Below are positions 1 through 64,000 of a stretch of DNA of 64,000 nucleotides, piece after piece. The stretch's first letter is position 1; the number at the start of each line of letters is the position of its first letter. The DNA lies in NCBI GenBank assembly GCA_017935065.1, contig JAGBIF010000022.1, positions 42,769 to 106,768 of the forward strand. The letters are read 5' to 3'. The notes under the pieces are model-generated. The model saw only the letters and a list, made by a program, of their open reading frames with translations. It searched no databases and was not told the origin of the DNA. This DNA comes from Clostridia bacterium (GTDB lineage: Bacteria > Bacillota > Clostridia > Oscillospirales > CAG-272). Both the position numbers and the translations under genes were made by a program.

Positions 1-1
1 G

Positions 2-1030
2 AGAATTATCAACGAGCCGAAGCGGAAAATAGGTAACGCGACGGTTGAGGCGATTGAGAAAATAGCTCAGGATGCGGGAGTGAGCATGCTTGAGGTTATA
101 AGTCGGGCAGGCGAATATACCGCCCTTGCGAAGAGCGCACCGAGACTGCTTGACTTTTACAGGCTTATCACCGATATCAGGGCAAGGGAGCTTACCCCCT
201 CGGAGATTATCGGTGAGATATTTGAGACAAGCGGATATAAGGATATGCTTCTCAACGAGGGCTTTGAGGGCGAGGGCAAGATAGATAACGTAAACGAGCT
301 TATCGTCGGTGCTATCGAGTATGAGAAAAGACAAAGGGAGCTTGACCTTGTGCCGACGCTCACAGGCTTTCTCGAGGAAATTGCGCTCGTCAGCGACGTT
401 GACAAGTACGATGAAAATGCCGACTCGATAGTGCTTATGACCATTCACTCGGCAAAGGGGCTTGAGTTCCCCTATGTATTTCTCGCGGGTATGGAGGACG
501 GAATATTCCCCTCTGAGCAGAATATGATGAGTGAGGTTGAAATGGGCGAGGAAAGACGGCTTGCCTACGTCGCGATAACCCGCGCGAAGGAGCGCCTTTA
601 CATCAGCTATACGAAAAACCGTATGATGTGGGGACGGACCACCTACAATATGCTCTCAACCTTCGTAAGAAATGAAATCCCCGATGCTCTTTTGAAAAAA
701 GAAGGCGGCACGCGCACAGGAGGCGCTTCGCGCGGAGGCTTTTCGGGCAGAGGCGGCTTTGGGCAGTCGGGCTTTGGCAGGCCGGGCAGTGCTCACGGCG
801 GCTACGAGGTAAGACGCGCCCCTGACGGTACAGGTCAGAAAAAACGGACTGCCGAGGACTTCGGTATAGCTCGCTTCAAGGCTGGTGAGAGGGTGCTTCA
901 CGATAGCTTCGGTCTCGGCACCGTAATCTCGTCAAAGGATATGGGCGGCGATGTGCTGTACGAGATAGAATTTGATACAGTAGGCAAGAAGAAGCTTATG
1001 GCAACCTTTGCAAAGCTTAAGCGGGCATAA
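2..1030 (+). CDS. pcrA: ATP-dependent DNA helicase PcrA/UvrD, C-terminal part (5' truncated)
   Basis: This is the last 342 codons of an SF1A 3'-5' DNA helicase involved in nucleotide-excision repair and removal of replication blocks. The reading frame is open from base 2, so the start lies outside the window. Visible family features are the motif around SAKGLEF (about residue 150 of this fragment), followed by the QxxR-type helicase motif with EERRLAYVAITRAKERL (about residue 183). A glycine/arginine-rich linker (about 235-275) precedes a C-terminal Tudor-like domain (HDSFGLGTV ... ATFAKLK), which in PcrA binds RNA polymerase. The GG-rich linker and terminal domain favour PcrA over Rep. The identity is firm. 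The N-terminal Walker motifs are not in view. Confidence 0.95.
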   Translation, partial: RIINEPKRKIGNATVEAIEKIAQDAGVSMLEVISRAGEYTALAKSAPRLLDFYRLITDIRARELTPSEIIGEIFETSGYKDMLLNEGFEGEGKIDNVNELIVGAIEYEKRQRELDLVPTLTGFLEEIALVSDVDKYDENADSIVLMTIHSAKGLEFPYVFLAGMEDGIFPSEQNMMSEVEMGEERRLAYVAITRAKERLYISYTKNRMMWGRTTYNMLSTFVRNEIPDALLKKEGGTRTGGASRGGFSGRGGFGQSGFGRPGSAHGGYEVRRAPDGTGQKKRTAEDFGIARFKAGERVLHDSFGLGTVISSKDMGGDVLYEIEFDTVGKKKLMATFAKLKRA

Positions 1031-1078
1031 GGCAAAATACCAATATTGACAACAACTATTTGCAAATAAGGTGAAAAA

Positions 1079-1735
1079 ATGATTAAAGCGTGTTTGTTTG
1101 ATTTAGACGGAACTCTTCTTGATACGCTTACAAGTATCAACGAAAGACTGAACGAAACCCTTGCCCGCCACGGCTTTCATCCGATATCAAGAGAGAAGGC
1201 GCGTGTCTTTGTGGGCGACGGTGCGAGAGAGCTTGTTCTGCGCGCGATAGCCTCACAGCGCGAGGGGGTAGATATGAGCGTTATATCGGCAGTGCACAGG
1301 GATTACGTCGACTATTATAATGCCGACTTTGCCCGAGGCACCGAGCCCTACTCGGGCATAAACGGGCTTCTCTCGGAGCTTAAGAAAAAGGGGATGAGGC
1401 TTGCGGTCATATCAAATAAGCCCGACCCCACGGTAAAGCAGCTCTGCGAGCTTTTCTTTGACGGCATCTTCGACCTTGTATACGGAGCAAGGGAGGGAGT
1501 TAAGCTTAAGCCCGCCCCCGATGCCCCCCTTGAGATATGCCGCCTCCTCGGCGTAAGCCCCGATGAGACCGCCTATTTCGGTGACACGGGAGTTGATATG
1601 CAGACGGCGAAAAATTACGGCGCGGGAATAGGAATTGGCGTTCTTTGGGGATTTCGGGACAGCGAGGAGCTGTCAGCTTTCGGTGCGGATGCTCTCATTT
1701 CCTCACCTCTGCAGGCATTAAAATATTTAAACTGA
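1079..1735 (+). CDS. HAD-family phosphatase, phosphoglycolate phosphatase-like
   Basis: A 218-residue cytoplasmic HAD hydrolase of the Gph/PGP type. The catalytic nucleophile motif DLDGT is at residues 8-12, motif II is the SNK near 113, the motif III lysine lies in KLKPAPD, and motif IV is GDTGVD. An alpha-helical cap domain separates motifs I and II, as in subfamily IA. It probably dephosphorylates a small phosphorylated metabolite such as 2-phosphoglycolate, but substrate cannot be assigned from sequence. It starts 48 bases after pcrA with AAGGTG upstream of the ATG, so the two may be cotranscribed. A terminator hairpin follows it. Confidence 0.85.
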   Translation: MIKACLFDLDGTLLDTLTSINERLNETLARHGFHPISREKARVFVGDGARELVLRAIASQREGVDMSVISAVHRDYVDYYNADFARGTEPYSGINGLLSELKKKGMRLAVISNKPDPTVKQLCELFFDGIFDLVYGAREGVKLKPAPDAPLEICRLLGVSPDETAYFGDTGVDMQTAKNYGAGIGIGVLWGFRDSEELSAFGADALISSPLQALKYLN

Positions 1736-1778
1736 TATAATTTAACAAATTGTAGGATATACACAAAAAAGAAAAAAT

Positions 1779-1834
1779 GCTTTTGTGAAATATGCGTTGC
1801 TTGTTCGCACGCTCGCTCACAAAAGTATTTTTTT
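1779..1834 (+). terminator. Rho-independent terminator after the HAD phosphatase gene
   Basis: A 10-bp stem (1779-1788 with 1817-1826, one G.U pair) closes a roughly 28-base loop and is followed by a run of seven T. It separates the pcrA/HAD unit from the O-acylation cluster. Confidence 0.7.
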
Positions 1835-1910
1835 ATATTTATTTTTATTTTTTTATGTGCTAAAATATCTTAAAATATATTCTTATTTAAAAGTGTACGG
1901 GGGTATGCTT

Positions 1911-4253
1911 ATGAAAAAAATTATATTGCTTGCTTTATCGGTCCTGCTTCTTTTGGGACTTACCGCCTGTGGGGGCGGGGATACCGACGAGACGGTAAAG
2001 GTAATGGTAAACTGCTCGGAGGGTGTCACCGTAACGAGCGAAAATCCTACCTACGTCAAGCTTGGCGAGGACGCGCGCTTTGAGGTAAGCTTCGAGGAGG
2101 GACACGCGGTGGATTATCTTTCCGAGGGTGAGATAGTCGACGGTGTTCTGACACTTAAGGGCGTTACGAGGCGCACTCTCGTAAATCTTACGGCGATAGA
2201 TCTCGGATACGGCACGGATGCCGAATATTATTATTTCTTCGCGGGCGCGACAAGTGACACCAGCTCGCTTGCCAACGGTGCAAAGGTTCAGGCGGGAACA
2301 CCCGTCACCGTCAGCGCAAACGACGATTACCGCACCTTTATCGGTTGGAGCATCGGCTGGCGCACTAACGATACATCAAAAATGATATCGCTCGACAGAA
2401 GCTTCACCTTCAGGCTTTCCCCCGAGCTTGCGGGCAAGAGCGGTGTTATCAAGCTTTTCGCGAACTATCTTGATTCGGATGCGTTCATATACGACCCGAA
2501 CGGCGGTGTGGTAAATACCTCTTCCTTCAACGCGGCCGACAACCTCTATTATTCCACCGAGCTCTCGGCGGGATGTCTTAAGGTCACGATGGCACAGAGC
2601 TACCGCGAGGTATTCGAGACCGTAGCGCTGTTTTTTGATGACGGCACCTTTACAAGGGAGGGCTACGTTCTGTGTGAGTACAACACCAAGCCCGACGGAA
2701 GCGGCACCTCCTACAGTCTCGGCTCGAGATACTATCCCGACCCCGCCGCGGGTGGCGGTAAGATATACTGCATATGGAAAAAGGCGTCCGAGGAATTTAC
2801 CGTAGCCGATATCGATATGCCTCTGCCCGACGGAATTACTGCCGACAAGGCACCCGATTGGCGCACAAGCGGTGTATCAATTCTTAACTATACCGCGGAC
2901 AGCGAGGAGGTGGTTATCCCCGAGTTTATCGGCGGAAAGCCCGTAATCGCAATCTCGCAGGATGCCTTCAAGAATAAGAAGGTCAAGACGCTGGTTATCC
3001 CAAAGACGGTGCAGCGTGTCTATGACGGCGCTATCAAGGGCTGTGATAAGCTTGAAACCATCTACTACCCCGACGGAATTTATTACATATCCGACAATGC
3101 CCTCGATGCGGCAAGCTACACCTCATTTAAGCATCTTTATGTCAATGCCACTATGGCACCGCGCTTTTCAAATACGCAGGAGGGAGCCTTCTCGGTTAAG
3201 CTCTCGCGCCTGCTCGCAAGTTATAAGAAGAACCGAATAATAGTTATCGCAGGCTCGTCAACCTATCAGGGACTTTCAAGCGAGTATATGGAGGCGCTTC
3301 TTCAGGGACAGTACACGCTGATAAACTTCGGTACGACGAGGACCACGAACGGCATTATCTACCTTGAGGCGATGCAGAAGCTTGCGCACACGGGTGATAT
3401 AGTACTTTTCGCCCCCGAAAACAGTACCTATATGATGGGTGAGAACGAGCTTTATTGGAAGACCGTACGCGACCTTGAGTCAATGAACAACTTCTGGCGC
3501 TTGATTGACATATCCAACTACAAGGGTGTGTTCTCGGCGTTCGCGTCCTTTAACAGCGAGTACAAATACAAGCGCTCGCCAACCTTCAAGCAGGGTAGCG
3601 CTCAGGTGCCGCTGAGATACGAGCACGCTATGCTCCGTATTGACAAGGGTGAGGTCAACAAGTACGGCGAGTATCTCGGAAAGAAAGAAGGAACGCCCTA
3701 CGTCGATTCCTACTTCATCACGATGAACGATATGTATAAGACAAAATTTGAGAGCTCGTGGCAAAATGTTGAGGATCAGGTAAAGAACAAGGATTATAAG
3801 GATCCGAACAATGTCACATGGGCATCAATTCTGTCTTCACCCTTTAAGGAAAACGTCAACCGCGCTATCACCTCGGCAAAGCTCTCGGGAGCTAAGGTCT
3901 ACTTCACCTTCTGCCCCGTCGATGCCGATAAGCTCTTTGACGAGTGCAAGAGCAAGAGCCACCTTGCCGCATATGACGCGATGATGGCAAATAAGGATAA
4001 TTTCATCTTTGACGGCGTGCTCGGTAAGAGCGCGAGCTACACGCTTGACCACGCCTACTTCTACGATTGCGCATTCCACGTAAACGATACGGGACGCGCG
4101 CTTCGTACCTACAGAATGTACGTGGATATCTGTAATCTTTTCGGAAAGACACCGAGAGGCTTCTTGTCCGAGGGCACGTCCTTCGCGGGCTGTGACTTTG
4201 AAAATGGCAATTCTACGGGTGTGCCGAATATTATACCCGACTATCTTAAGTAA
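1911..4253 (+). CDS. Lipoprotein with leucine-rich repeats and a C-terminal SGNH/DltD-like domain
   Basis: A 780-residue exported lipoprotein. The open frame extends to 1785, but the ATG at 1911 has a G-rich Shine-Dalgarno sequence about 7 bases upstream and begins a lipoprotein signal ending in the lipobox LTAC (Cys20). An extracellular segment of unclear fold is followed by BspA-type LRR_5 repeats (about 330-430), with phrases such as VIPKTVQRVYDGAI. The C-terminal region (about 440-760) resembles SGNH/AlgX/DltD-like acyl-handling proteins: a GSS nucleophile block (IVIAGSSTYQG), a mid-domain Asn-rich stretch, and the DxxFH block in DCAFHVND (about 717). It heads a four-gene cluster with an MBOAT acyltransferase, so it probably transfers or removes acyl groups on a surface glycan. 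The polymer is unknown. Confidence 0.75.
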   Translation: MKKIILLALSVLLLLGLTACGGGDTDETVKVMVNCSEGVTVTSENPTYVKLGEDARFEVSFEEGHAVDYLSEGEIVDGVLTLKGVTRRTLVNLTAIDLGYGTDAEYYYFFAGATSDTSSLANGAKVQAGTPVTVSANDDYRTFIGWSIGWRTNDTSKMISLDRSFTFRLSPELAGKSGVIKLFANYLDSDAFIYDPNGGVVNTSSFNAADNLYYSTELSAGCLKVTMAQSYREVFETVALFFDDGTFTREGYVLCEYNTKPDGSGTSYSLGSRYYPDPAAGGGKIYCIWKKASEEFTVADIDMPLPDGITADKAPDWRTSGVSILNYTADSEEVVIPEFIGGKPVIAISQDAFKNKKVKTLVIPKTVQRVYDGAIKGCDKLETIYYPDGIYYISDNALDAASYTSFKHLYVNATMAPRFSNTQEGAFSVKLSRLLASYKKNRIIVIAGSSTYQGLSSEYMEALLQGQYTLINFGTTRTTNGIIYLEAMQKLAHTGDIVLFAPENSTYMMGENELYWKTVRDLESMNNFWRLIDISNYKGVFSAFASFNSEYKYKRSPTFKQGSAQVPLRYEHAMLRIDKGEVNKYGEYLGKKEGTPYVDSYFITMNDMYKTKFESSWQNVEDQVKNKDYKDPNNVTWASILSSPFKENVNRAITSAKLSGAKVYFTFCPVDADKLFDECKSKSHLAAYDAMMANKDNFIFDGVLGKSASYTLDHAYFYDCAFHVNDTGRALRTYRMYVDICNLFGKTPRGFLSEGTSFAGCDFENGNSTGVPNIIPDYLK

Positions 4254-4268
4254 GAGAGGAGCAATACA

Positions 4269-4847
4269 GTGGAATTTTTAAAATACCCGACGCTTTTGCT
4301 CGGACTGCTTTTGTTCATATTGCTCCATATCATTTCGGCAATCGTAAGGGGAAGGCTCTCAAGACTGCTGAATTATGTAAACCTCGCGTTGCATATAATC
4401 TTCCTTATCCCGATGATGACATTGGGGCTTACCATAGAGGATGCGGTTCTTATGTATATGATAAGCGTATTCGTATATACGCTCTCACAGGCGCTTGTTT
4501 ATCGCAGGCGCGGAGCCCCGCGGGACAGCGCGGAGAAGGCGGATAGCATCCCGCTTGAGGATGACACCCTTGAAGGGCAGATGCGCAAGAGAGAGGCTAT
4601 GGGTATTACCGCCGACGCAAGCCCTATCAGAAACGCCACCCCCGTAAAATACGACTTTGAGCCTGTACGCATACAGACTGAGCCCACCGCACCCGTAAGT
4701 GATGCTACCGATAAGGAAGCGCCCGCCGATAAGGAAACGCCTGCCGACAAGGAAGCGCCCGCTGACAAGAAAGCGCCTGCCGACAAGACCGACGGTGCCG
4801 ACGGGCAGACCGCCCCCGAGGAAAAGACGGGAGGTGAGGGCAAATGA
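4269..4847 (+). CDS. Small membrane protein of the O-acylation cluster with a repetitive acidic/lysine tail
   Basis: A 192-residue protein starting at a GTG preceded by AGAGAGGA. Two hydrophobic segments (about 5-22 and 33-75) form a membrane anchor, and the rest is hydrophilic. The tail contains a six-residue repeat of the type DKEAPA, four to five copies in a row, encoded by an 18-base repeat. I do not recognise a family. It lies 16 bases after the SGNH lipoprotein gene and its stop overlaps the MBOAT start (ATGA), so translation is likely coupled. It is probably an accessory or scaffold subunit of the acyltransferase complex. That role is inferred from position only. Confidence 0.6.
   Translation: MEFLKYPTLLLGLLLFILLHIISAIVRGRLSRLLNYVNLALHIIFLIPMMTLGLTIEDAVLMYMISVFVYTLSQALVYRRRGAPRDSAEKADSIPLEDDTLEGQMRKREAMGITADASPIRNATPVKYDFEPVRIQTEPTAPVSDATDKEAPADKETPADKEAPADKKAPADKTDGADGQTAPEEKTGGEGK
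4710..4791 (+). repeat. 18-base tandem repeat coding for DKEAPA-type units
   Basis: Four to five imperfect tandem copies of an 18-base unit inside the 3' end of the small membrane protein gene. Most differences between copies are synonymous or E/K changes. Such tracts can change copy number by slippage. Confidence 0.75.
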
Positions 4848-6298
4848 CCTTTAATTCCTGGGAATTTTTGCTATTTTACCCCATAGTGCTTCTGCTTTAC
4901 TTCGTGCTTCCCAAGAAGCTGAAGTGGCCGATGCTGCTTATCGCGAGCTACTACTTCTATATGTGCTATCAGGCAGAGCTGGTTGTCCTTATACTCGGTA
5001 CAACTATTGTCTCGTGGATAGCCTCGCGTATTATTGAAGCCAAGACCGACCCGCGCATAAGAAAGCTTTGCCTTGCCGTAACTCTCGTTATATGCCTCGG
5101 CGTGCTTTTCTTCTACAAGTACTTCAACTTCCTCTCGGGAAGCGTGACGGGAATAATTACTGCCCTCGGCGGTACACCCTCACCCTTTATGCTTGATCTT
5201 GTGCTTCCCGTAGGTATATCCTTCTACACCTTCCAGACGCTCTCGTACGTTATTGACGTATACAGAGGGGATATCAAGACCGAGCCTAACTTCTTCTTCT
5301 ACGCGCTCTTTGTATCCTTCTTCCCACAGCTGGTTGCTGGACCTATCGAGCGCCCCGATAACCTCATACCCCAGCTGAAAAATCCGAAGCCCTGGTCAAA
5401 TCCCGACGCTATCAAGGGTGCAAAGCATATGATAGTCGGCTTCTTCAAGAAGATATGCGTTGCCGATCTGCTTTCGGTCTACGTAAATTCAATTTATAAC
5501 AATCCAACCGAGGCGACCTCGCTCGGTGTAATTATCGCGACCTGTCTTTTCGCGGTGCAGATATACTGCGACTTCTCGGGCTACACCGACATCGCTACGG
5601 GCTGTGCTAGAATTATGGGCATTCGCCTGATGAAGAACTTCGACCACCCCTATATGGCGACCACCATAAAGGAGTTCTGGAGCAGATGGCATATCTCGCT
5701 CTCAAGCTGGTTCCGCGATTATCTCTACATACCTCTTGGTGGCAGCCGCTGTAAAAAATGGCGCCACCTTATGAACCTCTTTATCGTATTTATGGTATCG
5801 GGCCTCTGGCACGGCGCCGCGTGGACCTACGTTATCTGGGGAGCTATCCACGGTGTCTATCAGATAGTAGGACAGCTCACGATAAAGGGAAGAAACAAGC
5901 TGATAACGAATATCGGACTTGACCCCAAGGGCAGACTAGTCGGATGGGGACGAAGGGTGATTACCTTTATACTCGTCTGCTTCTCGTGGCTATTCTTCAG
6001 GGCAAACACCACAGACGACGCTTGGGTGCTTCTCGGTAAGCTCTTTACCGCAGGAGGAAGCCTCACCGATACGCTTACGCATATGAGCCTTGATATTACC
6101 AATATCCTTATGTGCATCCTTTCGGTCGCAACGCTTGTGATTATTGACAGACTGCTTAAGTACGAGGATGCCGATGACGGCTCGTTTATTCTGGTAAGAA
6201 ATTCAAGCTTCATCTACTACGTGTGGATAATTATCTTTTCCTGGGCAATACTGCTCTCGAAGGATATGGCAAGCACGTTTATCTATTTCCAATTCTAA
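4844..6298 (+). CDS. MBOAT-family membrane-bound O-acyltransferase (AlgI/DltB-like)
   Basis: A 484-residue polytopic membrane protein of the MBOAT family. Hydrophobic helices run along the whole length. Family hallmarks are FPQLVAGPIERPDNL, WSRWHISLSSWFRDYLYIPL and the active-site histidine in SGLWHGAAW (about residue 321), followed by WGAIHG. Members move acyl groups from a cytoplasmic donor across the membrane onto extracellular polymers (alginate, teichoic acid, peptidoglycan, exopolysaccharide). The start overlaps the upstream stop as ATGA, and a second SGNH-like gene follows after 12 bases. This matches the known pairing of an MBOAT channel/transferase with an extracellular SGNH transferase. 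No D-alanine ligase or carrier genes are nearby, which argues against a dlt operon and for acetylation of a glycan. Confidence 0.92.
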   Translation: MTFNSWEFLLFYPIVLLLYFVLPKKLKWPMLLIASYYFYMCYQAELVVLILGTTIVSWIASRIIEAKTDPRIRKLCLAVTLVICLGVLFFYKYFNFLSGSVTGIITALGGTPSPFMLDLVLPVGISFYTFQTLSYVIDVYRGDIKTEPNFFFYALFVSFFPQLVAGPIERPDNLIPQLKNPKPWSNPDAIKGAKHMIVGFFKKICVADLLSVYVNSIYNNPTEATSLGVIIATCLFAVQIYCDFSGYTDIATGCARIMGIRLMKNFDHPYMATTIKEFWSRWHISLSSWFRDYLYIPLGGSRCKKWRHLMNLFIVFMVSGLWHGAAWTYVIWGAIHGVYQIVGQLTIKGRNKLITNIGLDPKGRLVGWGRRVITFILVCFSWLFFRANTTDDAWVLLGKLFTAGGSLTDTLTHMSLDITNILMCILSVATLVIIDRLLKYEDADDGSFILVRNSSFIYYVWIIIFSWAILLSKDMASTFIYFQF

Positions 6299-6310
6299 GG
6301 GAGGATTTTT

Positions 6311-7765
6311 ATGAATAGTAAAGTAAAGACCGCCCTTAAGGCAGTTGCGGCGCTTCTGGTAATACTTATGCCTCTGGCTCTGATATTCGGAATAGTGGTG
6401 CTAACGGTCCCTCAGTATTCAAACACCTTTGTCGGCGTGCTTGACGATAAGGTTGATAGGCTTAAGGACATCGAGGAGGAAAAGCTTATAGTAGTCGGCG
6501 GCTCAAGCGTTGCATTCGGGCTTGACTCAGAGTTGCTTGAGGAGTACGTGGGTATGCCCGTAGTAAACTTCGGGCTCTATGCCGCGCTCGGCACGAAGGT
6601 AATGCTTGACCTCTCGCGCGCAGGCATCTCGCGCGGCGACGTGGTTATAATAGCCCCTGAGGTAAGCGCGCAGACGATGTCGATGTATTTCAACACCGAG
6701 ACCACCCTTCAGGCTATAGACGATGACTACTCGCTTCTTCGCTATATGGATATAAACAACATCCCCTCGCTTCTGTCGGGAATGTTCAGGCACGTCGGAA
6801 ATAAGGTAAAGCTTGCCGTGTCGGGTAAGCCCGACCCCGAGGGCGTGTATAACAGCAAAAGCTTTAACGAGTACGGTGACGTAGTGTACGAAAGACCGTC
6901 CAACGTGATGGAGCTCTACTACGATCCCAACACCCCGATAGTTCTTGACGAGAGCATTATAAACGAGCCCTTTATCGACTATCTCAACGAGTATATAGCC
7001 TATTGCAGGCTGGTCGGTGCCGAGGTCTATTATTCCTTCAGCCCGATGAACGAGCTCGCGGTAAAGGAGCAGTACACCTCGGAGGAGCTTCGCGCGTTTG
7101 AAAAGCTTCTCGGTGAAAAAATAGACTGTGATATCATCAGCTATGCCGACGATTATATTCTTGACGCAGGCTATTTCTTTGACAGCAACTTCCACTTAAA
7201 CGATACGGGCGTTAAGTACAGAACGCTTCGCCTTGCCGAGGATATTATTCTTGCAGAGGAAATACCAACGCTTGTGCTTGAGCCATATCCCGAGGTACCC
7301 GCGCTTCGCGACGGACTTATCATGCTTGAGGGTGAGGAGCCCGATATAAACGAGAAGTATTTCACCTATGAGGCACTTCCAAACGGAAACTATATGATAA
7401 CGGGACTTACCGAGCTTGGTAAGACGCAGACCTCGCTTACCCTGCCTATCGGTGTAAGGCTTGGCGACAGCAATAATCTCGTTGCCGTAACCACCCTCGG
7501 CGAGGGAGCCTTCTCGGGCGGTGTCGTTCAGCGCGTGACCGTCAGTGCGGATTCAAGGCTTAAGCAGCTTATGAACGGCGCATTTGCAGGCGCTGGCTCT
7601 CTTACGCGCCTTGACCTTTATATAGAGTCCGCGGAAAGCGTTCTTCCGCCCGCTGACTTTATCGGTACGGCGAGCAGCTTTGAAATCCACGTAAGCTCAA
7701 GCTCAAGCTATCGCAGCGACTATTTCTGGAGTAGCTTTACCGACATTATAAAGTCTGATCTTTAA
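6311..7765 (+). CDS. Membrane-anchored SGNH/DltD-like protein with C-terminal leucine-rich repeats
   Basis: A 484-residue protein with one N-terminal membrane helix (about 10-35) and an extracellular body. The SGNH-like region has the nucleophile block VVGGSSVAFG (about 61), a conserved NFG motif shortly after, and the catalytic-type DSNFHLND (about 291). This is the same DxxFH signature as in the first SGNH protein of the cluster. The last 130 residues are LRR_5-like (GEGAFSG, NGAFAGAGSLTRLDL). Domain order is reversed relative to the lipoprotein at 1911-4253 (LRR then SGNH there, SGNH then LRR here). It is probably the acyl-transferring partner of the MBOAT protein. AAGGGAGGA lies before the ATG. 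Confidence 0.78.
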   Translation: MNSKVKTALKAVAALLVILMPLALIFGIVVLTVPQYSNTFVGVLDDKVDRLKDIEEEKLIVVGGSSVAFGLDSELLEEYVGMPVVNFGLYAALGTKVMLDLSRAGISRGDVVIIAPEVSAQTMSMYFNTETTLQAIDDDYSLLRYMDINNIPSLLSGMFRHVGNKVKLAVSGKPDPEGVYNSKSFNEYGDVVYERPSNVMELYYDPNTPIVLDESIINEPFIDYLNEYIAYCRLVGAEVYYSFSPMNELAVKEQYTSEELRAFEKLLGEKIDCDIISYADDYILDAGYFFDSNFHLNDTGVKYRTLRLAEDIILAEEIPTLVLEPYPEVPALRDGLIMLEGEEPDINEKYFTYEALPNGNYMITGLTELGKTQTSLTLPIGVRLGDSNNLVAVTTLGEGAFSGGVVQRVTVSADSRLKQLMNGAFAGAGSLTRLDLYIESAESVLPPADFIGTASSFEIHVSSSSSYRSDYFWSSFTDIIKSDL

Positions 7766-7791
7766 GGCCTCGTCTCGGATAATTAAAAAAC

Positions 7792-7812
7792 GGGGTAGGC
7801 CAGCCCTACCCC
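7792..7812. terminator. Perfect 8-bp inverted repeat between the SGNH gene and the lipoprotein gene
   Basis: GGGGTAGG and its complement are separated by five bases. A-runs flank it on both sides, so on the plus strand there is no U-tract, whereas on the minus strand the stem is followed by six T. It may be an attenuator or processing site. Its role in the plus-strand operon is uncertain. Confidence 0.4.
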
Positions 7813-7841
7813 AAAAAAGACAGCTCAAAAAGGAGTTTCTC

Positions 7842-8357
7842 TTGAAAAAACTGTTAATTAAGCCATTTGTGCTTGTATTAGTCATCGCTCTGCTCGCTGT
7901 CGCGCTCATCGGCTGTGGCAAGGAGAGGTCCATCTATATTGAAATAGAGGGGCTTACGGCAAAAATCCCCCAAGATATGCGCCCGACCGCGAGTGACTAT
8001 TTCGACCTCTACTATACCACGCTCTCGGCAGGCTTCGGTGTCGTCGTGCTTGACGGTGAGAGGCTTACCGCCCTTGGCGAGAGGGCAGATATTACCCTCC
8101 ATGAATATATCGAGGTGTTCCTTACGGCAAACGGCATAGATAGGGAGGCGTGCGGGCTTTACTATAGCGCAAAGCAGAATGCCTACCGCCTGACCTACCT
8201 CGTGTCAAATGACGGTGTCAGCTACTTCTTCCACAATGTTCTAATTGCAGGCGGAAGCAATGCTATTTACTACGTCGATATCAGCTGTAGTGAGGATATT
8301 GCAAATTCCTATACCCAGACCTTTGAGCTTTGGGCGAACAGCGTAAGGGTAAAATAA
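7842..8357 (+). CDS. Small predicted lipoprotein of unknown function
   Basis: A 171-residue protein starting at TTG with AAGGAG eight bases upstream. A lysine-containing start, a hydrophobic stretch and the lipobox LIGC (Cys near 25) mark it as a lipoprotein. The mature part has alternating beta-like segments and no motif I recognise. It is the last gene of the surface O-acylation cluster and is followed by a perfect 21-bp inverted repeat. Membership of the cluster is inferred from strand and spacing (76 bases). Confidence 0.65.
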   Translation: MKKLLIKPFVLVLVIALLAVALIGCGKERSIYIEIEGLTAKIPQDMRPTASDYFDLYYTTLSAGFGVVVLDGERLTALGERADITLHEYIEVFLTANGIDREACGLYYSAKQNAYRLTYLVSNDGVSYFFHNVLIAGGSNAIYYVDISCSEDIANSYTQTFELWANSVRVK

Positions 8358-8369
8358 AAGAAAAACGTA

Positions 8370-8421
8370 ATAGCAATAGAGTGAGCTTGGAAAATCAGTG
8401 CCAAGCTCACTCTATTGCTAT
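8370..8421. terminator. Perfect 21-bp inverted repeat between convergent genes
   Basis: A 21-bp perfect stem with a 10-base loop lies between the lipoprotein gene (plus) and the Xre gene (minus). No strong T-run follows on either side. It most likely acts as a bidirectional terminator or mRNA stabiliser and marks the boundary of the island. Confidence 0.65.
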
Positions 8422-8482
8422 ATGTGAAAGAAAACTCATTTGATCTTGAGCAAATACTGTTTTTGGCTTATGTCAGGGAAAA

Positions 8483-8803
8483 TTAGTCGGAAAGCCAGCT
8501 ATCAGCGAGTTTATCAAGCAACTCCTGTTTATCAGCAGGTAGCTTTTTGTATTTTTCGGAATAGCTTGCAATATCGAGGTCATTACGCTTGCCACGCAAA
8601 ATATAGTCCGCACTAATATTAAGCGCTGCACATACTTTTACTAAATTTTCAGGGCGTATGGCTTTTTTTCCTAATTCAAGGTTAGAAATCATTTGGACTG
8701 ATACGTCCATCATTTCGGCAAGCTGCTCCTGTGTTATCGCTAGCTCCTTGCGCCTTTTGTTTATACGAAGCCCTATTTCCTTTAATAAGTTAGAGTTGTT
8801 CAT
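8483..8803 (-). CDS. Xre-family HTH transcriptional regulator
   Basis: A 106-residue DNA-binding protein with one HTH_3 domain (residues about 9-65): INKRRKELAITQEQLAEMMDVSVQMISNLE is read as helix-turn-helix with the recognition helix at SVQMISNLE. The short C-terminal tail has no ligand or protease domain. The start has AAAGGAGG upstream. It is transcribed divergently from the helical protein/patatin operon, and the intergenic region carries mirrored copies of a TTAATCTRTAGG element inside both promoters. It is therefore likely to repress itself and the operon. Confidence 0.85.
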   Translation of the reverse strand: MNNSNLLKEIGLRINKRRKELAITQEQLAEMMDVSVQMISNLELGKKAIRPENLVKVCAALNISADYILRGKRNDLDIASYSEKYKKLPADKQELLDKLADSWLSD

Positions 8804-8835
8804 CTTGCCACCCTCCTTTATAATCTACTGTTAAA

Positions 8836-8841
8836 ATTATA
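8836..8841 (-). promoter_or_regulatory. -10 box of the xre promoter
   Basis: On the minus strand this reads TATAAT, 33 bases or more upstream of the Xre start codon. The -35 region is poor. The 17 bases upstream contain TTAATCTGTAGG, so the promoter geometry mirrors that of the divergent promoter. Confidence 0.5.
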
Positions 8842-8844
8842 TAT

Positions 8845-8896
8845 CCTACAGATTAATTTTATAATCACCTAGGGGTTGACAAACTTAATCTATAGG
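8845..8896. promoter_or_regulatory. Inverted operator pair of the Xre regulator
   Basis: CCTACAGATTAA at 8845-8856 and TTAATCTATAGG at 8885-8896 are reverse complements with one mismatch. Each sits two to three bases upstream of a -10 box of one of the two divergent promoters. A third related TAATCTA occurs at 8822-8828. Binding by the adjacent Xre protein is inferred. Confidence 0.6.
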
Positions 8897-8904
8897 AGTA
8901 TAAT
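8876..8904 (+). promoter_or_regulatory. Consensus sigma-A promoter of the patatin island operon
   Basis: TTGACA (8876-8881), 17-bp spacer, TATAAT (8899-8904). Both boxes match consensus exactly, which suits a strong promoter held by the overlapping operator. Confidence 0.8.
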
Positions 8905-8963
8905 ATTAACAAAAAATGTAGAAAAAAGACGATTAGTGCATTATTTAACTTAAAGGAGCTAAT

Positions 8964-9422
8964 ATGGGAAGTATTGTAAATTGCAAAAATGCAAAGGATA
9001 TTCTGGATAAGCTTTATCTTTTAACAGATTTTATCGAAAGCTTTTCAAACGATAAAATCATATTGAAGAAAATTAAAAGGGTAGCTTTAATTTATCGCTC
9101 AAGAGCGAAGGAAAAGACGTTTCTTATGAGTGAAAATAACAGAGAGTCCATAATGTATCTTGCTGAAGGTGTCACAAGACTGGCTAGGGCGTTTGCAAGG
9201 GCAAAGATTACAGACGATTACAATCGGGCAAGAAGAGAGCTTGAAGCCTATAGAAAAGAGCTGGCTGATGCGGTAACGAAATTTGATTTGGAGTATGCCA
9301 CGGCGAAGGGACGAGCGCTTTTTGGCACAATCGTTGATAAAGCTAAAGGTATAGGCGACGCTCTTAACAGGGAGATTGATAAGATTGCGCGAAAAGAAGA
9401 CACGGACTCGGATGGTGACTAA
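8964..9422 (+). CDS. Helical protein of unknown function, first gene of the patatin operon
   Basis: A 152-residue soluble protein, charged and predicted almost entirely alpha-helical, with coiled-coil-like stretches around 70-115 (RARRELEAYRKELADAV). No signal peptide, membrane segment or catalytic motif is seen, and I do not recognise a family. AAAGGAG lies five bases before the ATG. The patatin gene starts six bases after its stop, so the two proteins are probably made together. Codon use is richer in A/T than the neighbouring housekeeping genes, consistent with acquisition. Confidence 0.6.
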   Translation: MGSIVNCKNAKDILDKLYLLTDFIESFSNDKIILKKIKRVALIYRSRAKEKTFLMSENNRESIMYLAEGVTRLARAFARAKITDDYNRARRELEAYRKELADAVTKFDLEYATAKGRALFGTIVDKAKGIGDALNREIDKIARKEDTDSDGD

Positions 9423-9428
9423 TAAAAA

Positions 9429-10328
9429 ATGAATGTAGGTCTCGTGTATTCTGGAGGTCTTAGCAAGTGCGCTTATCAGGTTGGGTTTACGGAGGCGTTG
9501 CTTAAATATTTACCCAAATCGGATGTGAAGGTCGCTTCAGGAGCATCTATGGGGTTGTTTACGGCGTATGCCTTGGCTACTGACAAAATGGAAGAGCTTA
9601 AGGATTTGTACGAACAGATTAATACGTCTAATTCATTAAGTCTTTTTTGGCAGGTATGTGCAAAAAAGTTATTAAAGCATGCGATGGACGCCTTTTTTAC
9701 CTCAAAAGATAAAGTAAGCTTCCCAGTATGCTTTCCGTTGACGTTGATGCCGATTTTAAAGACGAAGTATTTCTGGCTTAACGGTGAATTTAATCCGTTT
9801 TGGAGTGATTATTTTAAAGCGGCGGCAAATTTTCCGTTCGTTTGCGGCGCACCGCGATTTATAGGAGGGCGTTTTGCGACTGACGGCGGAGCCGTCGATA
9901 ATATTCCGCTTTATCCCTTGCTACGACTTAAAGATGATTATATTAACGGAAATTCCGAGCTTGATTTGATAATAGTTTTACATTTTCACTCGCGGTATAA
10001 TTTTCGTCGGGAGTTCAAAACCGATATTCCCGTGCTTGATGTTGACGTATCGATTTGTAACGGTTTTAAAAAAAGACATTTTGATTTTTCTCGCGAATAT
10101 GTAAACGAGATGATTGCCACATCGAGAGAGTATGGAGAAAAAATAATGAGGCGGTTGCTTTCCTGCGGTCCTGATAAAAAGAATATATTCGACACAGTTA
10201 ACGATATATATATGTCGGAGCATGAGCGCAGGCAACAGCACGATTCCGCCGACGGTCTGCTTACAGTTCTAAACGCAGTAGGAAAGGCGATTAGAAATGA
10301 TAGAAGCTGTAGCAAAAAATTATACTGA
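9429..10328 (+). CDS. Patatin-like phospholipase
   Basis: A 299-residue lipid acyl hydrolase of the patatin family. All three signature elements are present: the glycine-rich oxyanion hole near residues 9-12 (SGGLSKCAYQVG), the nucleophile elbow GASMG with Ser40, and the catalytic aspartate in TDGGAVDN (about 154). It should therefore be a Ser-Asp dyad enzyme acting on membrane phospholipids or glycerolipids. There is no signal peptide. The start has only a weak ribosome site, so translation is probably coupled to the gene six bases upstream. Patatins occur as bacterial housekeeping lipases and as effectors of anti-phage systems such as CBASS. No cyclase or other known defence gene is next to it, so a defence role is only a hypothesis. 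Confidence 0.85.
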   Translation: MNVGLVYSGGLSKCAYQVGFTEALLKYLPKSDVKVASGASMGLFTAYALATDKMEELKDLYEQINTSNSLSLFWQVCAKKLLKHAMDAFFTSKDKVSFPVCFPLTLMPILKTKYFWLNGEFNPFWSDYFKAAANFPFVCGAPRFIGGRFATDGGAVDNIPLYPLLRLKDDYINGNSELDLIIVLHFHSRYNFRREFKTDIPVLDVDVSICNGFKKRHFDFSREYVNEMIATSREYGEKIMRRLLSCGPDKKNIFDTVNDIYMSEHERRQQHDSADGLLTVLNAVGKAIRNDRSCSKKLY

Positions 10329-10342
10329 AAGGAGGCAATGAT

Positions 10343-10687
10343 ATGAAGAGAAGAAGTGTACCCTTGGCTATACTGTTTACCATCATAACTCTTGGGCTTT
10401 ACGGTTTGTACTGGTTTGTATGTCTGACGAACGATACAAATTCCTTGGCGAAGAGTAAGACGGCAGGAGGAGTTATGGCTCTTGTCTTTTCCGTAATTAC
10501 GTTGGGATTGTATTCGTTTTATTGGATATATATGCTAGGCGTAAAGGATGGGGAGATTTCAGGAAACGGCTCTCGCGGAGCGCTGTATCTTGTGCTTTGT
10601 TTCTTCGGTTTGGGATTTCTGCTTGCACCAATACTTACTCAGAATACCCTGAACAACGCAATAGAAAGAAACGTCGCGTCATACTAA
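10343..10687 (+). CDS. DUF4234-type small membrane protein
   Basis: A 114-residue membrane protein. The phrase ITLGLYGLYWF near the N-terminus is repeated as ITLGLYSFYWI around residue 50, followed by a third hydrophobic segment, which is the pattern of DUF4234 proteins. AAAGGAGG lies before the ATG, 14 bases after the patatin stop. It is the last gene of the operon and is followed by a terminator. Function is unknown. A membrane target or anchor for the lipase is possible. Confidence 0.7.
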   Translation: MKRRSVPLAILFTIITLGLYGLYWFVCLTNDTNSLAKSKTAGGVMALVFSVITLGLYSFYWIYMLGVKDGEISGNGSRGALYLVLCFFGLGFLLAPILTQNTLNNAIERNVASY

Positions 10688-10690
10688 TGA

Positions 10691-10730
10691 AATAAGGCGT
10701 ACACAAGCATCGTCTTGCGTACGCCTTATT
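10691..10730. terminator. Bidirectional terminator between the patatin operon and ylmH
   Basis: A 12-bp stem (10691-10702 with 10719-10730), extended by CAAG/CTTG in the loop region, lies between the converging DUF4234 and ylmH genes. Confidence 0.75.
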
Positions 10731-10741
10731 ATATTAAACGA

Positions 10742-11494
10742 TCAAATAAACACGTCTATATCAATATTAAGCTTACCCTTGCGTGAGGTCGTCTCATAGC
10801 CGAGATATATAAATCTTCCGTACCCGCGCACGCTTACGGTAGAGCCTACCGAGAGAGTGCTTTTTCCGCTTATTTGGGTGCCGTTTTCAAAAACCAGGCT
10901 CTTTACGAAAAGTCCGCTTGCGCGCTCGCGCGACAGCGAAAAGACCTTGGCAACGATACCGTCAGCTCGCTCGCTTTCCGCCTGCACGCGCACTCTGCGA
11001 AAAAACCTGTGTTGCGCTATGCCGTCGGCATCCGCCTCGGTGATGATAACGTCGGTATGTCTTATCCTTGTCAGCGCATCGCTTATGTATTCCGACATAT
11101 CATCCTTCACGAATACGTATGCGTCGTTATCTTTTATGATAATATCACCGATAACGTCGCGTGTGATGCCGAGCGCGAGAATAGAGCCGAGATAGTCTCG
11201 GTGCGTAAGAGCCTCGGCATACTTTTTTGACTTCGGGCTAATTTTCAAGGCCTTGATGGGAAACGGCTCGTCATAGCCAAGCTCGTCAGGCGAGCCAAAG
11301 CGAGCCATAACCCGCTCACAGCCCTCGCATCCGCCAAAGAAGCCGACCTGTGCCTCATCCCCGCCGCGAAGAAGCGATTTCAGCACGGATAGCTCGCCAA
11401 GCCCCAAAAAGTCGGTGAAGATAAAGTAGCCCGCGCTATTGCCCCTTGAGATAAGCTCACAAAAGCGCTTTTTGAGTGCCTCGTCGTCCCTCAT
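10742..11494 (-). CDS. ylmH: YlmH-family RNA-binding protein with C-terminal S4 domain
   Basis: A 250-residue cytoplasmic protein. The central block HRDYLGSILALGITRDVIGDI is typical of YlmH, and the C-terminal 60 residues form an S4-like RNA-binding domain (ERASGLFVKSLVFENG). YlmH homologues bind RNA and the ribosome and are linked to ribosome quality control and to cell division gene clusters. Here it overlaps the upstream parvulin gene by one base (TGATG), so the two are translationally coupled. No division genes are in view. Confidence 0.85.
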   Translation of the reverse strand: MRDDEALKKRFCELISRGNSAGYFIFTDFLGLGELSVLKSLLRGGDEAQVGFFGGCEGCERVMARFGSPDELGYDEPFPIKALKISPKSKKYAEALTHRDYLGSILALGITRDVIGDIIIKDNDAYVFVKDDMSEYISDALTRIRHTDVIITEADADGIAQHRFFRRVRVQAESERADGIVAKVFSLSRERASGLFVKSLVFENGTQISGKSTLSVGSTVSVRGYGRFIYLGYETTSRKGKLNIDIDVFI

Positions 11495-12243
11495 CAGAAT
11501 TTGTCTACGGGGTAGAGTATCCTGAGCTGTCCGAGCTTGCTTGTGAGAGCATCTCTTTCGCGTGACTCTGCAAGTGCCGCAAGGATGTTATCCTTGACCT
11601 CATCAAAGGCTACTGCCGATGCCTCGGTCTTGCTGTTGAGCCTTATGAGGTGATAGCCGAACTGTGTCTTGACGGGTGCCTCGGTAACGGTGCCAACTTC
11701 CATTGCGAATACCGCACTGTCAAACTCGGGCACCATCTGTCCTCTCGTAAACTCACCGAGCGACCCGCCGTTTTCCTTAGAGGGACAGGAGGAATACTTC
11801 ATAGCCGCATCCTCAAAGGAAATCTCGCCGCTTTTGATTTCGGAAAGCACCGCGAGCGCCGCTTCCTCGGTGTCAACGAGAATATGGCTTGCGTTTACGA
11901 CCTCACCTGCTGTGAACTTGTCGGGATTTTCCTCATAGAACTTAAGCGCGTCCGCCTCGGTGGGAGCCTTCGCGCCCTTTACCGCCTTTTCGGCGGCATA
12001 GTTTATAAGAAGATTTTCCTTGAAGCGCGCAAGCTTTGCCTTGAACTCTGCCTCGGTCTCGTAAAGATTTCTTCTTGCGTCAAGAAGAAGGAGCTTCGAG
12101 TCAATAAGCTGTGCGAGCACCATCTCGCGCCCTTCGGGTGAATTGTAGCCCGCCCCGCGCTGACCGAGCGAGAGGATGAACTCATCCACGTCGGCACTTG
12201 TTATTGGCATACCGCCGACGGTTGCTAATACCTTGTTTTCCAT
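11494..12243 (-). CDS. Parvulin-type peptidyl-prolyl cis-trans isomerase
   Basis: A 249-residue protein with a helical N-terminal SurA/PrsA-like region (1-105) and a PpiC domain (about 112-205): NASHILVDTEEAA, YSSCPSKENGGSLGEF, VPEFDSAVFAM and FGYHLIRL. It accelerates prolyl isomerisation during protein folding. No signal peptide or lipobox is present, so unlike PrsA it is predicted to stay in the cytoplasm. This resembles a small group of soluble clostridial parvulins and, with the ylmH overlap, hints at a role near the ribosome. That link is inferred. Confidence 0.88.
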   Translation of the reverse strand: MENKVLATVGGMPITSADVDEFILSLGQRGAGYNSPEGREMVLAQLIDSKLLLLDARRNLYETEAEFKAKLARFKENLLINYAAEKAVKGAKAPTEADALKFYEENPDKFTAGEVVNASHILVDTEEAALAVLSEIKSGEISFEDAAMKYSSCPSKENGGSLGEFTRGQMVPEFDSAVFAMEVGTVTEAPVKTQFGYHLIRLNSKTEASAVAFDEVKDNILAALAESRERDALTSKLGQLRILYPVDKF

Positions 12244-12334
12244 TTTTATCTATTCCTTTCATTTGCCAAAAATCTTGGCATTTTTAATATATGTATATAA
12301 CTATTTACAAAAAGCGGGATTATATCTGAAATTT

Positions 12335-13699
12335 CTAAATACGAAGCCCCTTGGGATAGTGGTTTTTTATCACACCGCCCGAAGCCTTTCCACCGCCTAA
12401 AGCACAGCCGTGCCACATAACGGCGACATACCCCGAAAGCCCCGCGTCACAGCGCAGCTCCTCACCGTGCATATACTTAAGAGCCTCGCTCTCATCCTTC
12501 AGCTCATAGGTTGACTTAAAGAGATGTCCGTATGCCGAGAAGAGCTGATGGTGCGGAACAAGCCTGCCCTTTATCACCTCGCCTATCGCAACCCCTGGCA
12601 TAAATACGCCGTGGCAGGGAAGCGGGATTTCGTGACAGACGAGAGATACCGTACTGCCGCTCCTTACAAGCCTGCCTGGAGGTATGTCGGTGAGGTTGTC
12701 GCGAAGAAAGGCGTTGACTGTGGCACAGGATGCCTTGTCGGGGGGCGTGGACCTGTCGCGCGTAGGAGCGCCCGCACCGCCACCGCCGTCGCGCCTTTTC
12801 ATAACCGCGAGAAACTGCCCCTCGCCAAGCGAAAGGTGGGGATAGCTTCTTCTTGCGCGTGCGGTATCAACAACCGTCCTGTTCAGATTAAGCCCGGGTG
12901 CCGTAGCAGCTACCAAGGCAGTATTGTTACATTCAACAAGGAAAAAGTCGGGGTGATTTTCAAGAAAGTCTGCTACTTGATGCTCGTTTTCCTCGGGCGC
13001 GTAGGTGCAGGTAGAGTAGAGAAGATAACCGCCCTCTGCCACACAGCTTGAGCCCTGGTCAAGAATATCCTTCTGCCGTCTTGCCGAGGAAAGAATATTT
13101 TCCACCGACCAGTTTTCAACCGCCGCCTCTCCCTTTCTGAACATTCCCTCACCCGAGCAGGGCGCGTCAATCACTACGCAGTCAAAGAAGGCAGGGTAGA
13201 GCGAGGCGATTTCGGATACCTCGAGCGAGGTAACGCAGGCATTCGTTATGCCAAGCCTTTCCATATTGGATACAAGCACCCGTGCGCGCTTCGGTATTAC
13301 CTCGTTTGAAAGAAGCGAGCCACTGTGCCCGATAAGCTGCGCGAGCTGTCCCGACTTTCCGCCAGGTGCAGCGCAGAGGTCAAGCACCTTAGCACCGTCC
13401 TTAAGCCTCGGCAGTGCCGAGACAGGTGCCATCGCACCCGCATCCTGAAAATATATCATACCCGAGTGATGCTCAGGTGAGTTGCCAAGTCCCTCGCCGC
13501 CCGAGGTGACCGCAAAGCCACCCTCGCAGTAGGGAATACCTACAACCTCAACACCCTCTGGAAGGTTAAGCTCGCCACCAAATTTTATACGGTTGATGCG
13601 AAACGAGCGTACTGCAGGACAGGTGAGCGACTGGACGAAAGCATCAAAGCCGTCGCCAAGTATATTCTTCATTCTCAAAAGAAATTCTTCAGGAAACAT
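12335..13699 (-). CDS. rsmF: 16S rRNA m5C methyltransferase, NOL1/NOP2/Sun (RsmF-like)
   Basis: A 454-residue SAM-dependent RNA cytosine-C5 methyltransferase. The frame opens earlier at 13738, but the ATG at 13699 has a GGGGGGTAGG ribosome site and begins the usual MFPEEFLLRM. The SAM-binding motif is LDLCAAPGGKS, the release cysteine is in DAPCSGEGMF, and the catalytic cysteine in YSTCTYAPEENE. The last third (about 300-454) is the RsmF-type extension that includes a PUA-like RNA-binding domain. It ends in TAG. A consensus promoter lies just upstream and the gene appears monocistronic. Confidence 0.9.
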   Translation of the reverse strand: MFPEEFLLRMKNILGDGFDAFVQSLTCPAVRSFRINRIKFGGELNLPEGVEVVGIPYCEGGFAVTSGGEGLGNSPEHHSGMIYFQDAGAMAPVSALPRLKDGAKVLDLCAAPGGKSGQLAQLIGHSGSLLSNEVIPKRARVLVSNMERLGITNACVTSLEVSEIASLYPAFFDCVVIDAPCSGEGMFRKGEAAVENWSVENILSSARRQKDILDQGSSCVAEGGYLLYSTCTYAPEENEHQVADFLENHPDFFLVECNNTALVAATAPGLNLNRTVVDTARARRSYPHLSLGEGQFLAVMKRRDGGGGAGAPTRDRSTPPDKASCATVNAFLRDNLTDIPPGRLVRSGSTVSLVCHEIPLPCHGVFMPGVAIGEVIKGRLVPHHQLFSAYGHLFKSTYELKDESEALKYMHGEELRCDAGLSGYVAVMWHGCALGGGKASGGVIKNHYPKGLRI

Positions 13700-13729
13700 A
13701 CCTACCCCCCTAACACAGTACTGCATAAC

Positions 13730-13758
13730 ATTATACAATATCTTTGAGTTTAAGTCAA
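13730..13758 (-). promoter_or_regulatory. Sigma-A promoter of the rRNA methyltransferase gene
   Basis: On the minus strand: TTGACT, 17-bp spacer, TATAAT, ending 30 bases before the ATG at 13699. Confidence 0.75.
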
Positions 13759-13785
13759 CACCGAAAATTCAGTCGGGCTTATATA

Positions 13786-13869
13786 CAAGGCAGAGCCTTG
13801 GTTCCATACCACACATTGTGTGAATTTCATGCGCCGCTTCGTGGCAATTCCACACAAGGCAGAGCCTTG
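13786..13869. repeat. Pair of direct repeats each containing a 15-base palindrome
   Basis: CAAGGCAGAGCCTTG occurs at 13786-13800 and 13855-13869. Each copy is a six-bp stem with an AGA loop and is followed by a similar TTNCATAC. Another short palindrome (CACACA / TGTGTG) lies between them. The gap from 13759 to 14007 has no convincing gene. It looks like a small repeat element. Confidence 0.55.
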
Positions 13870-13934
13870 ATTACATACTGCCTATGGGAGATTAATACAT
13901 CCCATCCGCAATTATTTGCTTTCAGGGGGTAAAA

Positions 13935-13964
13935 GGGGGACGCTTTGGAGTCAAAGCATCCCCC
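13935..13964. terminator. 13-bp hairpin upstream of the acyl-CoA ligase promoter
   Basis: GGGGGACGCTTTG pairs with CAAAGCATCCCCC (one mismatch) around a GAGT loop. No T-run follows directly. It may belong to the repeat element in this gap rather than be a terminator. Confidence 0.4.
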
Positions 13965-14007
13965 CTTGCCATCGTGCATCACCTTTCTTTTCATCCCGCA
14001 CAGATAC

Positions 14008-14036
14008 TTGACACTTTTTGGTTTTTGTGCTATAAT
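14008..14036 (+). promoter_or_regulatory. Consensus sigma-A promoter of the acyl-CoA ligase gene
   Basis: TTGACA, 17-bp spacer, TATAAT, 37 bases before the ATG at 14073. Confidence 0.8.
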
Positions 14037-14072
14037 GTACTCGGTGTGGAATAAATTTATGAGGTATTGATT

Positions 14073-15803
14073 ATGCCTACGAAAAACAGAAAGAAAAACT
14101 ATCCCCTTTACGAGACTACTCATTTCAGCGATTTCAGAGAGATGACCGAGCGTGTCGCACAGAAATATCCCGACCGCGTAGCCTTCAGATGGAAGACATC
14201 CCCCCACGATAAGGAAACCAAGACGGTGACCTTTACCGAGAGCCGTGATGCCATTCGCGCGCTCACGACCGAGCTTCACTCTATGGAGCTTGAGGGCAAG
14301 CGAGTTGCCATTATCGGTGCGGCATCCGTAGAGTGGTTCTTTTCCTATACCGCGCTTATGACTATGGGCGCTGTTACCGTTCCTATTGACAAGGAGCTTC
14401 CCATAGCCGACACCGCGTCTATCATCAATACCGCGGAGTGTGTTGGTATCGTTTACTCGGCATCGCTTAAGGATAAGGTAGAGGAGCTTCGCACTCTCTG
14501 CCCTACAGTCAAAACTCTCATCACCTTTGGAGGTGAGCTGGAGGGCGCACTCAGCTACGAAGCGCTTGTCAGCGCGGGTAAGGAAAAGCTTGCAGGCGGT
14601 GACAGAAGCTACTTTGACTATGAAATAGACCGCGAGGGGCTTGCCTCTATCGTGTTCACCTCGGGCACCACAGGCAAGGGCAAGGGAGTAATGCTTTCGC
14701 TTAAGAACATCTGCTCGGATATGGAGCAGGGAATGTATAACTTCAACATTACCCCCAAGACTATGTTCGTGCTTCCCCCTCATCACACCTTCGGCTCTAC
14801 TGTAAACTTTGTCGGCCACTTCGCGCAGGGCTGTGAGGTCTATATATCCTCGGGAATTAAGTATATACTTAACGAGCTGAAGGAGTTCAAGCCCACGCAC
14901 CTTATTCTCGTTCCTCTTTTCGTCGAGACCTTCTACAAGAGAATTATGGCAACGGCAGAAAAGACGGGCAAGCTCGCAACCCTCAAAAAGGGTATTAAGA
15001 TATCCAATATGTTAAGAAAGGTTGGCATTGACCTTCGTAAAAAGCTCTTTGGCGAGAGTGTCCTTTCCAACTTCGGCGGTGAGCTTGAGATGATAATCTG
15101 TGGTGGTGCCGCGCTTAATCAGAGCATTATCGACTTCTTTGAGGCTATCGGTGTAGTCATTCTTAACGGCTACGGAATTACCGAGTGCGCGCCCCTTATT
15201 TCCTGTAACAGAAACGAGTACAGACGACAAGGCTCGGTCGGTATGCCTATTGTCGGCGGTGTTGTCAAAATTGATAACCCCAACGAGGCAGGCGAGGGCG
15301 AGATTTGCTACAAGGGCCCCAACGTAATGCTCGGCTACTTCGGTGACGAGGCGGCAACGAAGGCAGTTATCGACGAGGAAGGCTTCTTCCACACGGGCGA
15401 CCTCGGCAGAGTTGAGATACACGACGGCGAGCAGTGGATATTCATTACGGGCAGAAGCAAGAACCTTATCATACTCTCAAACGGTAAGAACGTCTACCCC
15501 GAGGAGCTTGAGACCGACCTTCAGGGCATCTACGGTGTCAGCGAGGTTGTAGTCTACGAGGGACTTTCACAGGATATGCACTCAACCGACGTTATAGTTG
15601 CCGAGATATACCCCGACGCAGACGCCCTCGCGCTTCACAATATCACCGATGCAAAGAAGTACTTCGAGGACGAGGTAAAGAAGATAAATGCCAAAAACGC
15701 CCCCTACAAGGCAATCGGCAGAGTAAAGATAAGAAATGAGGAATTCCCCAAGAATACCTCAAGAAAGATAACGAGATTTAAGCTCGATAAGACCATCGAC
15801 TGA
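14073..15803 (+). CDS. AMP-binding long-chain acyl-CoA (or acyl-ACP) ligase
   Basis: A 576-residue adenylate-forming enzyme of the ANL superfamily that activates a fatty acid with ATP and passes it to CoA or a carrier protein. Motifs in order are the P-loop-like TSGTTGKGKGVML (about 195), the A4/A5 region NGYGITECAPLI (about 365), the hinge TGDLGRVE and the C-terminal GRSKNLIILSNGKNVYPEELE. The A10 lysine is probably in PKNTSRKITRFKL. A TTG six bases upstream is possible, but the ATG at 14073 has GAGG at the right spacing. It has its own promoter and is monocistronic. Chain-length specificity cannot be read from sequence. Confidence 0.9.
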   Translation: MPTKNRKKNYPLYETTHFSDFREMTERVAQKYPDRVAFRWKTSPHDKETKTVTFTESRDAIRALTTELHSMELEGKRVAIIGAASVEWFFSYTALMTMGAVTVPIDKELPIADTASIINTAECVGIVYSASLKDKVEELRTLCPTVKTLITFGGELEGALSYEALVSAGKEKLAGGDRSYFDYEIDREGLASIVFTSGTTGKGKGVMLSLKNICSDMEQGMYNFNITPKTMFVLPPHHTFGSTVNFVGHFAQGCEVYISSGIKYILNELKEFKPTHLILVPLFVETFYKRIMATAEKTGKLATLKKGIKISNMLRKVGIDLRKKLFGESVLSNFGGELEMIICGGAALNQSIIDFFEAIGVVILNGYGITECAPLISCNRNEYRRQGSVGMPIVGGVVKIDNPNEAGEGEICYKGPNVMLGYFGDEAATKAVIDEEGFFHTGDLGRVEIHDGEQWIFITGRSKNLIILSNGKNVYPEELETDLQGIYGVSEVVVYEGLSQDMHSTDVIVAEIYPDADALALHNITDAKKYFEDEVKKINAKNAPYKAIGRVKIRNEEFPKNTSRKITRFKLDKTID

Positions 15804-15823
15804 TATACTCCGTTGTAATAATA

Positions 15824-15855
15824 CAAGTGGCTACCGCATTTGCAGTAGCCACTTG
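15824..15855 (+). terminator. Terminator after the acyl-CoA ligase gene
   Basis: An 11-bp perfect stem with a 10-base loop, 20 bases after the stop, followed by TTTGCTGT. Confidence 0.65.
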
Positions 15856-15915
15856 TTTGCTGTACAAAAGCATAATCGGAAGCAACTAAGGAAAATTAAG
15901 CTCTCACCAAAACAA

Positions 15916-15945
15916 AAGACCGAGGCTAACCGTAGCCTCGGTCTT
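15916..15945. terminator. Terminator of the minus-strand Xre gene
   Basis: A 13-bp perfect stem (15916-15928 with 15933-15945) with an ACCG tetraloop, placed directly after the stop of the converging regulator gene. Confidence 0.7.
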
Positions 15946-15953
15946 AAAATTAT

Positions 15954-16196
15954 CTATTCTACATCAAGATTTTTATAAAGAAACATATCATCATTCAAAA
16001 ACTCAACCACGCTCATACCAAAGTCGTTTGCGAGCATCATCACAGTTGATAATGTAACAGTCCTGCTTTTTCCGCTCATAATCCACTGCATATGTCCGTG
16101 TTGTATCCCCGATTGCTGCTCTAAACGGTACTGTGTCATTTCCTTTTTTGCGAGCAAGTCGGTTACCCTTTTGGCAACAGCATCATTTACAGTCAC
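15954..16196 (-). CDS. Small Xre-family HTH regulator
   Basis: An 80-residue single-domain DNA-binding protein. The frame extends to 16307, but a GTG at 16196 with GGAGGTG six bases upstream is the likely start. The HTH covers about 12-65 (EMTQYRLEQQSGIQHGHMQWIM), followed by a short helix that may dimerise. It is divergent from an M16 peptidase gene. A seven-bp palindrome (16218-16235) lies between and could be its operator. It ends in TAG. Confidence 0.75.
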   Translation of the reverse strand: MTVNDAVAKRVTDLLAKKEMTQYRLEQQSGIQHGHMQWIMSGKSRTVTLSTVMMLANDFGMSVVEFLNDDMFLYKNLDVE

Positions 16197-16217
16197 AATC
16201 CACCTCCGAAAGAATAT

Positions 16218-16235
16218 ACGGAAGAACACTTCCGT
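16218..16235. promoter_or_regulatory. Palindrome upstream of the small Xre gene
   Basis: ACGGAAG and CTTCCGT separated by AACA lie 22 bases upstream of the regulator start. This is a candidate autoregulatory operator. No second copy was seen at the divergent promoter. Confidence 0.35.
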
Positions 16236-16307
16236 AATTATTATATTCATTTCGAATGTAAAAAATAAGAATGTATACTTTCCTATTGATAATAGTAAAC
16301 ATTCCAC

Positions 16308-16336
16308 TTGAAAAATATTCTTTCCTATGCTACAAT
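16308..16336 (+). promoter_or_regulatory. Sigma-A promoter of the M16 peptidase gene
   Basis: TTGAAA, 17-bp spacer, TACAAT, 37 bases before the ATG at 16373. Confidence 0.7.
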
Positions 16337-16372
16337 AAATACAAACATAAAAGAAAGGATAGGAATGGTATA

Positions 16373-17659
16373 ATGAGTGACTTTGCGTGCGAGCGGGCTA
16401 GGGCTTGCGAGAATGGTGTTATGATATACGACTGCGTGAATATGTCGCAGGGCGGATTTTTCATTTCGCTTTTCGTCAAGGCGGGAATACTTTACGAGAG
16501 TGATGCCGAGTGGGGAATTACTCACTTTCTTGAGCATATCGCGATAAGAAATCTCAACTACATCACAGACGGTGCGCTTTACCGCGACCTTGACAGATAC
16601 GGTCTTGAATTCAACGCCGCAACCTATCCTGAAATGATACAGTTCTATATTACGGGTGCGAGGGAGCATTTTGACATCGGCGCAAAGTATATAGCTATGC
16701 TTCTTGAAGAAATAAGACTTCCGCGCGAGGATATAGATAAAGAAAGACTTCGCATCAAGGCAGAGCTTCGCGAGGCATATGACAGGAATTCTCTCAGCGC
16801 GGGCATGGTCAGGACGGTATATGATAATACGCCTCTTGGCAGAGGAATTCTCGGCAGCTGTGGGAGCCTTGACCGCATAAGCGGTAAGCGGCTTGAGGAA
16901 TACAGAAAAAGGATTTTTACATCTGACGGTGTTTTCTTCTATGTGACGGGAAATGTGGATGACGGCGGGCTTTCGCGCCTCTGTGGGCTTGTCGGAGGAT
17001 ATAGCCTGACGCCGTCAGAGAAGCCTCGTCAGACAGTAGCCCCACGCCCGACCTTCTTCGGCAAGCGCCGCGGTGTCGGTATGATAAAGACAGGCGACTA
17101 CGGAAAGCTAAGGCTTCAGTTTGATATAGATTTTTCGCGTGTCGGCTATGAGTGCCTTGACCTCATTTACGATATTTTAGTTTCTGGCTACAATTCGCTT
17201 CTGTTCAGCGAGCTTAGCGAAAAGCGCGGTATCTGCTACGATGTCTCGGGCGGTGTTGACCGCTACGCGAATATAGGCAGCGTATTCTTCCAGATGGAGC
17301 TTCGCGACACCAGACTTACCGAGGCGCTTGAGCTTACCCTCTCTTTGCTTCACCGACTTAAGACCGAGACGCTTGACGAGGGCGAGTGTATGAAGGCGGA
17401 CTATGTTGATAACGCACCGCTTCTCTTTGACGATATGCGTGAGCTGAACTTCACTCTTGCTACTGACAACCATATTCTCGCACTTGGCTACGAAAGTCTT
17501 GATGAGCGCAAGGCAGGCTATGAAAAAATTACCCCCGAGGATATAAGGCTCGCCTGCACCGAGGTTTTCCGCAAGGAAAATCTCACAGTAGGCATAGAGG
17601 GCAAGACCAAGAATATCAACCGTGATGAGATCTCATATATAGTTAATAAATACCTTTAA
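16373..17659 (+). CDS. M16-family zinc metallopeptidase
   Basis: A 428-residue pitrilysin/processing-peptidase homologue. The frame opens at 16271, but the ATG at 16373 follows AAAGGATAGGA and a promoter. The inverted zinc motif HFLEH is at residues 51-55, and the third ligand is the glutamate about 76 residues later in KAELREAYD, so the active site is intact. The C-terminal half is the second M16 domain, lacking metal ligands. No signal peptide is seen. In many Bacillota two M16 proteins are encoded side by side (active and inactive partners). Here it stands alone, next to a divergent Xre gene. Its substrate is unknown. Confidence 0.88.
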   Translation: MSDFACERARACENGVMIYDCVNMSQGGFFISLFVKAGILYESDAEWGITHFLEHIAIRNLNYITDGALYRDLDRYGLEFNAATYPEMIQFYITGAREHFDIGAKYIAMLLEEIRLPREDIDKERLRIKAELREAYDRNSLSAGMVRTVYDNTPLGRGILGSCGSLDRISGKRLEEYRKRIFTSDGVFFYVTGNVDDGGLSRLCGLVGGYSLTPSEKPRQTVAPRPTFFGKRRGVGMIKTGDYGKLRLQFDIDFSRVGYECLDLIYDILVSGYNSLLFSELSEKRGICYDVSGGVDRYANIGSVFFQMELRDTRLTEALELTLSLLHRLKTETLDEGECMKADYVDNAPLLFDDMRELNFTLATDNHILALGYESLDERKAGYEKITPEDIRLACTEVFRKENLTVGIEGKTKNINRDEISYIVNKYL

Positions 17660-17679
17660 TGTAAACAAAAATAAGAAAA

Positions 17680-17725
17680 AAACGGCTATATTCCACCGCA
17701 CCTGTTGCGATGTGTATAGCCGTTT
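17680..17725. terminator. Bidirectional terminator between the M16 and prfB genes
   Basis: AAACGGCTATA (17680-17690) pairs with TATAGCCGTTT (17715-17725) around a 24-base loop. A-rich sequence lies on the left side, so the minus strand has a U-tract. Confidence 0.65.
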
Positions 17726-17735
17726 AACTATTTGA

Positions 17736-18854
17736 TTATTCCGCCTCGCCTGATGAAATATGCTTAAGGTAGGCATTGATAAATCCGTCTATCTCGCCGT
17801 CCATTACCGCGTCGATATTTCCGTCCTCATAGCCCGTCCTCGTATCCTTCGCGAGGGTGTAGGGCATAAACACGTAGCTTCGTATCTGGCTGCCCCACTC
17901 AATATTCGCCTTGTTGCCCTGAATGTCCTCAATTCGGTCGAGCTTTTCGCGAAGCTTTATTTCCATAAGCTTCGATTTAAGCATTTTGAGCGCCGTTTCC
18001 TTGTTCTGAAGCTGGCTTCGCTCGGTCTGACAGCCCACCACGATGCCCGTCGGCTTATGCACTATTCTTATTGCCGAGTCGGTCTTGTTTATATGCTGAC
18101 CGCCCGCACCGCTTGAACGGTGTGCCGTAACCTCAATGTCCTCGTCGCGGATAACTATTGAGTCATCATCGTCAAACTCGGGCATAACCTCAACCGAGGC
18201 AAAGGAGGTGTGGCGCCTTCCCGATGCGTCAAAGGGCGATACTCTTACCAGACGGTGTACGCCGTTTTCGCTCTTAAGATAGCCGTAGGCGTTAAGTCCC
18301 TCTATCATAATCGTAGCCGATTTAAGTCCAGCCTCGTCACCGTCAAGATAGTCGATAAGCTTTACGTTGTAGCCGTGCTTCTCGCCCCATCTTGTGTAAA
18401 GGCGGTAGAGCATAGATGCCCAGTCCTGCGCCTCGGTGCCGCCCGCACCTGGATGGAAGGAGAGTATAGCGTTATTCTTATCGTACTGTCCGCAAAGAAG
18501 AACCTCAATGCGCTTCTTTTCTGCCTCTGCCTCGATAAACTCGGTCTCGCTGACAACCTCATCTACCGAATCCTCATCGTTTGCCTCAATTGCCATCTCG
18601 CAAAGCACGAGCGTGTCCTCAAGCTTTGTAACGAGCGCATCGTAGCTTTCCGCCTTGTCGCGAAGCTGCTTTATCTGCTGGAGCTTTTTTGACGAGGCAT
18701 CCGCATCGTCCCAGAAATTAGGCGCGAGCGTCTCACGCTCAAGATCCTGGGCGCGCTCTCTTGCCTCGTCTATCCTGAGCTGATTTTTAAGCTCTGCGAG
18801 GACATCCTCAAGCGCAACCAGACGCCTTTTTGCATCCTCAAGTGCAACTATCAT
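17736..18854 (-). CDS. prfB: Peptide chain release factor 2
   Basis: A 372-residue class I release factor recognising UGA and UAA. The stop-recognition tripeptide SPF (VRVSPFDASG) and the peptidyl hydrolysis motif GGQ (SSGAGGQHINKTDSA) are present. The N-terminal coiled helices run through the usual APNFWDD. Many prfB genes need a +1 frameshift at an early CTT-TGA. Here the whole protein is read in one frame with no internal UGA, so that autoregulation is absent. AAAGGATAGT lies before the ATG and a consensus promoter 52 bases upstream. Confidence 0.96.
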   Translation of the reverse strand: MIVALEDAKRRLVALEDVLAELKNQLRIDEARERAQDLERETLAPNFWDDADASSKKLQQIKQLRDKAESYDALVTKLEDTLVLCEMAIEANDEDSVDEVVSETEFIEAEAEKKRIEVLLCGQYDKNNAILSFHPGAGGTEAQDWASMLYRLYTRWGEKHGYNVKLIDYLDGDEAGLKSATIMIEGLNAYGYLKSENGVHRLVRVSPFDASGRRHTSFASVEVMPEFDDDDSIVIRDEDIEVTAHRSSGAGGQHINKTDSAIRIVHKPTGIVVGCQTERSQLQNKETALKMLKSKLMEIKLREKLDRIEDIQGNKANIEWGSQIRSYVFMPYTLAKDTRTGYEDGNIDAVMDGEIDGFINAYLKHISSGEAE

Positions 18855-18905
18855 ATACTATCCTTTCTGCCCGAGGGCCTATAAGGTCTTATTTTCTACC
18901 GATAA

Positions 18906-18934
18906 ATTCTACCATAACTTGGGGGCTTTGTCAA
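18906..18934 (-). promoter_or_regulatory. Sigma-A promoter of prfB
   Basis: On the minus strand: TTGACA, 17-bp spacer, TAGAAT. Confidence 0.75.
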
Positions 18935-18965
18935 TATAAATACATAAAAAGTATATGTGACGGTG

Positions 18966-18994
18966 TTGACTTTTGCGTGTGCGTGTGCTATACT
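18966..18994 (+). promoter_or_regulatory. Sigma-A promoter of the DUF1858-trmK-nif3 operon
   Basis: TTGACT, 17-bp spacer, TATACT. The leader contains a seven-bp hairpin (19027-19047) whose role is unknown. Confidence 0.75.
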
Positions 18995-19076
18995 TTACTG
19001 GGTCATACAAGGACCGATGTATAAAGACCGTACCTCTTGTGTACGGTAAATAAGCTTCTGAAAGGAAATATTCAAA

Positions 19077-19277
19077 ATGAAGGTTACTAAAGAGACACTT
19101 ATAGGAGATGTCCTTGATTTCAATGTTGATACCGCTCGCTTTTTCTTTGAGATAGGTATGCACTGCCTCGGCTGTCCTCACTCAAGAGGCGAGTCTATTG
19201 AGGAGGCTTGCCAGGTTCACGGCACCGATGCCGACGAGCTTGTAAAGAACATCAACGAGTTTCTCGGCAATAACTGA
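19077..19277 (+). CDS. DUF1858 domain protein
   Basis: A 66-residue protein covering a complete DUF1858 domain, with the conserved CxxC-like GMHCLGCP motif (residues 28-35), often described as a hybrid-cluster-protein-associated or disulfide-like domain. These small proteins are common in anaerobes. The function is unsettled, but metal or cysteine chemistry is suspected. The start has AAAGGAAA upstream. Its stop overlaps the next ATG by one base (TGATG), coupling it to trmK. Confidence 0.8.
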   Translation: MKVTKETLIGDVLDFNVDTARFFFEIGMHCLGCPHSRGESIEEACQVHGTDADELVKNINEFLGNN

Positions 19278-19957
19278 TGCCGATACCCCAGCTTCCGAAA
19301 AGGCTTCTTGCCTGCGCTCTGCTGATAGATAAGGCAGACGTCCTTGCCGATATCGGTACCGACCACGGATATCTTGCCATTTATCTTTTATCCTCGGGTA
19401 AAATATCGCGTGCGCATCTTACCGATATCAACGAGGGGCCGCTATCGCGCGCTGAGGCGAATGTCGGTGAGGCGGGCTTTAAAGATTTGTGTGAGCTTCA
19501 TCTTACCGACGGTGCCGCGGCACTCGCCGAGTCGGGAGCCGACGTGTATGCTATCTGCGGAATGGGCGGAGAGCTTATCGCGGATATAATATCCCGCGCG
19601 CCTCACCTTCGCGACGGGAGTATCGCGCTTGTGCTTCAGCCGATGTCGCGCCCCGAGGCGCTTCGCGCCTGCCTTTTTGACTTGGGCTTTGAAATTGAGC
19701 GCGAGCTTCACGCGACAGACACGGGCAGGCACTATGTCTGTATTCGTGCAAGGTATACAGGAAAGTGTCACACGGCGCCGCTTGAGGAGCTATGCTTCGG
19801 CAAGCTCGGTGCCGAGCTGTCATGCGAGGCGGTTGACTATCTTCACGACCGCAGACGCTCGCTCCTTCGCGCAAGTGAGGGAATAGAAAGGGGCGGCGGC
19901 GACGCTTCGCGTGAGAGAGGGCTTATTGCTTATCTTGACACGCTTCTTGATAAATAA
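19277..19957 (+). CDS. trmK: tRNA (adenine(22)-N1)-methyltransferase
   Basis: A 226-residue class I SAM-dependent methyltransferase of the TrmK family. Motif I is LADIGTDHGYL (about 24-34), followed by ITDIN-like LTDINEGPL and the family motif ICGMGGELI near 92. The C-terminal half contains the helical coiled region (DYLHDRRRSLL). It methylates A22 of some tRNAs. Pairing with a nif3 homologue directly downstream is conserved in Bacillota and supports the call. Confidence 0.9.
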   Translation: MPIPQLPKRLLACALLIDKADVLADIGTDHGYLAIYLLSSGKISRAHLTDINEGPLSRAEANVGEAGFKDLCELHLTDGAAALAESGADVYAICGMGGELIADIISRAPHLRDGSIALVLQPMSRPEALRACLFDLGFEIERELHATDTGRHYVCIRARYTGKCHTAPLEELCFGKLGAELSCEAVDYLHDRRRSLLRASEGIERGGGDASRERGLIAYLDTLLDK

Positions 19958-20028
19958 TTCCAAGGCTGTAAAACTACATATAATAGCCGCGGCAGCATAT
20001 AATGCGCCCGTGGCAGAATGGAGTTCTT

Positions 20029-20796
20029 ATGACGGTAAAAGAGCTTTACGAGCTGTTTTGTGAGCGCATCCCAGAGGACCTTTCCGAGGAGTGGGACAAC
20101 GATGGCATTATGTGCTGTCCCGATACCGAGAGGGAGGTCGGGCGCGTGCTTCTTTCGCTTGATGTCACCGATGAGATAGTAGACTACGCGGTAAAGGGCG
20201 GCTTTGATCTTATAATCTCGCACCATCCGCTTGTATTTCATAAGCTCTCGGGCATAAATGCGGAGGACCACGTGAGCAGAAAGCTTATGCGCCTTATCAC
20301 CGAGGGCATCTCGGTATTTTCCTTCCATACCCGCGCCGATAGAGTGGAGGGCGGTGTTAATGACTGCCTCGCAAGGCTTCTTGGGCTTACCGATGTTCAG
20401 CCTCTCGGCGAGAGCGGGCTTGGCAGAATAGGCAGGCTTGAGGGCAGCGATGTCACCAGCATTGAGGACTTCGCTTACCGTGTAAAGAGCGTGCTCGGGC
20501 AGGAGAGACTTCTCGTCTCCAGCGCCTATTGCCCCGTCAAGTGCGTTGCGGTAGTCGGCGGTGACGGAAAGGACTGCCTTAAGGAGGCGATCTTTGAGGG
20601 TGCCGACACCTTCGTTTCGGGAAGAATAGGCTACAACATTATGGAGGAGGCGCCCGAGATGGGCATCAATATGATTGAGGCGGGACACTACGCAACCGAG
20701 TTTCCCGTGCTTTCCTTCTTCTCGGCGTTGCTTCGTAAATTCGATGCAAGAATTTATAGCGAGACGGTTAGCTCTTATGTAATCAGAACTGTATAA
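20029..20796 (+). CDS. NIF3-like metal-binding protein (GTP cyclohydrolase I type 2 homologue)
   Basis: A 255-residue NIF3/YqfO-family protein. The ATG at 20029 with GGAG five bases upstream is preferred over the earlier ATG at 20002. Metal ligands are visible in ISHHPLVFH (about 64-72), the SFHTRADR region and the C-terminal EAGHYATE. The family forms toroidal hexamers with a dinuclear metal site. The biochemical role is disputed. The short form lacks the middle PII-like insert of B. subtilis YqfO. It is probably cotranscribed with trmK. Confidence 0.88.
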   Translation: MTVKELYELFCERIPEDLSEEWDNDGIMCCPDTEREVGRVLLSLDVTDEIVDYAVKGGFDLIISHHPLVFHKLSGINAEDHVSRKLMRLITEGISVFSFHTRADRVEGGVNDCLARLLGLTDVQPLGESGLGRIGRLEGSDVTSIEDFAYRVKSVLGQERLLVSSAYCPVKCVAVVGGDGKDCLKEAIFEGADTFVSGRIGYNIMEEAPEMGINMIEAGHYATEFPVLSFFSALLRKFDARIYSETVSSYVIRTV

Positions 20797-20821
20797 AACG
20801 AGCAGGCTTTGTCTGCAAAAA

Positions 20822-20853
20822 TGAGGCTGTTTCAAAATTCGGAAACAGCCTCA
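20822..20853 (+). terminator. Terminator after the nif3 gene (GGCTGTTTC family)
   Basis: TGAGGCTGTTTC pairs perfectly with GAAACAGCCTCA around an eight-base loop. Similar hairpins occur at 22391-22426 and 28932-28967. Confidence 0.75.
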
Positions 20854-20926
20854 ATATATTTAATTAAGCCAACAAATGTAAACAACTATTATTATATATA
20901 GGATAATCTTATGAAAGGAGAAGGAT

Positions 20927-22351
20927 ATGTCAACAGGGCGCCGTCGCTTTGACCTCGGTATGATGAAAATAATATTAGCCCTTGCCTGGCCCACGATGCT
21001 TGAACAGCTTCTGCACACCGCCGTTCAGTATGTGGACACCGCAATGGTAGGCTCGCTCGGCACGCAGGCAACCGCCGCAGTAGGCGCGACAAGCACTGTG
21101 AGCTGGCTGGTTGGCAGTACGGTATCCGCCTTCGGCATAGGCTTTCTCTCATACATAGCAAAATCTCTCGGCGCGGGTGATGAGGAGGGCGCAAGGCGCG
21201 CCTCGGGACAGGTAGTGCTCGTGACGCTTTTGCTTGGAAGCCTGCTAACGGTGCTCACCACAGCGCTATCGCCCGTAATCCCCGTGCTTATGAAGGTAGA
21301 GGAGGGAACTCGCGCGCTTGCCTCGACCTACTTTCTTATACTCTATCTGCCGATGCTTCCAAGGTGCGCGACGACTCTTTTCGGTACAGTGCTTCGCGCC
21401 GCGGGGGATACCAAATCGCCTATGAAAATAGGTGTGCTTGTAAACTTCGTCAATGTTCTGCTTAACTTTCTTCTTATATACCCGACAAGAACGGTCAACC
21501 TCTTCGGCAGGGATCTTATTATCATAGGTGCCGACCTCGGTGTTATCGGTGCCGCGGTGGCAAGCGCAATAGCCTTCACCCTCGGCGGCGTTATTATAAC
21601 TATCGTTCTTTTGCGCCACCCAAGGGTGTCCCCGATAGGACAGCGTATTCTACCCGATACCAAGGTCCTCGCACCCGCGCTTAAGGTAGCCTTCCCCAAT
21701 ATGCTTCAGCGCTTTGGGACCTCGCTTGGCTACGTGGTCTTTGCCTCGATGATAAACTCGCTCGGTGATATCGCGACCGCGGCGCACACTATCGCGAATA
21801 CGGTTGAGTCGGCGTTCTATATCCCTGGCTACGGTATGCAGACAGCCGCCGCAACGCTTGCGGGTAATGCCTACGGTGCTAAGGACGAGCAGGGTATCAA
21901 GCGCCTTGCGCGTATGTTCATACCGATAGAAATTTCGCTTATGGTTATCTCGGGAGGGCTTCTCTTTGTCTTAGCACCGCCGCTCGTTTCGCTCTTTACC
22001 TCATCCGATGCGGTAAAGGAGCTTGCCGTTACGGTCTTGCGTATGGTTGCGGTATCCGAGCCGCTTTACGGCTTCTCAATCATCATTGAGGGAATGATGC
22101 AGGGTGTCGGAAAGACACGACTTCCGTTTATCTTCAATATCCTCGGAATGTGGTGCGTGCGCATAGTCGGCACCTTCTTTTCGATAACTCTGCTTGGCGG
22201 TGATCTCGTCAGCGCCTGGGCTTGTATGATACTTCACAACGTGCTACTCTTCCTGCTTTTCCTTCTTTCCTATATTGTTGGGTGGTGGAGCCCCTTCCCT
22301 CGGAAAACGCGTAAATTAGAAAAAGAGGATAGAAGGGCAGAGGGGATGTAG
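20927..22351 (+). CDS. MATE-family multidrug/Na+ antiporter
   Basis: A 474-residue inner-membrane transporter with about 12 hydrophobic segments in two homologous halves. Family phrases include LAWPTMLEQLLHTAVQYVDT at the start, the first-half GTVLRAAGDTK, and the matching second-half EGMMQGVGKTRLP. It exports cationic compounds or metabolites in exchange for Na+ or H+. AAGGAGAAGG lies before the ATG. The gene ends in TAG and is followed by a terminator. No regulator is adjacent, so substrate is open. Confidence 0.9.
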   Translation: MSTGRRRFDLGMMKIILALAWPTMLEQLLHTAVQYVDTAMVGSLGTQATAAVGATSTVSWLVGSTVSAFGIGFLSYIAKSLGAGDEEGARRASGQVVLVTLLLGSLLTVLTTALSPVIPVLMKVEEGTRALASTYFLILYLPMLPRCATTLFGTVLRAAGDTKSPMKIGVLVNFVNVLLNFLLIYPTRTVNLFGRDLIIIGADLGVIGAAVASAIAFTLGGVIITIVLLRHPRVSPIGQRILPDTKVLAPALKVAFPNMLQRFGTSLGYVVFASMINSLGDIATAAHTIANTVESAFYIPGYGMQTAAATLAGNAYGAKDEQGIKRLARMFIPIEISLMVISGGLLFVLAPPLVSLFTSSDAVKELAVTVLRMVAVSEPLYGFSIIIEGMMQGVGKTRLPFIFNILGMWCVRIVGTFFSITLLGGDLVSAWACMILHNVLLFLLFLLSYIVGWWSPFPRKTRKLEKEDRRAEGM

Positions 22352-22390
22352 AGTGCTTCGCACCTTATCCGATAATCTTAAGTAAATTCA

Positions 22391-22426
22391 GAGGCTGTCT
22401 CAAATGCGAGCGTTTGAGACAGCCTC
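22391..22426. terminator. Terminator after the MATE gene (GGCTGTCTC family)
   Basis: A 14-bp perfect stem with loop TGCGAGCG. The 3' half matches the hairpin at 28932-28967 over CGAGCGTTTGAGACAGCC. Confidence 0.75.
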
Positions 22427-22440
22427 ATTAAAGCTTGACA

Positions 22441-22490
22441 GGGGGACGGATTTCGATCTTTTTCGGTATTGCCAAACCGTGAGGGCCCCC
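22441..22490. terminator. Imperfect hairpin between the MATE and dapA genes
   Basis: GGGGG and CGG on the left pair with CCG and CCCCC on the right, with an internal bulge. It lies directly after the dapA stop on the minus strand and may terminate it. Confidence 0.4.
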
Positions 22491-22496
22491 TTGCTT

Positions 22497-23369
22497 TTAT
22501 TTTTGAAGGATAGTCTTTTCTATAAGCCTGCGGCTTGCCTCTGTGGGAGGTGTAAGGGGGAGCCTTACCTCATCTTTGCAAAGTCCAAGCAGGCTCATTG
22601 CATATTTTATCGGTACGGGATTTACCTCACAGAACATAGCGCGTATCAGCGGCAAAAGCCTCATCTGCAAGGAAAGCGCCTCATCACGCCTGCCCGAAAA
22701 ATACATATCCGTAATATCCCTCACACGCTCGGGGTAAAGATTTGATACGACCGAGATAACCCCGTCACCGCCGAGAGACAGAGCAGAGTAGGCGGTAGCA
22801 TCATTTCCCGAATACACCGCGATTTTATCCGAAAGGGCACATACCGAAACAAGGCGCTCGGAGGAATCCGAGGCTTCCTTTATTCCTACAATATTTTCGT
22901 GCTCGGCAAGAATACTCAAATTATCAAGTGAGATATTTACATTCGTTCTTGACGGCACATTGTAAATAATTATTGGCAATCTACTGCATTCTGCCAGAGA
23001 AAGATAATGCTTGAGCATACCCTGCTCTGTGCCCTTGTTGTAATAAGGCGTTACGGCAAGCGCGCCGTCCGCGCCCAGCTCTGCGCCTAGTCTGGTAAGC
23101 TCTTCTGCCGTCCCCGTACTGTTTGAGCCCGTGCCGAGTATGACAGGCACTCTGCCTGCTATTTTCTCTATCGCGAAGGAATACAGTCGCTCTCGCTCGT
23201 ATGAATTAAGACAGCTTACCTCACCCGTAGTCCCGCCTATGACCAGTGCCCCCACCCTTGCCGAAATCTGTTTTTCTATAAGCGCACCAAATGCGGAATA
23301 ATCCACCTCACCGCAAGAAAACGGTGTTACAAGCGCGGTAGCCACACCGCGAAACAGAGCCTCACCCAC
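22497..23369 (-). CDS. dapA: 4-hydroxy-tetrahydrodipicolinate synthase
   Basis: A 290-residue TIM-barrel aldolase that condenses pyruvate with aspartate semialdehyde, the first committed step to diaminopimelate and lysine. Seen are VATALVTPF near the start, GGTTGE (about 44-49), the catalytic tyrosine in IIIYNVPSRTN and the Schiff-base lysine in VGIKEAS (about 160). Length is normal. No other lysine-pathway gene is adjacent. It diverges from queA. Confidence 0.93.
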   Translation of the reverse strand: MGEALFRGVATALVTPFSCGEVDYSAFGALIEKQISARVGALVIGGTTGEVSCLNSYERERLYSFAIEKIAGRVPVILGTGSNSTGTAEELTRLGAELGADGALAVTPYYNKGTEQGMLKHYLSLAECSRLPIIIYNVPSRTNVNISLDNLSILAEHENIVGIKEASDSSERLVSVCALSDKIAVYSGNDATAYSALSLGGDGVISVVSNLYPERVRDITDMYFSGRRDEALSLQMRLLPLIRAMFCEVNPVPIKYAMSLLGLCKDEVRLPLTPPTEASRRLIEKTILQK

Positions 23370-23408
23370 AGTAATCTATACCCCCAATGCTAAAATTTTA
23401 CGGGATGC

Positions 23409-23437
23409 TTGCAATAATATTTAAAATAATGTATAAT
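23409..23437 (+). promoter_or_regulatory. Sigma-A promoter of queA
   Basis: TTGCAA, 17-bp spacer, TATAAT, 55 bases before the ATG at 23493. Confidence 0.7.
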
Positions 23438-23492
23438 GTCCTTACTGCTTTATTTTATGAGGAAGAGAAAAATTTTGTTAAAGGATTTAAAT

Positions 23493-24578
23493 ATGGAACA
23501 TAACGAAGGGCTTATCCTGAACGAGAGAAAGCCGACCGACCTTCTCACTAAGGATTTTTACTACGAGCTTCCCGAGGAGCTTATCGCGCAGTCACCCTCA
23601 AAAACGCGCGACGGATGCAGGCTTCTTGTGCTTGAGCGTGCGACGGGCAAAATATCCCACCGCGTTTTCTCGGATATAATTGAATACCTAAATCCCGAGG
23701 ATATGCTCGTTGTAAATTCCTCAAAGGTCATCCCCGCGAGGCTTCTCGGCAAGAGCGCCAAGACGGGCTCCGAGGTTGAGCTTCTGCTTCTTCGTGCGCT
23801 TGAGTCGGGCGAATGGGAAACGCTTGTGCGCCCTGGAAAGCGCGCGAAGGTAGGTGCCGCCTCCGTATTCGGAGACGGAGTACTCACCGCGACTGTGACG
23901 GGAATAGTTGAGGGAGGCAACCGCACCGTGCGCTTTGAATATGACAGGGAAAGGTATGCGAGTATCTATGAGGTGCTTGACGAGATAGGCAATATGCCAC
24001 TGCCACCCTACATCACGAAGAAGCTCGAGAATAAGGATGACTACCAGACGGTCTATGCCAGGAACGTGGGCTCTGCCGCCGCACCCACCGCGGGGCTTCA
24101 CTTCACCCCAGAGCTTATTGAGAGAATAAAGGAAAAGGGTGTCGGCTTTGGCGAGGTCACACTTCATGTAGGACTTGGTACCTTCCGCCCTGTCAAGGCA
24201 GAAAGAATAGACGAGCATCTTATGCACGGTGAGCATTTCGTTATTGACGAGGAGTGCGCAAGGGAGATAAACGAAAGGCGTAAGAGAGGTGGCAGAATTA
24301 TTGCCGTGGGCACCACATCCTGTCGGGTTCTTGAAAGCGTTGCCGACGAAAACGGTGTTGTAAGGCCAATGCGCGGTGAGACAGGCATCTTCATCTACCC
24401 TGGCTACACCTTCCGCGCCATAGATGCCCTGATAACCAACTTCCACCTCCCCGAAAGCACCCTTCTTATGCTGATAAGCGCCTTCGCCGACCGCGAAACG
24501 GTGATGAATACCTATAAAATCGCAGTAGAGGAGAAGTATCGGTTTTTTTCCTTCGGCGACGCGATGCTGATAGAATAA
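23493..24578 (+). CDS. queA: S-adenosylmethionine:tRNA ribosyltransferase-isomerase
   Basis: A 361-residue enzyme that transfers the ribosyl part of SAM to preQ1 in tRNA to form epoxyqueuosine. The ATG at 23493, preceded by AAAGGA, is chosen over the one at 23436. Family motifs are [12 protein letters not shown], the [10 protein letters not shown] block, [21 protein letters not shown] and the C-terminal [13 protein letters not shown]. Other queuosine genes such as tgt are not in the window. Confidence 0.95.
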
Positions 24579-24626
24579 AAGAAATGAAGAATGAAAAATG
24601 AAGTCGCTTCGCTGATGAAAAATAAG

Positions 24627-24675
24627 AACTAATCACTAACTACTAACCACTGACCACTGACCACTGACAACTAAC
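24627..24675 (+). repeat. Heptanucleotide tandem repeat (CACTRAC type), 7 units
   Basis: Seven consecutive seven-base units: AACTAAT, CACTAAC, TACTAAC, three CACTGAC, AACTAAC. The tract ends one base before the rlmA ATG. The reverse-complement family occurs at 50130-50199. Confidence 0.85.
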
Positions 24676-24676
24676 T

Positions 24677-25504
24677 ATGCTTTTTGTATGCCCGATTTGT
24701 AAGGAAAAACTGAATAATGACACGGGGCGCGTGTTCTGCCCGCGCGGGCACAGCTTTGACAAAAGCCGCGGAGGGTACTATAACCTTTTGGTCGGCAGAG
24801 GCGGCTCGCATGGCGACAATGCCGAAATGGTACGCGCCAGACGCGAGTTTTTGTCCTATGGCTATTACGAGCCTCTCAGGAGGGCGCTTGCCGAGGAGGT
24901 TTCCTCTGTGGCAGGCTCATTTGTCGCTTGTGAAGCAGCTCCGCTCGTCGTTGACGCGGGCTGTGGCGAGGGCTACTATACCGAGGCGGTTTACGATAGG
25001 CTTTCGTCGCTTTGTGAAAAGCCTGCTCTATTCGCCTTTGACATATCCAAGGATGCCGCTAAAATGACGGCTCGGCGCGTGCGAGGCGCGGAGGTCTCGG
25101 TTTCAAGCGCCTACGGTATGCCGCTTGAGGACGGCGCCTGCTCGGTTTTATACAATGTCTTTTCGCCTCTCGCCACTGACGAGGTGTATCGCGTGCTTAA
25201 ATCGGGTGGCTCGTTTATTATGGCAATCGCGGGTGAGGAGCATCTCTTTTCGCTCAAGGAAAAAATCTACGATACCCCCTATAAAAACACGGTCGGGGAT
25301 AAGCGCATTGCGGGCTTTACCCTCGCCTCTGAGCGCGAGCTCAGGTATGAATTCACCCTTGATAGCAGCGAGAAAATACAAAATCTTTTCGCTATGACAC
25401 CCTATGCCTATCGCACCTCTGCTCTTGGCAGAGAGCGAGCCTCTAAGCTCACCCGCCTTGCACTTGGCGCGCATTTTCTTATTCTTCATTATAAAAAGGA
25501 TTAG
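24677..25504 (+). CDS. rlmA: 23S rRNA guanine-N1 methyltransferase, RlmA family
   Basis: A 275-residue methyltransferase with an N-terminal zinc finger (CPIC at 5-8 with CPRGH at 21-25) and a Rossmann SAM domain (VVDAGCGEGYYT about 95). The linker SRGGYYNLLVG is typical of RlmA, which methylates G745 or G748 of 23S rRNA. In some relatives it gives macrolide resistance or self-protection. The bases before the ATG are the heptamer repeat, and no Shine-Dalgarno sequence is visible. It ends in TAG. Confidence 0.85.
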   Translation: MLFVCPICKEKLNNDTGRVFCPRGHSFDKSRGGYYNLLVGRGGSHGDNAEMVRARREFLSYGYYEPLRRALAEEVSSVAGSFVACEAAPLVVDAGCGEGYYTEAVYDRLSSLCEKPALFAFDISKDAAKMTARRVRGAEVSVSSAYGMPLEDGACSVLYNVFSPLATDEVYRVLKSGGSFIMAIAGEEHLFSLKEKIYDTPYKNTVGDKRIAGFTLASERELRYEFTLDSSEKIQNLFAMTPYAYRTSALGRERASKLTRLALGAHFLILHYKKD

Positions 25505-25557
25505 GCAAAGGTAGATCCTATTTGTTGCAGGTCTTGCTCTTAAGTGAAGGTCAGGCT

Positions 25558-25590
25558 CCGTTTGCCCGCCTCGGGGCTTGCTTCAAACGG
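25558..25590 (+). terminator. Possible terminator after rlmA
   Basis: CCGTTTG pairs with CAAACGG, with additional pairing in the loop. Only a short T-rich tract follows. Confidence 0.4.
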
Positions 25591-25663
25591 ATTTCAGGGC
25601 TGTTTTTCGACAAAATAACCAAGCTTTACCGAAAATTTATCAAAAAATTGTCCCAATATGTTA

Positions 25664-25692
25664 TTGACATATGTATATACAGTTGATATAAT
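25664..25692 (+). promoter_or_regulatory. Consensus sigma-A promoter of ruvX
   Basis: TTGACA, 17-bp spacer, TATAAT. The -10 box ends only 12 bases before the ATG, so the predicted transcript has almost no leader. Confidence 0.75.
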
Positions 25693-25704
25693 AGAGAGGT
25701 GCTT

Positions 25705-26142
25705 ATGAATATAAACCACGGAAAATATCTCGGAGTTGATTACGGAGACGTGCGCACAGGACTTGCCGAGTGCGATATATCTGGCATGCTTGCCTCGGGT
25801 ATAACAACGGTCAGGGAGGGCGGTATGCGAAATACCGCGGTGCGTGTCGTCGAGGAGGCAAGGTCCCGAGGATGCGTAAAAATAGTCATCGGGCTTCCCC
25901 GCAATATGGACGGCAGCGAGGGTGAGCGTGCCAAGGTAATACGTGCCTTTGCCGACATCGTGAGGGAGCTTTGCGACATCCCCGTTGATTTCTTTGACGA
26001 GAGGATGAGTACTATGGCGGCATACAGATTTCTCGACACCTGCGGTACCTACGGAAAGCGCAGGCGTGAGAGCATCGATACGCTGTCCGCCGAGATAATT
26101 CTTCAGGGCTATATTGATAAGGAGCGTGCCACAGGGCAGTAA
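25705..26142 (+). CDS. ruvX: Putative Holliday junction resolvase / pre-16S rRNA nuclease YqgF
   Basis: A 145-residue RNase H-fold protein. Conserved elements are LGVDYGDVRTGLAE with the first acidic residue, VIGLPRNMDGSEG, and FFDERMST toward the C-terminus. The family is needed for 16S rRNA 5'-end maturation and was first annotated as a Holliday junction resolvase. The ATG at 25705 is preferred over the GTG at 25699. It is followed by a membrane protein gene starting 26 bases after its stop. Confidence 0.9.
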   Translation: MNINHGKYLGVDYGDVRTGLAECDISGMLASGITTVREGGMRNTAVRVVEEARSRGCVKIVIGLPRNMDGSEGERAKVIRAFADIVRELCDIPVDFFDERMSTMAAYRFLDTCGTYGKRRRESIDTLSAEIILQGYIDKERATGQ

Positions 26143-26167
26143 ATTATCAGAATACGGAGAAACGGCA

Positions 26168-27403
26168 ATGAACGAAAACGAGTACGAAAAGACACTTACA
26201 GCTGAGCAAACGAGGCAGGCGGTGCCTGAGGTAAATTACACCGACGAGCTATCCCCGAGGGACACCGAGACTAAAACCGCGGGTGGTGGCGGAGGATTTT
26301 TCAAGCGACTTATAGCCTTCTTAAGAGGGAAGGGAGTTTCGCTTGATCCCAAGACCTACTTCGTCGACGCGATGAGCGCAATGGCGCTCGGTCTTTTCGC
26401 CTCGCTTCTTATAGGAACAATATTCGGTACGGTTGCCTCGTATATTCCCGAGGGTAATGTTATACACGATTTCTTCTCAAAGCTATCCGAGATAGGAAAC
26501 ACCAAAAATGCGGGTGACGCGATAGGCGCTATACTCGGTATCGCGATTGCCGCATCTCTTAAGGCGCCGATGCTGGTTATGCTATCGGCGGGCGCTGTCG
26601 GAATGTTCGGCCACCAGATGGGCTGTGAGGTTGTATTTGAGGGTGTTGCCAAGTCGGTTACGGCGGGTCCTCTCGGTGCTTTCGTCTGTGTGCTTGTTGC
26701 GGTCGAGGTAGGAAAACTAGTCTCAAAGTCAACAAAGGTTGACATAATAGTTACCCCTGCCACCACACTCGGTGTCGGTGCGCTTTTGTCTATGCTGCTT
26801 TGCCCCGCCATTGCATACGCCTGCTATTGGCTCGGCTACTTTATAAATTTCGCAACCGAAATGATGCCGCTTCTTATGGGTATCGTAATCTCGGTCGTGG
26901 TAGGAATTATCCTCACTCTCCCCATAAGCTCGGCGGCTATCTGCGCTATGATAGGTATATCGGGCATTGCGGGAGGCGCCGCCGCGGCAGGCTGCTGTGC
27001 GCAGATGGTAGGCTTTGCGGTAATTTCCTTCCGCGAGAATAAGTGGGGAGGCGTTGTCGCGCAGGGGCTCGGCACCTCGATGCTTCAGATGGGCAACATC
27101 GTAAAAAATCCCCTTATCTGGGTACCCGCAACGCTTGCCTCTGCCATCACAGGACCTATTTCCACCTGTATCTTCAAGCTTGAGTGCGTCGGTGTAAGCG
27201 CGGGAATGGGCACCTGCGGTCTTGTAGGTCCTATCGGAATTATCAGTGCTATGCAGTCTATAGAGGATGCCTCTGTGCTTAATATCGCCCTTGGCATTAT
27301 ACTCGTATGCTTCGTCCTTCCCGCAGTGCTTTCGCTCGTATTCTCGGAGATTATGAGAAGGCTCGGCTGGATCAAGGAGGGCGACCTTAAGCTTGAACTT
27401 TAA
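26168..27403 (+). CDS. PTS EIIC-type membrane protein (PTS_EIIC_2 family)
   Basis: A 411-residue polytopic protein with about 9-10 hydrophobic segments after a charged N-terminal stretch of some 65 residues. The pattern SLDPKTYFVDAMSAMALG, GHQMGCEVVFEGV, VTPATTLGVG, LPISSAAICAMIGISG and IVKNPLIWVP matches the EIIC-like family found without IIA/IIB partners in Clostridia, often called a putative regulatory or sugar-transport protein. No phosphorylation domain is present in the protein or the neighbourhood, so sugar phosphorylation by PTS is not supported. The start has ACGGAGA upstream. Confidence 0.8.
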   Translation: MNENEYEKTLTAEQTRQAVPEVNYTDELSPRDTETKTAGGGGGFFKRLIAFLRGKGVSLDPKTYFVDAMSAMALGLFASLLIGTIFGTVASYIPEGNVIHDFFSKLSEIGNTKNAGDAIGAILGIAIAASLKAPMLVMLSAGAVGMFGHQMGCEVVFEGVAKSVTAGPLGAFVCVLVAVEVGKLVSKSTKVDIIVTPATTLGVGALLSMLLCPAIAYACYWLGYFINFATEMMPLLMGIVISVVVGIILTLPISSAAICAMIGISGIAGGAAAAGCCAQMVGFAVISFRENKWGGVVAQGLGTSMLQMGNIVKNPLIWVPATLASAITGPISTCIFKLECVGVSAGMGTCGLVGPIGIISAMQSIEDASVLNIALGIILVCFVLPAVLSLVFSEIMRRLGWIKEGDLKLEL

Positions 27404-27438
27404 TTTTACTTTACTCGCACCGCGAGAGAGGAGCTAAT

Positions 27439-28863
27439 ATGGACGGAAAAAATATGACCTTACTTTGCGACTTTTACGAGCTTACTATGGCAAACGGCTA
27501 TTTTGAGCTTGGCAAGGGGAGCGAAATCTGCTACTTTGACGTCTTTTTCAGAAGAGTGCCCGACGGTGGTGGCTTTGCTATCGCGGCAGGTCTTGAGCAG
27601 GTGGTCGAATACATAAAATCTCTCGCCTTTACCGATGAGGATATAGAATTTCTTCGCGGCAAGGGAATTTTCTCGGAGGGCTTTCTTGAGTATCTTCGCA
27701 CCTTCCGCTTTACGGGAGATATCTTTGCCGTGCCCGAGGGAACGCCCGTATTCCCGGGTGAGCCTATAATGACGGTAAGAGCGCCCGCGATCGAGGCGCA
27801 GTTTATTGAGACCTACGTTCTCCTTTGCTTAAACCACCAGTCGCTCATAGCAACCAAGGCAAACCGAGTTGTAAGAGCCGCTGAGGGCAGGGCGGTTGCC
27901 GAGTTCGGCTCGCGCAGAGCGCAGGGCGCCGACGGTGCTATGCTGGGAGCGAGAGCCGCCTATATCGGAGGCTGTGCGGCAACCGCCTGCACCGTCTGCG
28001 ACAGAGACTTCGGAATTCCCGCGACAGGCACTATGGCACATTCCTGGGTACAGATGTTTGACAGTGAGTACGAGGCGTTTGTCAGCTACTGCCGTACCTA
28101 TCCCAACAACGCGACGCTTCTTGTCGATACCTATGACGTGCTTCGAAGCGGTGTGCCCAACGCCATCCGCGCCTTTCAGGAGCTTGGTATCACCAAGTGC
28201 GGAATACGCCTTGACTCGGGCGATATCACCTACCTCTCAAAGAAAGCGCGCGCAATGCTTGACGAGGCAGGGCTTACCGAGTGTAAAATAGTAGTGTCAA
28301 ATTCGCTTGACGAGAATATCATCCGCGATATTATCAGACAGGGCGCGAAGGTAGACAGCTTCGGTGTCGGCGAAAGACTTATCACCGCCAAGTCAAACCC
28401 CGTCTTTGGCGGAGTGTATAAGCTTGTCGCTAAGGAGAGCGATACGGGCGAGATCATCCCCAAGATAAAAATATCCGAAAACCCCGAAAAGATCACAAAT
28501 CCGCACTTCAAGCGCGTGCTTCGCATATTCTCGGGCGGTCGCGCGGTAGCCGACCTTATGACGGTATACGACGAGCCTGTTCCGGGCGGTGAGCCTATAG
28601 AGCTCTTCGACCCCATTGAGACCTGGAAGACCAAGACGGTGACCGACTATACGGTAAGGGAGCTTCTGGTTCCCATCTTCAAGGGTGGCGTGCAGGTGTA
28701 TGAATGCCCGAGCATTTCCGAGATACAGGCCTACTGCAAGGCGGAGATAGATACGCTTTGGGACGAGGTAAAGCGCTTTGAAAATCCGCACCGTTATTAT
28801 GTCGACCTCTCAAAGAAGCTTTGGGATATCAAGCAGGCTCTGCTTCACAAAAAAGGTAAATAA
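27439..28863 (+). CDS. pncB: Nicotinate phosphoribosyltransferase
   Basis: A 474-residue enzyme of NAD salvage that joins nicotinate to PRPP. The N-terminal LLCDFYELTMANGYF, the FGSRRAQG phosphate-binding region, GTMAHSWVQ with the active-site histidine, IRLDSGDI and the FGVGERL motif are all present. The C-terminal extension fits the long NAPRTase type. AGAGAGGAG lies before the ATG. A hairpin terminator follows at 28932. The gene follows the PTS-like gene after 35 bases and could be cotranscribed. Confidence 0.95.
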   Translation: MDGKNMTLLCDFYELTMANGYFELGKGSEICYFDVFFRRVPDGGGFAIAAGLEQVVEYIKSLAFTDEDIEFLRGKGIFSEGFLEYLRTFRFTGDIFAVPEGTPVFPGEPIMTVRAPAIEAQFIETYVLLCLNHQSLIATKANRVVRAAEGRAVAEFGSRRAQGADGAMLGARAAYIGGCAATACTVCDRDFGIPATGTMAHSWVQMFDSEYEAFVSYCRTYPNNATLLVDTYDVLRSGVPNAIRAFQELGITKCGIRLDSGDITYLSKKARAMLDEAGLTECKIVVSNSLDENIIRDIIRQGAKVDSFGVGERLITAKSNPVFGGVYKLVAKESDTGEIIPKIKISENPEKITNPHFKRVLRIFSGGRAVADLMTVYDEPVPGGEPIELFDPIETWKTKTVTDYTVRELLVPIFKGGVQVYECPSISEIQAYCKAEIDTLWDEVKRFENPHRYYVDLSKKLWDIKQALLHKKGK

Positions 28864-28931
28864 TCAGGAGCTGTCAAATTCGGTAAGACCGAAAAGGGCC
28901 GAATTTCGCAAGCTCCCTATCAAGCCAAGTA

Positions 28932-28975
28932 GGGGCTGTCTCAATTTCGAGCGTTTGAGACAGCCCCGATTTTTG
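28932..28975 (+). terminator. Terminator after pncB (GGCTGTCTC family)
   Basis: A 13-bp perfect stem (28932-28944 with 28955-28967), followed by GATTTTT. A second, weaker hairpin built on GGAGCT/AGCTCC precedes it at about 28867-28916. Confidence 0.8.
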
Positions 28976-28995
28976 TAAAGATAGTATGAATTTTC

Positions 28996-29024
28996 TTGAC
29001 ATTCATCTTTAAAAAATATATAAT
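28996..29024 (+). promoter_or_regulatory. Consensus sigma-A promoter of the heparinase-like gene
   Basis: TTGACA, 17-bp spacer, TATAAT, 54 bases before the ATG at 29079. Confidence 0.8.
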
Positions 29025-29078
29025 TTATAATAGATAGATATACGGCAATGGAAGTTTCTTTTTTACGGAGGAAGCGAT

Positions 29079-32000
29079 ATGAAAAAAATTATAACGAAGG
29101 CGCTGTGTCTTTTGCTTTGCACGGTATTCTGCGCGCTTGGCGTAATGCAGATAGGAGTTAATCTCGGCGTAGGCGTTGCCTCGGCGGGAATATCCACCGA
29201 GCTGTGGATGCTCGAGGATATAAAGTATATGACGAAGAACGGCAGTCGCTCGGTAATAAACGCCGCGACGGGCGCGGCCCCATATTTTTCGACATCTGAC
29301 GGCAAGTCGGTTGCCTTCGTGCCAATGTCGGCAATAAAGGCATATGCGGGAGGCACGGTTGCCGTCGAAGGTACTGCCGCAAGCGTTACACCCTCGGGAG
29401 CTACGGCATATTCCGTCACAAACGGCGCCACCGCATACAAGCAGGGAAATAAGGATGGCGCGTTGCTTTACCCCGCCGCTATCAAGGACGGCGAGCTGTA
29501 TCTTTCCACTGGCGATATACTCAAGCTGTATACAAATCTCAAGTGCTTCGTAAACCACGATACGGGACTTATAATATTCTCGACGGGCACGCTCGCCTAC
29601 GATACCACATATTCCTCGCTGTCAGAGCAGATAAAGAGCCTTGACGCGCTGCTTTTCACACCGCCCTCGGAGAGCGCGGTTATAGCGGATATGACGGCAA
29701 AGATGGGCGCGCTTGATGCGCACCCCAAGCTTCTCGTTAACCAGGACCGATTTGACACGCTTGCCGCTATTTACGCAAAGACCGAGGGGCTTACCGAGGA
29801 CGAGGCGCTGTTCAAGTCCTACATAAAGAGGGTAATTTCAACCGCGAATTCCTATTTCGCGAAGTCCTTCGTGACCGACGAAAATAATGCGACTGCCACC
29901 TGGAACACCGAAAACGGCGCGCTCACCTACCGTCAGCCCTACTACCTTTACGATGACAACGGTAAGAGGCTTTACGGAAAGACCACCTACACCAACGGTG
30001 CGGGTGAGGAGATAAAGCTTTCGGATGTATGGCAGGAGTACAAGGATTGGAACCAAAGCTCGCCCTATGCAGACGGCTACGACATCGGCGGCCGTTCAAA
30101 CCTTGACGTAGTTTCAAGGCACCTCAAATTCTTCGGCTTTGCCTGGCAGATTACGGGCGAGGGTAAATGGGCGGATGCCTTTTACCTTGCGGCAATGGAG
30201 ATAAGCAAGTGGGAGCATTGGGGTGAGGGACATTTCCTCGACTGCGCGGACGGCGCGTTTGAGTATGCGCTCGGCTTTGACTGGATATACAACGCCTTTA
30301 AGGATACCGAGGCGGGCAGGGCAAAGCTTCGCAAGATGGCGGAAACGCTCTACGTCCTCGGCGTTGAGGTGGGCTATAACGGAATGATGAACCGCACGAC
30401 CTACACCTCGACTATCACAAACGCAAATCTCACCAACGAGCATCTGAAGGCGAGAAATCAGAAGGCAACCTTGCATAAGTCAATAGGTATGGGCGAAAAT
30501 TGGCGCTTCCATTGGTCAAACAACTGGCAGCTCGTCTGTATGTCGGGTATGATAGTCTCGGCGCTTGCCGTAATGGAATACTCGGATATGAAGAGCGTCT
30601 CATCAAAGGTAGTAAGTCAGATGACCGACACGCTTAACGATTGGAAATGCCTGCTCTATTACGCGCCTGACGGCTCATATCTTGAGAGTGCGGGCTATTG
30701 GGCATACAGCACTAAGTCCTACACCTTCCTTATTACCGCCCTTGACAGCGCGCTTGGCAAGACCTACGGCTTCCTTGATACCGTCGGACTTCAGGACAGC
30801 TACTACTTCGCGACCTATATTGCCGACTCGGATTTCTACTCTTGGAACTATCACGACGGCTCACGCTCGCGCACCGATGCCGTTACCTACTATATGGCGT
30901 CAAAGCTCTTTGACGATCCCAATATAGCCCTTGCAAGAGATATTATGCTGGGGTCGGGTAAGCTTGGCGCGGATATCTACGACGTGCTGTTCTACGATCC
31001 TGCCCTTTCAGAGGGCGGTGAGCGTGACAAGCTTGACTATCACGGAAAGGGAATTGACACCGTTACGGTAAGAGACAGCTGGGACAGCGACGCTATATTC
31101 GCGGGACTTCACGCGGGCGCCAACAGCGTTACCCACGGTGATATCGACTCGGGTAACTTCATACTCAGCGCGGGAGGCGTGGTATGGTTTGGCGACAGGG
31201 GAGGCGAGAACTATAATATAGCAAACTTCAAGACTAACGATTATTTCAGCAACACCTACCGCTATCTGTATTATAAGAAAACAATAGTCGCGCACAACTC
31301 GGTATTTCTTATATCCAATACCCTTGACAGAGGTCAGGCGTTCAATACGATGAACCAGAAATACGCGAGAATAACCAACTTCAGCACCGACCAATTCGGT
31401 ACGGTCGCTATTGCCGATATGACGCCTCAGTTCAACCCCGCGTCAGCCTCGGTAAACACCTCGATAACCACCTCGGCAAAGCGAGGACTGCTCTTTACCA
31501 ATTCAAGAAGCAGTGTAATCATACAGGACGAGATGAAGTTCAAGACACCCCAGACGCTTGTGTGGAGTGCCGAGACCGACAAGATAGCCTCAATGTCCGA
31601 GGACGGAAGAACTGCATATCTTCGCTCATACGGCAAGGATGGGCTTATCACAATGCGAGTTAGCATCGTCTCGGAGGATGAAAATCTGAAATTTACCGTT
31701 CTTGACGATCCCAAGCAGACCTTCCTTACCTACAATACCGACGTAAACGGCGGTAAGCTGGTAACCAAGACGGGAAGCGGAAACGAGAGGGCATCCGACC
31801 CTGGCGTCAGACTTATCGTAAAGGCGGATAAGGTGTCCGAATTCAACTTCGCCGTCTGCTGTGAGCTTATTGAGGATAACCGCGAGGTTGTCGGATACGA
31901 GTGGTGCCCTATGGACAGATGGGAGACCACCTCTGACCTTTGGGTAAGAGAGGCAAACCAGTGGCTCGAGGATGAGAAGAAGCCCGTCTATAAGTACAAA

Positions 32001-32246
32001 AAGAGCGACCTCGTCAGCGCTATGCGGGAATACGATGAGGCAACGACGGATGCCGAGCGGTTCGCTATCGTAAAGAGGATAAACGAGATAATCCTGAGCA
32101 TTGACACCTCGGTTGTAGGAATTCCCGAGCTGGTAGCGACCTGCCGTTCTTATATCAGCAAGTATAAGATCATGCGCGGCAGCGCAAACTCTGCCTTTGA
32201 GGAAAGCTTCTTCTCGATTATGAAGGCGCTTTGCGGATTTAACTAA
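29079..32246 (+). CDS. Secreted heparinase II/III-family polysaccharide lyase
   Basis: A 1055-residue exported protein. A Sec signal (1-27) is followed by a beta-rich N-terminal module (about 35-170, resembling copper-amine-oxidase-type stalk domains) and an alpha/alpha toroid (about 200-590): FDWIYNAF, the HKSIGMGENWRFHWSNNWQ block, and APDGSYLESAGYWAY. A C-terminal beta-sandwich begins near 640 with the family motif HGDIDSGNFIL ... VWFGDRGGENY. These are hallmarks of heparinase II/III-type lyases that cleave uronate-containing polysaccharides by beta-elimination. The substrate (glycosaminoglycan, alginate or other) cannot be told. Its unsaturated products would feed the GH88/KduI/KduD genes about 7 kb downstream. 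Confidence 0.82.
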   Translation: MKKIITKALCLLLCTVFCALGVMQIGVNLGVGVASAGISTELWMLEDIKYMTKNGSRSVINAATGAAPYFSTSDGKSVAFVPMSAIKAYAGGTVAVEGTAASVTPSGATAYSVTNGATAYKQGNKDGALLYPAAIKDGELYLSTGDILKLYTNLKCFVNHDTGLIIFSTGTLAYDTTYSSLSEQIKSLDALLFTPPSESAVIADMTAKMGALDAHPKLLVNQDRFDTLAAIYAKTEGLTEDEALFKSYIKRVISTANSYFAKSFVTDENNATATWNTENGALTYRQPYYLYDDNGKRLYGKTTYTNGAGEEIKLSDVWQEYKDWNQSSPYADGYDIGGRSNLDVVSRHLKFFGFAWQITGEGKWADAFYLAAMEISKWEHWGEGHFLDCADGAFEYALGFDWIYNAFKDTEAGRAKLRKMAETLYVLGVEVGYNGMMNRTTYTSTITNANLTNEHLKARNQKATLHKSIGMGENWRFHWSNNWQLVCMSGMIVSALAVMEYSDMKSVSSKVVSQMTDTLNDWKCLLYYAPDGSYLESAGYWAYSTKSYTFLITALDSALGKTYGFLDTVGLQDSYYFATYIADSDFYSWNYHDGSRSRTDAVTYYMASKLFDDPNIALARDIMLGSGKLGADIYDVLFYDPALSEGGERDKLDYHGKGIDTVTVRDSWDSDAIFAGLHAGANSVTHGDIDSGNFILSAGGVVWFGDRGGENYNIANFKTNDYFSNTYRYLYYKKTIVAHNSVFLISNTLDRGQAFNTMNQKYARITNFSTDQFGTVAIADMTPQFNPASASVNTSITTSAKRGLLFTNSRSSVIIQDEMKFKTPQTLVWSAETDKIASMSEDGRTAYLRSYGKDGLITMRVSIVSEDENLKFTVLDDPKQTFLTYNTDVNGGKLVTKTGSGNERASDPGVRLIVKADKVSEFNFAVCCELIEDNREVVGYEWCPMDRWETTSDLWVREANQWLEDEKKPVYKYKKSDLVSAMREYDEATTDAERFAIVKRINEIILSIDTSVVGIPELVATCRSYISKYKIMRGSANSAFEESFFSIMKALCGFN

Positions 32247-32290
32247 ATCCACGAAAAATGTAAACTGCAATTTGAAATTTTAAAGGAAAT

Positions 32291-33481
32291 ATGATAAACG
32301 AAGTAATTTTATGTAAGTACGGAGAAATCGTACTTAAGGGACAGAACAGGCGCAACTTTGAGTCCATGCTCATAAAGGAGCTGAGGCGCAGAGCCTCGCC
32401 CCACGGAGTATTCAAGATATACTCAAGACAGTCGACCATATACGTTGAGCCGCAGAACGATGAGTGCGATATAGACGCGATGTATACCACCGCGCGCCAT
32501 GTGTTCGGCATAGTCGCGGTAAACCGAGCGCGCGCCTGCGAGAAGAGCATTGATGCGATAATGGCGCTTTGTGAGGAATATCTTCCCGACAAGCTCTACG
32601 GCAAGCGCACCTTCAAGGTGGATGCCAAGCGCTCGGACAAGAGCTTTCCTATGACCTCGCCCGAGATAAGCGCCGCCGTGGGCGGCAGGATACTTTCCTG
32701 TGTCCGCGGTATCCGCGTGGATGTCAAAAACCCCGAGGTTACCGTTACGGTTGAGATACGCGACAGTCTTGCTTACGTCAGGGCAGGACAGGAGGCAGGT
32801 GCTGGCGGACTTCCGCTTCGCTCGGCAGGGCGCGGACTTCTGCTTCTTTCGGGTGGCATTGACTCGCCCGTTGCGGGCTGTATGATGGCAAAGCGAGGCC
32901 TTGAAATCGAGGCGCTTCACTTTGAGTCCTTCCCCTATACCTCAGAGCGCGCAAGAGAAAAGGTAATGCAGCTTGCCGAGGAAATGTGCGAGTTTTGCTC
33001 CAGAATACACGTTCACGTAATATCGCTTACCGAAATACAGGAGGCGCTTCGCGACAGCTGTGATGAGGATTACTTCACGCTTCTTCTTCGCATATTTATG
33101 ATGAAGCTATCCGAGCGTGTTGCTCGTGAGTATAAGTGTGGCGCGCTTATCACGGGTGAGAGTCTCGGACAGGTTGCCTCGCAAACGCTCGATGCGATAG
33201 CCGTCACCGACAGCGCGGCAGGCATACCCGTGCTTCGTCCCTGTATCGGTCTTGATAAAAACGAGATAGTAAATCTCGCAAGATACTTCGGTACCTTTGA
33301 GACCTCAATTCTTCCCTTTGAGGATTGCTGTACGGTATTCACCCCGCGCCATCCAAAGACCAAGCCGAGAATAGAGGACTGCCTGGCTCAGCTTGAAAGG
33401 GTGGATTTTGAGGGGCTTATGGAGCGCGCCTACGCTACGCTCACCACCGAGACCAAGCTTGTTTTCCCCGAATACAGATAA
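32291..33481 (+). CDS. thiI: tRNA 4-thiouridine sulfurtransferase ThiI (no rhodanese domain)
   Basis: A 396-residue protein with an N-terminal ferredoxin-like domain, a THUMP domain (about 60-165) and a PP-loop ATPase domain opening with LLLLSGGIDSPVAG (about 180). A conserved cysteine pair occurs in PFEDCCTVF. It adenylates U8 of tRNA and inserts sulfur to give s4U, and in some bacteria supports thiazole synthesis. The rhodanese domain of E. coli ThiI is absent, as usual in Bacillota, where a cysteine desulfurase partner supplies sulfur. No such partner is adjacent. AAGGAAAT precedes the ATG. Confidence 0.93.
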   Translation: MINEVILCKYGEIVLKGQNRRNFESMLIKELRRRASPHGVFKIYSRQSTIYVEPQNDECDIDAMYTTARHVFGIVAVNRARACEKSIDAIMALCEEYLPDKLYGKRTFKVDAKRSDKSFPMTSPEISAAVGGRILSCVRGIRVDVKNPEVTVTVEIRDSLAYVRAGQEAGAGGLPLRSAGRGLLLLSGGIDSPVAGCMMAKRGLEIEALHFESFPYTSERAREKVMQLAEEMCEFCSRIHVHVISLTEIQEALRDSCDEDYFTLLLRIFMMKLSERVAREYKCGALITGESLGQVASQTLDAIAVTDSAAGIPVLRPCIGLDKNEIVNLARYFGTFETSILPFEDCCTVFTPRHPKTKPRIEDCLAQLERVDFEGLMERAYATLTTETKLVFPEYR

Positions 33482-33498
33482 AATATTTATATTTATTC

Positions 33499-33527
33499 TT
33501 GACACGGGGAATTTTATATGCTAAAAT
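33499..33527 (+). promoter_or_regulatory. Sigma-A promoter of the T-box/valS transcript
   Basis: TTGACA, 17-bp spacer, TAAAAT. The T-box leader begins just downstream. Confidence 0.8.
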
Positions 33528-33550
33528 GCTCTTACAGTATTTTTTACTGT

Positions 33551-33797
33551 CTTGAGGAGGAGTAGTCGCATTTCGGGCTCAAGAGAGGAAGCGGTTGGTG
33601 TAAGCTTCCGCCACGGGTGCGGTGAAGGTAGCCTCAAGTATCCGAAAAGAACGGCATATACATGCCTACTAGACTTCGGCGCCTCCTCCGCGTAAGAGAG
33701 AAATGAGTTACCGCAACTTTGCGGTAAAAAGTCGGGTGGTACCGCGAAAGAGCTATCTTCTCGCCCCGATGCCAAGCTTGGCATCGGGGCGTTTTTT
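33551..33797 (+). ncRNA. T-box riboswitch (specifier GUA, valine) controlling valS
   Basis: Stem I base is CTTGAGG (33551-33557) pairing with CCTCAAG (33632-33638). The AGTA-containing loop, the GTCGCA/TGCGGT helix, the AGAGAGG K-turn side and the GGTTGGTGTAA apical motif follow. The specifier bulge GAAGGTAG places the codon GTA (Val) at 33628-33630. The T-box sequence GGGTGGTACCGCG is at 33734-33746, and the competing terminator is a 15-bp palindrome at 33762-33791 with six T. Uncharged tRNA-Val should stabilise the antiterminator and allow valS transcription. Confidence 0.93.
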
Positions 33798-33850
33798 CTT
33801 CGGTGCTATTACACGGTAAAAACAAAATCAATATAAAGGAAAAAAGAAAA

Positions 33851-36484
33851 ATGAGAAAAGAGCTTGCAAAAAATTACAGTCCTCAGGAATTTGAGGACAG
33901 AATTTACGGTGAGTGGTGCGAGAGGGGCTATTTCAAGCCCGACACCGATACGAAAAAACCGCCGTTTTCAATAGTTATCCCGCCCCCGAATGTAACGGGA
34001 CACCTTCATATGGGACACGCGCTCGACGAGACGCTTCAGGACGTGCTTATCCGTACAAAGCGTATGCAGGGCTATTCCACCCTTTGGGTGCCAGGCACCG
34101 ACCACGCGGGAATTGCAACCCAGATAAAGGTTGAGGAGAGCCTTCGCGTAAACGAGGGGCTTACGAGATATGACCTCGGCCGCGAGAAATTCCTTGAGCG
34201 TGTATGGGATTGGAAGAACGCCTTCGGCTCAAGAATAATCAATCAGCTCAAAAAGCTCGGCGCGTCCTGCGATTGGAGCCGTGAGCGCTTCACTATGGAC
34301 GAGGGTTGCTCCCGTGCGGTAAGAGAGGTATTCGTAAATCTCTATGACAAGGGCCTCATCTACCGCGGCTTCCGTATAATCAACTGGTGCCCCAACTGCC
34401 GCACCGCACTCTCGGATGCCGAGGTTGAGTACACCGAGCAGCAGGGAAGCTTCTGGCATATCCGCTATCCCGTAAAGGACAGCGACGAGTTCGTTACCGT
34501 TGCCACCACGAGACCCGAGACGATGCTCGGAGATACCGCCGTTGCCGTACATCCCGAGGATGAGAGATACGCGCACCTCGTCGGCAAGACGCTCGTGCTT
34601 CCTCTTGTCGGCCGTGAGATACCCGTTATTGCGGACGAGTATGTTGAGCGCGACTTCGGTACGGGTTGCGTTAAGATAACCCCCGCGCACGACCCCAACG
34701 ACTTTGAGGTCGGAAAGAGACATAACCTTGAGGTTATCAAGGTTATGAACGATGACGCGACCGTTTCCGAGGAGTGGGGCGGCGCCTATGCGGGACTTGA
34801 CAGATACGAGGCAAGAAGGAGAATTGTCGAGGACCTTAAGGCAGGCGGTTTCCTCGTTAAGATTGAGCCCTGCTCGCACAACGTCGGCACCTGCTACCGC
34901 TGTAAAACCACGGTTGAGCCGCTTACGAGCGACCAGTGGTTTGTAAAAATGGCACCCCTTGCCAAGCCCGCCCTTGAGGCGGTAACCTCGGGCAACATCT
35001 GCTTCAAGCCCGAGCGCTTTACCAAGATATATACGAATTGGATGGAAAACTGCCACGATTGGTGCATCTCGCGCCAGCTCTGGTGGGGACACAGAATACC
35101 CGCCTTCTACTGTGACACCTGCGGTAAAATGACGGTTTCAAAGACCGATATCACCGTCTGCCCCGATTGCGGTGCGCCCGTCCGTCAGGAGGAGGATGTG
35201 CTTGACACCTGGTTCTCGTCAGCCCTCTGGCCCTTCTCAACGCTCGGCTGGCCCGACAAGACCGCCGACCTTGACAGATACTATCCCACAAGCGTGCTTG
35301 TGACGGGCTACGATATCATCTTCTTCTGGGTATCGAGAATGATTTTCTCGGGTCTTGAGCATACGGGCAAAAAGCCCTTCTCGACCGTCTTTATCCACGG
35401 CCTTGTAAGAGACGCGCAGGGAAGAAAGATGTCAAAATCTCTCGGCAACGGAATTGACCCCTTGAAGATTATCGAGCAGTACGGTGCCGATGCGCTTCGC
35501 TTTGCTCTCGCTACGGGCAACGCGCCTGGAAACGATATGCGCTTCTCGGACGAGAAGATCGAAGCAGCAAGAAACTTTGCCAACAAGCTCTGGAACGCCT
35601 CTCGCTTTGTGCTTATGAACCTCACCGAGGATGATGAGACACTTCTCAAAATGCCCACCACGGATGAGCTTCTTCCCGAGGATAAGTGGATAATAGCAAG
35701 ATTTAATAAGCTCGTTAAGACCGTCACCGACAACATTGACGCGTATGAGATAGGCGTAGCTCTTGCCGAGATTTATTCCTTCACCTGGGATGTTCTTTGC
35801 GATTGGTATATAGAGATGGTAAAGAGCAGAATATTTGACACGGGTATAAGCTCACTCACCGCAAAGCGCACTCTCGTCTACGTTCTTACGGGCGTGCTTA
35901 AGCTTCTTCACCCCTATATGCCCTTTATCACCGAGGAAATCTATCAGGCGCTTCCTCACACCTGTGAGAGCATTATGATATCCGATTATCCCAGATTTGA
36001 CGCATCGCTTGACTATGCGAAGGATGAGGAGGACGTCGAGCGCATTATCGCGGTCATCACCGCCGTAAGACAGAGACGCGCGGAGATGAACGTTCCGCCC
36101 TCAAAGCGCGCAAAGCTCTATGCTGTGACAGCCTATGCCGACAGCTTCGTAAGAGCAGGCAAGATGCTTGAGAAGCTTGCCTCGGTATCCGAGCTTATCA
36201 TCACCGATAAGTACGAGGGTGACGATGCGGTAACTATCGCAAGCGATGCGGGAACGCTCTATATTCCTCTTTCCGAGGTTATTGACTTTGAGAAGGAGCG
36301 CGCAAGACTTCTTGCCGAGACCGAGAAGAACGAGGCGGAAATCGCCCGCATTGAGAAGAAGCTTTCAAACGAGGGCTTCGTAGCAAAGGCACCCGCGGCG
36401 GTGGTTGATGCCGAGCGCGCAAAGCTTGATAAATACCTTAAGACCAGAGCATCTCTTGCAGAGGCTCTTGCAAAGCTTAAATAA
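33851..36484 (+). CDS. valS: Valyl-tRNA synthetase
   Basis: An 877-residue class Ia aminoacyl-tRNA synthetase. The ATG at 33851 (AAAGGA upstream) is chosen over the frame opening at 33803. Seen are [14 protein letters not shown] with the HIGH motif, the CP1 editing domain around [15 protein letters not shown]-type zinc knuckles (CDTCGKM, CPDCGAP), the KMSKS loop at about 526-530, an anticodon-binding helical domain, and a C-terminal coiled coil ([16 protein letters not shown]). It is controlled by the T-box leader. The next gene begins two bases after the stop. Confidence 0.98.
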
Positions 36485-36486
36485 AT

Positions 36487-37395
36487 ATGGGAAAATTTGA
36501 TTTTGGTAAAGAGGTGTCCGACGAGATAAGGACGAGCATTGACGAAAAGGTGCTTTTTCGCGGTATCTTTGAGGACACCCCAGAAAATGAAAATATCACC
36601 GTACCCGAGGGCATTGAAGAAATTGCCGAGGGTGCCTTCCGCGATTTTACGAATTTAAAGAGCGTAAGTCTGCCAAGGTCGCTTCGCCAGATTTCCGCGG
36701 GTGCCTTCTCGGGCTGTAAGTCGCTCGAGCGCGTAGAGCTTCAGTCGGGACTTGAATTTATTCTTGACGAGGCGTTTGCCTACTGCCCGAGGCTTTCCTC
36801 GGTGGTTATGCCAAACACCGTAAAAAGAGTAGGCGAGGGTGCCTTTGAGGGCTGTGCCTCGCTTACAAGGCTGGTGCTTTCCGAGTCACTTGAGGTCATC
36901 TGCTCGGGCGCGTTTTCCTACTGCTTTAACCTCAAGATACTTGACATTCCCGACAGCGTGGGAATAATAGAATTCTGCGCCTTCCTCGGGTGCTTCTCGC
37001 TTGAGGAGGTCAAGCTTCCAAGGCTGATGACGCTTATTGAGGAGGGAATGTTTGAGAACTGTCGCTCGCTTAAAAAGATAGACCTTCCCGTAGCCCTCGT
37101 CAGAATAGGCGCCCGCGCCTTCTCTGGTTGCACCTCGCTTGATAAGGTTCTTCTTCCGCCCTCGCTTCGCACGCTGGGATGCGACGCCTTTTCGGGCTGT
37201 ACCTCGCTCAGCGCGCTCGCGATACCCAAATCGCTTCACGAAATAGAGGACTACGATGCCTTCTCGGGATGTACAGCACTTCGCGAGGTCGTCTACGAGG
37301 GGGATGCCGAGGGGTATGAATACCTTATGCAAAAGCACCCGCTTGTAAAGGACGGCAGGGAAGTCAAGGTCCGCTACCTCGGGGGAAATAAGTAA
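36487..37395 (+). CDS. BspA-type leucine-rich-repeat protein without signal peptide
   Basis: A 302-residue protein composed mainly of about ten LRR_5 repeats of roughly 23 residues, with the recurring core AFSGCxSLxxVxLPxSL. A short charged N-terminal segment (MGKFDFGKEVSDEIR) precedes them. BspA-like repeats are usually on secreted adhesins. This protein has neither signal peptide nor anchor and is predicted to be cytoplasmic. It starts two bases after valS and overlaps the next gene by one base (TAATG), so it shares the T-box-controlled transcript. Function is not known. Confidence 0.8.
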   Translation: MGKFDFGKEVSDEIRTSIDEKVLFRGIFEDTPENENITVPEGIEEIAEGAFRDFTNLKSVSLPRSLRQISAGAFSGCKSLERVELQSGLEFILDEAFAYCPRLSSVVMPNTVKRVGEGAFEGCASLTRLVLSESLEVICSGAFSYCFNLKILDIPDSVGIIEFCAFLGCFSLEEVKLPRLMTLIEEGMFENCRSLKKIDLPVALVRIGARAFSGCTSLDKVLLPPSLRTLGCDAFSGCTSLSALAIPKSLHEIEDYDAFSGCTALREVVYEGDAEGYEYLMQKHPLVKDGREVKVRYLGGNK

Positions 37396-38060
37396 TGCGC
37401 TACAGGTGCCTTGTTATAGACCACGACGATACGGTAGTCAACAGCACGGAAACCATACATTACCCCTGCTTTATATCCTTTATGGATATGCAGGGCAGGG
37501 ATATGCGCGAGGAAGTACCTATCGAGAAATATCTTGAGTATAACTGCCTCGGAAACATAATGGAATTTTATCTTGATAAGGTAGGACTTTCACAAGAGCT
37601 TCTCGACGAGGAAACACTCTATTGGCGTGATTGTGTAAACAATTATGTACCAAAGGCGTATGAAGGCATTAGGGAAATACTCACTCGCTTTCGTGAGCTT
37701 GGCGGAAAAATCTACGTCGCAAGCCACTCGGAATCCCGCTTCATACTTCGCGACTGTAAGGAAAACGGCCTGCCCGCCCCCGACGGCATCTTCGGCTACG
37801 ATGCCCCAAGCGACCTTTGCAAGCCAAGCCCTAAGATAATAGATACTATCATAGCAAAAACGGGCATCCCACGCGAGGAAATCCTCGTCATAGACGACCT
37901 AAGACACGGATTTGAGCTTGCCAAAAACTCGGGCGTCACCTTCGCCGCCGCAGGCTGGGGCTACAGTGTCCCAAGAGTAGAGGCCCTTATGCGCAGCGTC
38001 GCCGATTACTACCTCAAATCAGTATCCGACCTCGACAACCTCTTGTTTAGTCAGAGCTGA
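37395..38060 (+). CDS. HAD-superfamily hydrolase
   Basis: A 221-residue HAD phosphatase-like protein. Motif I is DHDDTVV (residues about 9-15), where the second aspartate and threonine fit DxDxT. Motif II is the serine in VASHSE, the motif III lysine lies in LCKPSPKI, and motif IV is LVIDDLRHG. The cap between motifs I and II is helical. It probably acts on a small phosphorylated metabolite. It is the last gene of the valS transcript before a strong terminator. Confidence 0.82.
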   Translation: MRYRCLVIDHDDTVVNSTETIHYPCFISFMDMQGRDMREEVPIEKYLEYNCLGNIMEFYLDKVGLSQELLDEETLYWRDCVNNYVPKAYEGIREILTRFRELGGKIYVASHSESRFILRDCKENGLPAPDGIFGYDAPSDLCKPSPKIIDTIIAKTGIPREEILVIDDLRHGFELAKNSGVTFAAAGWGYSVPRVEALMRSVADYYLKSVSDLDNLLFSQS

Positions 38061-38100
38061 CTGTATAAGGGTTGATTAACCTCTGTAACCAATTAATAAA

Positions 38101-38133
38101 GGACCGTTGCGACTTTTAGCAACGGCCCTTTTT
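38101..38133 (+). terminator. Terminator of the valS operon
   Basis: A 10-bp stem (38101-38110 with 38119-38128, one mismatch), followed by TTTTT. Confidence 0.8.
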
Positions 38134-38178
38134 ATCGTCAAAATATACCAAAGCACCCCGAAAATACATCTTGCTATC

Positions 38179-38805
38179 CTATTTTTCCTCGTATATCCCA
38201 ACCCCGTCGAAGAAGCCTCTTGCTCGGCGGTCTACGTGGCGGATAAGGGTGCTTTTCGTGAAGATTAGCCACCTTCCCACCTGCTCGCCCGTAAAGGCAA
38301 CCTTGATTGAGGTGCGCTCGTCGGTGACGTAGGTAAGCTCGCTTGGCTCGGGGCAGAAAAGAAGCACGGGGATATGCCCGCTCTCGCGCCTCGGCTCGGG
38401 TATTACTCTCGTTTTGGCTCTTGCGACACCGCTCGGCATTACCACGACGGCGCGAGGTCTTGCGGTGAGAGTTTTCGATACCCGCCTCGGTGTGATACCG
38501 CCAAGCCTTGTGAATACCACCGCAAATTTCGGCGAGGCAATATGTACCACTCGCGTACGCCCGATGCCGTTAAAGAGATGCACGTCGTAGGTAGCGCCGT
38601 CAACCGTAACCGATATCAGGGGGCGCTTGCTTACACCCCGCGACAGAAGCGCCAGAGGTGATTGAAGCTTCACCCTAGCCCCCTCGATTTTCCCAAGCGA
38701 GCGAAGCCCTATCGCGAGGGCTATTCTTCTTACAAGAAAGATAAGCGCGCCGACACCGACGGCAATGAGAATGATGGCTATTAAAAATTCAAATACCTCG
38801 GTCAA
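38179..38805 (-). CDS. Single-pass membrane protein of unknown function
   Basis: A 208-residue protein with one strong N-terminal transmembrane helix (about 6-26) and a basic, beta-rich soluble part. Phrases such as RPLISVTVDGATYDVHLFNG and HIPVLLFCPEPSELTYV suggest a small beta domain. No known motif is recognised. It is on the minus strand, 58 bases after another membrane protein gene, and probably forms a two-gene unit with it. It ends in TAG. Confidence 0.6.
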   Translation of the reverse strand: MTEVFEFLIAIILIAVGVGALIFLVRRIALAIGLRSLGKIEGARVKLQSPLALLSRGVSKRPLISVTVDGATYDVHLFNGIGRTRVVHIASPKFAVVFTRLGGITPRRVSKTLTARPRAVVVMPSGVARAKTRVIPEPRRESGHIPVLLFCPEPSELTYVTDERTSIKVAFTGEQVGRWLIFTKSTLIRHVDRRARGFFDGVGIYEEK

Positions 38806-38862
38806 TCTGACACGCCCCCTTTCATATGAGCTTTTTCGGGTATTTCTTTGGCTTTTGTTTTT

Positions 38863-39459
38863 TCACGCGCAAAAATCGGTAAGCCACCTCGCGCGCCATC
38901 TGTCAAGCGCGATAAGCGACGCGATAATGTGAAAGAGCGCGAGTGAAAGTGTTGTAATAACGCACGCGGGTATCAGGCTCACCCTCTCAAAAAGAAGTCT
39001 TGCAAAGCTTAAGGGGAAGGAATAGTCCTTCTCGAAAAACCAAGAGGGAAGAAGCCATACCGCGATATATATCGGCAAGGGTGATACCGCCGACGCGACG
39101 AGGTCGCTTGAATAAAGCTCTCTTAAGTAGAGCCTCTCACCCTCGCTGACGGTGTAAAGACCGTCGGTCAGGCTGATGATCCTCTCGTTCTTTCGGTTGT
39201 CAAGTAACACCGAAAAATAGGTCGCGATAAACAGAGCCAGAGCGTAGGAGACGAGCGAAAGCGTCGCCTGAAAGACGCGATACCCCTCGGCATTGCTTAC
39301 CGGACTGTATAGCGGAAAGGCAGGCCCAAACCACTCGTGAAGCGCGCCCCATAGGTGTGTAAGAAGCCAGAGCGCGCCGTGAGCTATCGGCCCCGCGAGC
39401 AGAAGCCACAGGCAAAGAAAAAGCACGCGCTTAAAATATATAGCGTATTTTTTGCCCAT
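38863..39459 (-). CDS. Multi-pass membrane protein of unknown function
   Basis: A 198-residue protein with four likely membrane helices (about 10-35, 62-85, 122-140, 162-185) and a hydrophilic loop between the second and third (NRKNERIISLTDGLYTVSEGERLY). No family is recognised. A GGGGGTAGGTAT stretch precedes its ATG on the minus strand. It is the first gene of a two-gene unit divergent from the uronate operon. Confidence 0.6.
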   Translation of the reverse strand: MGKKYAIYFKRVLFLCLWLLLAGPIAHGALWLLTHLWGALHEWFGPAFPLYSPVSNAEGYRVFQATLSLVSYALALFIATYFSVLLDNRKNERIISLTDGLYTVSEGERLYLRELYSSDLVASAVSPLPIYIAVWLLPSWFFEKDYSFPLSFARLLFERVSLIPACVITTLSLALFHIIASLIALDRWRARWLTDFCA

Positions 39460-39589
39460 ATACCTACCCCCTTTGGCTTTTTTTCTTAAAGCTTGGCTGT
39501 CGTTTTAGTCTATTTTACCATATTAGCGCCACCATTTCAAGTTAATGTGCCAAAAATTCGCACGCGCGAGGATTTTATTTATAAAAAGG

Positions 39590-39618
39590 TTGATTTATTT
39601 TTCAAAATATGGTATTAT
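39590..39618 (+). promoter_or_regulatory. Sigma-A promoter of the uronate operon
   Basis: TTGATT, 17-bp spacer, TATTAT. Predicted transcription start is about 39625, immediately before AAAGGAG (39628-39634). Confidence 0.65.
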
Positions 39619-39642
39619 TGTAAAAGTAAAGGAGTGATTGCT

Positions 39643-41283
39643 ATTCTTAACTTAAAGCTTATTAATCAAAACGGTGAGGTTAAGTTCAAGGCTTACGGTG
39701 AAGAGATCGACGAGCGCTACTCGGGTGTCTATGAGGCAGGCGACAGGTGGCGCGTTGAGCTTGAGTATACCGAATTTATCAAGATATGCCTTGACGAGAC
39801 AATGGCGGAGTCTATAGTCTACGTGCCTGACGGTGTGTTTGAGTTCGCTATCCCCTTCGGCGGTGAAAGACGCGCCTGCTACGGCCCTGTCGCATTCGGC
39901 GGTGACTCTCACAGAGTTCGCGTAAGTGAGCCCACCGAGGCAGAGATTTATGCCGAGCGCAAGATCTCGCTTAACTCTCACGACAGACACAATGTACCGA
40001 AGTATTTCCCCCACGCAGTCGCAAACTTCGTCACGCGCGAGGACCCCTGCTTCTTTGAGCGTAACGCGATAGACGGCGTTATCGACAACTCAAACCACGG
40101 AAGCTACCCCTACCATTCGTGGGGAGGCGGACTTCGTGAGGACCTTGAATACGAGGTGCATTTCGGCACCGAGGTCGAGGTAAGCTCGGTCACCATCTTC
40201 ATAAGGGCTGACTTCCCGCACGATACCTATTGGAAGGAAATGGATATTGAGTTCTCGGATAAGAGCCTCGTGCATATGACGCTTGAGGGAGTTGCCGAGG
40301 GACAGACGGTCACGCTCGATGCGCCCAAGACCACCGAGTATGTAAAGCTTACGGGCTTTAAGCAGCAGAGGCTCGCCGACGGCTCGCTCTCGTTTGCTGC
40401 GCTGACCCAGATTGAAATAAACGGTAAATACATTAAAAAGGAGATAGAGGGAATGGAAGTAAGAGACGCTTCTAATGCAAAAGACGTCAAGTATTATACT
40501 ACTGACAGATTAAGAGAGGAGTTCCACATCGGAAACCTCTTTACAAAGGACAACGTAAGAATGGTTTACAGCCATACCGACAGAATTATCGTTATCGGTA
40601 TGATGCCCATCAAGCTTGAGCTTAAGCTTGAGGCAGGCAAGGAGCTTGCCGCGGACTATTTCCTCGAGCGCCGCGAGCTTGGCTGCATCAACATCGGCGG
40701 TAAGGGAATTATCACCGTTGACGGCGAGGAGTTTGAGATGAACCCCAGAGACGGTATCTACGTCGGCAAGGGTCACAAGGACTTGAGATTTAAGAGCGTT
40801 GATGAGACCTGCCCCGCAAAGTTCTACATCACATCCTGCCCCGCGCACACCGAGTATCCCACGGTCAAGATTGACATCACCAAGGCGAGAAAGGTTCCCT
40901 GCGGAAGCGTTGAGGACTGCAACAAGAGAGTTATCAACCAGTACATACACCCCGAGGTAATGAAGTCCTGCCAGCTTGCTATGGGACTTACCCAGCTTGA
41001 GGTCGGCTCTAACTGGAACACTATGCCCTGTCACACTCACGACAGACGTATGGAGGTTTATCTCTACCTTGATATGGGCAAGAACGATGCGGTATTCCAT
41101 ATGATGGGTGAGCCCAAGGAGACGCGCCATATCGTTATGCACAACGAGGAGGCGGTTATCTCGCCCAGCTGGTCTATCCACTCGGGTGTAGGCACGAAGA
41201 ACTACTCGTTCATCTGGGCTATGTGCGGTGAGAACCAGGAGTTCACCGATATGGACCACATCGAGACTAAAGAGCTTAGATAA
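39643..41283 (+). CDS. kduI: 5-keto-4-deoxyuronate isomerase KduI fused to an N-terminal domain
   Basis: A continuous frame of 546 codons if initiated at ATT 39643. Residues 271-546 are a full-length KduI (276 residues): YFLERRELGCINIGG, NTMPCHTHDRRMEVY with the metal-binding histidines, FHMMGEPKETRHIV and WSIHSGVGT. KduI interconverts 5-keto-4-deoxyuronate and 2,5-diketo-3-deoxygluconate. Residues 1-270 are an added beta-rich domain, with a discoidin-like stretch (FERNAIDGVIDNSNHGSYPY ... VSSVTIFIRADFPHDTYW) that may bind sugar. No ATG, GTG or TTG sits at a sensible distance after AAAGGAG, and ATT is eight bases away. KduI could also start by itself at ATG 40453, which has AAGGAG upstream. 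Both isoforms are possible. The enzyme assignment is firm but the start is not. Confidence 0.8.
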   Translation: MLNLKLINQNGEVKFKAYGEEIDERYSGVYEAGDRWRVELEYTEFIKICLDETMAESIVYVPDGVFEFAIPFGGERRACYGPVAFGGDSHRVRVSEPTEAEIYAERKISLNSHDRHNVPKYFPHAVANFVTREDPCFFERNAIDGVIDNSNHGSYPYHSWGGGLREDLEYEVHFGTEVEVSSVTIFIRADFPHDTYWKEMDIEFSDKSLVHMTLEGVAEGQTVTLDAPKTTEYVKLTGFKQQRLADGSLSFAALTQIEINGKYIKKEIEGMEVRDASNAKDVKYYTTDRLREEFHIGNLFTKDNVRMVYSHTDRIIVIGMMPIKLELKLEAGKELAADYFLERRELGCINIGGKGIITVDGEEFEMNPRDGIYVGKGHKDLRFKSVDETCPAKFYITSCPAHTEYPTVKIDITKARKVPCGSVEDCNKRVINQYIHPEVMKSCQLAMGLTQLEVGSNWNTMPCHTHDRRMEVYLYLDMGKNDAVFHMMGEPKETRHIVMHNEEAVISPSWSIHSGVGTKNYSFIWAMCGENQEFTDMDHIETKELR

Positions 41284-41317
41284 TTAAAATTTGAATATAT
41301 AAAGGAGTATTTGAAAA

Positions 41318-42115
41318 ATGGCAAAGAATTTTGATCTCACAGGTAAGATTGCCCTTATCACGGGCGCATCCTACGGCATCGGCTACGCTATCGCAAAGGG
41401 CATGGCTGCTGCAGGCGCAAAAATCGTATTCAACGATATCAAGCAGGAGTTTGTTGACAAGGGACTTGCTTCCTACGCCGCTGACGGCATTGACGCTACG
41501 GGCTATGTATGCGACGTTACCGACGAGGACGCGGTAAACGCTATGGTTGCCAAGATTGAGCGCGAGGTCGGCGTTATCGACATTCTCGTAAACAATGCGG
41601 GCATCATCAAGAGAATTCCTATGATAGATATGAAGGCATCCGAGTTCAGACAGGTTATCGACGTTGACTTAAACGCGCCCTTTATCGTATCCAAGGCAGT
41701 TCTTCCCTCTATGATCAAGCAGAGAAGCGGTAAGATCATCAACATCTGCTCTATGATGAGTGAGTTCGGACGCGAGACCGTATCCGCATACGCATCGGCA
41801 AAGGGCGGACTTAAGATGCTCACGAGGAACATTGCCTCCGAGTACGGTATGTATAACATTCAGTGCAACGGCATCGGCCCCGGCTATATCGCAACACCCC
41901 AGACCGCACCTCTTCGCGAGACTCAGCCTGACGGCTCGAAGCATCCCTTTGACGTGTTCATCACCGAGACCAAGACCCCCGCAGGCAGATGGGGCGATCC
42001 CGAGGATCTTGCAGGACCCGCGGTATTCCTTGCTTCCTCGGCATCTGATTTCGTAAACGGACAGATACTCTACGTTGACGGCGGTATTCAGGCATACTTC
42101 GGTAAGCAGCCCTAA
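41318..42115 (+). CDS. kduD: 2-dehydro-3-deoxy-D-gluconate 5-dehydrogenase
   Basis: A 265-residue short-chain dehydrogenase. The cofactor motif TGASYGIG (about 16-23), NNAG, the catalytic serine in ICSMMSEFG and YASAKGG with the Tyr-Lys pair are present. The ending NGQILYVDGG is typical of KduD. It reduces 2,5-diketo-3-deoxygluconate to KDG, the step after KduI. AAAGGAG precedes the ATG, 34 bases after kduI. KDG kinase and aldolase are not in the window. Confidence 0.92.
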   Translation: MAKNFDLTGKIALITGASYGIGYAIAKGMAAAGAKIVFNDIKQEFVDKGLASYAADGIDATGYVCDVTDEDAVNAMVAKIEREVGVIDILVNNAGIIKRIPMIDMKASEFRQVIDVDLNAPFIVSKAVLPSMIKQRSGKIINICSMMSEFGRETVSAYASAKGGLKMLTRNIASEYGMYNIQCNGIGPGYIATPQTAPLRETQPDGSKHPFDVFITETKTPAGRWGDPEDLAGPAVFLASSASDFVNGQILYVDGGIQAYFGKQP

Positions 42116-42213
42116 AAAGAATAAATATCTGAAAACCCATTCGGGCAGAAGGACGACGGTAAAACGCCTGCCCCCTGCCCGATAACATTAAATAGATGAA
42201 AGGCGACTATAAT

Positions 42214-43380
42214 ATGAGTAATTCTCTTAATCTCACACCCGAGCTTCGCGCTTGGGCGGAGGAAATGTTTGGGAAGATAGACGCGAAGATGTCCAAAATG
42301 ACTATTCGCTCAAGAAATAAGATTCCTGACGGCGTTGATGAAAACGGCGTACATAAGGACAGATTTGAGGAAGGCAAGAAGTGGTTCAATAAGAACTGGT
42401 GGTGCAACGGCTTCTGGGGCGGACTTAACTATATGCTCTGGGCATATACCAAAAACGAGGAGTACCTAAAGACGGGTAAGCGCTCCGAGGAGCTTATGGA
42501 CGAGGCTCTTATGAACTATGATAAGCTTGACCACGACCTCGGCTTCCTCTGGCACCTTCTCTCGGGCGCGTCGTATAAGCTCACGGGCGATAAGGCGTCA
42601 AGATGCAGAAACTTCTTTGCCGCAAACGTGCTCGCGTCAAGATACGTTTTAAACGGCGGCTTTATCCGCGCGTGGAACAGAGAGCCTGACTGGTCTATTA
42701 TCGACTGTCTTATGAATCTTCCGCTTCTCTACTGGGCGGCAGACGAAATAGGTGACGTAAGATATAAGCGTATCGCTATGGCGCACGCTGATATGTCTAT
42801 TATGGATCACCTTCGTGAGGACGGCTCTATCGCTCACATCTGTGAGCATAACCGAGAGACAGGCGAGCTTGTAAAGACCTACGGCGGACAGGGCTACTGT
42901 GAGGGCTCAAGCTGGTCTCGCGGACAGGCGTGGGGACTCTATGGCTTTACTATCTCATACATTCACACTGGTGAGAAGAGATATCTCGACGCGGCAAAGC
43001 GCGTTGCTAATTACTTTATTGCAAACTGCTCTGACGATTGGCTTCCCAGAATAGACTTCCGTGCGCCTGCAGAGCCTGTTCTTTACGATTCCACCGCAGG
43101 CGCTATCGCGGCGTGCGGACTTATAGAGCTTGCAAAGATACTTCCCGAGACCGAGGGCAGGTATTACCTTGATGCGGCGGTTAATATGCTCCGCGCTATG
43201 GGCGAGAAATTTATGAACTGGGACGATAACTCCGACTGCATGCTCGACTACGGCTCAGTACGCTATCCCTGCGACGGCGACCTTAAGAAGGCAGGCGTTC
43301 ATATCTCTATTATCTACGGCGATTACTTCTATACCGAGGCGATTCTTAAGCTTCTCGGCGCAGAGTTTTTCCCCTGGTAA
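42214..43380 (+). CDS. Unsaturated glucuronyl hydrolase, glycoside hydrolase family 88 (copy 1)
   Basis: A 388-residue cytoplasmic alpha/alpha-barrel enzyme that removes delta-4,5-unsaturated uronate from oligosaccharides made by lyases. The ATG at 42214 with AAAGGCG upstream is preferred over 42196. Family features are FWGGLNYMLW, HDLGFLWHLLSGASYKLTGD, SWSRGQAWGLYGF with the catalytic-region aspartates nearby, and DSTAGAIAACGL. No signal peptide is present, so oligosaccharides must be imported, but no transporter is in view. It is about half identical, by eye, to the following gene. Confidence 0.9.
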   Translation: MSNSLNLTPELRAWAEEMFGKIDAKMSKMTIRSRNKIPDGVDENGVHKDRFEEGKKWFNKNWWCNGFWGGLNYMLWAYTKNEEYLKTGKRSEELMDEALMNYDKLDHDLGFLWHLLSGASYKLTGDKASRCRNFFAANVLASRYVLNGGFIRAWNREPDWSIIDCLMNLPLLYWAADEIGDVRYKRIAMAHADMSIMDHLREDGSIAHICEHNRETGELVKTYGGQGYCEGSSWSRGQAWGLYGFTISYIHTGEKRYLDAAKRVANYFIANCSDDWLPRIDFRAPAEPVLYDSTAGAIAACGLIELAKILPETEGRYYLDAAVNMLRAMGEKFMNWDDNSDCMLDYGSVRYPCDGDLKKAGVHISIIYGDYFYTEAILKLLGAEFFPW

Positions 43381-43413
43381 ATGTAAATAACGGTTTGCAG
43401 AAAGGTAATATTT

Positions 43414-44574
43414 ATGAAAAATGCATCACAGATTTTAAATGAAAACAAGGCTTGGGTTGAAGAAACCTTTGCCAAGCTTGATAAAAAACTTCGTAAGGTG
43501 GCTGTACGCGCGTATGACGTTGTCGCTGACGGCGTTGATGAGAACGGCAGGTTTATCGACCGTTCAAAAACCGTCCTTTGGGGATGGACAAACGGCTTCT
43601 GGGGCGGACTTAACGCGCTTATGTACGAGCACACTAAGGCACCCGAATATCTTGAGTGCGCCAAGACTATTGAGAAGAAGATGGATGCGGCGCTTCGCGA
43701 GGTTTACGATAAGCTTCACCACGACGTAGGCTTCCAGTGGCATATCCTCTCGGGCGCTCTCTACCGCATCACGGGAGACAAGGGCTCAAGAGCGCGCAAT
43801 CTCTTCGCGGCATCTACGCTTGCGGGAAGATTTAACATTGACGCGGGCTTCATTCGCGCGTGGAACGGTCCTAAGGACGTCAACAGGACGATTATCGACA
43901 CTCTTATGAACCTTCCTCTGCTTTATTGGGCATCAAGAGAGGTAAAGGATGACAGATTCGCGCAGATTGCTATGGCGCACGCGGATACCGCGCTTTGCGA
44001 CCACCTTCGCGACGACGGCTCGGTTGCCCACATCGTTGAGCATGACGGTGAAAACGGAGCGGTTCTTAGCACCTTCGGCGGACAGGGAATTGCCGAGGGC
44101 TCAAGCTGGTCTCGCGGCCAGTCCTGGGCGGTATACGGCCTCACCCTCTCTTATATTCACACCAAGGAGCAGAGATATCTCGACGGCGCCAAGCTCGCGG
44201 CTAACTACTTTATCTCAAACTGCTGTGACGATTGGCTTCCCAGAATAGACTTCCGCGCACCCGCAGAGCCCGTATATTACGACTCTACCGCGGCAATGGT
44301 TACCGCCTGCGGACTTATCGAGCTTGCTAAGATACTTCCCGAAAACGAGGGCGGTATGTATATGAATGCGGCAATCAACCTTCTTCGCGCGAACGTCGAG
44401 GCTCACGCTAACTTTGATGAGAACGTCGACTTCGTAATGGACAACGGCTCGGTTCGTTATCCTTGCGACGGCGACCTCAAAAAGGCAGGCGTACATATCC
44501 CGATCATCTACGGTGATTACTACTTCGCTGAGGCACTTCTCAAGCTTCTTGGCTCTGAGTTCTTGCCTTGGTAA
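43414..44574 (+). CDS. Unsaturated glucuronyl hydrolase, glycoside hydrolase family 88 (copy 2)
   Basis: A 386-residue GH88 enzyme directly after copy 1 (33 bases), with matching landmarks: FWGGLNALMYEHTK, HDVGFQWHILSGALYRITGD, SWSRGQSWAVYGL, and a nearly identical C-terminal SVRYPCDGDLKKAGVH. The N-terminal 90 residues differ most between copies. Tandem paralogues suggest specialisation for different sulfation patterns or sugar neighbours rather than simple dosage. A bidirectional terminator follows. Confidence 0.9.
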   Translation: MKNASQILNENKAWVEETFAKLDKKLRKVAVRAYDVVADGVDENGRFIDRSKTVLWGWTNGFWGGLNALMYEHTKAPEYLECAKTIEKKMDAALREVYDKLHHDVGFQWHILSGALYRITGDKGSRARNLFAASTLAGRFNIDAGFIRAWNGPKDVNRTIIDTLMNLPLLYWASREVKDDRFAQIAMAHADTALCDHLRDDGSVAHIVEHDGENGAVLSTFGGQGIAEGSSWSRGQSWAVYGLTLSYIHTKEQRYLDGAKLAANYFISNCCDDWLPRIDFRAPAEPVYYDSTAAMVTACGLIELAKILPENEGGMYMNAAINLLRANVEAHANFDENVDFVMDNGSVRYPCDGDLKKAGVHIPIIYGDYYFAEALLKLLGSEFLPW

Positions 44575-44620
44575 TAGCGTGTGTCCTTAGCGGACAAATC
44601 ACACTAAACTGAAAACTAAC

Positions 44621-44669
44621 AAAAAGAGAGACCATTTCGGGCTGGATTTCCCGATTTGGTCTCTTTTTC
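44621..44669. terminator. Bidirectional terminator between the GH88 operon and the LexA-like gene
   Basis: AAAAAGAGAGACCA and TCGGG on the left pair with CCCGA and TGGTCTCTTTTT on the right. Runs of A and T at the ends make it active both ways. Confidence 0.75.
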
Positions 44670-44682
44670 TGCCTGTGATGTT

Positions 44683-45312
44683 TTATACCACTATACTCTG
44701 GAAGGCAACCGCCTTGCCGAGAATTTTTATCGTATCAAGCTCGTCGCGGATATAGACAAGCGGTGCGTATCTCGGATTTTCGGGGGTGAGAACTATCTTT
44801 TCCTCACTCGGGTAATAGTACACGCGCTTGAGCGTTGCCTCGTCGTTGATTATCACCGCCGCGATCTCGCCGTTGTCTACCGCCTCCTGCTTACGGATAA
44901 AGACGATATCCCCGTCAAATATTCTCGCACCCATCATAGAGTCACCGCTTGCCCTCAGGCAGAAGTCGGCATCTATTCCGTCACCGACGTTAACGAAGCT
45001 CTCGTGCTCCTCGTCAGCGAAAATAGGCTCACCGCAGGCGATATTGCCGAGCATAGGTATGCGCTTTACCGAGTAGGGAAGCACGTTATTATAATTAAAG
45101 GAAGAGAAATCCTCGCCGTCCCAGCCCATAAGCTCGGCAGGTGAGACGTCAAGCGCTGCCGCAAGCTTCAGTACCTTATCCGCGGGTATGTTGCTTATAA
45201 TACCGTTTTCGTACCTGTGTATGGTCTGCTTGCTGGTACCGATAGCGTCCGCAAGCTCCTCGAGCGTCATTCTCTTCTGTTTTCTCAGTCTCTTTAAATT
45301 TTCCTTAAGCAA
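44683..45312 (-). CDS. LexA-like transcriptional repressor (Xre HTH plus S24 peptidase)
   Basis: A 209-residue phage-cI-like repressor. The N-terminal HTH_3 (about 6-62) contains TLEELADAIGTSKQTIHRYEN. The C-terminal S24/LexA peptidase domain has the cleavage-site-like region IACGEP (Ala-Cys-Gly rather than Ala-Gly), the nucleophile serine in ASGDSMMGARI, and the general-base lysine in EATLKRVYY. It should dimerise, bind operators and be inactivated by RecA-stimulated self-cleavage. The HTH type differs from true LexA and is typical of prophage or integrative-element repressors. Upstream lie at least six GTCACYT elements overlapping its own promoter and a divergent one. Confidence 0.9.
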   Translation of the reverse strand: MLKENLKRLRKQKRMTLEELADAIGTSKQTIHRYENGIISNIPADKVLKLAAALDVSPAELMGWDGEDFSSFNYNNVLPYSVKRIPMLGNIACGEPIFADEEHESFVNVGDGIDADFCLRASGDSMMGARIFDGDIVFIRKQEAVDNGEIAAVIINDEATLKRVYYYPSEEKIVLTPENPRYAPLVYIRDELDTIKILGKAVAFQSIVV

Positions 45313-45346
45313 GTGATGTCACCTCTCATTATATTTTGTCACCTAT

Positions 45347-45375
45347 AGTGTAACACAAAGTCACCTCATATGCAA
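45347..45375 (-). promoter_or_regulatory. Promoter of the LexA-like repressor gene
   Basis: On the minus strand: TTGCAT, 17-bp spacer containing an operator copy, TACACT. Confidence 0.65.
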
Positions 45376-45415
45376 TAGGTTTTTGAAAAAAATCAAAAAA
45401 TTTTGCAAAAGTCAC

Positions 45416-45444
45416 TTGACAAGTTACTTTTGATGTGATAAGAT
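45416..45444 (+). promoter_or_regulatory. Promoter of the divergent small-gene operon
   Basis: TTGACA, 17-bp spacer, TAAGAT. An operator copy overlaps the -35 box and two more flank the predicted start site. Confidence 0.75.
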
Positions 45445-45572
45445 AGTCACGTAACAGGTGACTTTGTCTCTCGCGGGGTGACTTTCGGGGAAGAGAGACA
45501 GAGGAGCCGTGAAAACTCACAAAAAGGCTTAAAAATAAACGGCCTGAGGAAAAGGAAGGGAGGTGATGTGCG

Positions 45573-45878
45573 ATATATTCATCCTTTGATTATGTAAACG
45601 GCTTTGCGCCGAGATTTTATCGCACACCTGGCGAAATCAAGGACGATATTGACCGCGTGGCTGACGAGATTGATGAGATAAACTCGGTAATCAACATCAG
45701 GCATATAATATCCGAGTACGCGCTGGGTGACGGCGGCGATACACCGCTTGACACACGCGCCGCGGGAATGAGAGAGCTTTGCGAGAGCGCATCCTCGATG
45801 CTTGAAAGACTGCGCGAGCTGAACTGCACGCTGGATGAGCTTACGCGTGAGCTGATATGGACCTTGTCGCATACCTGA
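45573..45878 (+). CDS. Small unrecognised protein, first gene of the LexA-like-controlled operon
   Basis: An open frame of 101 codons from ATA 45573, or 73 residues from the GTG at 45657. A strong GGGAGGTG lies nine bases before the ATA, but no in-frame ATG/GTG/TTG exists there. The ATG at 45566 is one frame off and hits TGA after seven codons, at CTT-TGA, from which a +1 shift enters this frame exactly. The product (NGFAPRFYRTPGEIKDDIDR, then a helical part with LCESASSMLERLRELN) is acidic, helical and without membrane segments. The family is not recognised. How it initiates is unresolved. Confidence 0.45.
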   Translation: MYSSFDYVNGFAPRFYRTPGEIKDDIDRVADEIDEINSVINIRHIISEYALGDGGDTPLDTRAAGMRELCESASSMLERLRELNCTLDELTRELIWTLSHT

Positions 45879-45891
45879 AGGAGGCGGTAGC

Positions 45892-45987
45892 GTGAAGGCT
45901 TGTAGCATCTATTCTTCAGGATTGCTGGCATCACGCCCGAATTTTTGCGATTTGGAGCCTTATTCCAAATCGCAACGCCAAGCGTGA
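45892..45987 (+). CDS. Possible 31-residue peptide gene
   Basis: A short frame from a GTG with GGAGG seven bases upstream, 13 bases after the preceding stop. Much of it lies within a long inverted repeat (45930-45988), which could instead be the functional feature. The peptide has no recognisable property. Low confidence. Confidence 0.25.
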   Translation: MKACSIYSSGLLASRPNFCDLEPYSKSQRQA

Positions 45988-45988
45988 T
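45930..45988. repeat. Nested inverted repeat (long hairpin)
   Basis: An outer seven-bp stem (45930-45936 with 45982-45988) encloses a perfect 12-bp stem (45945-45956 with 45964-45975) with a seven-base loop. No T-run follows. It may stabilise or attenuate the operon mRNA. Confidence 0.6.
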
Positions 45989-46045
45989 ACCGAAAATTCA
46001 TCAACAATATGTGCGGTCGCCTATGGCGACGGAATGGAGATTATT

Positions 46046-46369
46046 ATGGGAAAGGTGAGACGGGGAAAGGACACTCTTACCGAGCTTGTCGAGGCGCTGT
46101 GTAAGGACTACGGCAGACGGCAGGCGCTTATGCGCGGCGAGGCAACCTCGCGCCGAGTGAAAAACGAGCTTGTCTATCTTAATATGCGTCTGTTTGAGGC
46201 GGCAGGCGAGATAGTCGGAGGCAATCTTGCCGAGGCATTTATAAGGGATATCGGAGAGGGCATAGGCTACGGCAGGACCGAGCTTTCCTTCTTTTCTGAG
46301 ACCGAATATAAAACGCAAAAGCGCCTGTGTGTGCAAAATATAGCGAAAAGGCTCTTTCTTTGCGATTGA
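46046..46369 (+). CDS. Small basic/helical protein of unknown function
   Basis: A 107-residue protein starting at ATG 46046, which has GGAG six bases upstream (an in-frame ATG at 46034 is possible). It is helical and rich in charged residues (TLTELVEALCKDYGRRQALMRGEATSRRVKNE). No membrane segment is present and no family is recognised. A six-bp hairpin (46016-46030) precedes the ribosome site. It lies between the LexA-like-controlled small gene and spoIIAA and could belong to either transcript. Confidence 0.5.
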   Translation: MGKVRRGKDTLTELVEALCKDYGRRQALMRGEATSRRVKNELVYLNMRLFEAAGEIVGGNLAEAFIRDIGEGIGYGRTELSFFSETEYKTQKRLCVQNIAKRLFLCD

Positions 46370-46452
46370 AATTTTTTCACCCCCGACAGCTTTTGACAGC
46401 CTTCGTCAGACCCTGTGTGCTAGAATTAACAAAAACAAAAGAGGATGTAAAA

Positions 46453-46767
46453 ATGACAGCAGTAAGACTTGAAGACAGTGACGGTGCGCTTATTGCATAT
46501 CTGTGCGACGAAATCGACCACCATACCGCAAGGTAGATACGCTCGGCAGTTGACACCCGACTGACCGAAGTGACGCCGAGTGAGCTTATACTTGATTTTT
46601 CGTCTGTATCCTTTATGGACAGCTCGGGCATCGGACTTATCCTTGGAAGAAGCGAGCTTTGCAGGACACTCGGCATTCGCGTAAGAGTGCGCGGGCATAC
46701 AGGAATAATAGCGAGGCTTATAAGGATGTCTGGAGTATCAAGGCTTGAGAATATTACGGTTGAGTAA
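46453..46767 (+). pseudogene. spoIIAA: Anti-sigma-F factor antagonist SpoIIAA, interrupted by an in-frame amber codon
   Basis: The complete frame would encode a 104-residue STAS protein. GAGGATG precedes ATG 46453, and the first 27 codons end in CDEIDHHTAR, matching the SpoIIAA GELDHHTA block. Codon 28 is TAG (46534-46536). The same frame then continues without another stop, giving the phosphorylatable serine motif SFMDSSGIGLILGR and MSGVSRL. A CAG-to-TAG change would explain it. A restart at GTG 46570 would lack the first strands. SpoIIAA normally binds SpoIIAB to free sigma-F in the forespore. Downstream spoIIAB and sigF are intact, so the lesion is recent, suppressed or a base error. Confidence 0.85.
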
Positions 46768-46792
46768 CAAGGAAGGATGTATAGGGAAAAGG

Positions 46793-47236
46793 ATGAAGAC
46801 GATAATCAATGAAATGAAAATAAGGCTTCCCGCCGTAAGTCAGAATGAGAGCGTATGCAGAAGCACCGTCTCGGCATTTCTGGCAGGACTTGATCCTACG
46901 GTGGAGGAGCTGGGAGACATAAGGCTTGCGGTGAGCGAGGCGGTGACGAACTGCATAGTTCACGCCTATCGCTCGCTTCCACGGGGGGAGGTTGGTTACA
47001 TATATGTATCTTTAAGAGCCTATTCCGACCGCGAGGTTTCAGTCGAGATATCCGATAAGGGCTGCGGTATAGAGGATGTGGAGCAGGCTATGCAGCCTGC
47101 CTATACTACGGGAGACGCTTCTCAAAGATGCGGGATGGGCTTTCTCGTTATGGAGAGCTTCACCGACAAGCTCACCGTTAAAAGCAAGGTGGGGCGGGGA
47201 ACCTGTGTACTGATGAGGAAATTTTTAAAGCCCTGA
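46793..47236 (+). CDS. spoIIAB: Anti-sigma-F factor / serine kinase SpoIIAB
   Basis: A 147-residue GHKL ATPase/kinase. The N-box is EAVTNCIVHAY, the G1 box ISDKGCGIED and the G2 region CGMGFLVMESF. It should bind sigma-F and phosphorylate SpoIIAA on the serine of its DSSG motif. An in-frame start at 46745 exists, but the ATG at 46793 begins the usual MKTIINEMKIRLPAVSQNE and has GGGAAAAGG close upstream. It lies 25 bases after spoIIAA and 10 before sigF, the normal spoIIA order. Confidence 0.88.
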   Translation: MKTIINEMKIRLPAVSQNESVCRSTVSAFLAGLDPTVEELGDIRLAVSEAVTNCIVHAYRSLPRGEVGYIYVSLRAYSDREVSVEISDKGCGIEDVEQAMQPAYTTGDASQRCGMGFLVMESFTDKLTVKSKVGRGTCVLMRKFLKP

Positions 47237-47246
47237 TACGGGAGCT

Positions 47247-47984
47247 GTGATGAACGCGTCAATAAACACCACCTCAAAATACGATAAAAACCCCGCTCTT
47301 ATCGAAAGCTACCGCGCGGGAAATGCCGAGGCAGGCGAGGAGCTTGTCCTTCTGAACAAGCCGCTCGTGTGCGCGCTTGCGTCAAGATATACAGGGCGCG
47401 GAACCGAGCTTGAGGAGCTTATCGAGATAGGCAACCTCGGGCTTGTCAAGGCAATAAACACCTTCGATATTACGCGGGAGTGCGCCTTCTCGACCTACGC
47501 TGTTCCGCTGATTTTAGGCGAAATAAGAAGATACCTGCGCGATGACGGAATAATTAAGGTATCAAGAGAATATAAGCGCCTTCTCGCAAGGCTAACCAAG
47601 GAGCGAGAGACGAGACTTTCAAGAGGGGAGGACGTCAGCCTTACCGCGCTTGCCGAGGCGGTCGGAGTTACCCCCGAGGATGCCGCAAGTGCGCTTCATT
47701 CGGGAATACCGCCTCGCTCGCTTGACGAGTGCGCCTACGAGGATGAGGGAGCAACGCTCGGCAGTCTTGTGTTTGACGAGGACGAGCAGAGGCGGAGCTT
47801 TGATTCCTTCTGCGTAAGGCTCGCCATTGAACAGCTACCCGAGCTGTGGCGGAAAATAATAACCCTTCGCTACTTCCGCGACCTGTCTCAGCAGGATACC
47901 GCGTCGGTGCTGGGGCTTACTCAGGTCAAGGTTTCGCGTGAGGAAAAGAAGATCCTCGCGCGCCTCAAGGAAAGCCTCGGATAG
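47247..47984 (+). CDS. sigF: RNA polymerase sporulation sigma factor sigma-F
   Basis: A 245-residue sigma-70 family protein of the F/G/B group. Region 2 has ELEELIEIGNLGLVKAINTFD and FSTYAVPLILGEIRRYLRDDG. Region 4 ends with LSQQDTASVLGLTQVKVSREEKKIL as the HTH. Identity as sigma-F rather than sigma-G rests on the position directly after spoIIAB. It is the first compartment-specific sporulation factor. GGGAGCTG precedes the start. It ends in TAG, showing that amber is a real stop in this operon. Confidence 0.9.
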   Translation: MMNASINTTSKYDKNPALIESYRAGNAEAGEELVLLNKPLVCALASRYTGRGTELEELIEIGNLGLVKAINTFDITRECAFSTYAVPLILGEIRRYLRDDGIIKVSREYKRLLARLTKERETRLSRGEDVSLTALAEAVGVTPEDAASALHSGIPPRSLDECAYEDEGATLGSLVFDEDEQRRSFDSFCVRLAIEQLPELWRKIITLRYFRDLSQQDTASVLGLTQVKVSREEKKILARLKESLG

Positions 47985-48092
47985 CAGGGAAGCTCGGATA
48001 GCAAGGAAAGTGACGGAGACGCAAGGAGCCCGCCACACACGCACGCGTAAATATTTAAAATGTTAACAAATTGTGAAATGTAAGGAAAGCTA

Positions 48093-48121
48093 TTGATTTT
48101 TACTGTGGTATAGTTTAGAAT
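48093..48121 (+). promoter_or_regulatory. Sigma-A promoter of groESL
   Basis: TTGATT, 17-bp spacer, TAGAAT, directly upstream of the CIRCE operator. Confidence 0.75.
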
Positions 48122-48135
48122 ATATCCAGTGAGCT

Positions 48136-48162
48136 TTAGCACTCGCGACTTTTGAGTGCTAA
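48136..48162 (+). promoter_or_regulatory. CIRCE operator (HrcA binding site)
   Basis: TTAGCACTC and GAGTGCTAA separated by nine bases, an exact match to the CIRCE consensus, located between the promoter and groES. Regulation by the repressor HrcA is expected. hrcA is not in this window. Confidence 0.97.
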
Positions 48163-48183
48163 TTTTGAAAAAGGAGAAAAGAT

Positions 48184-50120
<1,937 letters not shown>

Positions 50121-50129
50121 GGCATAACG

Positions 50130-50199
50130 AGTAGTGGTTAGTGATTAGTGGCTAGTGCCTATTGCCTAATGCCTAGTGCCTAATGCCTAATACCTATTC
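50130..50199 (+). repeat. Heptanucleotide tandem repeat (NNTARTG type), 10 units
   Basis: Ten consecutive seven-base units from AGTAGTG, GTTAGTG, ATTAGTG, GCTAGTG to CCTATTG, CCTAATG, CCTAGTG and degenerate ends. It is the reverse-complement family of the tract at 24627-24675 and starts 10 bases after the groEL stop. Confidence 0.85.
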
Positions 50200-50224
50200 T
50201 CATCTAAAAATACACATTAAAAAT

Positions 50225-50253
50225 CCCCGAGGTGCATACTGTGTTCCTCGGGG
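50225..50253. terminator. Terminator after groEL
   Basis: CCCCGAGG pairs with CCTCGGGG around a 13-base loop, followed by TATTTCGTATTT. Confidence 0.7.
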
Positions 50254-50270
50254 TATTTCGTATTTAAAAG

Positions 50271-50314
50271 CAAATGATAGCAACGGTAAAATAGTGCGCC
50301 ATTGCTATCATTTG
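50271..50314. terminator. Terminator of the minus-strand sugar isomerase gene
   Basis: A 13-bp perfect stem (50271-50283 with 50302-50314), placed just after the converging gene. Confidence 0.7.
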
Positions 50315-50322
50315 TTTACATA

Positions 50323-51150
50323 TCATAGGTTAAATGCGCTCTTTAGGTACTCGCGTGAAATTTTCGCCGCCTCAAGCTCGGTCATTGTGCCGTAGGTCTT
50401 ATCCTGCTCGACAATGACATACTCGGTGCCGCATTCCTCGCATGCGGTGAGTATTTTAGAGAAGTCCTGCATACCCTGCCCTAAGGGACGGAACTCAAAG
50501 CCGTTGTCCTCCTTGCTTGCCCCCTGCGCCTTACCGATAAGCTCATAGACAGGACCGCCCCCAAGACGCTTTGCGGTGAAGTCCTTGAGGTGAACTATCT
50601 CAACCTTGCCCGAAAATTCGCGTATCTTTTCCTCGGGTGCTATACCCGCATAGTGTACCCAGCAGGTGTCAAGCTCGGGAACTATCCTGCCCTCGGTGAC
50701 CGCCTCAAAGATATAATCGTGAAGGTACCTGCCCTCGTGCCTCTCAAACTCAAAATCGTGATTGTGATATGCAAGCACCATACCGTTTTCCGAGAGAAGC
50801 CTTGCCTTTTTGTTGAAGTCGCAAACCGTGTCAGCCCAGCCCTCACCGCCTGCAAGCGCCGACCTGTCGTGCCAGGGAACTACAACATACTTTACGCCGA
50901 ATGCCTTGAGAAACGCGATTTTTTCCTCGGGCTCATCATCAAAGAAGTCAAGCCTCTGATGCACCGATACGCACTTTAAGGAAAGCTCGTCAAGGATCTT
51001 TCTTATTTCCTCACCGCTCTTGCCGAAGTAGCCCGCAAACTCAACGTACTCGTACCCCATATCGGCAAGTGCCTTAAGAGTACCGTAGAAGTCTCTTTCC
51101 ATAGCCTCACGCACACCGTAAAGCTGAATACCAACCTTAAATTTCTTCAT
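50323..51150 (-). CDS. Sugar phosphate isomerase/epimerase family TIM-barrel protein
   Basis: A 275-residue xylose-isomerase-like (AP endonuclease 2 superfamily) protein. It opens with KVGIQLYGVREAM and carries metal-site regions YHNHDFEFER, PELDTCWVHYAG, VEIVHLKDF and a final EYVIVEQDKTYG. These belong to IolE/epimerase-like enzymes acting on sugars or inositols. It lies 12 bases after a Gfo/Idh oxidoreductase gene, a common pair for oxidised-sugar catabolism. The specific substrate cannot be given. Confidence 0.85.
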   Translation of the reverse strand: MKKFKVGIQLYGVREAMERDFYGTLKALADMGYEYVEFAGYFGKSGEEIRKILDELSLKCVSVHQRLDFFDDEPEEKIAFLKAFGVKYVVVPWHDRSALAGGEGWADTVCDFNKKARLLSENGMVLAYHNHDFEFERHEGRYLHDYIFEAVTEGRIVPELDTCWVHYAGIAPEEKIREFSGKVEIVHLKDFTAKRLGGGPVYELIGKAQGASKEDNGFEFRPLGQGMQDFSKILTACEECGTEYVIVEQDKTYGTMTELEAAKISREYLKSAFNL

Positions 51151-51162
51151 ACCGCACCTCGC

Positions 51163-52341
51163 TTATATCTCGGGAATTTCAACCTCAATTTCGCGGCCAA
51201 GCTCTGCCGATTTTGCGATTGAGGCAAGAATTGCCTGATTGTAGAGTATCTGACTTGAGGGAACGGGTGCCTCGGTGCCACCCTTGCAGGCGTCAAGGAA
51301 GGTTCTTATCTTCTTGTCAAAGTTGGAGGGCGCGCCCGCCTTTTCGTTAATTTTCGGTATTTTGGTCTCTACCTGCTTGCCCGCAACCTCGTGATAAAGC
51401 ACAAGGTCACCGCCGATAGAGCCGTTCCAGCACTCGGTGGAGGGAATACGCAGACCGCCCTTCGTTCCGAGAATAATCGTATCACCGGGAGTGTCGATGT
51501 TCATCGCCCACGCGATACGGAAGTCGATAACGATATCGCCCTCAAGCCTTATAAATGCCGCCGCGAAATCGTCAACCTCAAATTTCTTTGCATACTCGGG
51601 ATGCCCTGTCGCGACATAGTTGCAGTAGCAGGGGTCCTGACCGAAGAATGCCGACTTGTAGCCCGAGACGGTAAGCGGTTTGGGATAGCCTATCGCGTTA
51701 AGCACCATATCGAGCGAGTAGCAGCCGATATCCGCAAGCGCCCCAAGTCCCGCGGTTTTGTCCTCAATAAAGGTAGTGCCAAAGGGGGTGGGAATACCGC
51801 GTCGTCTGCCGCCACCTGTCTGTATGTAGTATATCTTACCAAGCACGCCCGACTGTACGACATCCCTCACCATCTTCATATTGTCGTCAAGCCTCGGCTG
51901 AAAGCCGATAGAGAGTATCTTACCGCTTTTCTTTTCGGCGCGCATAACCTCTACGGCTTCCTCGGTGGTGACCGTAAAGGGCTTCTCAAGAAGCACGTGA
52001 ATACCTGCTTCAAGCGCGGCTATCGCACAGGGCGCGTGCTGACGGTTGTAGGTGCAAACCGAAACCGCATCAAGCTTAAGCGCCTCATTGTCCGCAATCA
52101 TCTCATCGCAGGAATTGTAGCACTTGACACCCTCAATTCCGTGCTTTTTAAAAAAGGCATCAGCCTTACCGGGTACAAGGTCTGCACCCGCGACTATCTC
52201 AACATCGGGCTGCTTCAGATATGCCGCGATATGCGCATCTGCAATCCAGCCGCAGCCTACGATGCCCACCCTCAGCTTTTTGCTTACGTCAATCTCTTTA
52301 ACCTCTTGGTTTTCCTTAAATACATCAAGAATACCTGCCAT
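51163..52341 (-). CDS. Gfo/Idh/MocA-family oxidoreductase
   Basis: A 392-residue NAD(P)-dependent sugar dehydrogenase family protein. The ATG at 52341 has GGGGG eight bases upstream and is preferred over the frame start at 52422. A leading segment of about 18 residues precedes the Rossmann motif VGIVGCGWIADAH. The EKPFTVTTEEA motif holds the conserved lysine, and the C-terminal substrate domain includes GALADIGCYSLDM, where Asp/His-like residues act. It is likely paired with the downstream epimerase-like enzyme. The promoter region is shared with the AraC gene upstream on the same strand (137 bases). Confidence 0.88.
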   Translation of the reverse strand: MAGILDVFKENQEVKEIDVSKKLRVGIVGCGWIADAHIAAYLKQPDVEIVAGADLVPGKADAFFKKHGIEGVKCYNSCDEMIADNEALKLDAVSVCTYNRQHAPCAIAALEAGIHVLLEKPFTVTTEEAVEVMRAEKKSGKILSIGFQPRLDDNMKMVRDVVQSGVLGKIYYIQTGGGRRRGIPTPFGTTFIEDKTAGLGALADIGCYSLDMVLNAIGYPKPLTVSGYKSAFFGQDPCYCNYVATGHPEYAKKFEVDDFAAAFIRLEGDIVIDFRIAWAMNIDTPGDTIILGTKGGLRIPSTECWNGSIGGDLVLYHEVAGKQVETKIPKINEKAGAPSNFDKKIRTFLDACKGGTEAPVPSSQILYNQAILASIAKSAELGREIEVEIPEI

Positions 52342-52478
52342 AATAAAAACCCCCATAACAGTATTAGTAAGAGCGCCTCTCTGCTCTACCACTATACTAT
52401 CACGGGGGTGTGTGTTTTGCAAGAAATTATTTTGTCATAAAATATCAATATTTTGTCATTCCGAATATTTACGCTTCA

Positions 52479-53312
52479 TCAGCCCTCGGTGTCGGCGAAG
52501 CGTGAGTGCTTTCCGTACCTCAGCGGTGTCATACCCGTAAGCTCGGAAAAGGCGCGGTAAAAGGTACGCTCGCCCGCAAAGCCACACTCAAGCGCGATAT
52601 CAACCATACTCGCCTCGCGCTCTTTTATCAGCTCCTTTGCGTATTCTATGCGTATTGAATTGACGAGGCGCCTGAAATTCATATTCGGAATAAGGTCTAT
52701 TATATGCGATACGTAGGTCGGGCTGTAGCCGAGTGCCGCGCCGACGCTCTCGCGTGTCAGAGGCTCTTGAAAATGCTGATTTATGTAAAGCACTATTGAT
52801 GCCAGCGCATTGTTCTTTTTCTTCGGTGCGCTGTCGGGCACCTCTCTTATATATTCCGCAAGCACAGGGTAGATAAGCCCCTTTACACGAAAGAGAAGGT
52901 CGCCTGTATTGTCAAGATTTATCACGCGCTCGCCAAGGTCAATGTAGTTATCCTTGATATAGGAAAACAAAGCGTCAGATGCGTGAAACACACATCTGTC
53001 CCTGTTTATAAAAATCTTGTCCTTCGTAACATACTCGGGAATAAGTCGGTTTGAGAAGATAGTAAGCCAGGTCCTGACACCCTTGGTTGAATGCACGCTA
53101 TGCGTGCGGAAGGGGCCTATAACGGCAATATCTCCCGCATAAAGACGCTCGGTGACACCGTCGACCTCAATCTCAAGCTCGCCCTCAAGCACGCACTGTA
53201 TCTCGGCAAACTGATGTATTCTAGCCGAGTAATCGTAAAGCCCCTCGGCAGTATAGCACTTCGCAGCCTTCTCAAAGCCAAAGTTCTGTACCGAAATGTG
53301 CATAAAGAGCAT
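52479..53312 (-). CDS. AraC-family transcriptional regulator
   Basis: A 277-residue regulator with an N-terminal cupin sensor (about 10-100: HQFAEIQCVLEGELEIEVDG, GDIAVIGPFRTHSVHS) and a C-terminal double HTH (about 175-270: REASMVDIALECGFAGERTFYRAF and GMTPLRYGK). Two ATGs four codons apart are possible starts. It probably senses a sugar and activates the neighbouring oxidoreductase/epimerase pair, or the large secreted-protein gene divergent from it. Confidence 0.88.
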   Translation of the reverse strand: MLFMHISVQNFGFEKAAKCYTAEGLYDYSARIHQFAEIQCVLEGELEIEVDGVTERLYAGDIAVIGPFRTHSVHSTKGVRTWLTIFSNRLIPEYVTKDKIFINRDRCVFHASDALFSYIKDNYIDLGERVINLDNTGDLLFRVKGLIYPVLAEYIREVPDSAPKKKNNALASIVLYINQHFQEPLTRESVGAALGYSPTYVSHIIDLIPNMNFRRLVNSIRIEYAKELIKEREASMVDIALECGFAGERTFYRAFSELTGMTPLRYGKHSRFADTEG

Positions 53313-53454
53313 ATCCCCCTATTCTTTCGTAAAATCGCACCTTTTGGCATTAATTTTATCACAAATGGCATACTTTGTCAATAATGATATGATAAAATAT
53401 AGTCAGAGATATAGTTATACTATATGTCAATGTCAAATTTAAGGAGAGATTATT

Positions 53455-56400
53455 GTGAAAAAGAAGCTATTTTCAGGTTTTCTGGCTATCGCGCTTGTAG
53501 TGATAATGCTCGTCTCGCTTCTTGCGACAGGCGCCTTTGCCGCCTCTGACGCTACCGCAACAGGCAGGACCTTTACAGGCGACAATGCCGCGACAGGCAC
53601 CGATTCGCGCCTTGAGCTTACGAAGCCCATCAATGAGGTACCCCTTACCTTTGAGGCGACCGTTAAGGTCACAGGCACAGGTGCGCTTTCCAAGGGTACT
53701 ATCTTCGGACAGTACGGTGGCAAGAAGAACGGCCACTATAACTGCTTTGCGAACTTTGAAATTCACACCGACGGCCCCGCGCTATGCTTTGCGCCTGATG
53801 CTAATGATACGGCCATAGGCTCGGTAAACTTCGGTAAGAACGGAGTTGCCATAGCGGGCGAGGGCGGAGCTACCAACACCTTCGCTGACCATATCGGCGA
53901 GTGGGTTACGGTCACTATAACCGCAGTGCCCACCGCGACTGCGAATAACTACGATTTCTTCTGCTACATAAACGGTGAGCTTGCTTACGAAAAGATGAAC
54001 GCAAATGCTTATTTTGACGAGCAGTTCCTTGCTACTTCCCAGACGGTCAACCGCTTCGCCATCGGCTCAAATGTGGCAAGCACCGTAGTAAACTTTCCTG
54101 GTGCTATAAGAGATGTCGCTCTTTACAGGAAAACGCTTACGGCAGATGAGGTTAGGGCATCCTACACCGCGCTTAATGACGGTACGGGCAAGGCGTATGC
54201 CACCGACCTTATTCTTGCGTACGATATGTCGACGGTAGATAACCCCTACTACGAGAGGGATATATCAGGAAACGGCTACGATGCCTGCCGCGCCGACCGC
54301 GCATATATCGTAAAGAGCGAGGGCAGGACCTTTAGCACCGACAAGCTTACTCTTACAAACAACCTTACCGAAATGCCCCTTACCATTGAGGCGGAGTTCC
54401 GCACTACCGCCTCGGGAACAACCGTATTTGGCAATACTACGACATCAAGCGTCGCCTGCCTCAATTTTGAGATATATTCGAGCGCGCCCGCCCTCTGCTT
54501 CCCCGTAGATGAGACGGGAAAGCGCGGCTCGGTTATATTCGCAAATGCGCTTATCGGCGGTGTAAACCCCTATAAGAATAACGAGTTTAACCATGTTGTT
54601 ATTACAGCAACCCCCACCGTGAATGAAAACGAGTACACCTTTGACTGCTATCTCAACGGTGTCAAGGCGTACAACTCGATAACCAAGACCGCGATACTTG
54701 ATATTGACCTTATTCAGTCGGTAAATCCCCTGAATATCGGCGCAAACGGTAACACAGGCAATGCCTTTAACGGTAATATCAGAGGCATTAATCTCTACAA
54801 TCGCGCCCTCAGCGCAACCGAGATTGCCCGCGCCTATGCCGTAGGCACCACCTACTCGGGACTTATCGCGAGCTACGATATGACCGACTACGGACATATA
54901 AGAAATCCTCATTTTGAGCCCGACCTTTCGGGCAACGGCTATCACGCGCAGAGGACTGCCGTTTCGGGACTTACCTTTACACAAGACAATGTAAGCAAGC
55001 CCCTTTATGTTCATAATCTCTTTGATAAGATGCCCCGTACGATTGAGGCTACCGTCTACACCACTCAGGCAAGAGGCTGTGTCATATTCGGTAACTACGC
55101 GGGCAAGGCGGGCAGTAATATCGACCTTGAGATTTACACGGGCGGTGTTCCCGCTATGGTTATTATGAACGGCGGAAATACCTACTCGGTGCAGTTTAAG
55201 AACTATACCGTAAAAACAGGCGAGTGGGTGCATCTTGTCGCGGTAAACGAGATGGATAAGAACGGAAATGCCGTTTATGTTCTCTATGCAAACGGTATTG
55301 AGGTCGACCGCGTTACCGATAAGCCTACATATGTTACGCTTGATATGCAGTCGGCGCAGACCGTTACGCGCAAATTTGCTATAGGCACCGACGGAAACGC
55401 TACGAGCGCTAACGCCTTCTTCCACGGAAATATACTTGATGTCGCTGTATATTCAAGGGCGCTCACCGCAGACGAGGTAAGATACTCGTATGAAAACGGC
55501 GTTGACAAGTATAACGACTCGCTTATGGCATACTACGATATGAAGACCGTAGCGGGTATGGATTTTATACAGGACCTCTCGGGCAACAACCACCACGCAT
55601 CAAGAAACGATTATACGGCAGTCGAGGGCGGTAAGTGGTTTAACCTTGATGACGAGCGTCTTGCGGTGGTTAAGGACTATGAGGATGCACCTCTTACGAT
55701 AGAAGCCACCGTCTATGTTCCCTCAACCCTCAAGCAGGCGAATACGATATTCGGAAATCTCTATGCGAGAGATTATATCAACTTTGAAATATACACTAAC
55801 GGAAATCCCGCGCTCGTCATAAACGAGATTCCCGAAAACAAGGCTAACACAAGCACCGCGGGCTATACTCACTCGGTAATATTTGATATAGATGTAAGAC
55901 GCGAGGCGTGGGTACATCTTGCGGTAGTCTATGACAGGACAAAGACGGGGCTTGAAAAATACGCCCTCTATGTTGACGGCGTTAAGGTTGAGAGCTATGC
56001 TCTTTCCTCGTCAAGCTACGATGCAGAGCATCTCTTTGAGCTTGATATGAAGTGGATACAGCGCGCAATACCCTTTACTCTCGGAAGAAACGCATCCAAG
56101 TGCTTCCAGGGTAAGATAAAGAGCCTAGCACTTTACAGTGCGCCTCTTTCGGCACAGGATATTCTTTCAAGCTTTACTAACGGTGTCAATACCGAGAGGG
56201 AAGAGCTGTTTGCCTACTATAATCTTGACAACCCCGAAAACACCGATAGCCTAATCAAGGATGAGACGGGCAACGGCTACGATTTCGGACACCGCTTCTT
56301 TGAGGACACTGTAGATGACAGTGATACAGAATATTCCTTCGCCTTCGTCGGCGACACGCAGTTCCTTGTATATAAGGACATTCAGGAAGGCACCACCAAG

Positions 56401-58986
56401 TACACAAAGCCGATATACGATTGGCTCATCAAGAATAAGGATGAGAAGAATATAAAGTATGTATTCGGTCTCGGTGACATCACCGACCAAAATCTTGACT
56501 CTGAATATGACTACGCGCAAAGCCTCTTCCGCTCACTCGGTGAGGCAGGTATCGACTATGCCGCGATTTCGGGTAACCATGACGGTACCTTCAAGGATGA
56601 TTACGAGAGGTTTAATTCTGTATTTGCTACCGATACCTATCTTAATAACGGTATCGTGCTTATGCAGGAGGGAAGCTATCTCAACTACTACAAGAATTTT
56701 GAGGTAAACGGACACAAGTATATGGTGCTTGTGCTTGAATACGGTCTGCCCAAGTACACCGACGGCATTGATGTCGCGCAGTGGGCAAACAGTGTAGTAG
56801 AGGCAAATTCCGACAGACAGGTAATAGTCCTTACCCACGGATATCTTGGCTATGACGGCGGCTTCCTTAACTCGGAGGAGCTTCACTCGCCCGAAATATC
56901 CACCAAGTTCTTCTCGGACCGTACTCTTCGCTCGGGCGAGGCTATATGGAGTGACTTTGTATCCCTGCACGAAAATATTATCATCTCGGCGTGCGGACAT
57001 ATAGATCCCTACAACATTAAGCAACGCCACGACGTAGGCGTAAACGGAAATATAGTGCATCAGTTCCTTATTGATAATCAGGCCCTTGATAAGACCTTCA
57101 GCTACGATACGGGTATGGTAGCAATGTTCTACTTCTCAAACGGCGGTAAGGATGTAAGAGTAGAGTATGTCTCTGCAACCAAGTCGCTTCGCGCACAGCA
57201 GACCGATTCTTCAGCGCCCGATGTGCTTTTCGGCAAAAACAATCAGTTCTCGTTCACTCTTGACAACCAGGTCGCACAGGATGTTAGCACCGAGTACGGA
57301 GTTATCCCCAGAGTATATACCAACCTTGATCAGGGTGCGGTTGTACTGTTTAAGGCAGATAAGAGCTTTGTCGGCGCGTACGGCTTGTTTGATAAGGCAC
57401 TTGCGAAGCTTATCGCAACCGACACCGACGGTGACTATGTGATACTTCTTCGAGACGATGCGCGTATGTCGGCGAAGGTCGGTATGGGCAACTTCACAGG
57501 AAGACTTACCGTAGACCTTGGCGGACACGAGCTGAAGATTGACGAGAACGGAAACTATCTTCTTGATATATATGTGAACAATGCGAGTGCCCCCGTGTCA
57601 GATTATACCTTCAAGAACGGTAGCATCACCAAGGTACACGGACACGGTATTATCGATATTAATTACGGCACCTCTCTGACTGCCGATGCGAATATCGGAT
57701 TTGTCTTTGACGGTGTGACCTTCAGGTCTATATCAAGAGTTAAAAACACTAATGTAATTTTCACGACCTGGGAAGCAGGCGCGGGCACCGCAACGGGCGG
57801 TATGAATGTGACAAGCGTCTTTAACAACTGTACCTTTGACCTTGCAGGCTCGGTTACAGGCTCTGTAATGCTGCCGCTTACCTACAATTCAAAGACGGGT
57901 GTTGTGCATACCGTGACCGTAAACGGCGGTAATGTATACGCAAGCGAGGCTAATCCCTTCGCATCGGGCTTCTACACCGCAGATGACCTTGACAATCTCA
58001 CCTTCGGCAGGACCGATGGCGGAAAATACACCTCGCTCACCCTTCCTAGGGGTGTCAGCGCACCTGTCACCGAGTATAACGGTCTTGTATTTAAGAAGGT
58101 AGCATGCGATGCGGCAACCGACACCTACAGGCTCGTTCCCGGCGCGGTTGCTAACCTAGAGTTTACACCTAAGGTAAGCATCACGCTTGACGCAAATCTT
58201 ATCCTTAAAATCTATATCCCCGAAAACGAATACCTCACAGGCTTCACGCTTGACGGCAAGCCCTACACCGTAGGCGAGCTTACCGCGACCGACGGCTATT
58301 ATACAGTCGCTATCGAGCTGGATGCGAAAATGGCAGGCAGAGAGGTAGCCCTTGAGGCAGGCTTTGAGGTAGACAGCGACAGCTACCTTGCGACCTACAC
58401 CTTCTCAACTCTCAAATATGCAAGGAAGCTTCTTGCCGATGAGGGTGCAACACCTGTGACCAAGACACTTGTCTGCAATATGCTAGCGTATGTAAAGAGC
58501 GCCTACACCTACTTCGGCACCGAGGGCGCAAGTGAAATTGCAAGCGCGATTGATGCTATCATAGGCACAGGCGCAAGTAGCTTTGAAAAGATAAGCGACA
58601 CAAGCGGAAATATGACTGTCGGCAACAGTGTAAACGGTGTAACCTTCATTCTTGATGCCGAGCCGAGAGTGCGCTTCTACTTTGCAGAGGGTACAGACCT
58701 TACGAATTACGCCTTCAAGATAGACGGCGTAGCGCAAAAGTTTACCGCGACTAGCGAAGCAATAGGCGAAAATAACTTCGTCTGCGCGGACATCTCGCTC
58801 TTTGCCTACAAGATGATAGGCACAGTTGAGGTCTATAACGGAAGCACCAAGCTCGGTAGCTTCCACATAAACGACTACTACGACTTCGCCCTCGAACAGA
58901 ACAACTCGGCTCTCACCGAGGTCGTCGAGAGGTTTTACGAGTATTGCAAGAGCGCAAAAGCGTACCGCGACGAAGTGAAAGGATAA
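53455..58986 (+). CDS. Very large secreted protein with four LamG-like domains and a metallophosphoesterase domain
   Basis: An 1843-residue exported protein starting at GTG with AAGGAGAG upstream. A Sec signal ends at AFA-A (about 29). Four concanavalin A/LamG-like repeats begin near 35, 290, 505 and 726. Each has a PLTIEA-type opening strand, a GEWVHL-like centre and an ALYxxALxxxEI ending. A calcineurin-like phosphoesterase domain (about 960-1240) shows the metal motifs FVGDTQF, GLGDITD, SGNHDGT, LTHGY and CGHIDP. A beta-rich, possibly beta-helix region (about 1300-1500) and a C-terminal helical part follow. No LPXTG anchor, dockerin or SLH domain is seen. It likely binds glycans and removes phosphate from a surface or host polymer. 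Substrate unknown. Confidence 0.85.
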   Translation: MKKKLFSGFLAIALVVIMLVSLLATGAFAASDATATGRTFTGDNAATGTDSRLELTKPINEVPLTFEATVKVTGTGALSKGTIFGQYGGKKNGHYNCFANFEIHTDGPALCFAPDANDTAIGSVNFGKNGVAIAGEGGATNTFADHIGEWVTVTITAVPTATANNYDFFCYINGELAYEKMNANAYFDEQFLATSQTVNRFAIGSNVASTVVNFPGAIRDVALYRKTLTADEVRASYTALNDGTGKAYATDLILAYDMSTVDNPYYERDISGNGYDACRADRAYIVKSEGRTFSTDKLTLTNNLTEMPLTIEAEFRTTASGTTVFGNTTTSSVACLNFEIYSSAPALCFPVDETGKRGSVIFANALIGGVNPYKNNEFNHVVITATPTVNENEYTFDCYLNGVKAYNSITKTAILDIDLIQSVNPLNIGANGNTGNAFNGNIRGINLYNRALSATEIARAYAVGTTYSGLIASYDMTDYGHIRNPHFEPDLSGNGYHAQRTAVSGLTFTQDNVSKPLYVHNLFDKMPRTIEATVYTTQARGCVIFGNYAGKAGSNIDLEIYTGGVPAMVIMNGGNTYSVQFKNYTVKTGEWVHLVAVNEMDKNGNAVYVLYANGIEVDRVTDKPTYVTLDMQSAQTVTRKFAIGTDGNATSANAFFHGNILDVAVYSRALTADEVRYSYENGVDKYNDSLMAYYDMKTVAGMDFIQDLSGNNHHASRNDYTAVEGGKWFNLDDERLAVVKDYEDAPLTIEATVYVPSTLKQANTIFGNLYARDYINFEIYTNGNPALVINEIPENKANTSTAGYTHSVIFDIDVRREAWVHLAVVYDRTKTGLEKYALYVDGVKVESYALSSSSYDAEHLFELDMKWIQRAIPFTLGRNASKCFQGKIKSLALYSAPLSAQDILSSFTNGVNTEREELFAYYNLDNPENTDSLIKDETGNGYDFGHRFFEDTVDDSDTEYSFAFVGDTQFLVYKDIQEGTTKYTKPIYDWLIKNKDEKNIKYVFGLGDITDQNLDSEYDYAQSLFRSLGEAGIDYAAISGNHDGTFKDDYERFNSVFATDTYLNNGIVLMQEGSYLNYYKNFEVNGHKYMVLVLEYGLPKYTDGIDVAQWANSVVEANSDRQVIVLTHGYLGYDGGFLNSEELHSPEISTKFFSDRTLRSGEAIWSDFVSLHENIIISACGHIDPYNIKQRHDVGVNGNIVHQFLIDNQALDKTFSYDTGMVAMFYFSNGGKDVRVEYVSATKSLRAQQTDSSAPDVLFGKNNQFSFTLDNQVAQDVSTEYGVIPRVYTNLDQGAVVLFKADKSFVGAYGLFDKALAKLIATDTDGDYVILLRDDARMSAKVGMGNFTGRLTVDLGGHELKIDENGNYLLDIYVNNASAPVSDYTFKNGSITKVHGHGIIDINYGTSLTADANIGFVFDGVTFRSISRVKNTNVIFTTWEAGAGTATGGMNVTSVFNNCTFDLAGSVTGSVMLPLTYNSKTGVVHTVTVNGGNVYASEANPFASGFYTADDLDNLTFGRTDGGKYTSLTLPRGVSAPVTEYNGLVFKKVACDAATDTYRLVPGAVANLEFTPKVSITLDANLILKIYIPENEYLTGFTLDGKPYTVGELTATDGYYTVAIELDAKMAGREVALEAGFEVDSDSYLATYTFSTLKYARKLLADEGATPVTKTLVCNMLAYVKSAYTYFGTEGASEIASAIDAIIGTGASSFEKISDTSGNMTVGNSVNGVTFILDAEPRVRFYFAEGTDLTNYAFKIDGVAQKFTATSEAIGENNFVCADISLFAYKMIGTVEVYNGSTKLGSFHINDYYDFALEQNNSALTEVVERFYEYCKSAKAYRDEVKG

Positions 58987-58990
58987 AGAT

Positions 58991-59113
58991 ATGAAAATTT
59001 ACGAAAATCCTACTGTTGATGTCGAGCGTTTAACCTCACTTGACATAATCCGCACATCCGATGTTGGAACCGAGCTTCCGCCACAGGATGAAACAGATGT
59101 GAACTGGCAATAA
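58991..59113 (+). CDS. 40-residue peptide gene after the LamG/phosphoesterase gene
   Basis: A short frame starting four bases after the stop of the giant gene. The peptide starts MKIYENPTVDVERLTSLDII and ends in an acidic, proline- and threonine-containing tail (ELPPQDETDVNWQ). It has no signal peptide. GGATAAAGAT before the ATG gives a weak ribosome site, so coupling to the upstream gene is likely. Similar short MKxYExP-type peptides occur beside surface-protein genes in gut Clostridia, to my recollection, but no function is established. The stop codon sits inside an 11-bp palindrome. Confidence 0.55.
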   Translation: MKIYENPTVDVERLTSLDIIRTSDVGTELPPQDETDVNWQ

Positions 59114-59187
59114 AATTGCCAGTTCACCCGTAGGGCGGGGGTTTACTCCCGCCGTGTCGAAGGGTCTCTTGGCAATAAAATTGCCAA
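59101..59187. repeat. Two TGGCAAT-AAA-ATTGCCA palindromes flanking a GC hairpin
   Basis: An 11-bp perfect inverted repeat at 59101-59125 and an eight-bp version of the same sequence at 59169-59187 both have an AAA centre. Between them GGCGGG (59134-59139) pairs with CCCGCC (59148-59153). It looks like a small intergenic repeat element. Confidence 0.7.
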
Positions 59188-59207
59188 TTTAATATAAAAC
59201 AAATCAT

Positions 59208-59245
59208 AAGCGTGCTACCCCTTGCGGGTGGCACGCTTTTCTATA
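59208..59245 (+). terminator. Terminator downstream of the peptide gene
   Basis: A 12-bp stem (59208-59219 with 59227-59238, one G.U pair), followed by TTCTAT. The stretch from 59246 to the rpoB promoter at 59347 holds no recognisable gene. Confidence 0.8.
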
Positions 59246-59346
59246 TCTGCCGAGACAGCGCCTGTATAATGCCCCAAAGCAATACCTGACCTTAATACCA
59301 TTTTTTTGAAAATTTAGGAATTTCAGAAAAACTTTTTAAAAACCCC

Positions 59347-59375
59347 TTGACAAACTTGACAAAGGCGTGTAAAAT
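59347..59375 (+). promoter_or_regulatory. Sigma-A promoter of rpoBC
   Basis: TTGACA, 17-bp spacer, TAAAAT. The predicted leader is about 280 bases to the rpoB start. Open frames inside it look spurious. Confidence 0.75.
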
Positions 59376-59661
59376 ATCATAATGCATTATAATCGCTTAT
59401 TATGGCCGAATTATACCCTTTTGCAGATTTTGCGAGAAATTTTCGGGGTGTATTTTGAGGCCAAGGATGAAGCTTTGTTCCTTAAATATTATATTGCGCG
59501 ACCCCCCCTACGCGTGCGGTGTCACAGTGAGCCTCTCTTGCGGTGCTCTTATGCTCTGTCAAGAGGCAACCGAGGGTGTGCGGTATAACCTTTCGGAGCA
59601 AAAGCTTAAAACAGTTATTTTGCGGAAAATTGTAATTTTTTAGAATGGAGTGATTCTATCT

Positions 59662-62600
59662 ATGATGCTAAGACCCCGTAAACTCGGCACCAACGTGAGA
59701 CAGAGCTTCTCAAAGATAGAGGCGGCAACCGAAATGCCGAACCTTATCGAGGTGCAGAAGAATTCTTACAAGTGGTTTCTTGAGGAGGGCTTTAATGAGG
59801 TTTTGCGTGACGTATCGCCAGTAGTCGATTTTTCAGGCAATCTTTCAATTGAGTTCACCGATTTTACCATTGAGCCCAACCCGAGGTATTCGGTTGAGGA
59901 GTGTAAGGATCGCGCTGTAACCTACGATACTCATATCAAGGTTGGAGTCAGACTTATCAACAAGGCAACGGGAGAGCTTAAGACCGCCCAGATCTATATG
60001 GGTGACTTCCCCCTCATGACCGATAACGGAACCTTCGTTATCAACGGCGCGGAGCGTGTTATTATTTCACAGCTCGTTCGTTCGCCTGGTATATACTATG
60101 CAGACACGGTTGATAAGCAGGGTAAGCATAACTTCACCGCACAGGTTATTCCCTACAGAGGCGCATGGCTTGAGTATGAGTCGGATGCGTCGGGCATCTA
60201 CTACGTGAAGATAGATAAGACACGCAAGCTTCCTATCAGCACGCTTGTAAGAGCGCTTCTTCCCCAGGGTCAGGATGACGATGACAGCATCTCGGAGATG
60301 TTCGGACACGAGCCGCTTCTCACCGCCACTATGGAGAGAGATGACTGTGTAAGACTTGCGCACGAGAACGGCACCGCGTACCGCGACGAGGCACTCAAGG
60401 AGATCTTCAAGAAGCTCCGCCCGGGTGAGCCCCCCGTGGTAGAGAGCGCCGAAACTCTTGTCAACAATATTCTTTTCGACCCCAAGAGATACGATCTTGC
60501 GCCCGTCGGAAGATATAAGTACAACAAGAAGCTCGCTCTTGCTAACCGTATAATCGGCTTTGAGCTTTCGCGCCCCGTAATCAATCCTATAACGGGCGAG
60601 GTCGTTGCCGAGCCCAGCGGCGAGAAGCTTACCCGTGAAGAGGCTATCGCGATCGAGAACAGCCTTGTAAACGAGGTGTACGTAAAGACCGAGACGCTTG
60701 AGGAGGTAAAGGTATTCTCTAACCATACCGTAGAGCCCTCGCTCATTCTCGGTTATGACCTTACCGATTGCGGTGTCAAGAGCGGTGAGAAGGTAAGACT
60801 TTCCATTCTTAACGAGATAATCGAGTCGGCTGACGCTGCAGGACATACGGGGGACGACAGAGTAGAGTTTATCAAGGAGCTCGTTCGCGCGAGAATGCCC
60901 GAGCTTTGCCCCAAGCACGTTACGAAGGAGGATATCTTCGCTTCGGTTAACTATCTCTTCTGCCTTACCCACGGAATAGGCTCTGTTGACGATATCGACC
61001 ATCTTGGCAACAGACGACTTCGCTGTGTAGGTGAGCTTCTTCAGAACCAGATGAGAATCGGTATGACGAGAATGGAGAAGAACATCAAGGAGAGAATGTC
61101 TACTCACGATTCCGAGGAGCTTCGCCCCGAGGCGCTCATCAACGCCCGCCCCGTCGCGACAGCCATCCGCGAGTTCTTCGGCTCCTCGCCCCTTTCACAG
61201 TTTATGGATCAGAGCAACCCTCTTGCCGAGCTTACTCACAAGAGACGTCTTTCGGCTCTCGGTCCCGGCGGTCTTTCCAAGGACAGAGCAAGCTTTGAGG
61301 TGCGTGACGTTCACTATACCCACTACGGAAGAATTTGTCCCGTTGAGACACCCGAGGGTCCCAACATCGGTCTTATCTCTTACCTTGCATCCTATGCAAG
61401 AATTTCGGATTACGGCTTCCTTAAGGCACCCTACCGCGTTGTTGACAAGGCGACGGGCAGAGTTACCGATGAGGTTCTTTACCTCACCGCCGACGAGAAG
61501 GACAGCAATATAGTAGCACAGGCAAACGAGGCTCTTGACGAGAACGGCTACTTCAAGAACAAGAAGGTTATCGCAAGATACAAGACCGAGTTCATTGAGG
61601 TTTCGCCCACCGAGGTTGACCTTATGGACGCCTGCCCCCAGATGGCAGTATCGGTTGCCGCGGGCTGTATCCCCTTCCTTGAGAACGACGATAACACCAG
61701 AGCGCTGATGGGCTCGAACATGCAGAAGCAGGCGGTTCCGCTTATGATGACCGACTCGCCCATCGTTGCTACGGGTATGGAGTACAAGGCGGCTGTTGAC
61801 TCGGGCGCCGTAGTGCTTGCAAAGGTAGGCGGTACGGTTGAGCGTGTCGGTGGCTCGGAGATCGTCGTGCTTAACGATGAGGGCCGCAAGGACACCTATC
61901 ACCTTATTAAATTCAAGAGATCCAACCAGGGCACCTGCGTAAACCAGCGCCCCATCGTTAACGAGGGACAGAGAGTTGAGGCAGGTCAGGTAATCGCCGA
62001 CGGTCCCGCGACCTCAAACGGTGAGATTTCGCTCGGTAAGAACGCGCTTATCGGCTTTATGACCTGGGAGGGCTACAACTACGAGGACGCAGTTCTTCTT
62101 AACGAAAAGCTCGTTCGCGACGATATCTACACCTCAATTCACATTGAGGAGTTCCAGATAGAGGCAAGAGATACCAAGCTTGGTACTCAGGAGATCACCC
62201 GCGAGGTACCCAACGTCGGTGACGACGCGCTTAAGGACCTCGACCAGGACGGTATCGTAAGAATAGGCACCGAGGTGCGCGCAAACGATATTCTCGTCGG
62301 TAAGGTTACGCCCAAGGGCGAGACCGAGCTTACCCCCGAGGAAAGACTTCTTCGCGCTATCTTCGGCGAGAAGGCAAGAGAGGTTAAGGATTCCTCGCTT
62401 CGTATGCCTCACGGTATGTCGGGTATCGTAGTAGACGTCAAGGTTTATGACAGAACCAACTCCGACGATCTTGCACCCGGTGTAAATAAGGTAGTAAGAG
62501 TATATGTTGCATCAAAGAGAAAAATCTCCGTAGGAGATAAAATGGCAGGCCGTCACGGTAATAAGGGTGTCGTATCAAGAATACTTCCCACCGAGGATAT

Positions 62601-63630
62601 GCCCTTCCTTGCAGACGGTACGCCTCTTGATATCGTGCTTAACCCGCTGGGCGTTCCCTCGCGTATGAACATCGGTCAGGTGCTTGAGGTTCACCTTGGA
62701 ATTGCCTGCCGTAAGCTCGGCATCAAGATTATGACGCCCGTATTTGACGGAGCTAAGGAGACCGATATACTTGAGCTTCTGAGACAGGCTAACTACACCA
62801 GAGATATCCGTCCTGGCGAGAGTGTTCGCGGTAAGGCGGTATTTATGGAGGTTATCCGTGAGGACGGAAAGCCCGATCTTCAGAGAGTTGACCAGACGAT
62901 AGTTGATGACGATGAGAAGCTTCACAACCTTATGAAGTCCGAAAATCTCAAGGTTATCGACGGTAAGGTAACGCTTTATGACGGCCGTACGGGTGAGCCC
63001 TTCGACAACCCCGTAACCGTTGGTATAATGTACTACCTTAAGCTTCACCACCTCGTTGACGATAAGATCCACGCGCGTTCGATAGGTCCTTACTCGCTGG
63101 TAACCCAGCAGCCTCTTGGCGGTAAGGCGCAGTTCGGCGGACAGCGCTTCGGAGAGATGGAGGTTTGGGCGCTCGAGGCATACGGCGCGGCGTACACCCT
63201 TCAGGAAATTCTTACCGTTAAGTCGGATGACGTCACAGGTAGAACCAAGACCTACGAGGCTATCGTCAAGGGACAGAACATTCCCACACCCGGTATCCCC
63301 GAGTCCTTCAAGGTTCTCGTTAAGGAGCTTCAGTCGCTTTGTCTTGACCTTCACGTGCTTGATAAGGACGGAAACGAGATCGAGCTTTCTGAGGTATACG
63401 AGGACGATACCCCTCAGTACACCTACCTTGATCCTGCCGAGCGTAAGAGAATTACCTCTATCGATACCGACACCGAGGCAGACGATGCCGAGGCTGAGGC
63501 AGAGGATGATGAGGATTTCGAGGACGGCGAGGACGTAGGCGGCTACGATGACGACGCTGACGGTGATTTCGACGATTACATCGGCGATGACGAGGATTAT
63601 GACGACGGCGCCGAGGGCGATGAAGATTAA
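59662..63630 (+). CDS. rpoB: DNA-directed RNA polymerase subunit beta
   Basis: A 1322-residue beta subunit. It begins near [20 protein letters not shown] (GGAG is 11 bases upstream of the ATG at 59662; a GTG at 59650 is less likely). Landmarks include [17 protein letters not shown], the rifampicin region [26 protein letters not shown], and [13 protein letters not shown]. The rifampicin-region residues are wild-type in appearance. After the last conserved segment ([17 protein letters not shown]) there is an acidic tail of about 55 residues, mostly Asp and Glu. rplJ/rplL do not precede it. Confidence 0.98.
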
Positions 63631-63646
63631 TTAATAGAAGGGATAA

Positions 63647-64000
<354 letters not shown>

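Follow-up and report, generated by a model that had tools for sequence, protein, structure and literature searches.

An in-frame amber codon interrupts spoIIAA in an otherwise open spoIIA operon of a Clostridia draft genome

Null mutants of spoIIAA in Bacillus subtilis do not sporulate. The spoIIAA product takes part in a partner switch with the kinase and anti-sigma-F factor SpoIIAB: unphosphorylated SpoIIAA binds SpoIIAB and frees sigma-F, SpoIIAB phosphorylates SpoIIAA (on S58 in B. subtilis), and SpoIIE dephosphorylates it (as described in PMC11418112). In Clostridium beijerinckii, a spoIIE deletion strain is described as not sporulating (PMC7522474). Loss of sporulation has also been described for some gut Firmicutes. 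There, the criterion was a low count among 66 signature genes combined with a missing spo0A, and the words spoIIA, sigF and pseudogene do not occur in the main text (PMC8340488). We found no literature on a spoIIAA gene with a premature stop codon.

Here we describe a spoIIA operon with the same gene order as the B. subtilis switch (structures 1th8, 1til, 1l0o and 1auz). Like that system, it has the DSSG motif of SpoIIAA and open genes for the kinase and the sigma factor, and the genome encodes the phosphatase region of SpoIIE. Unlike in that system, an amber codon breaks its spoIIAA. The source is a metagenome-assembled draft genome of a Clostridia bacterium (1,744,302 bases in 47 contigs, 74.9% complete). 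Judging from the records of the nearest sigF relatives, many of which come from the gut of sheep, goat, deer or yak, its host environment is probably the gut of a herbivore. The window, meaning the whole stretch of DNA that we analyzed, is 64,000 nucleotides long, and the features discussed below are:

46034..46369, + strand: conserved 111-amino-acid protein with no assigned function, 5' of spoIIAA (homologues lie 5' of spoIIAA in many congener loci)
46441..46445, + strand: ribosome-binding site of spoIIAA, GAGGA (read from the sequence)
46453..46767, + strand: spoIIAA, anti-sigma-F factor antagonist, cut at codon 28 (translation, PF01740, TIGR02886, comparison with congeners)
46534..46536, + strand: in-frame amber codon TAG, codon 28 of spoIIAA (sequence reading; the sole interior stop among 104 spoIIAA genes)
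46570..46572, + strand: GTG, codon 40, previously suggested as a restart site; unconserved (a start-type codon in 3 of 100 relatives) and without a ribosome-binding site
46612..46629, + strand: FMDSSG core, including the serine that corresponds to S58, phosphorylated by SpoIIAB in B. subtilis (translation; alignment to 1th8 chain B)
46793..47236, + strand: spoIIAB, intact, encoding the anti-sigma-F factor and kinase and preceded by a ribosome-binding site of its own (TIGR01925; alignment to 1til)
47250..47984, + strand: sigF, intact, with TAG as its natural stop (best matches PRK05572 and TIGR02885)
48184..48471, + strand: groES, a usual neighbor of spoIIA in the genus (congener loci)
48492..50120, + strand: groEL, likewise a usual neighbor of spoIIA in the genus (congener loci)

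The gene spoIIAA is the first of the order spoIIAA-spoIIAB-sigF. It starts at the ATG at 46453 and its natural stop is the TAA at 46765-46767. The translation of 46453-46806 reads MTAVRLEDSDGALIAYLCDEIDHHTAR, then a stop, then IRSAVD...FMDSSG...ENITVE and the final stop; there is a single TAG, at 46534-46536. A profile search with the STAS family (PF01740) gave a match that spans this codon (E = 1.7e-17, with one TAG inside the match); the STAS frame is broken at codon 28. For the C-terminal piece alone, the best match was spore_II_AA (TIGR02886, E = 9.4e-14), while the 27-residue N-terminal piece alone had no family match. With X in place of the stop, TIGR02886 was again the best match, at 72.4 bits. 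This is below the model's cut-off of 114.75, as are the scores of two intact SpoIIAA proteins from the same genus (79.0 and 77.5 bits). The frame is no chance resemblance: 38 query proteins (some taken from duplicate records) give alignments that span the stop and show similarity both before and after it. The FMDSSG core aligns with 1th8 chain B, and the phosphorylatable serine of DSSG is kept. A preliminary description of this DNA had placed a TAG at codon 28 of a clear spoIIAA, with SpoIIAA sequence that includes DSSG in the flanking frame, and both statements hold. With this codon, the locus as it stands in the assembly is a spoIIAA pseudogene. The PF01740 search found no STAS paralogue that might replace it: this was the one STAS match in the whole genome as assembled, and with 74.9% completeness a second spoIIAA could be missing from the assembly.

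The rest of the operon is open. SpoIIAB scored 171.6 bits on TIGR01925 (cut-off 135) in an uninterrupted frame. The sigF product scored 202.9 bits on TIGR02885, below the cut-off of 321.45, as do the sigF products of congeners. As the preliminary description had it, spoIIAB and sigF are intact and sigF ends in TAG. In general, SpoIIAA, sigma-F, SigG and SpoIIE from this genome fall below the NCBIfam equivalog cut-offs, and so do the congener proteins that we compared. A sigma-F reporter strain described in PMC11418112 includes a substitution at residue 105 of SpoIIAB. Here, the arginine that aligns with chain position 105 of 1til is retained, so there is no sign of a bypass at that position.

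The surroundings of the operon (46034-50120 in the window) follow an order that recurs in the genus: the 111-amino-acid protein, spoIIAA-spoIIAB-sigF, and then groES-groEL. The 111-amino-acid protein had no NCBIfam or Pfam match in profile searches. A sigma-H-like pattern 5' of spoIIAA was absent from every locus of the genus that was tested, including this one, so its absence is uninformative here.

We compared the locus across 59 genomes, including this one and 35 others from the same genus. Among those 35, the spoIIA locus was present in 31, and in all 31 spoIIAA is uninterrupted and its N-terminal stretch is open. (Of the 47 rows in the locus table, 13 belong to different families within the order; L050 duplicates L020, and genome G010 contributes L003 as a second locus. 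Five loci without both genes were left out of the table, and for L030 our script found no start codon.) A wider set comprised 105 distinct spoIIAB genes, 104 of them with an adjoining spoIIAA; the exception (L075) begins at a contig end, and one of the spoIIAA genes (L134) is partial. If an interior stop is defined as one with more than 12 residues after it, only the spoIIAA of this genome has one. The DHH motif allowed codon 28 to be located in 102 of these 104 genes, the interrupted one among them. The residue at that position is variable, and it is a stop in none of the 101 others.

The four congeners in which profile searches gave neither a STAS match nor a spoIIAB above the cut-off (G005, G017, G020 and G025) might be taken for cases of gene loss. 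In congener loci that reach far enough, groESL follows spoIIA. At E = 1e-30, GroEL has no match in G005, G017 or G020, and G025 has a groEL whose start coincides with the first base of a contig. Because the adjoining groEL is also missing or sits at a contig start, we reject loss of the spoIIA genes in these four genomes, and their absence is best read as an assembly gap.

Separately, genome G010 has two different spoIIAA-spoIIAB loci (L003 and L049), one of which is cut by a contig end. These may reflect contamination or a duplicated operon.

If spoIIAA had been inactive for long, it should have decayed outside codon 28 as well. We compared SpoIIAA branch lengths to a reference tree of SpoIIAB plus sigma-F with 45 tips, chosen as the nearest among 101 operons that were retained out of the 105. 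Dividing the terminal SpoIIAA branch by the reference branch gives 3.3 for this genome; the median is 2.02 and the 90% quantile is 3.33. This ranks sixth among the 44 tips whose reference branch exceeds 0.05, and the five tips with higher ratios (L024, L079, L049, L015 and L087) all have an uninterrupted spoIIAA. Outside codon 28, then, SpoIIAA has evolved somewhat fast but is no outlier. A ratio this far up the range may be compatible with mild relaxation, and prolonged relaxation of constraint is unsupported. Since the ratio is high-ish without being an outlier, a loss, if real, would be recent.

We also searched for further genes with breaks. Homology covered 38 kb of this genome, and within it no second interior stop was accepted. 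The homology scan gave 16 stops with at least two queries, of which we accepted two: the one at 46534 and a TAG in the sigF of a congener (L034, discussed below). The remaining 14 are probably effects of gene ends or start sites (in most cases, one side has just 12 to 39 residues) or antisense (34231 in the window). This tally covers stops with two or more queries, beside which the scan listed 19 with a single query; in an unfiltered version, antisense frames swamped the results. In a scan of codon usage across the window, 47 genes were called; 5 of these end in TAG, and one pair, at 51163, was flagged as a possible broken gene. (A cruder earlier scan had flagged three places in the window, including 51163.) We rejected this candidate, as the pair are two different enzymes. 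The codon-usage scan overlooked spoIIAB, so it is not exhaustive.

The sigF stop accepted in the homology scan is in congener G032 (L034:2978-2980, + strand). It is an in-frame TAG at codon 27, just 77 bases from the end of a contig that holds only the beginning of sigF, with the rest lying beyond the contig end. The simplest account is probably a contig-end error. It is the sole hint of recurrent amber codons in the spoIIA operon, and because the loci were picked around spoIIA, two stops in this operon are no evidence of enrichment.

Other sporulation genes of this genome appear to be in place. In profile searches of the genome, Spo0A, SpoIVA and SpoVAD all scored above their cut-offs and have no stops inside. 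SigG is the best match of a sigma factor on contig C4, below its cut-off. SpoIIE is open and includes the phosphatase region (profile positions 542-763 of 764); its score is below the cut-off, as it is in all 59 genomes. The spoIIE frame (L154:3932-6019, on contig C23) has 706 codons and is shorter than in ten aligned congeners, as it lacks about 94 alignment columns of linker before the phosphatase region. The same stretch is missing from L161 (genome G029), so the shortening is not a lesion peculiar to this genome, and with the phosphatase region complete we rejected SpoIIE damage as a candidate. PdaB (TIGR02764) had no match in this 74.9%-complete genome; 55 of the 59 genomes had a match, and none was above the cut-off. 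The pattern expected of a former spore-former, with spo0A and many other genes absent, is not seen, since spo0A, spoIIE, spoIVA, sigG and spoVAD are all present. The preliminary description had proposed to look for intact late sporulation genes; sigG, spoVAD and spoIVA are there and are open.

Taken together, we think it somewhat probable that the TAG is a genuine and very recent nonsense allele in an uncultured Clostridia species, itself probably a spore-former, which would leave sigma-F locked by SpoIIAB and sporulation blocked. The preliminary description had raised four options: recent loss of sporulation, read-through, restart at the GTG at 46570, and a base error. The first is the best supported, as the other pathway genes that we checked are open, the stop is unique and clear signs of further decay are lacking; read-through and restart found no support. 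We propose that translation of spoIIAA would end after 27 residues, short of the conserved phosphorylation site, which would leave no working SpoIIAA. Because spoIIAB starts 25 bases past the stop of spoIIAA and has its own ribosome-binding site, SpoIIAB would presumably still be made; sigF too has its own initiation signals, and sigma-F should likewise be produced. SpoIIAB would then keep sigma-F bound, the SpoIIE phosphatase would be left without its substrate, and sporulation should halt at stage II.

The main rival to a recent loss-of-function allele is an assembly error. The TAG could be a wrong base, or an artefact of mixed strains in the metagenome assembly, in which case the living cells would have an intact spoIIAA. 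We consider this a real but lesser possibility. A single-base assembly error would look identical to the mutation, and the lack of clear further decay in spoIIAA, along with the open frames of the other pathway genes that we checked, suits an error and a recent mutation equally well. The record is a draft in 47 contigs, 74.9% complete, and the TAG in the sigF of G032 lies in just the kind of place that is prone to error. However, the amber codon in spoIIAA is about 17 kb or more from the ends of the window, inside a contig of 106,768 bases. Also, as neither the homology-covered 38 kb nor the codon-usage scan of the window gave another accepted interior stop, the assembly does not seem to be generally error-ridden.

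Alternatively, the amber codon might be read through, by a suppressor tRNA, by near-cognate reading or by recoding of TAG, to give enough full-length SpoIIAA. The conservation of the frame past the stop, with a rate that is no outlier, would fit with this, as would the second in-frame TAG in the spoIIA operon of a congener. But TAG terminates both sigF and spoIIE in this genome at the same place where the proteins of relatives end, which bears out the earlier statement that amber is not generally recoded, and none of the other 101 readable spoIIAA genes has a stop at codon 28. Among the 19 tRNA genes that we found in this genome, none has the anticodon CTA. The tRNA set is incomplete, as tRNAs for six amino acids (Tyr, Gln, Trp, His, Ala and Ile) were not found, so a suppressor tRNA could be missing from the assembly. 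Decoding as pyrrolysine is unsupported: PylS was above the curated cut-off in 0 of the 59 genomes, including this one, versus 1 of 14 control genomes. Matches to the PylS model below this threshold occur in 46 of the 59 genomes, with two in this genome (the best at 25.6 bits, with a cut-off of 178.15), and we take these to be other aminoacyl-tRNA synthetases. Overall, read-through seems quite unlikely. A more elaborate version is that the genus tolerates inefficiently decoded amber codons in spoIIA, so that leaky read-through would set the dose of SpoIIAA (and of sigma-F, in G032) and act as a brake on commitment to sporulation; we give this even less credence.

Least likely of all is a working short SpoIIAA made by restarting at the GTG at 46570 or further on. 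What is encoded from 46570 onward does score 46.3 bits on TIGR02886 and 47.4 bits on TIGR00377 (both below cut-off), but it would lack the first 39 residues, a stretch that is open in all 31 congeners with the locus. Solved SpoIIAA chains match the query from residues 3 to 13 onward, so the beginning of the domain would be missing after a restart. The GTG has no ribosome-binding site, and of 100 relatives 3 have a start-type codon at the aligned position.

Our preferred reading, a recent nonsense allele, can be set against the losses of sporulation described in PMC8340488. In both cases the organisms are gut Firmicutes (for this genome, probably) in which sporulation may be disappearing. Unlike in those losses, as they are described there, all of the sporulation genes that we searched for except PdaB are present here, and one early switch is cut. 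A survey of gene presence would, we infer, score this genome as that of a spore-former. If the TAG is an error, then a draft genome can appear to have lost a developmental program through a single base. If the base is real, then this would be a gut spore-former caught at the first step of losing sporulation, and it would offer a natural test of where that loss begins.
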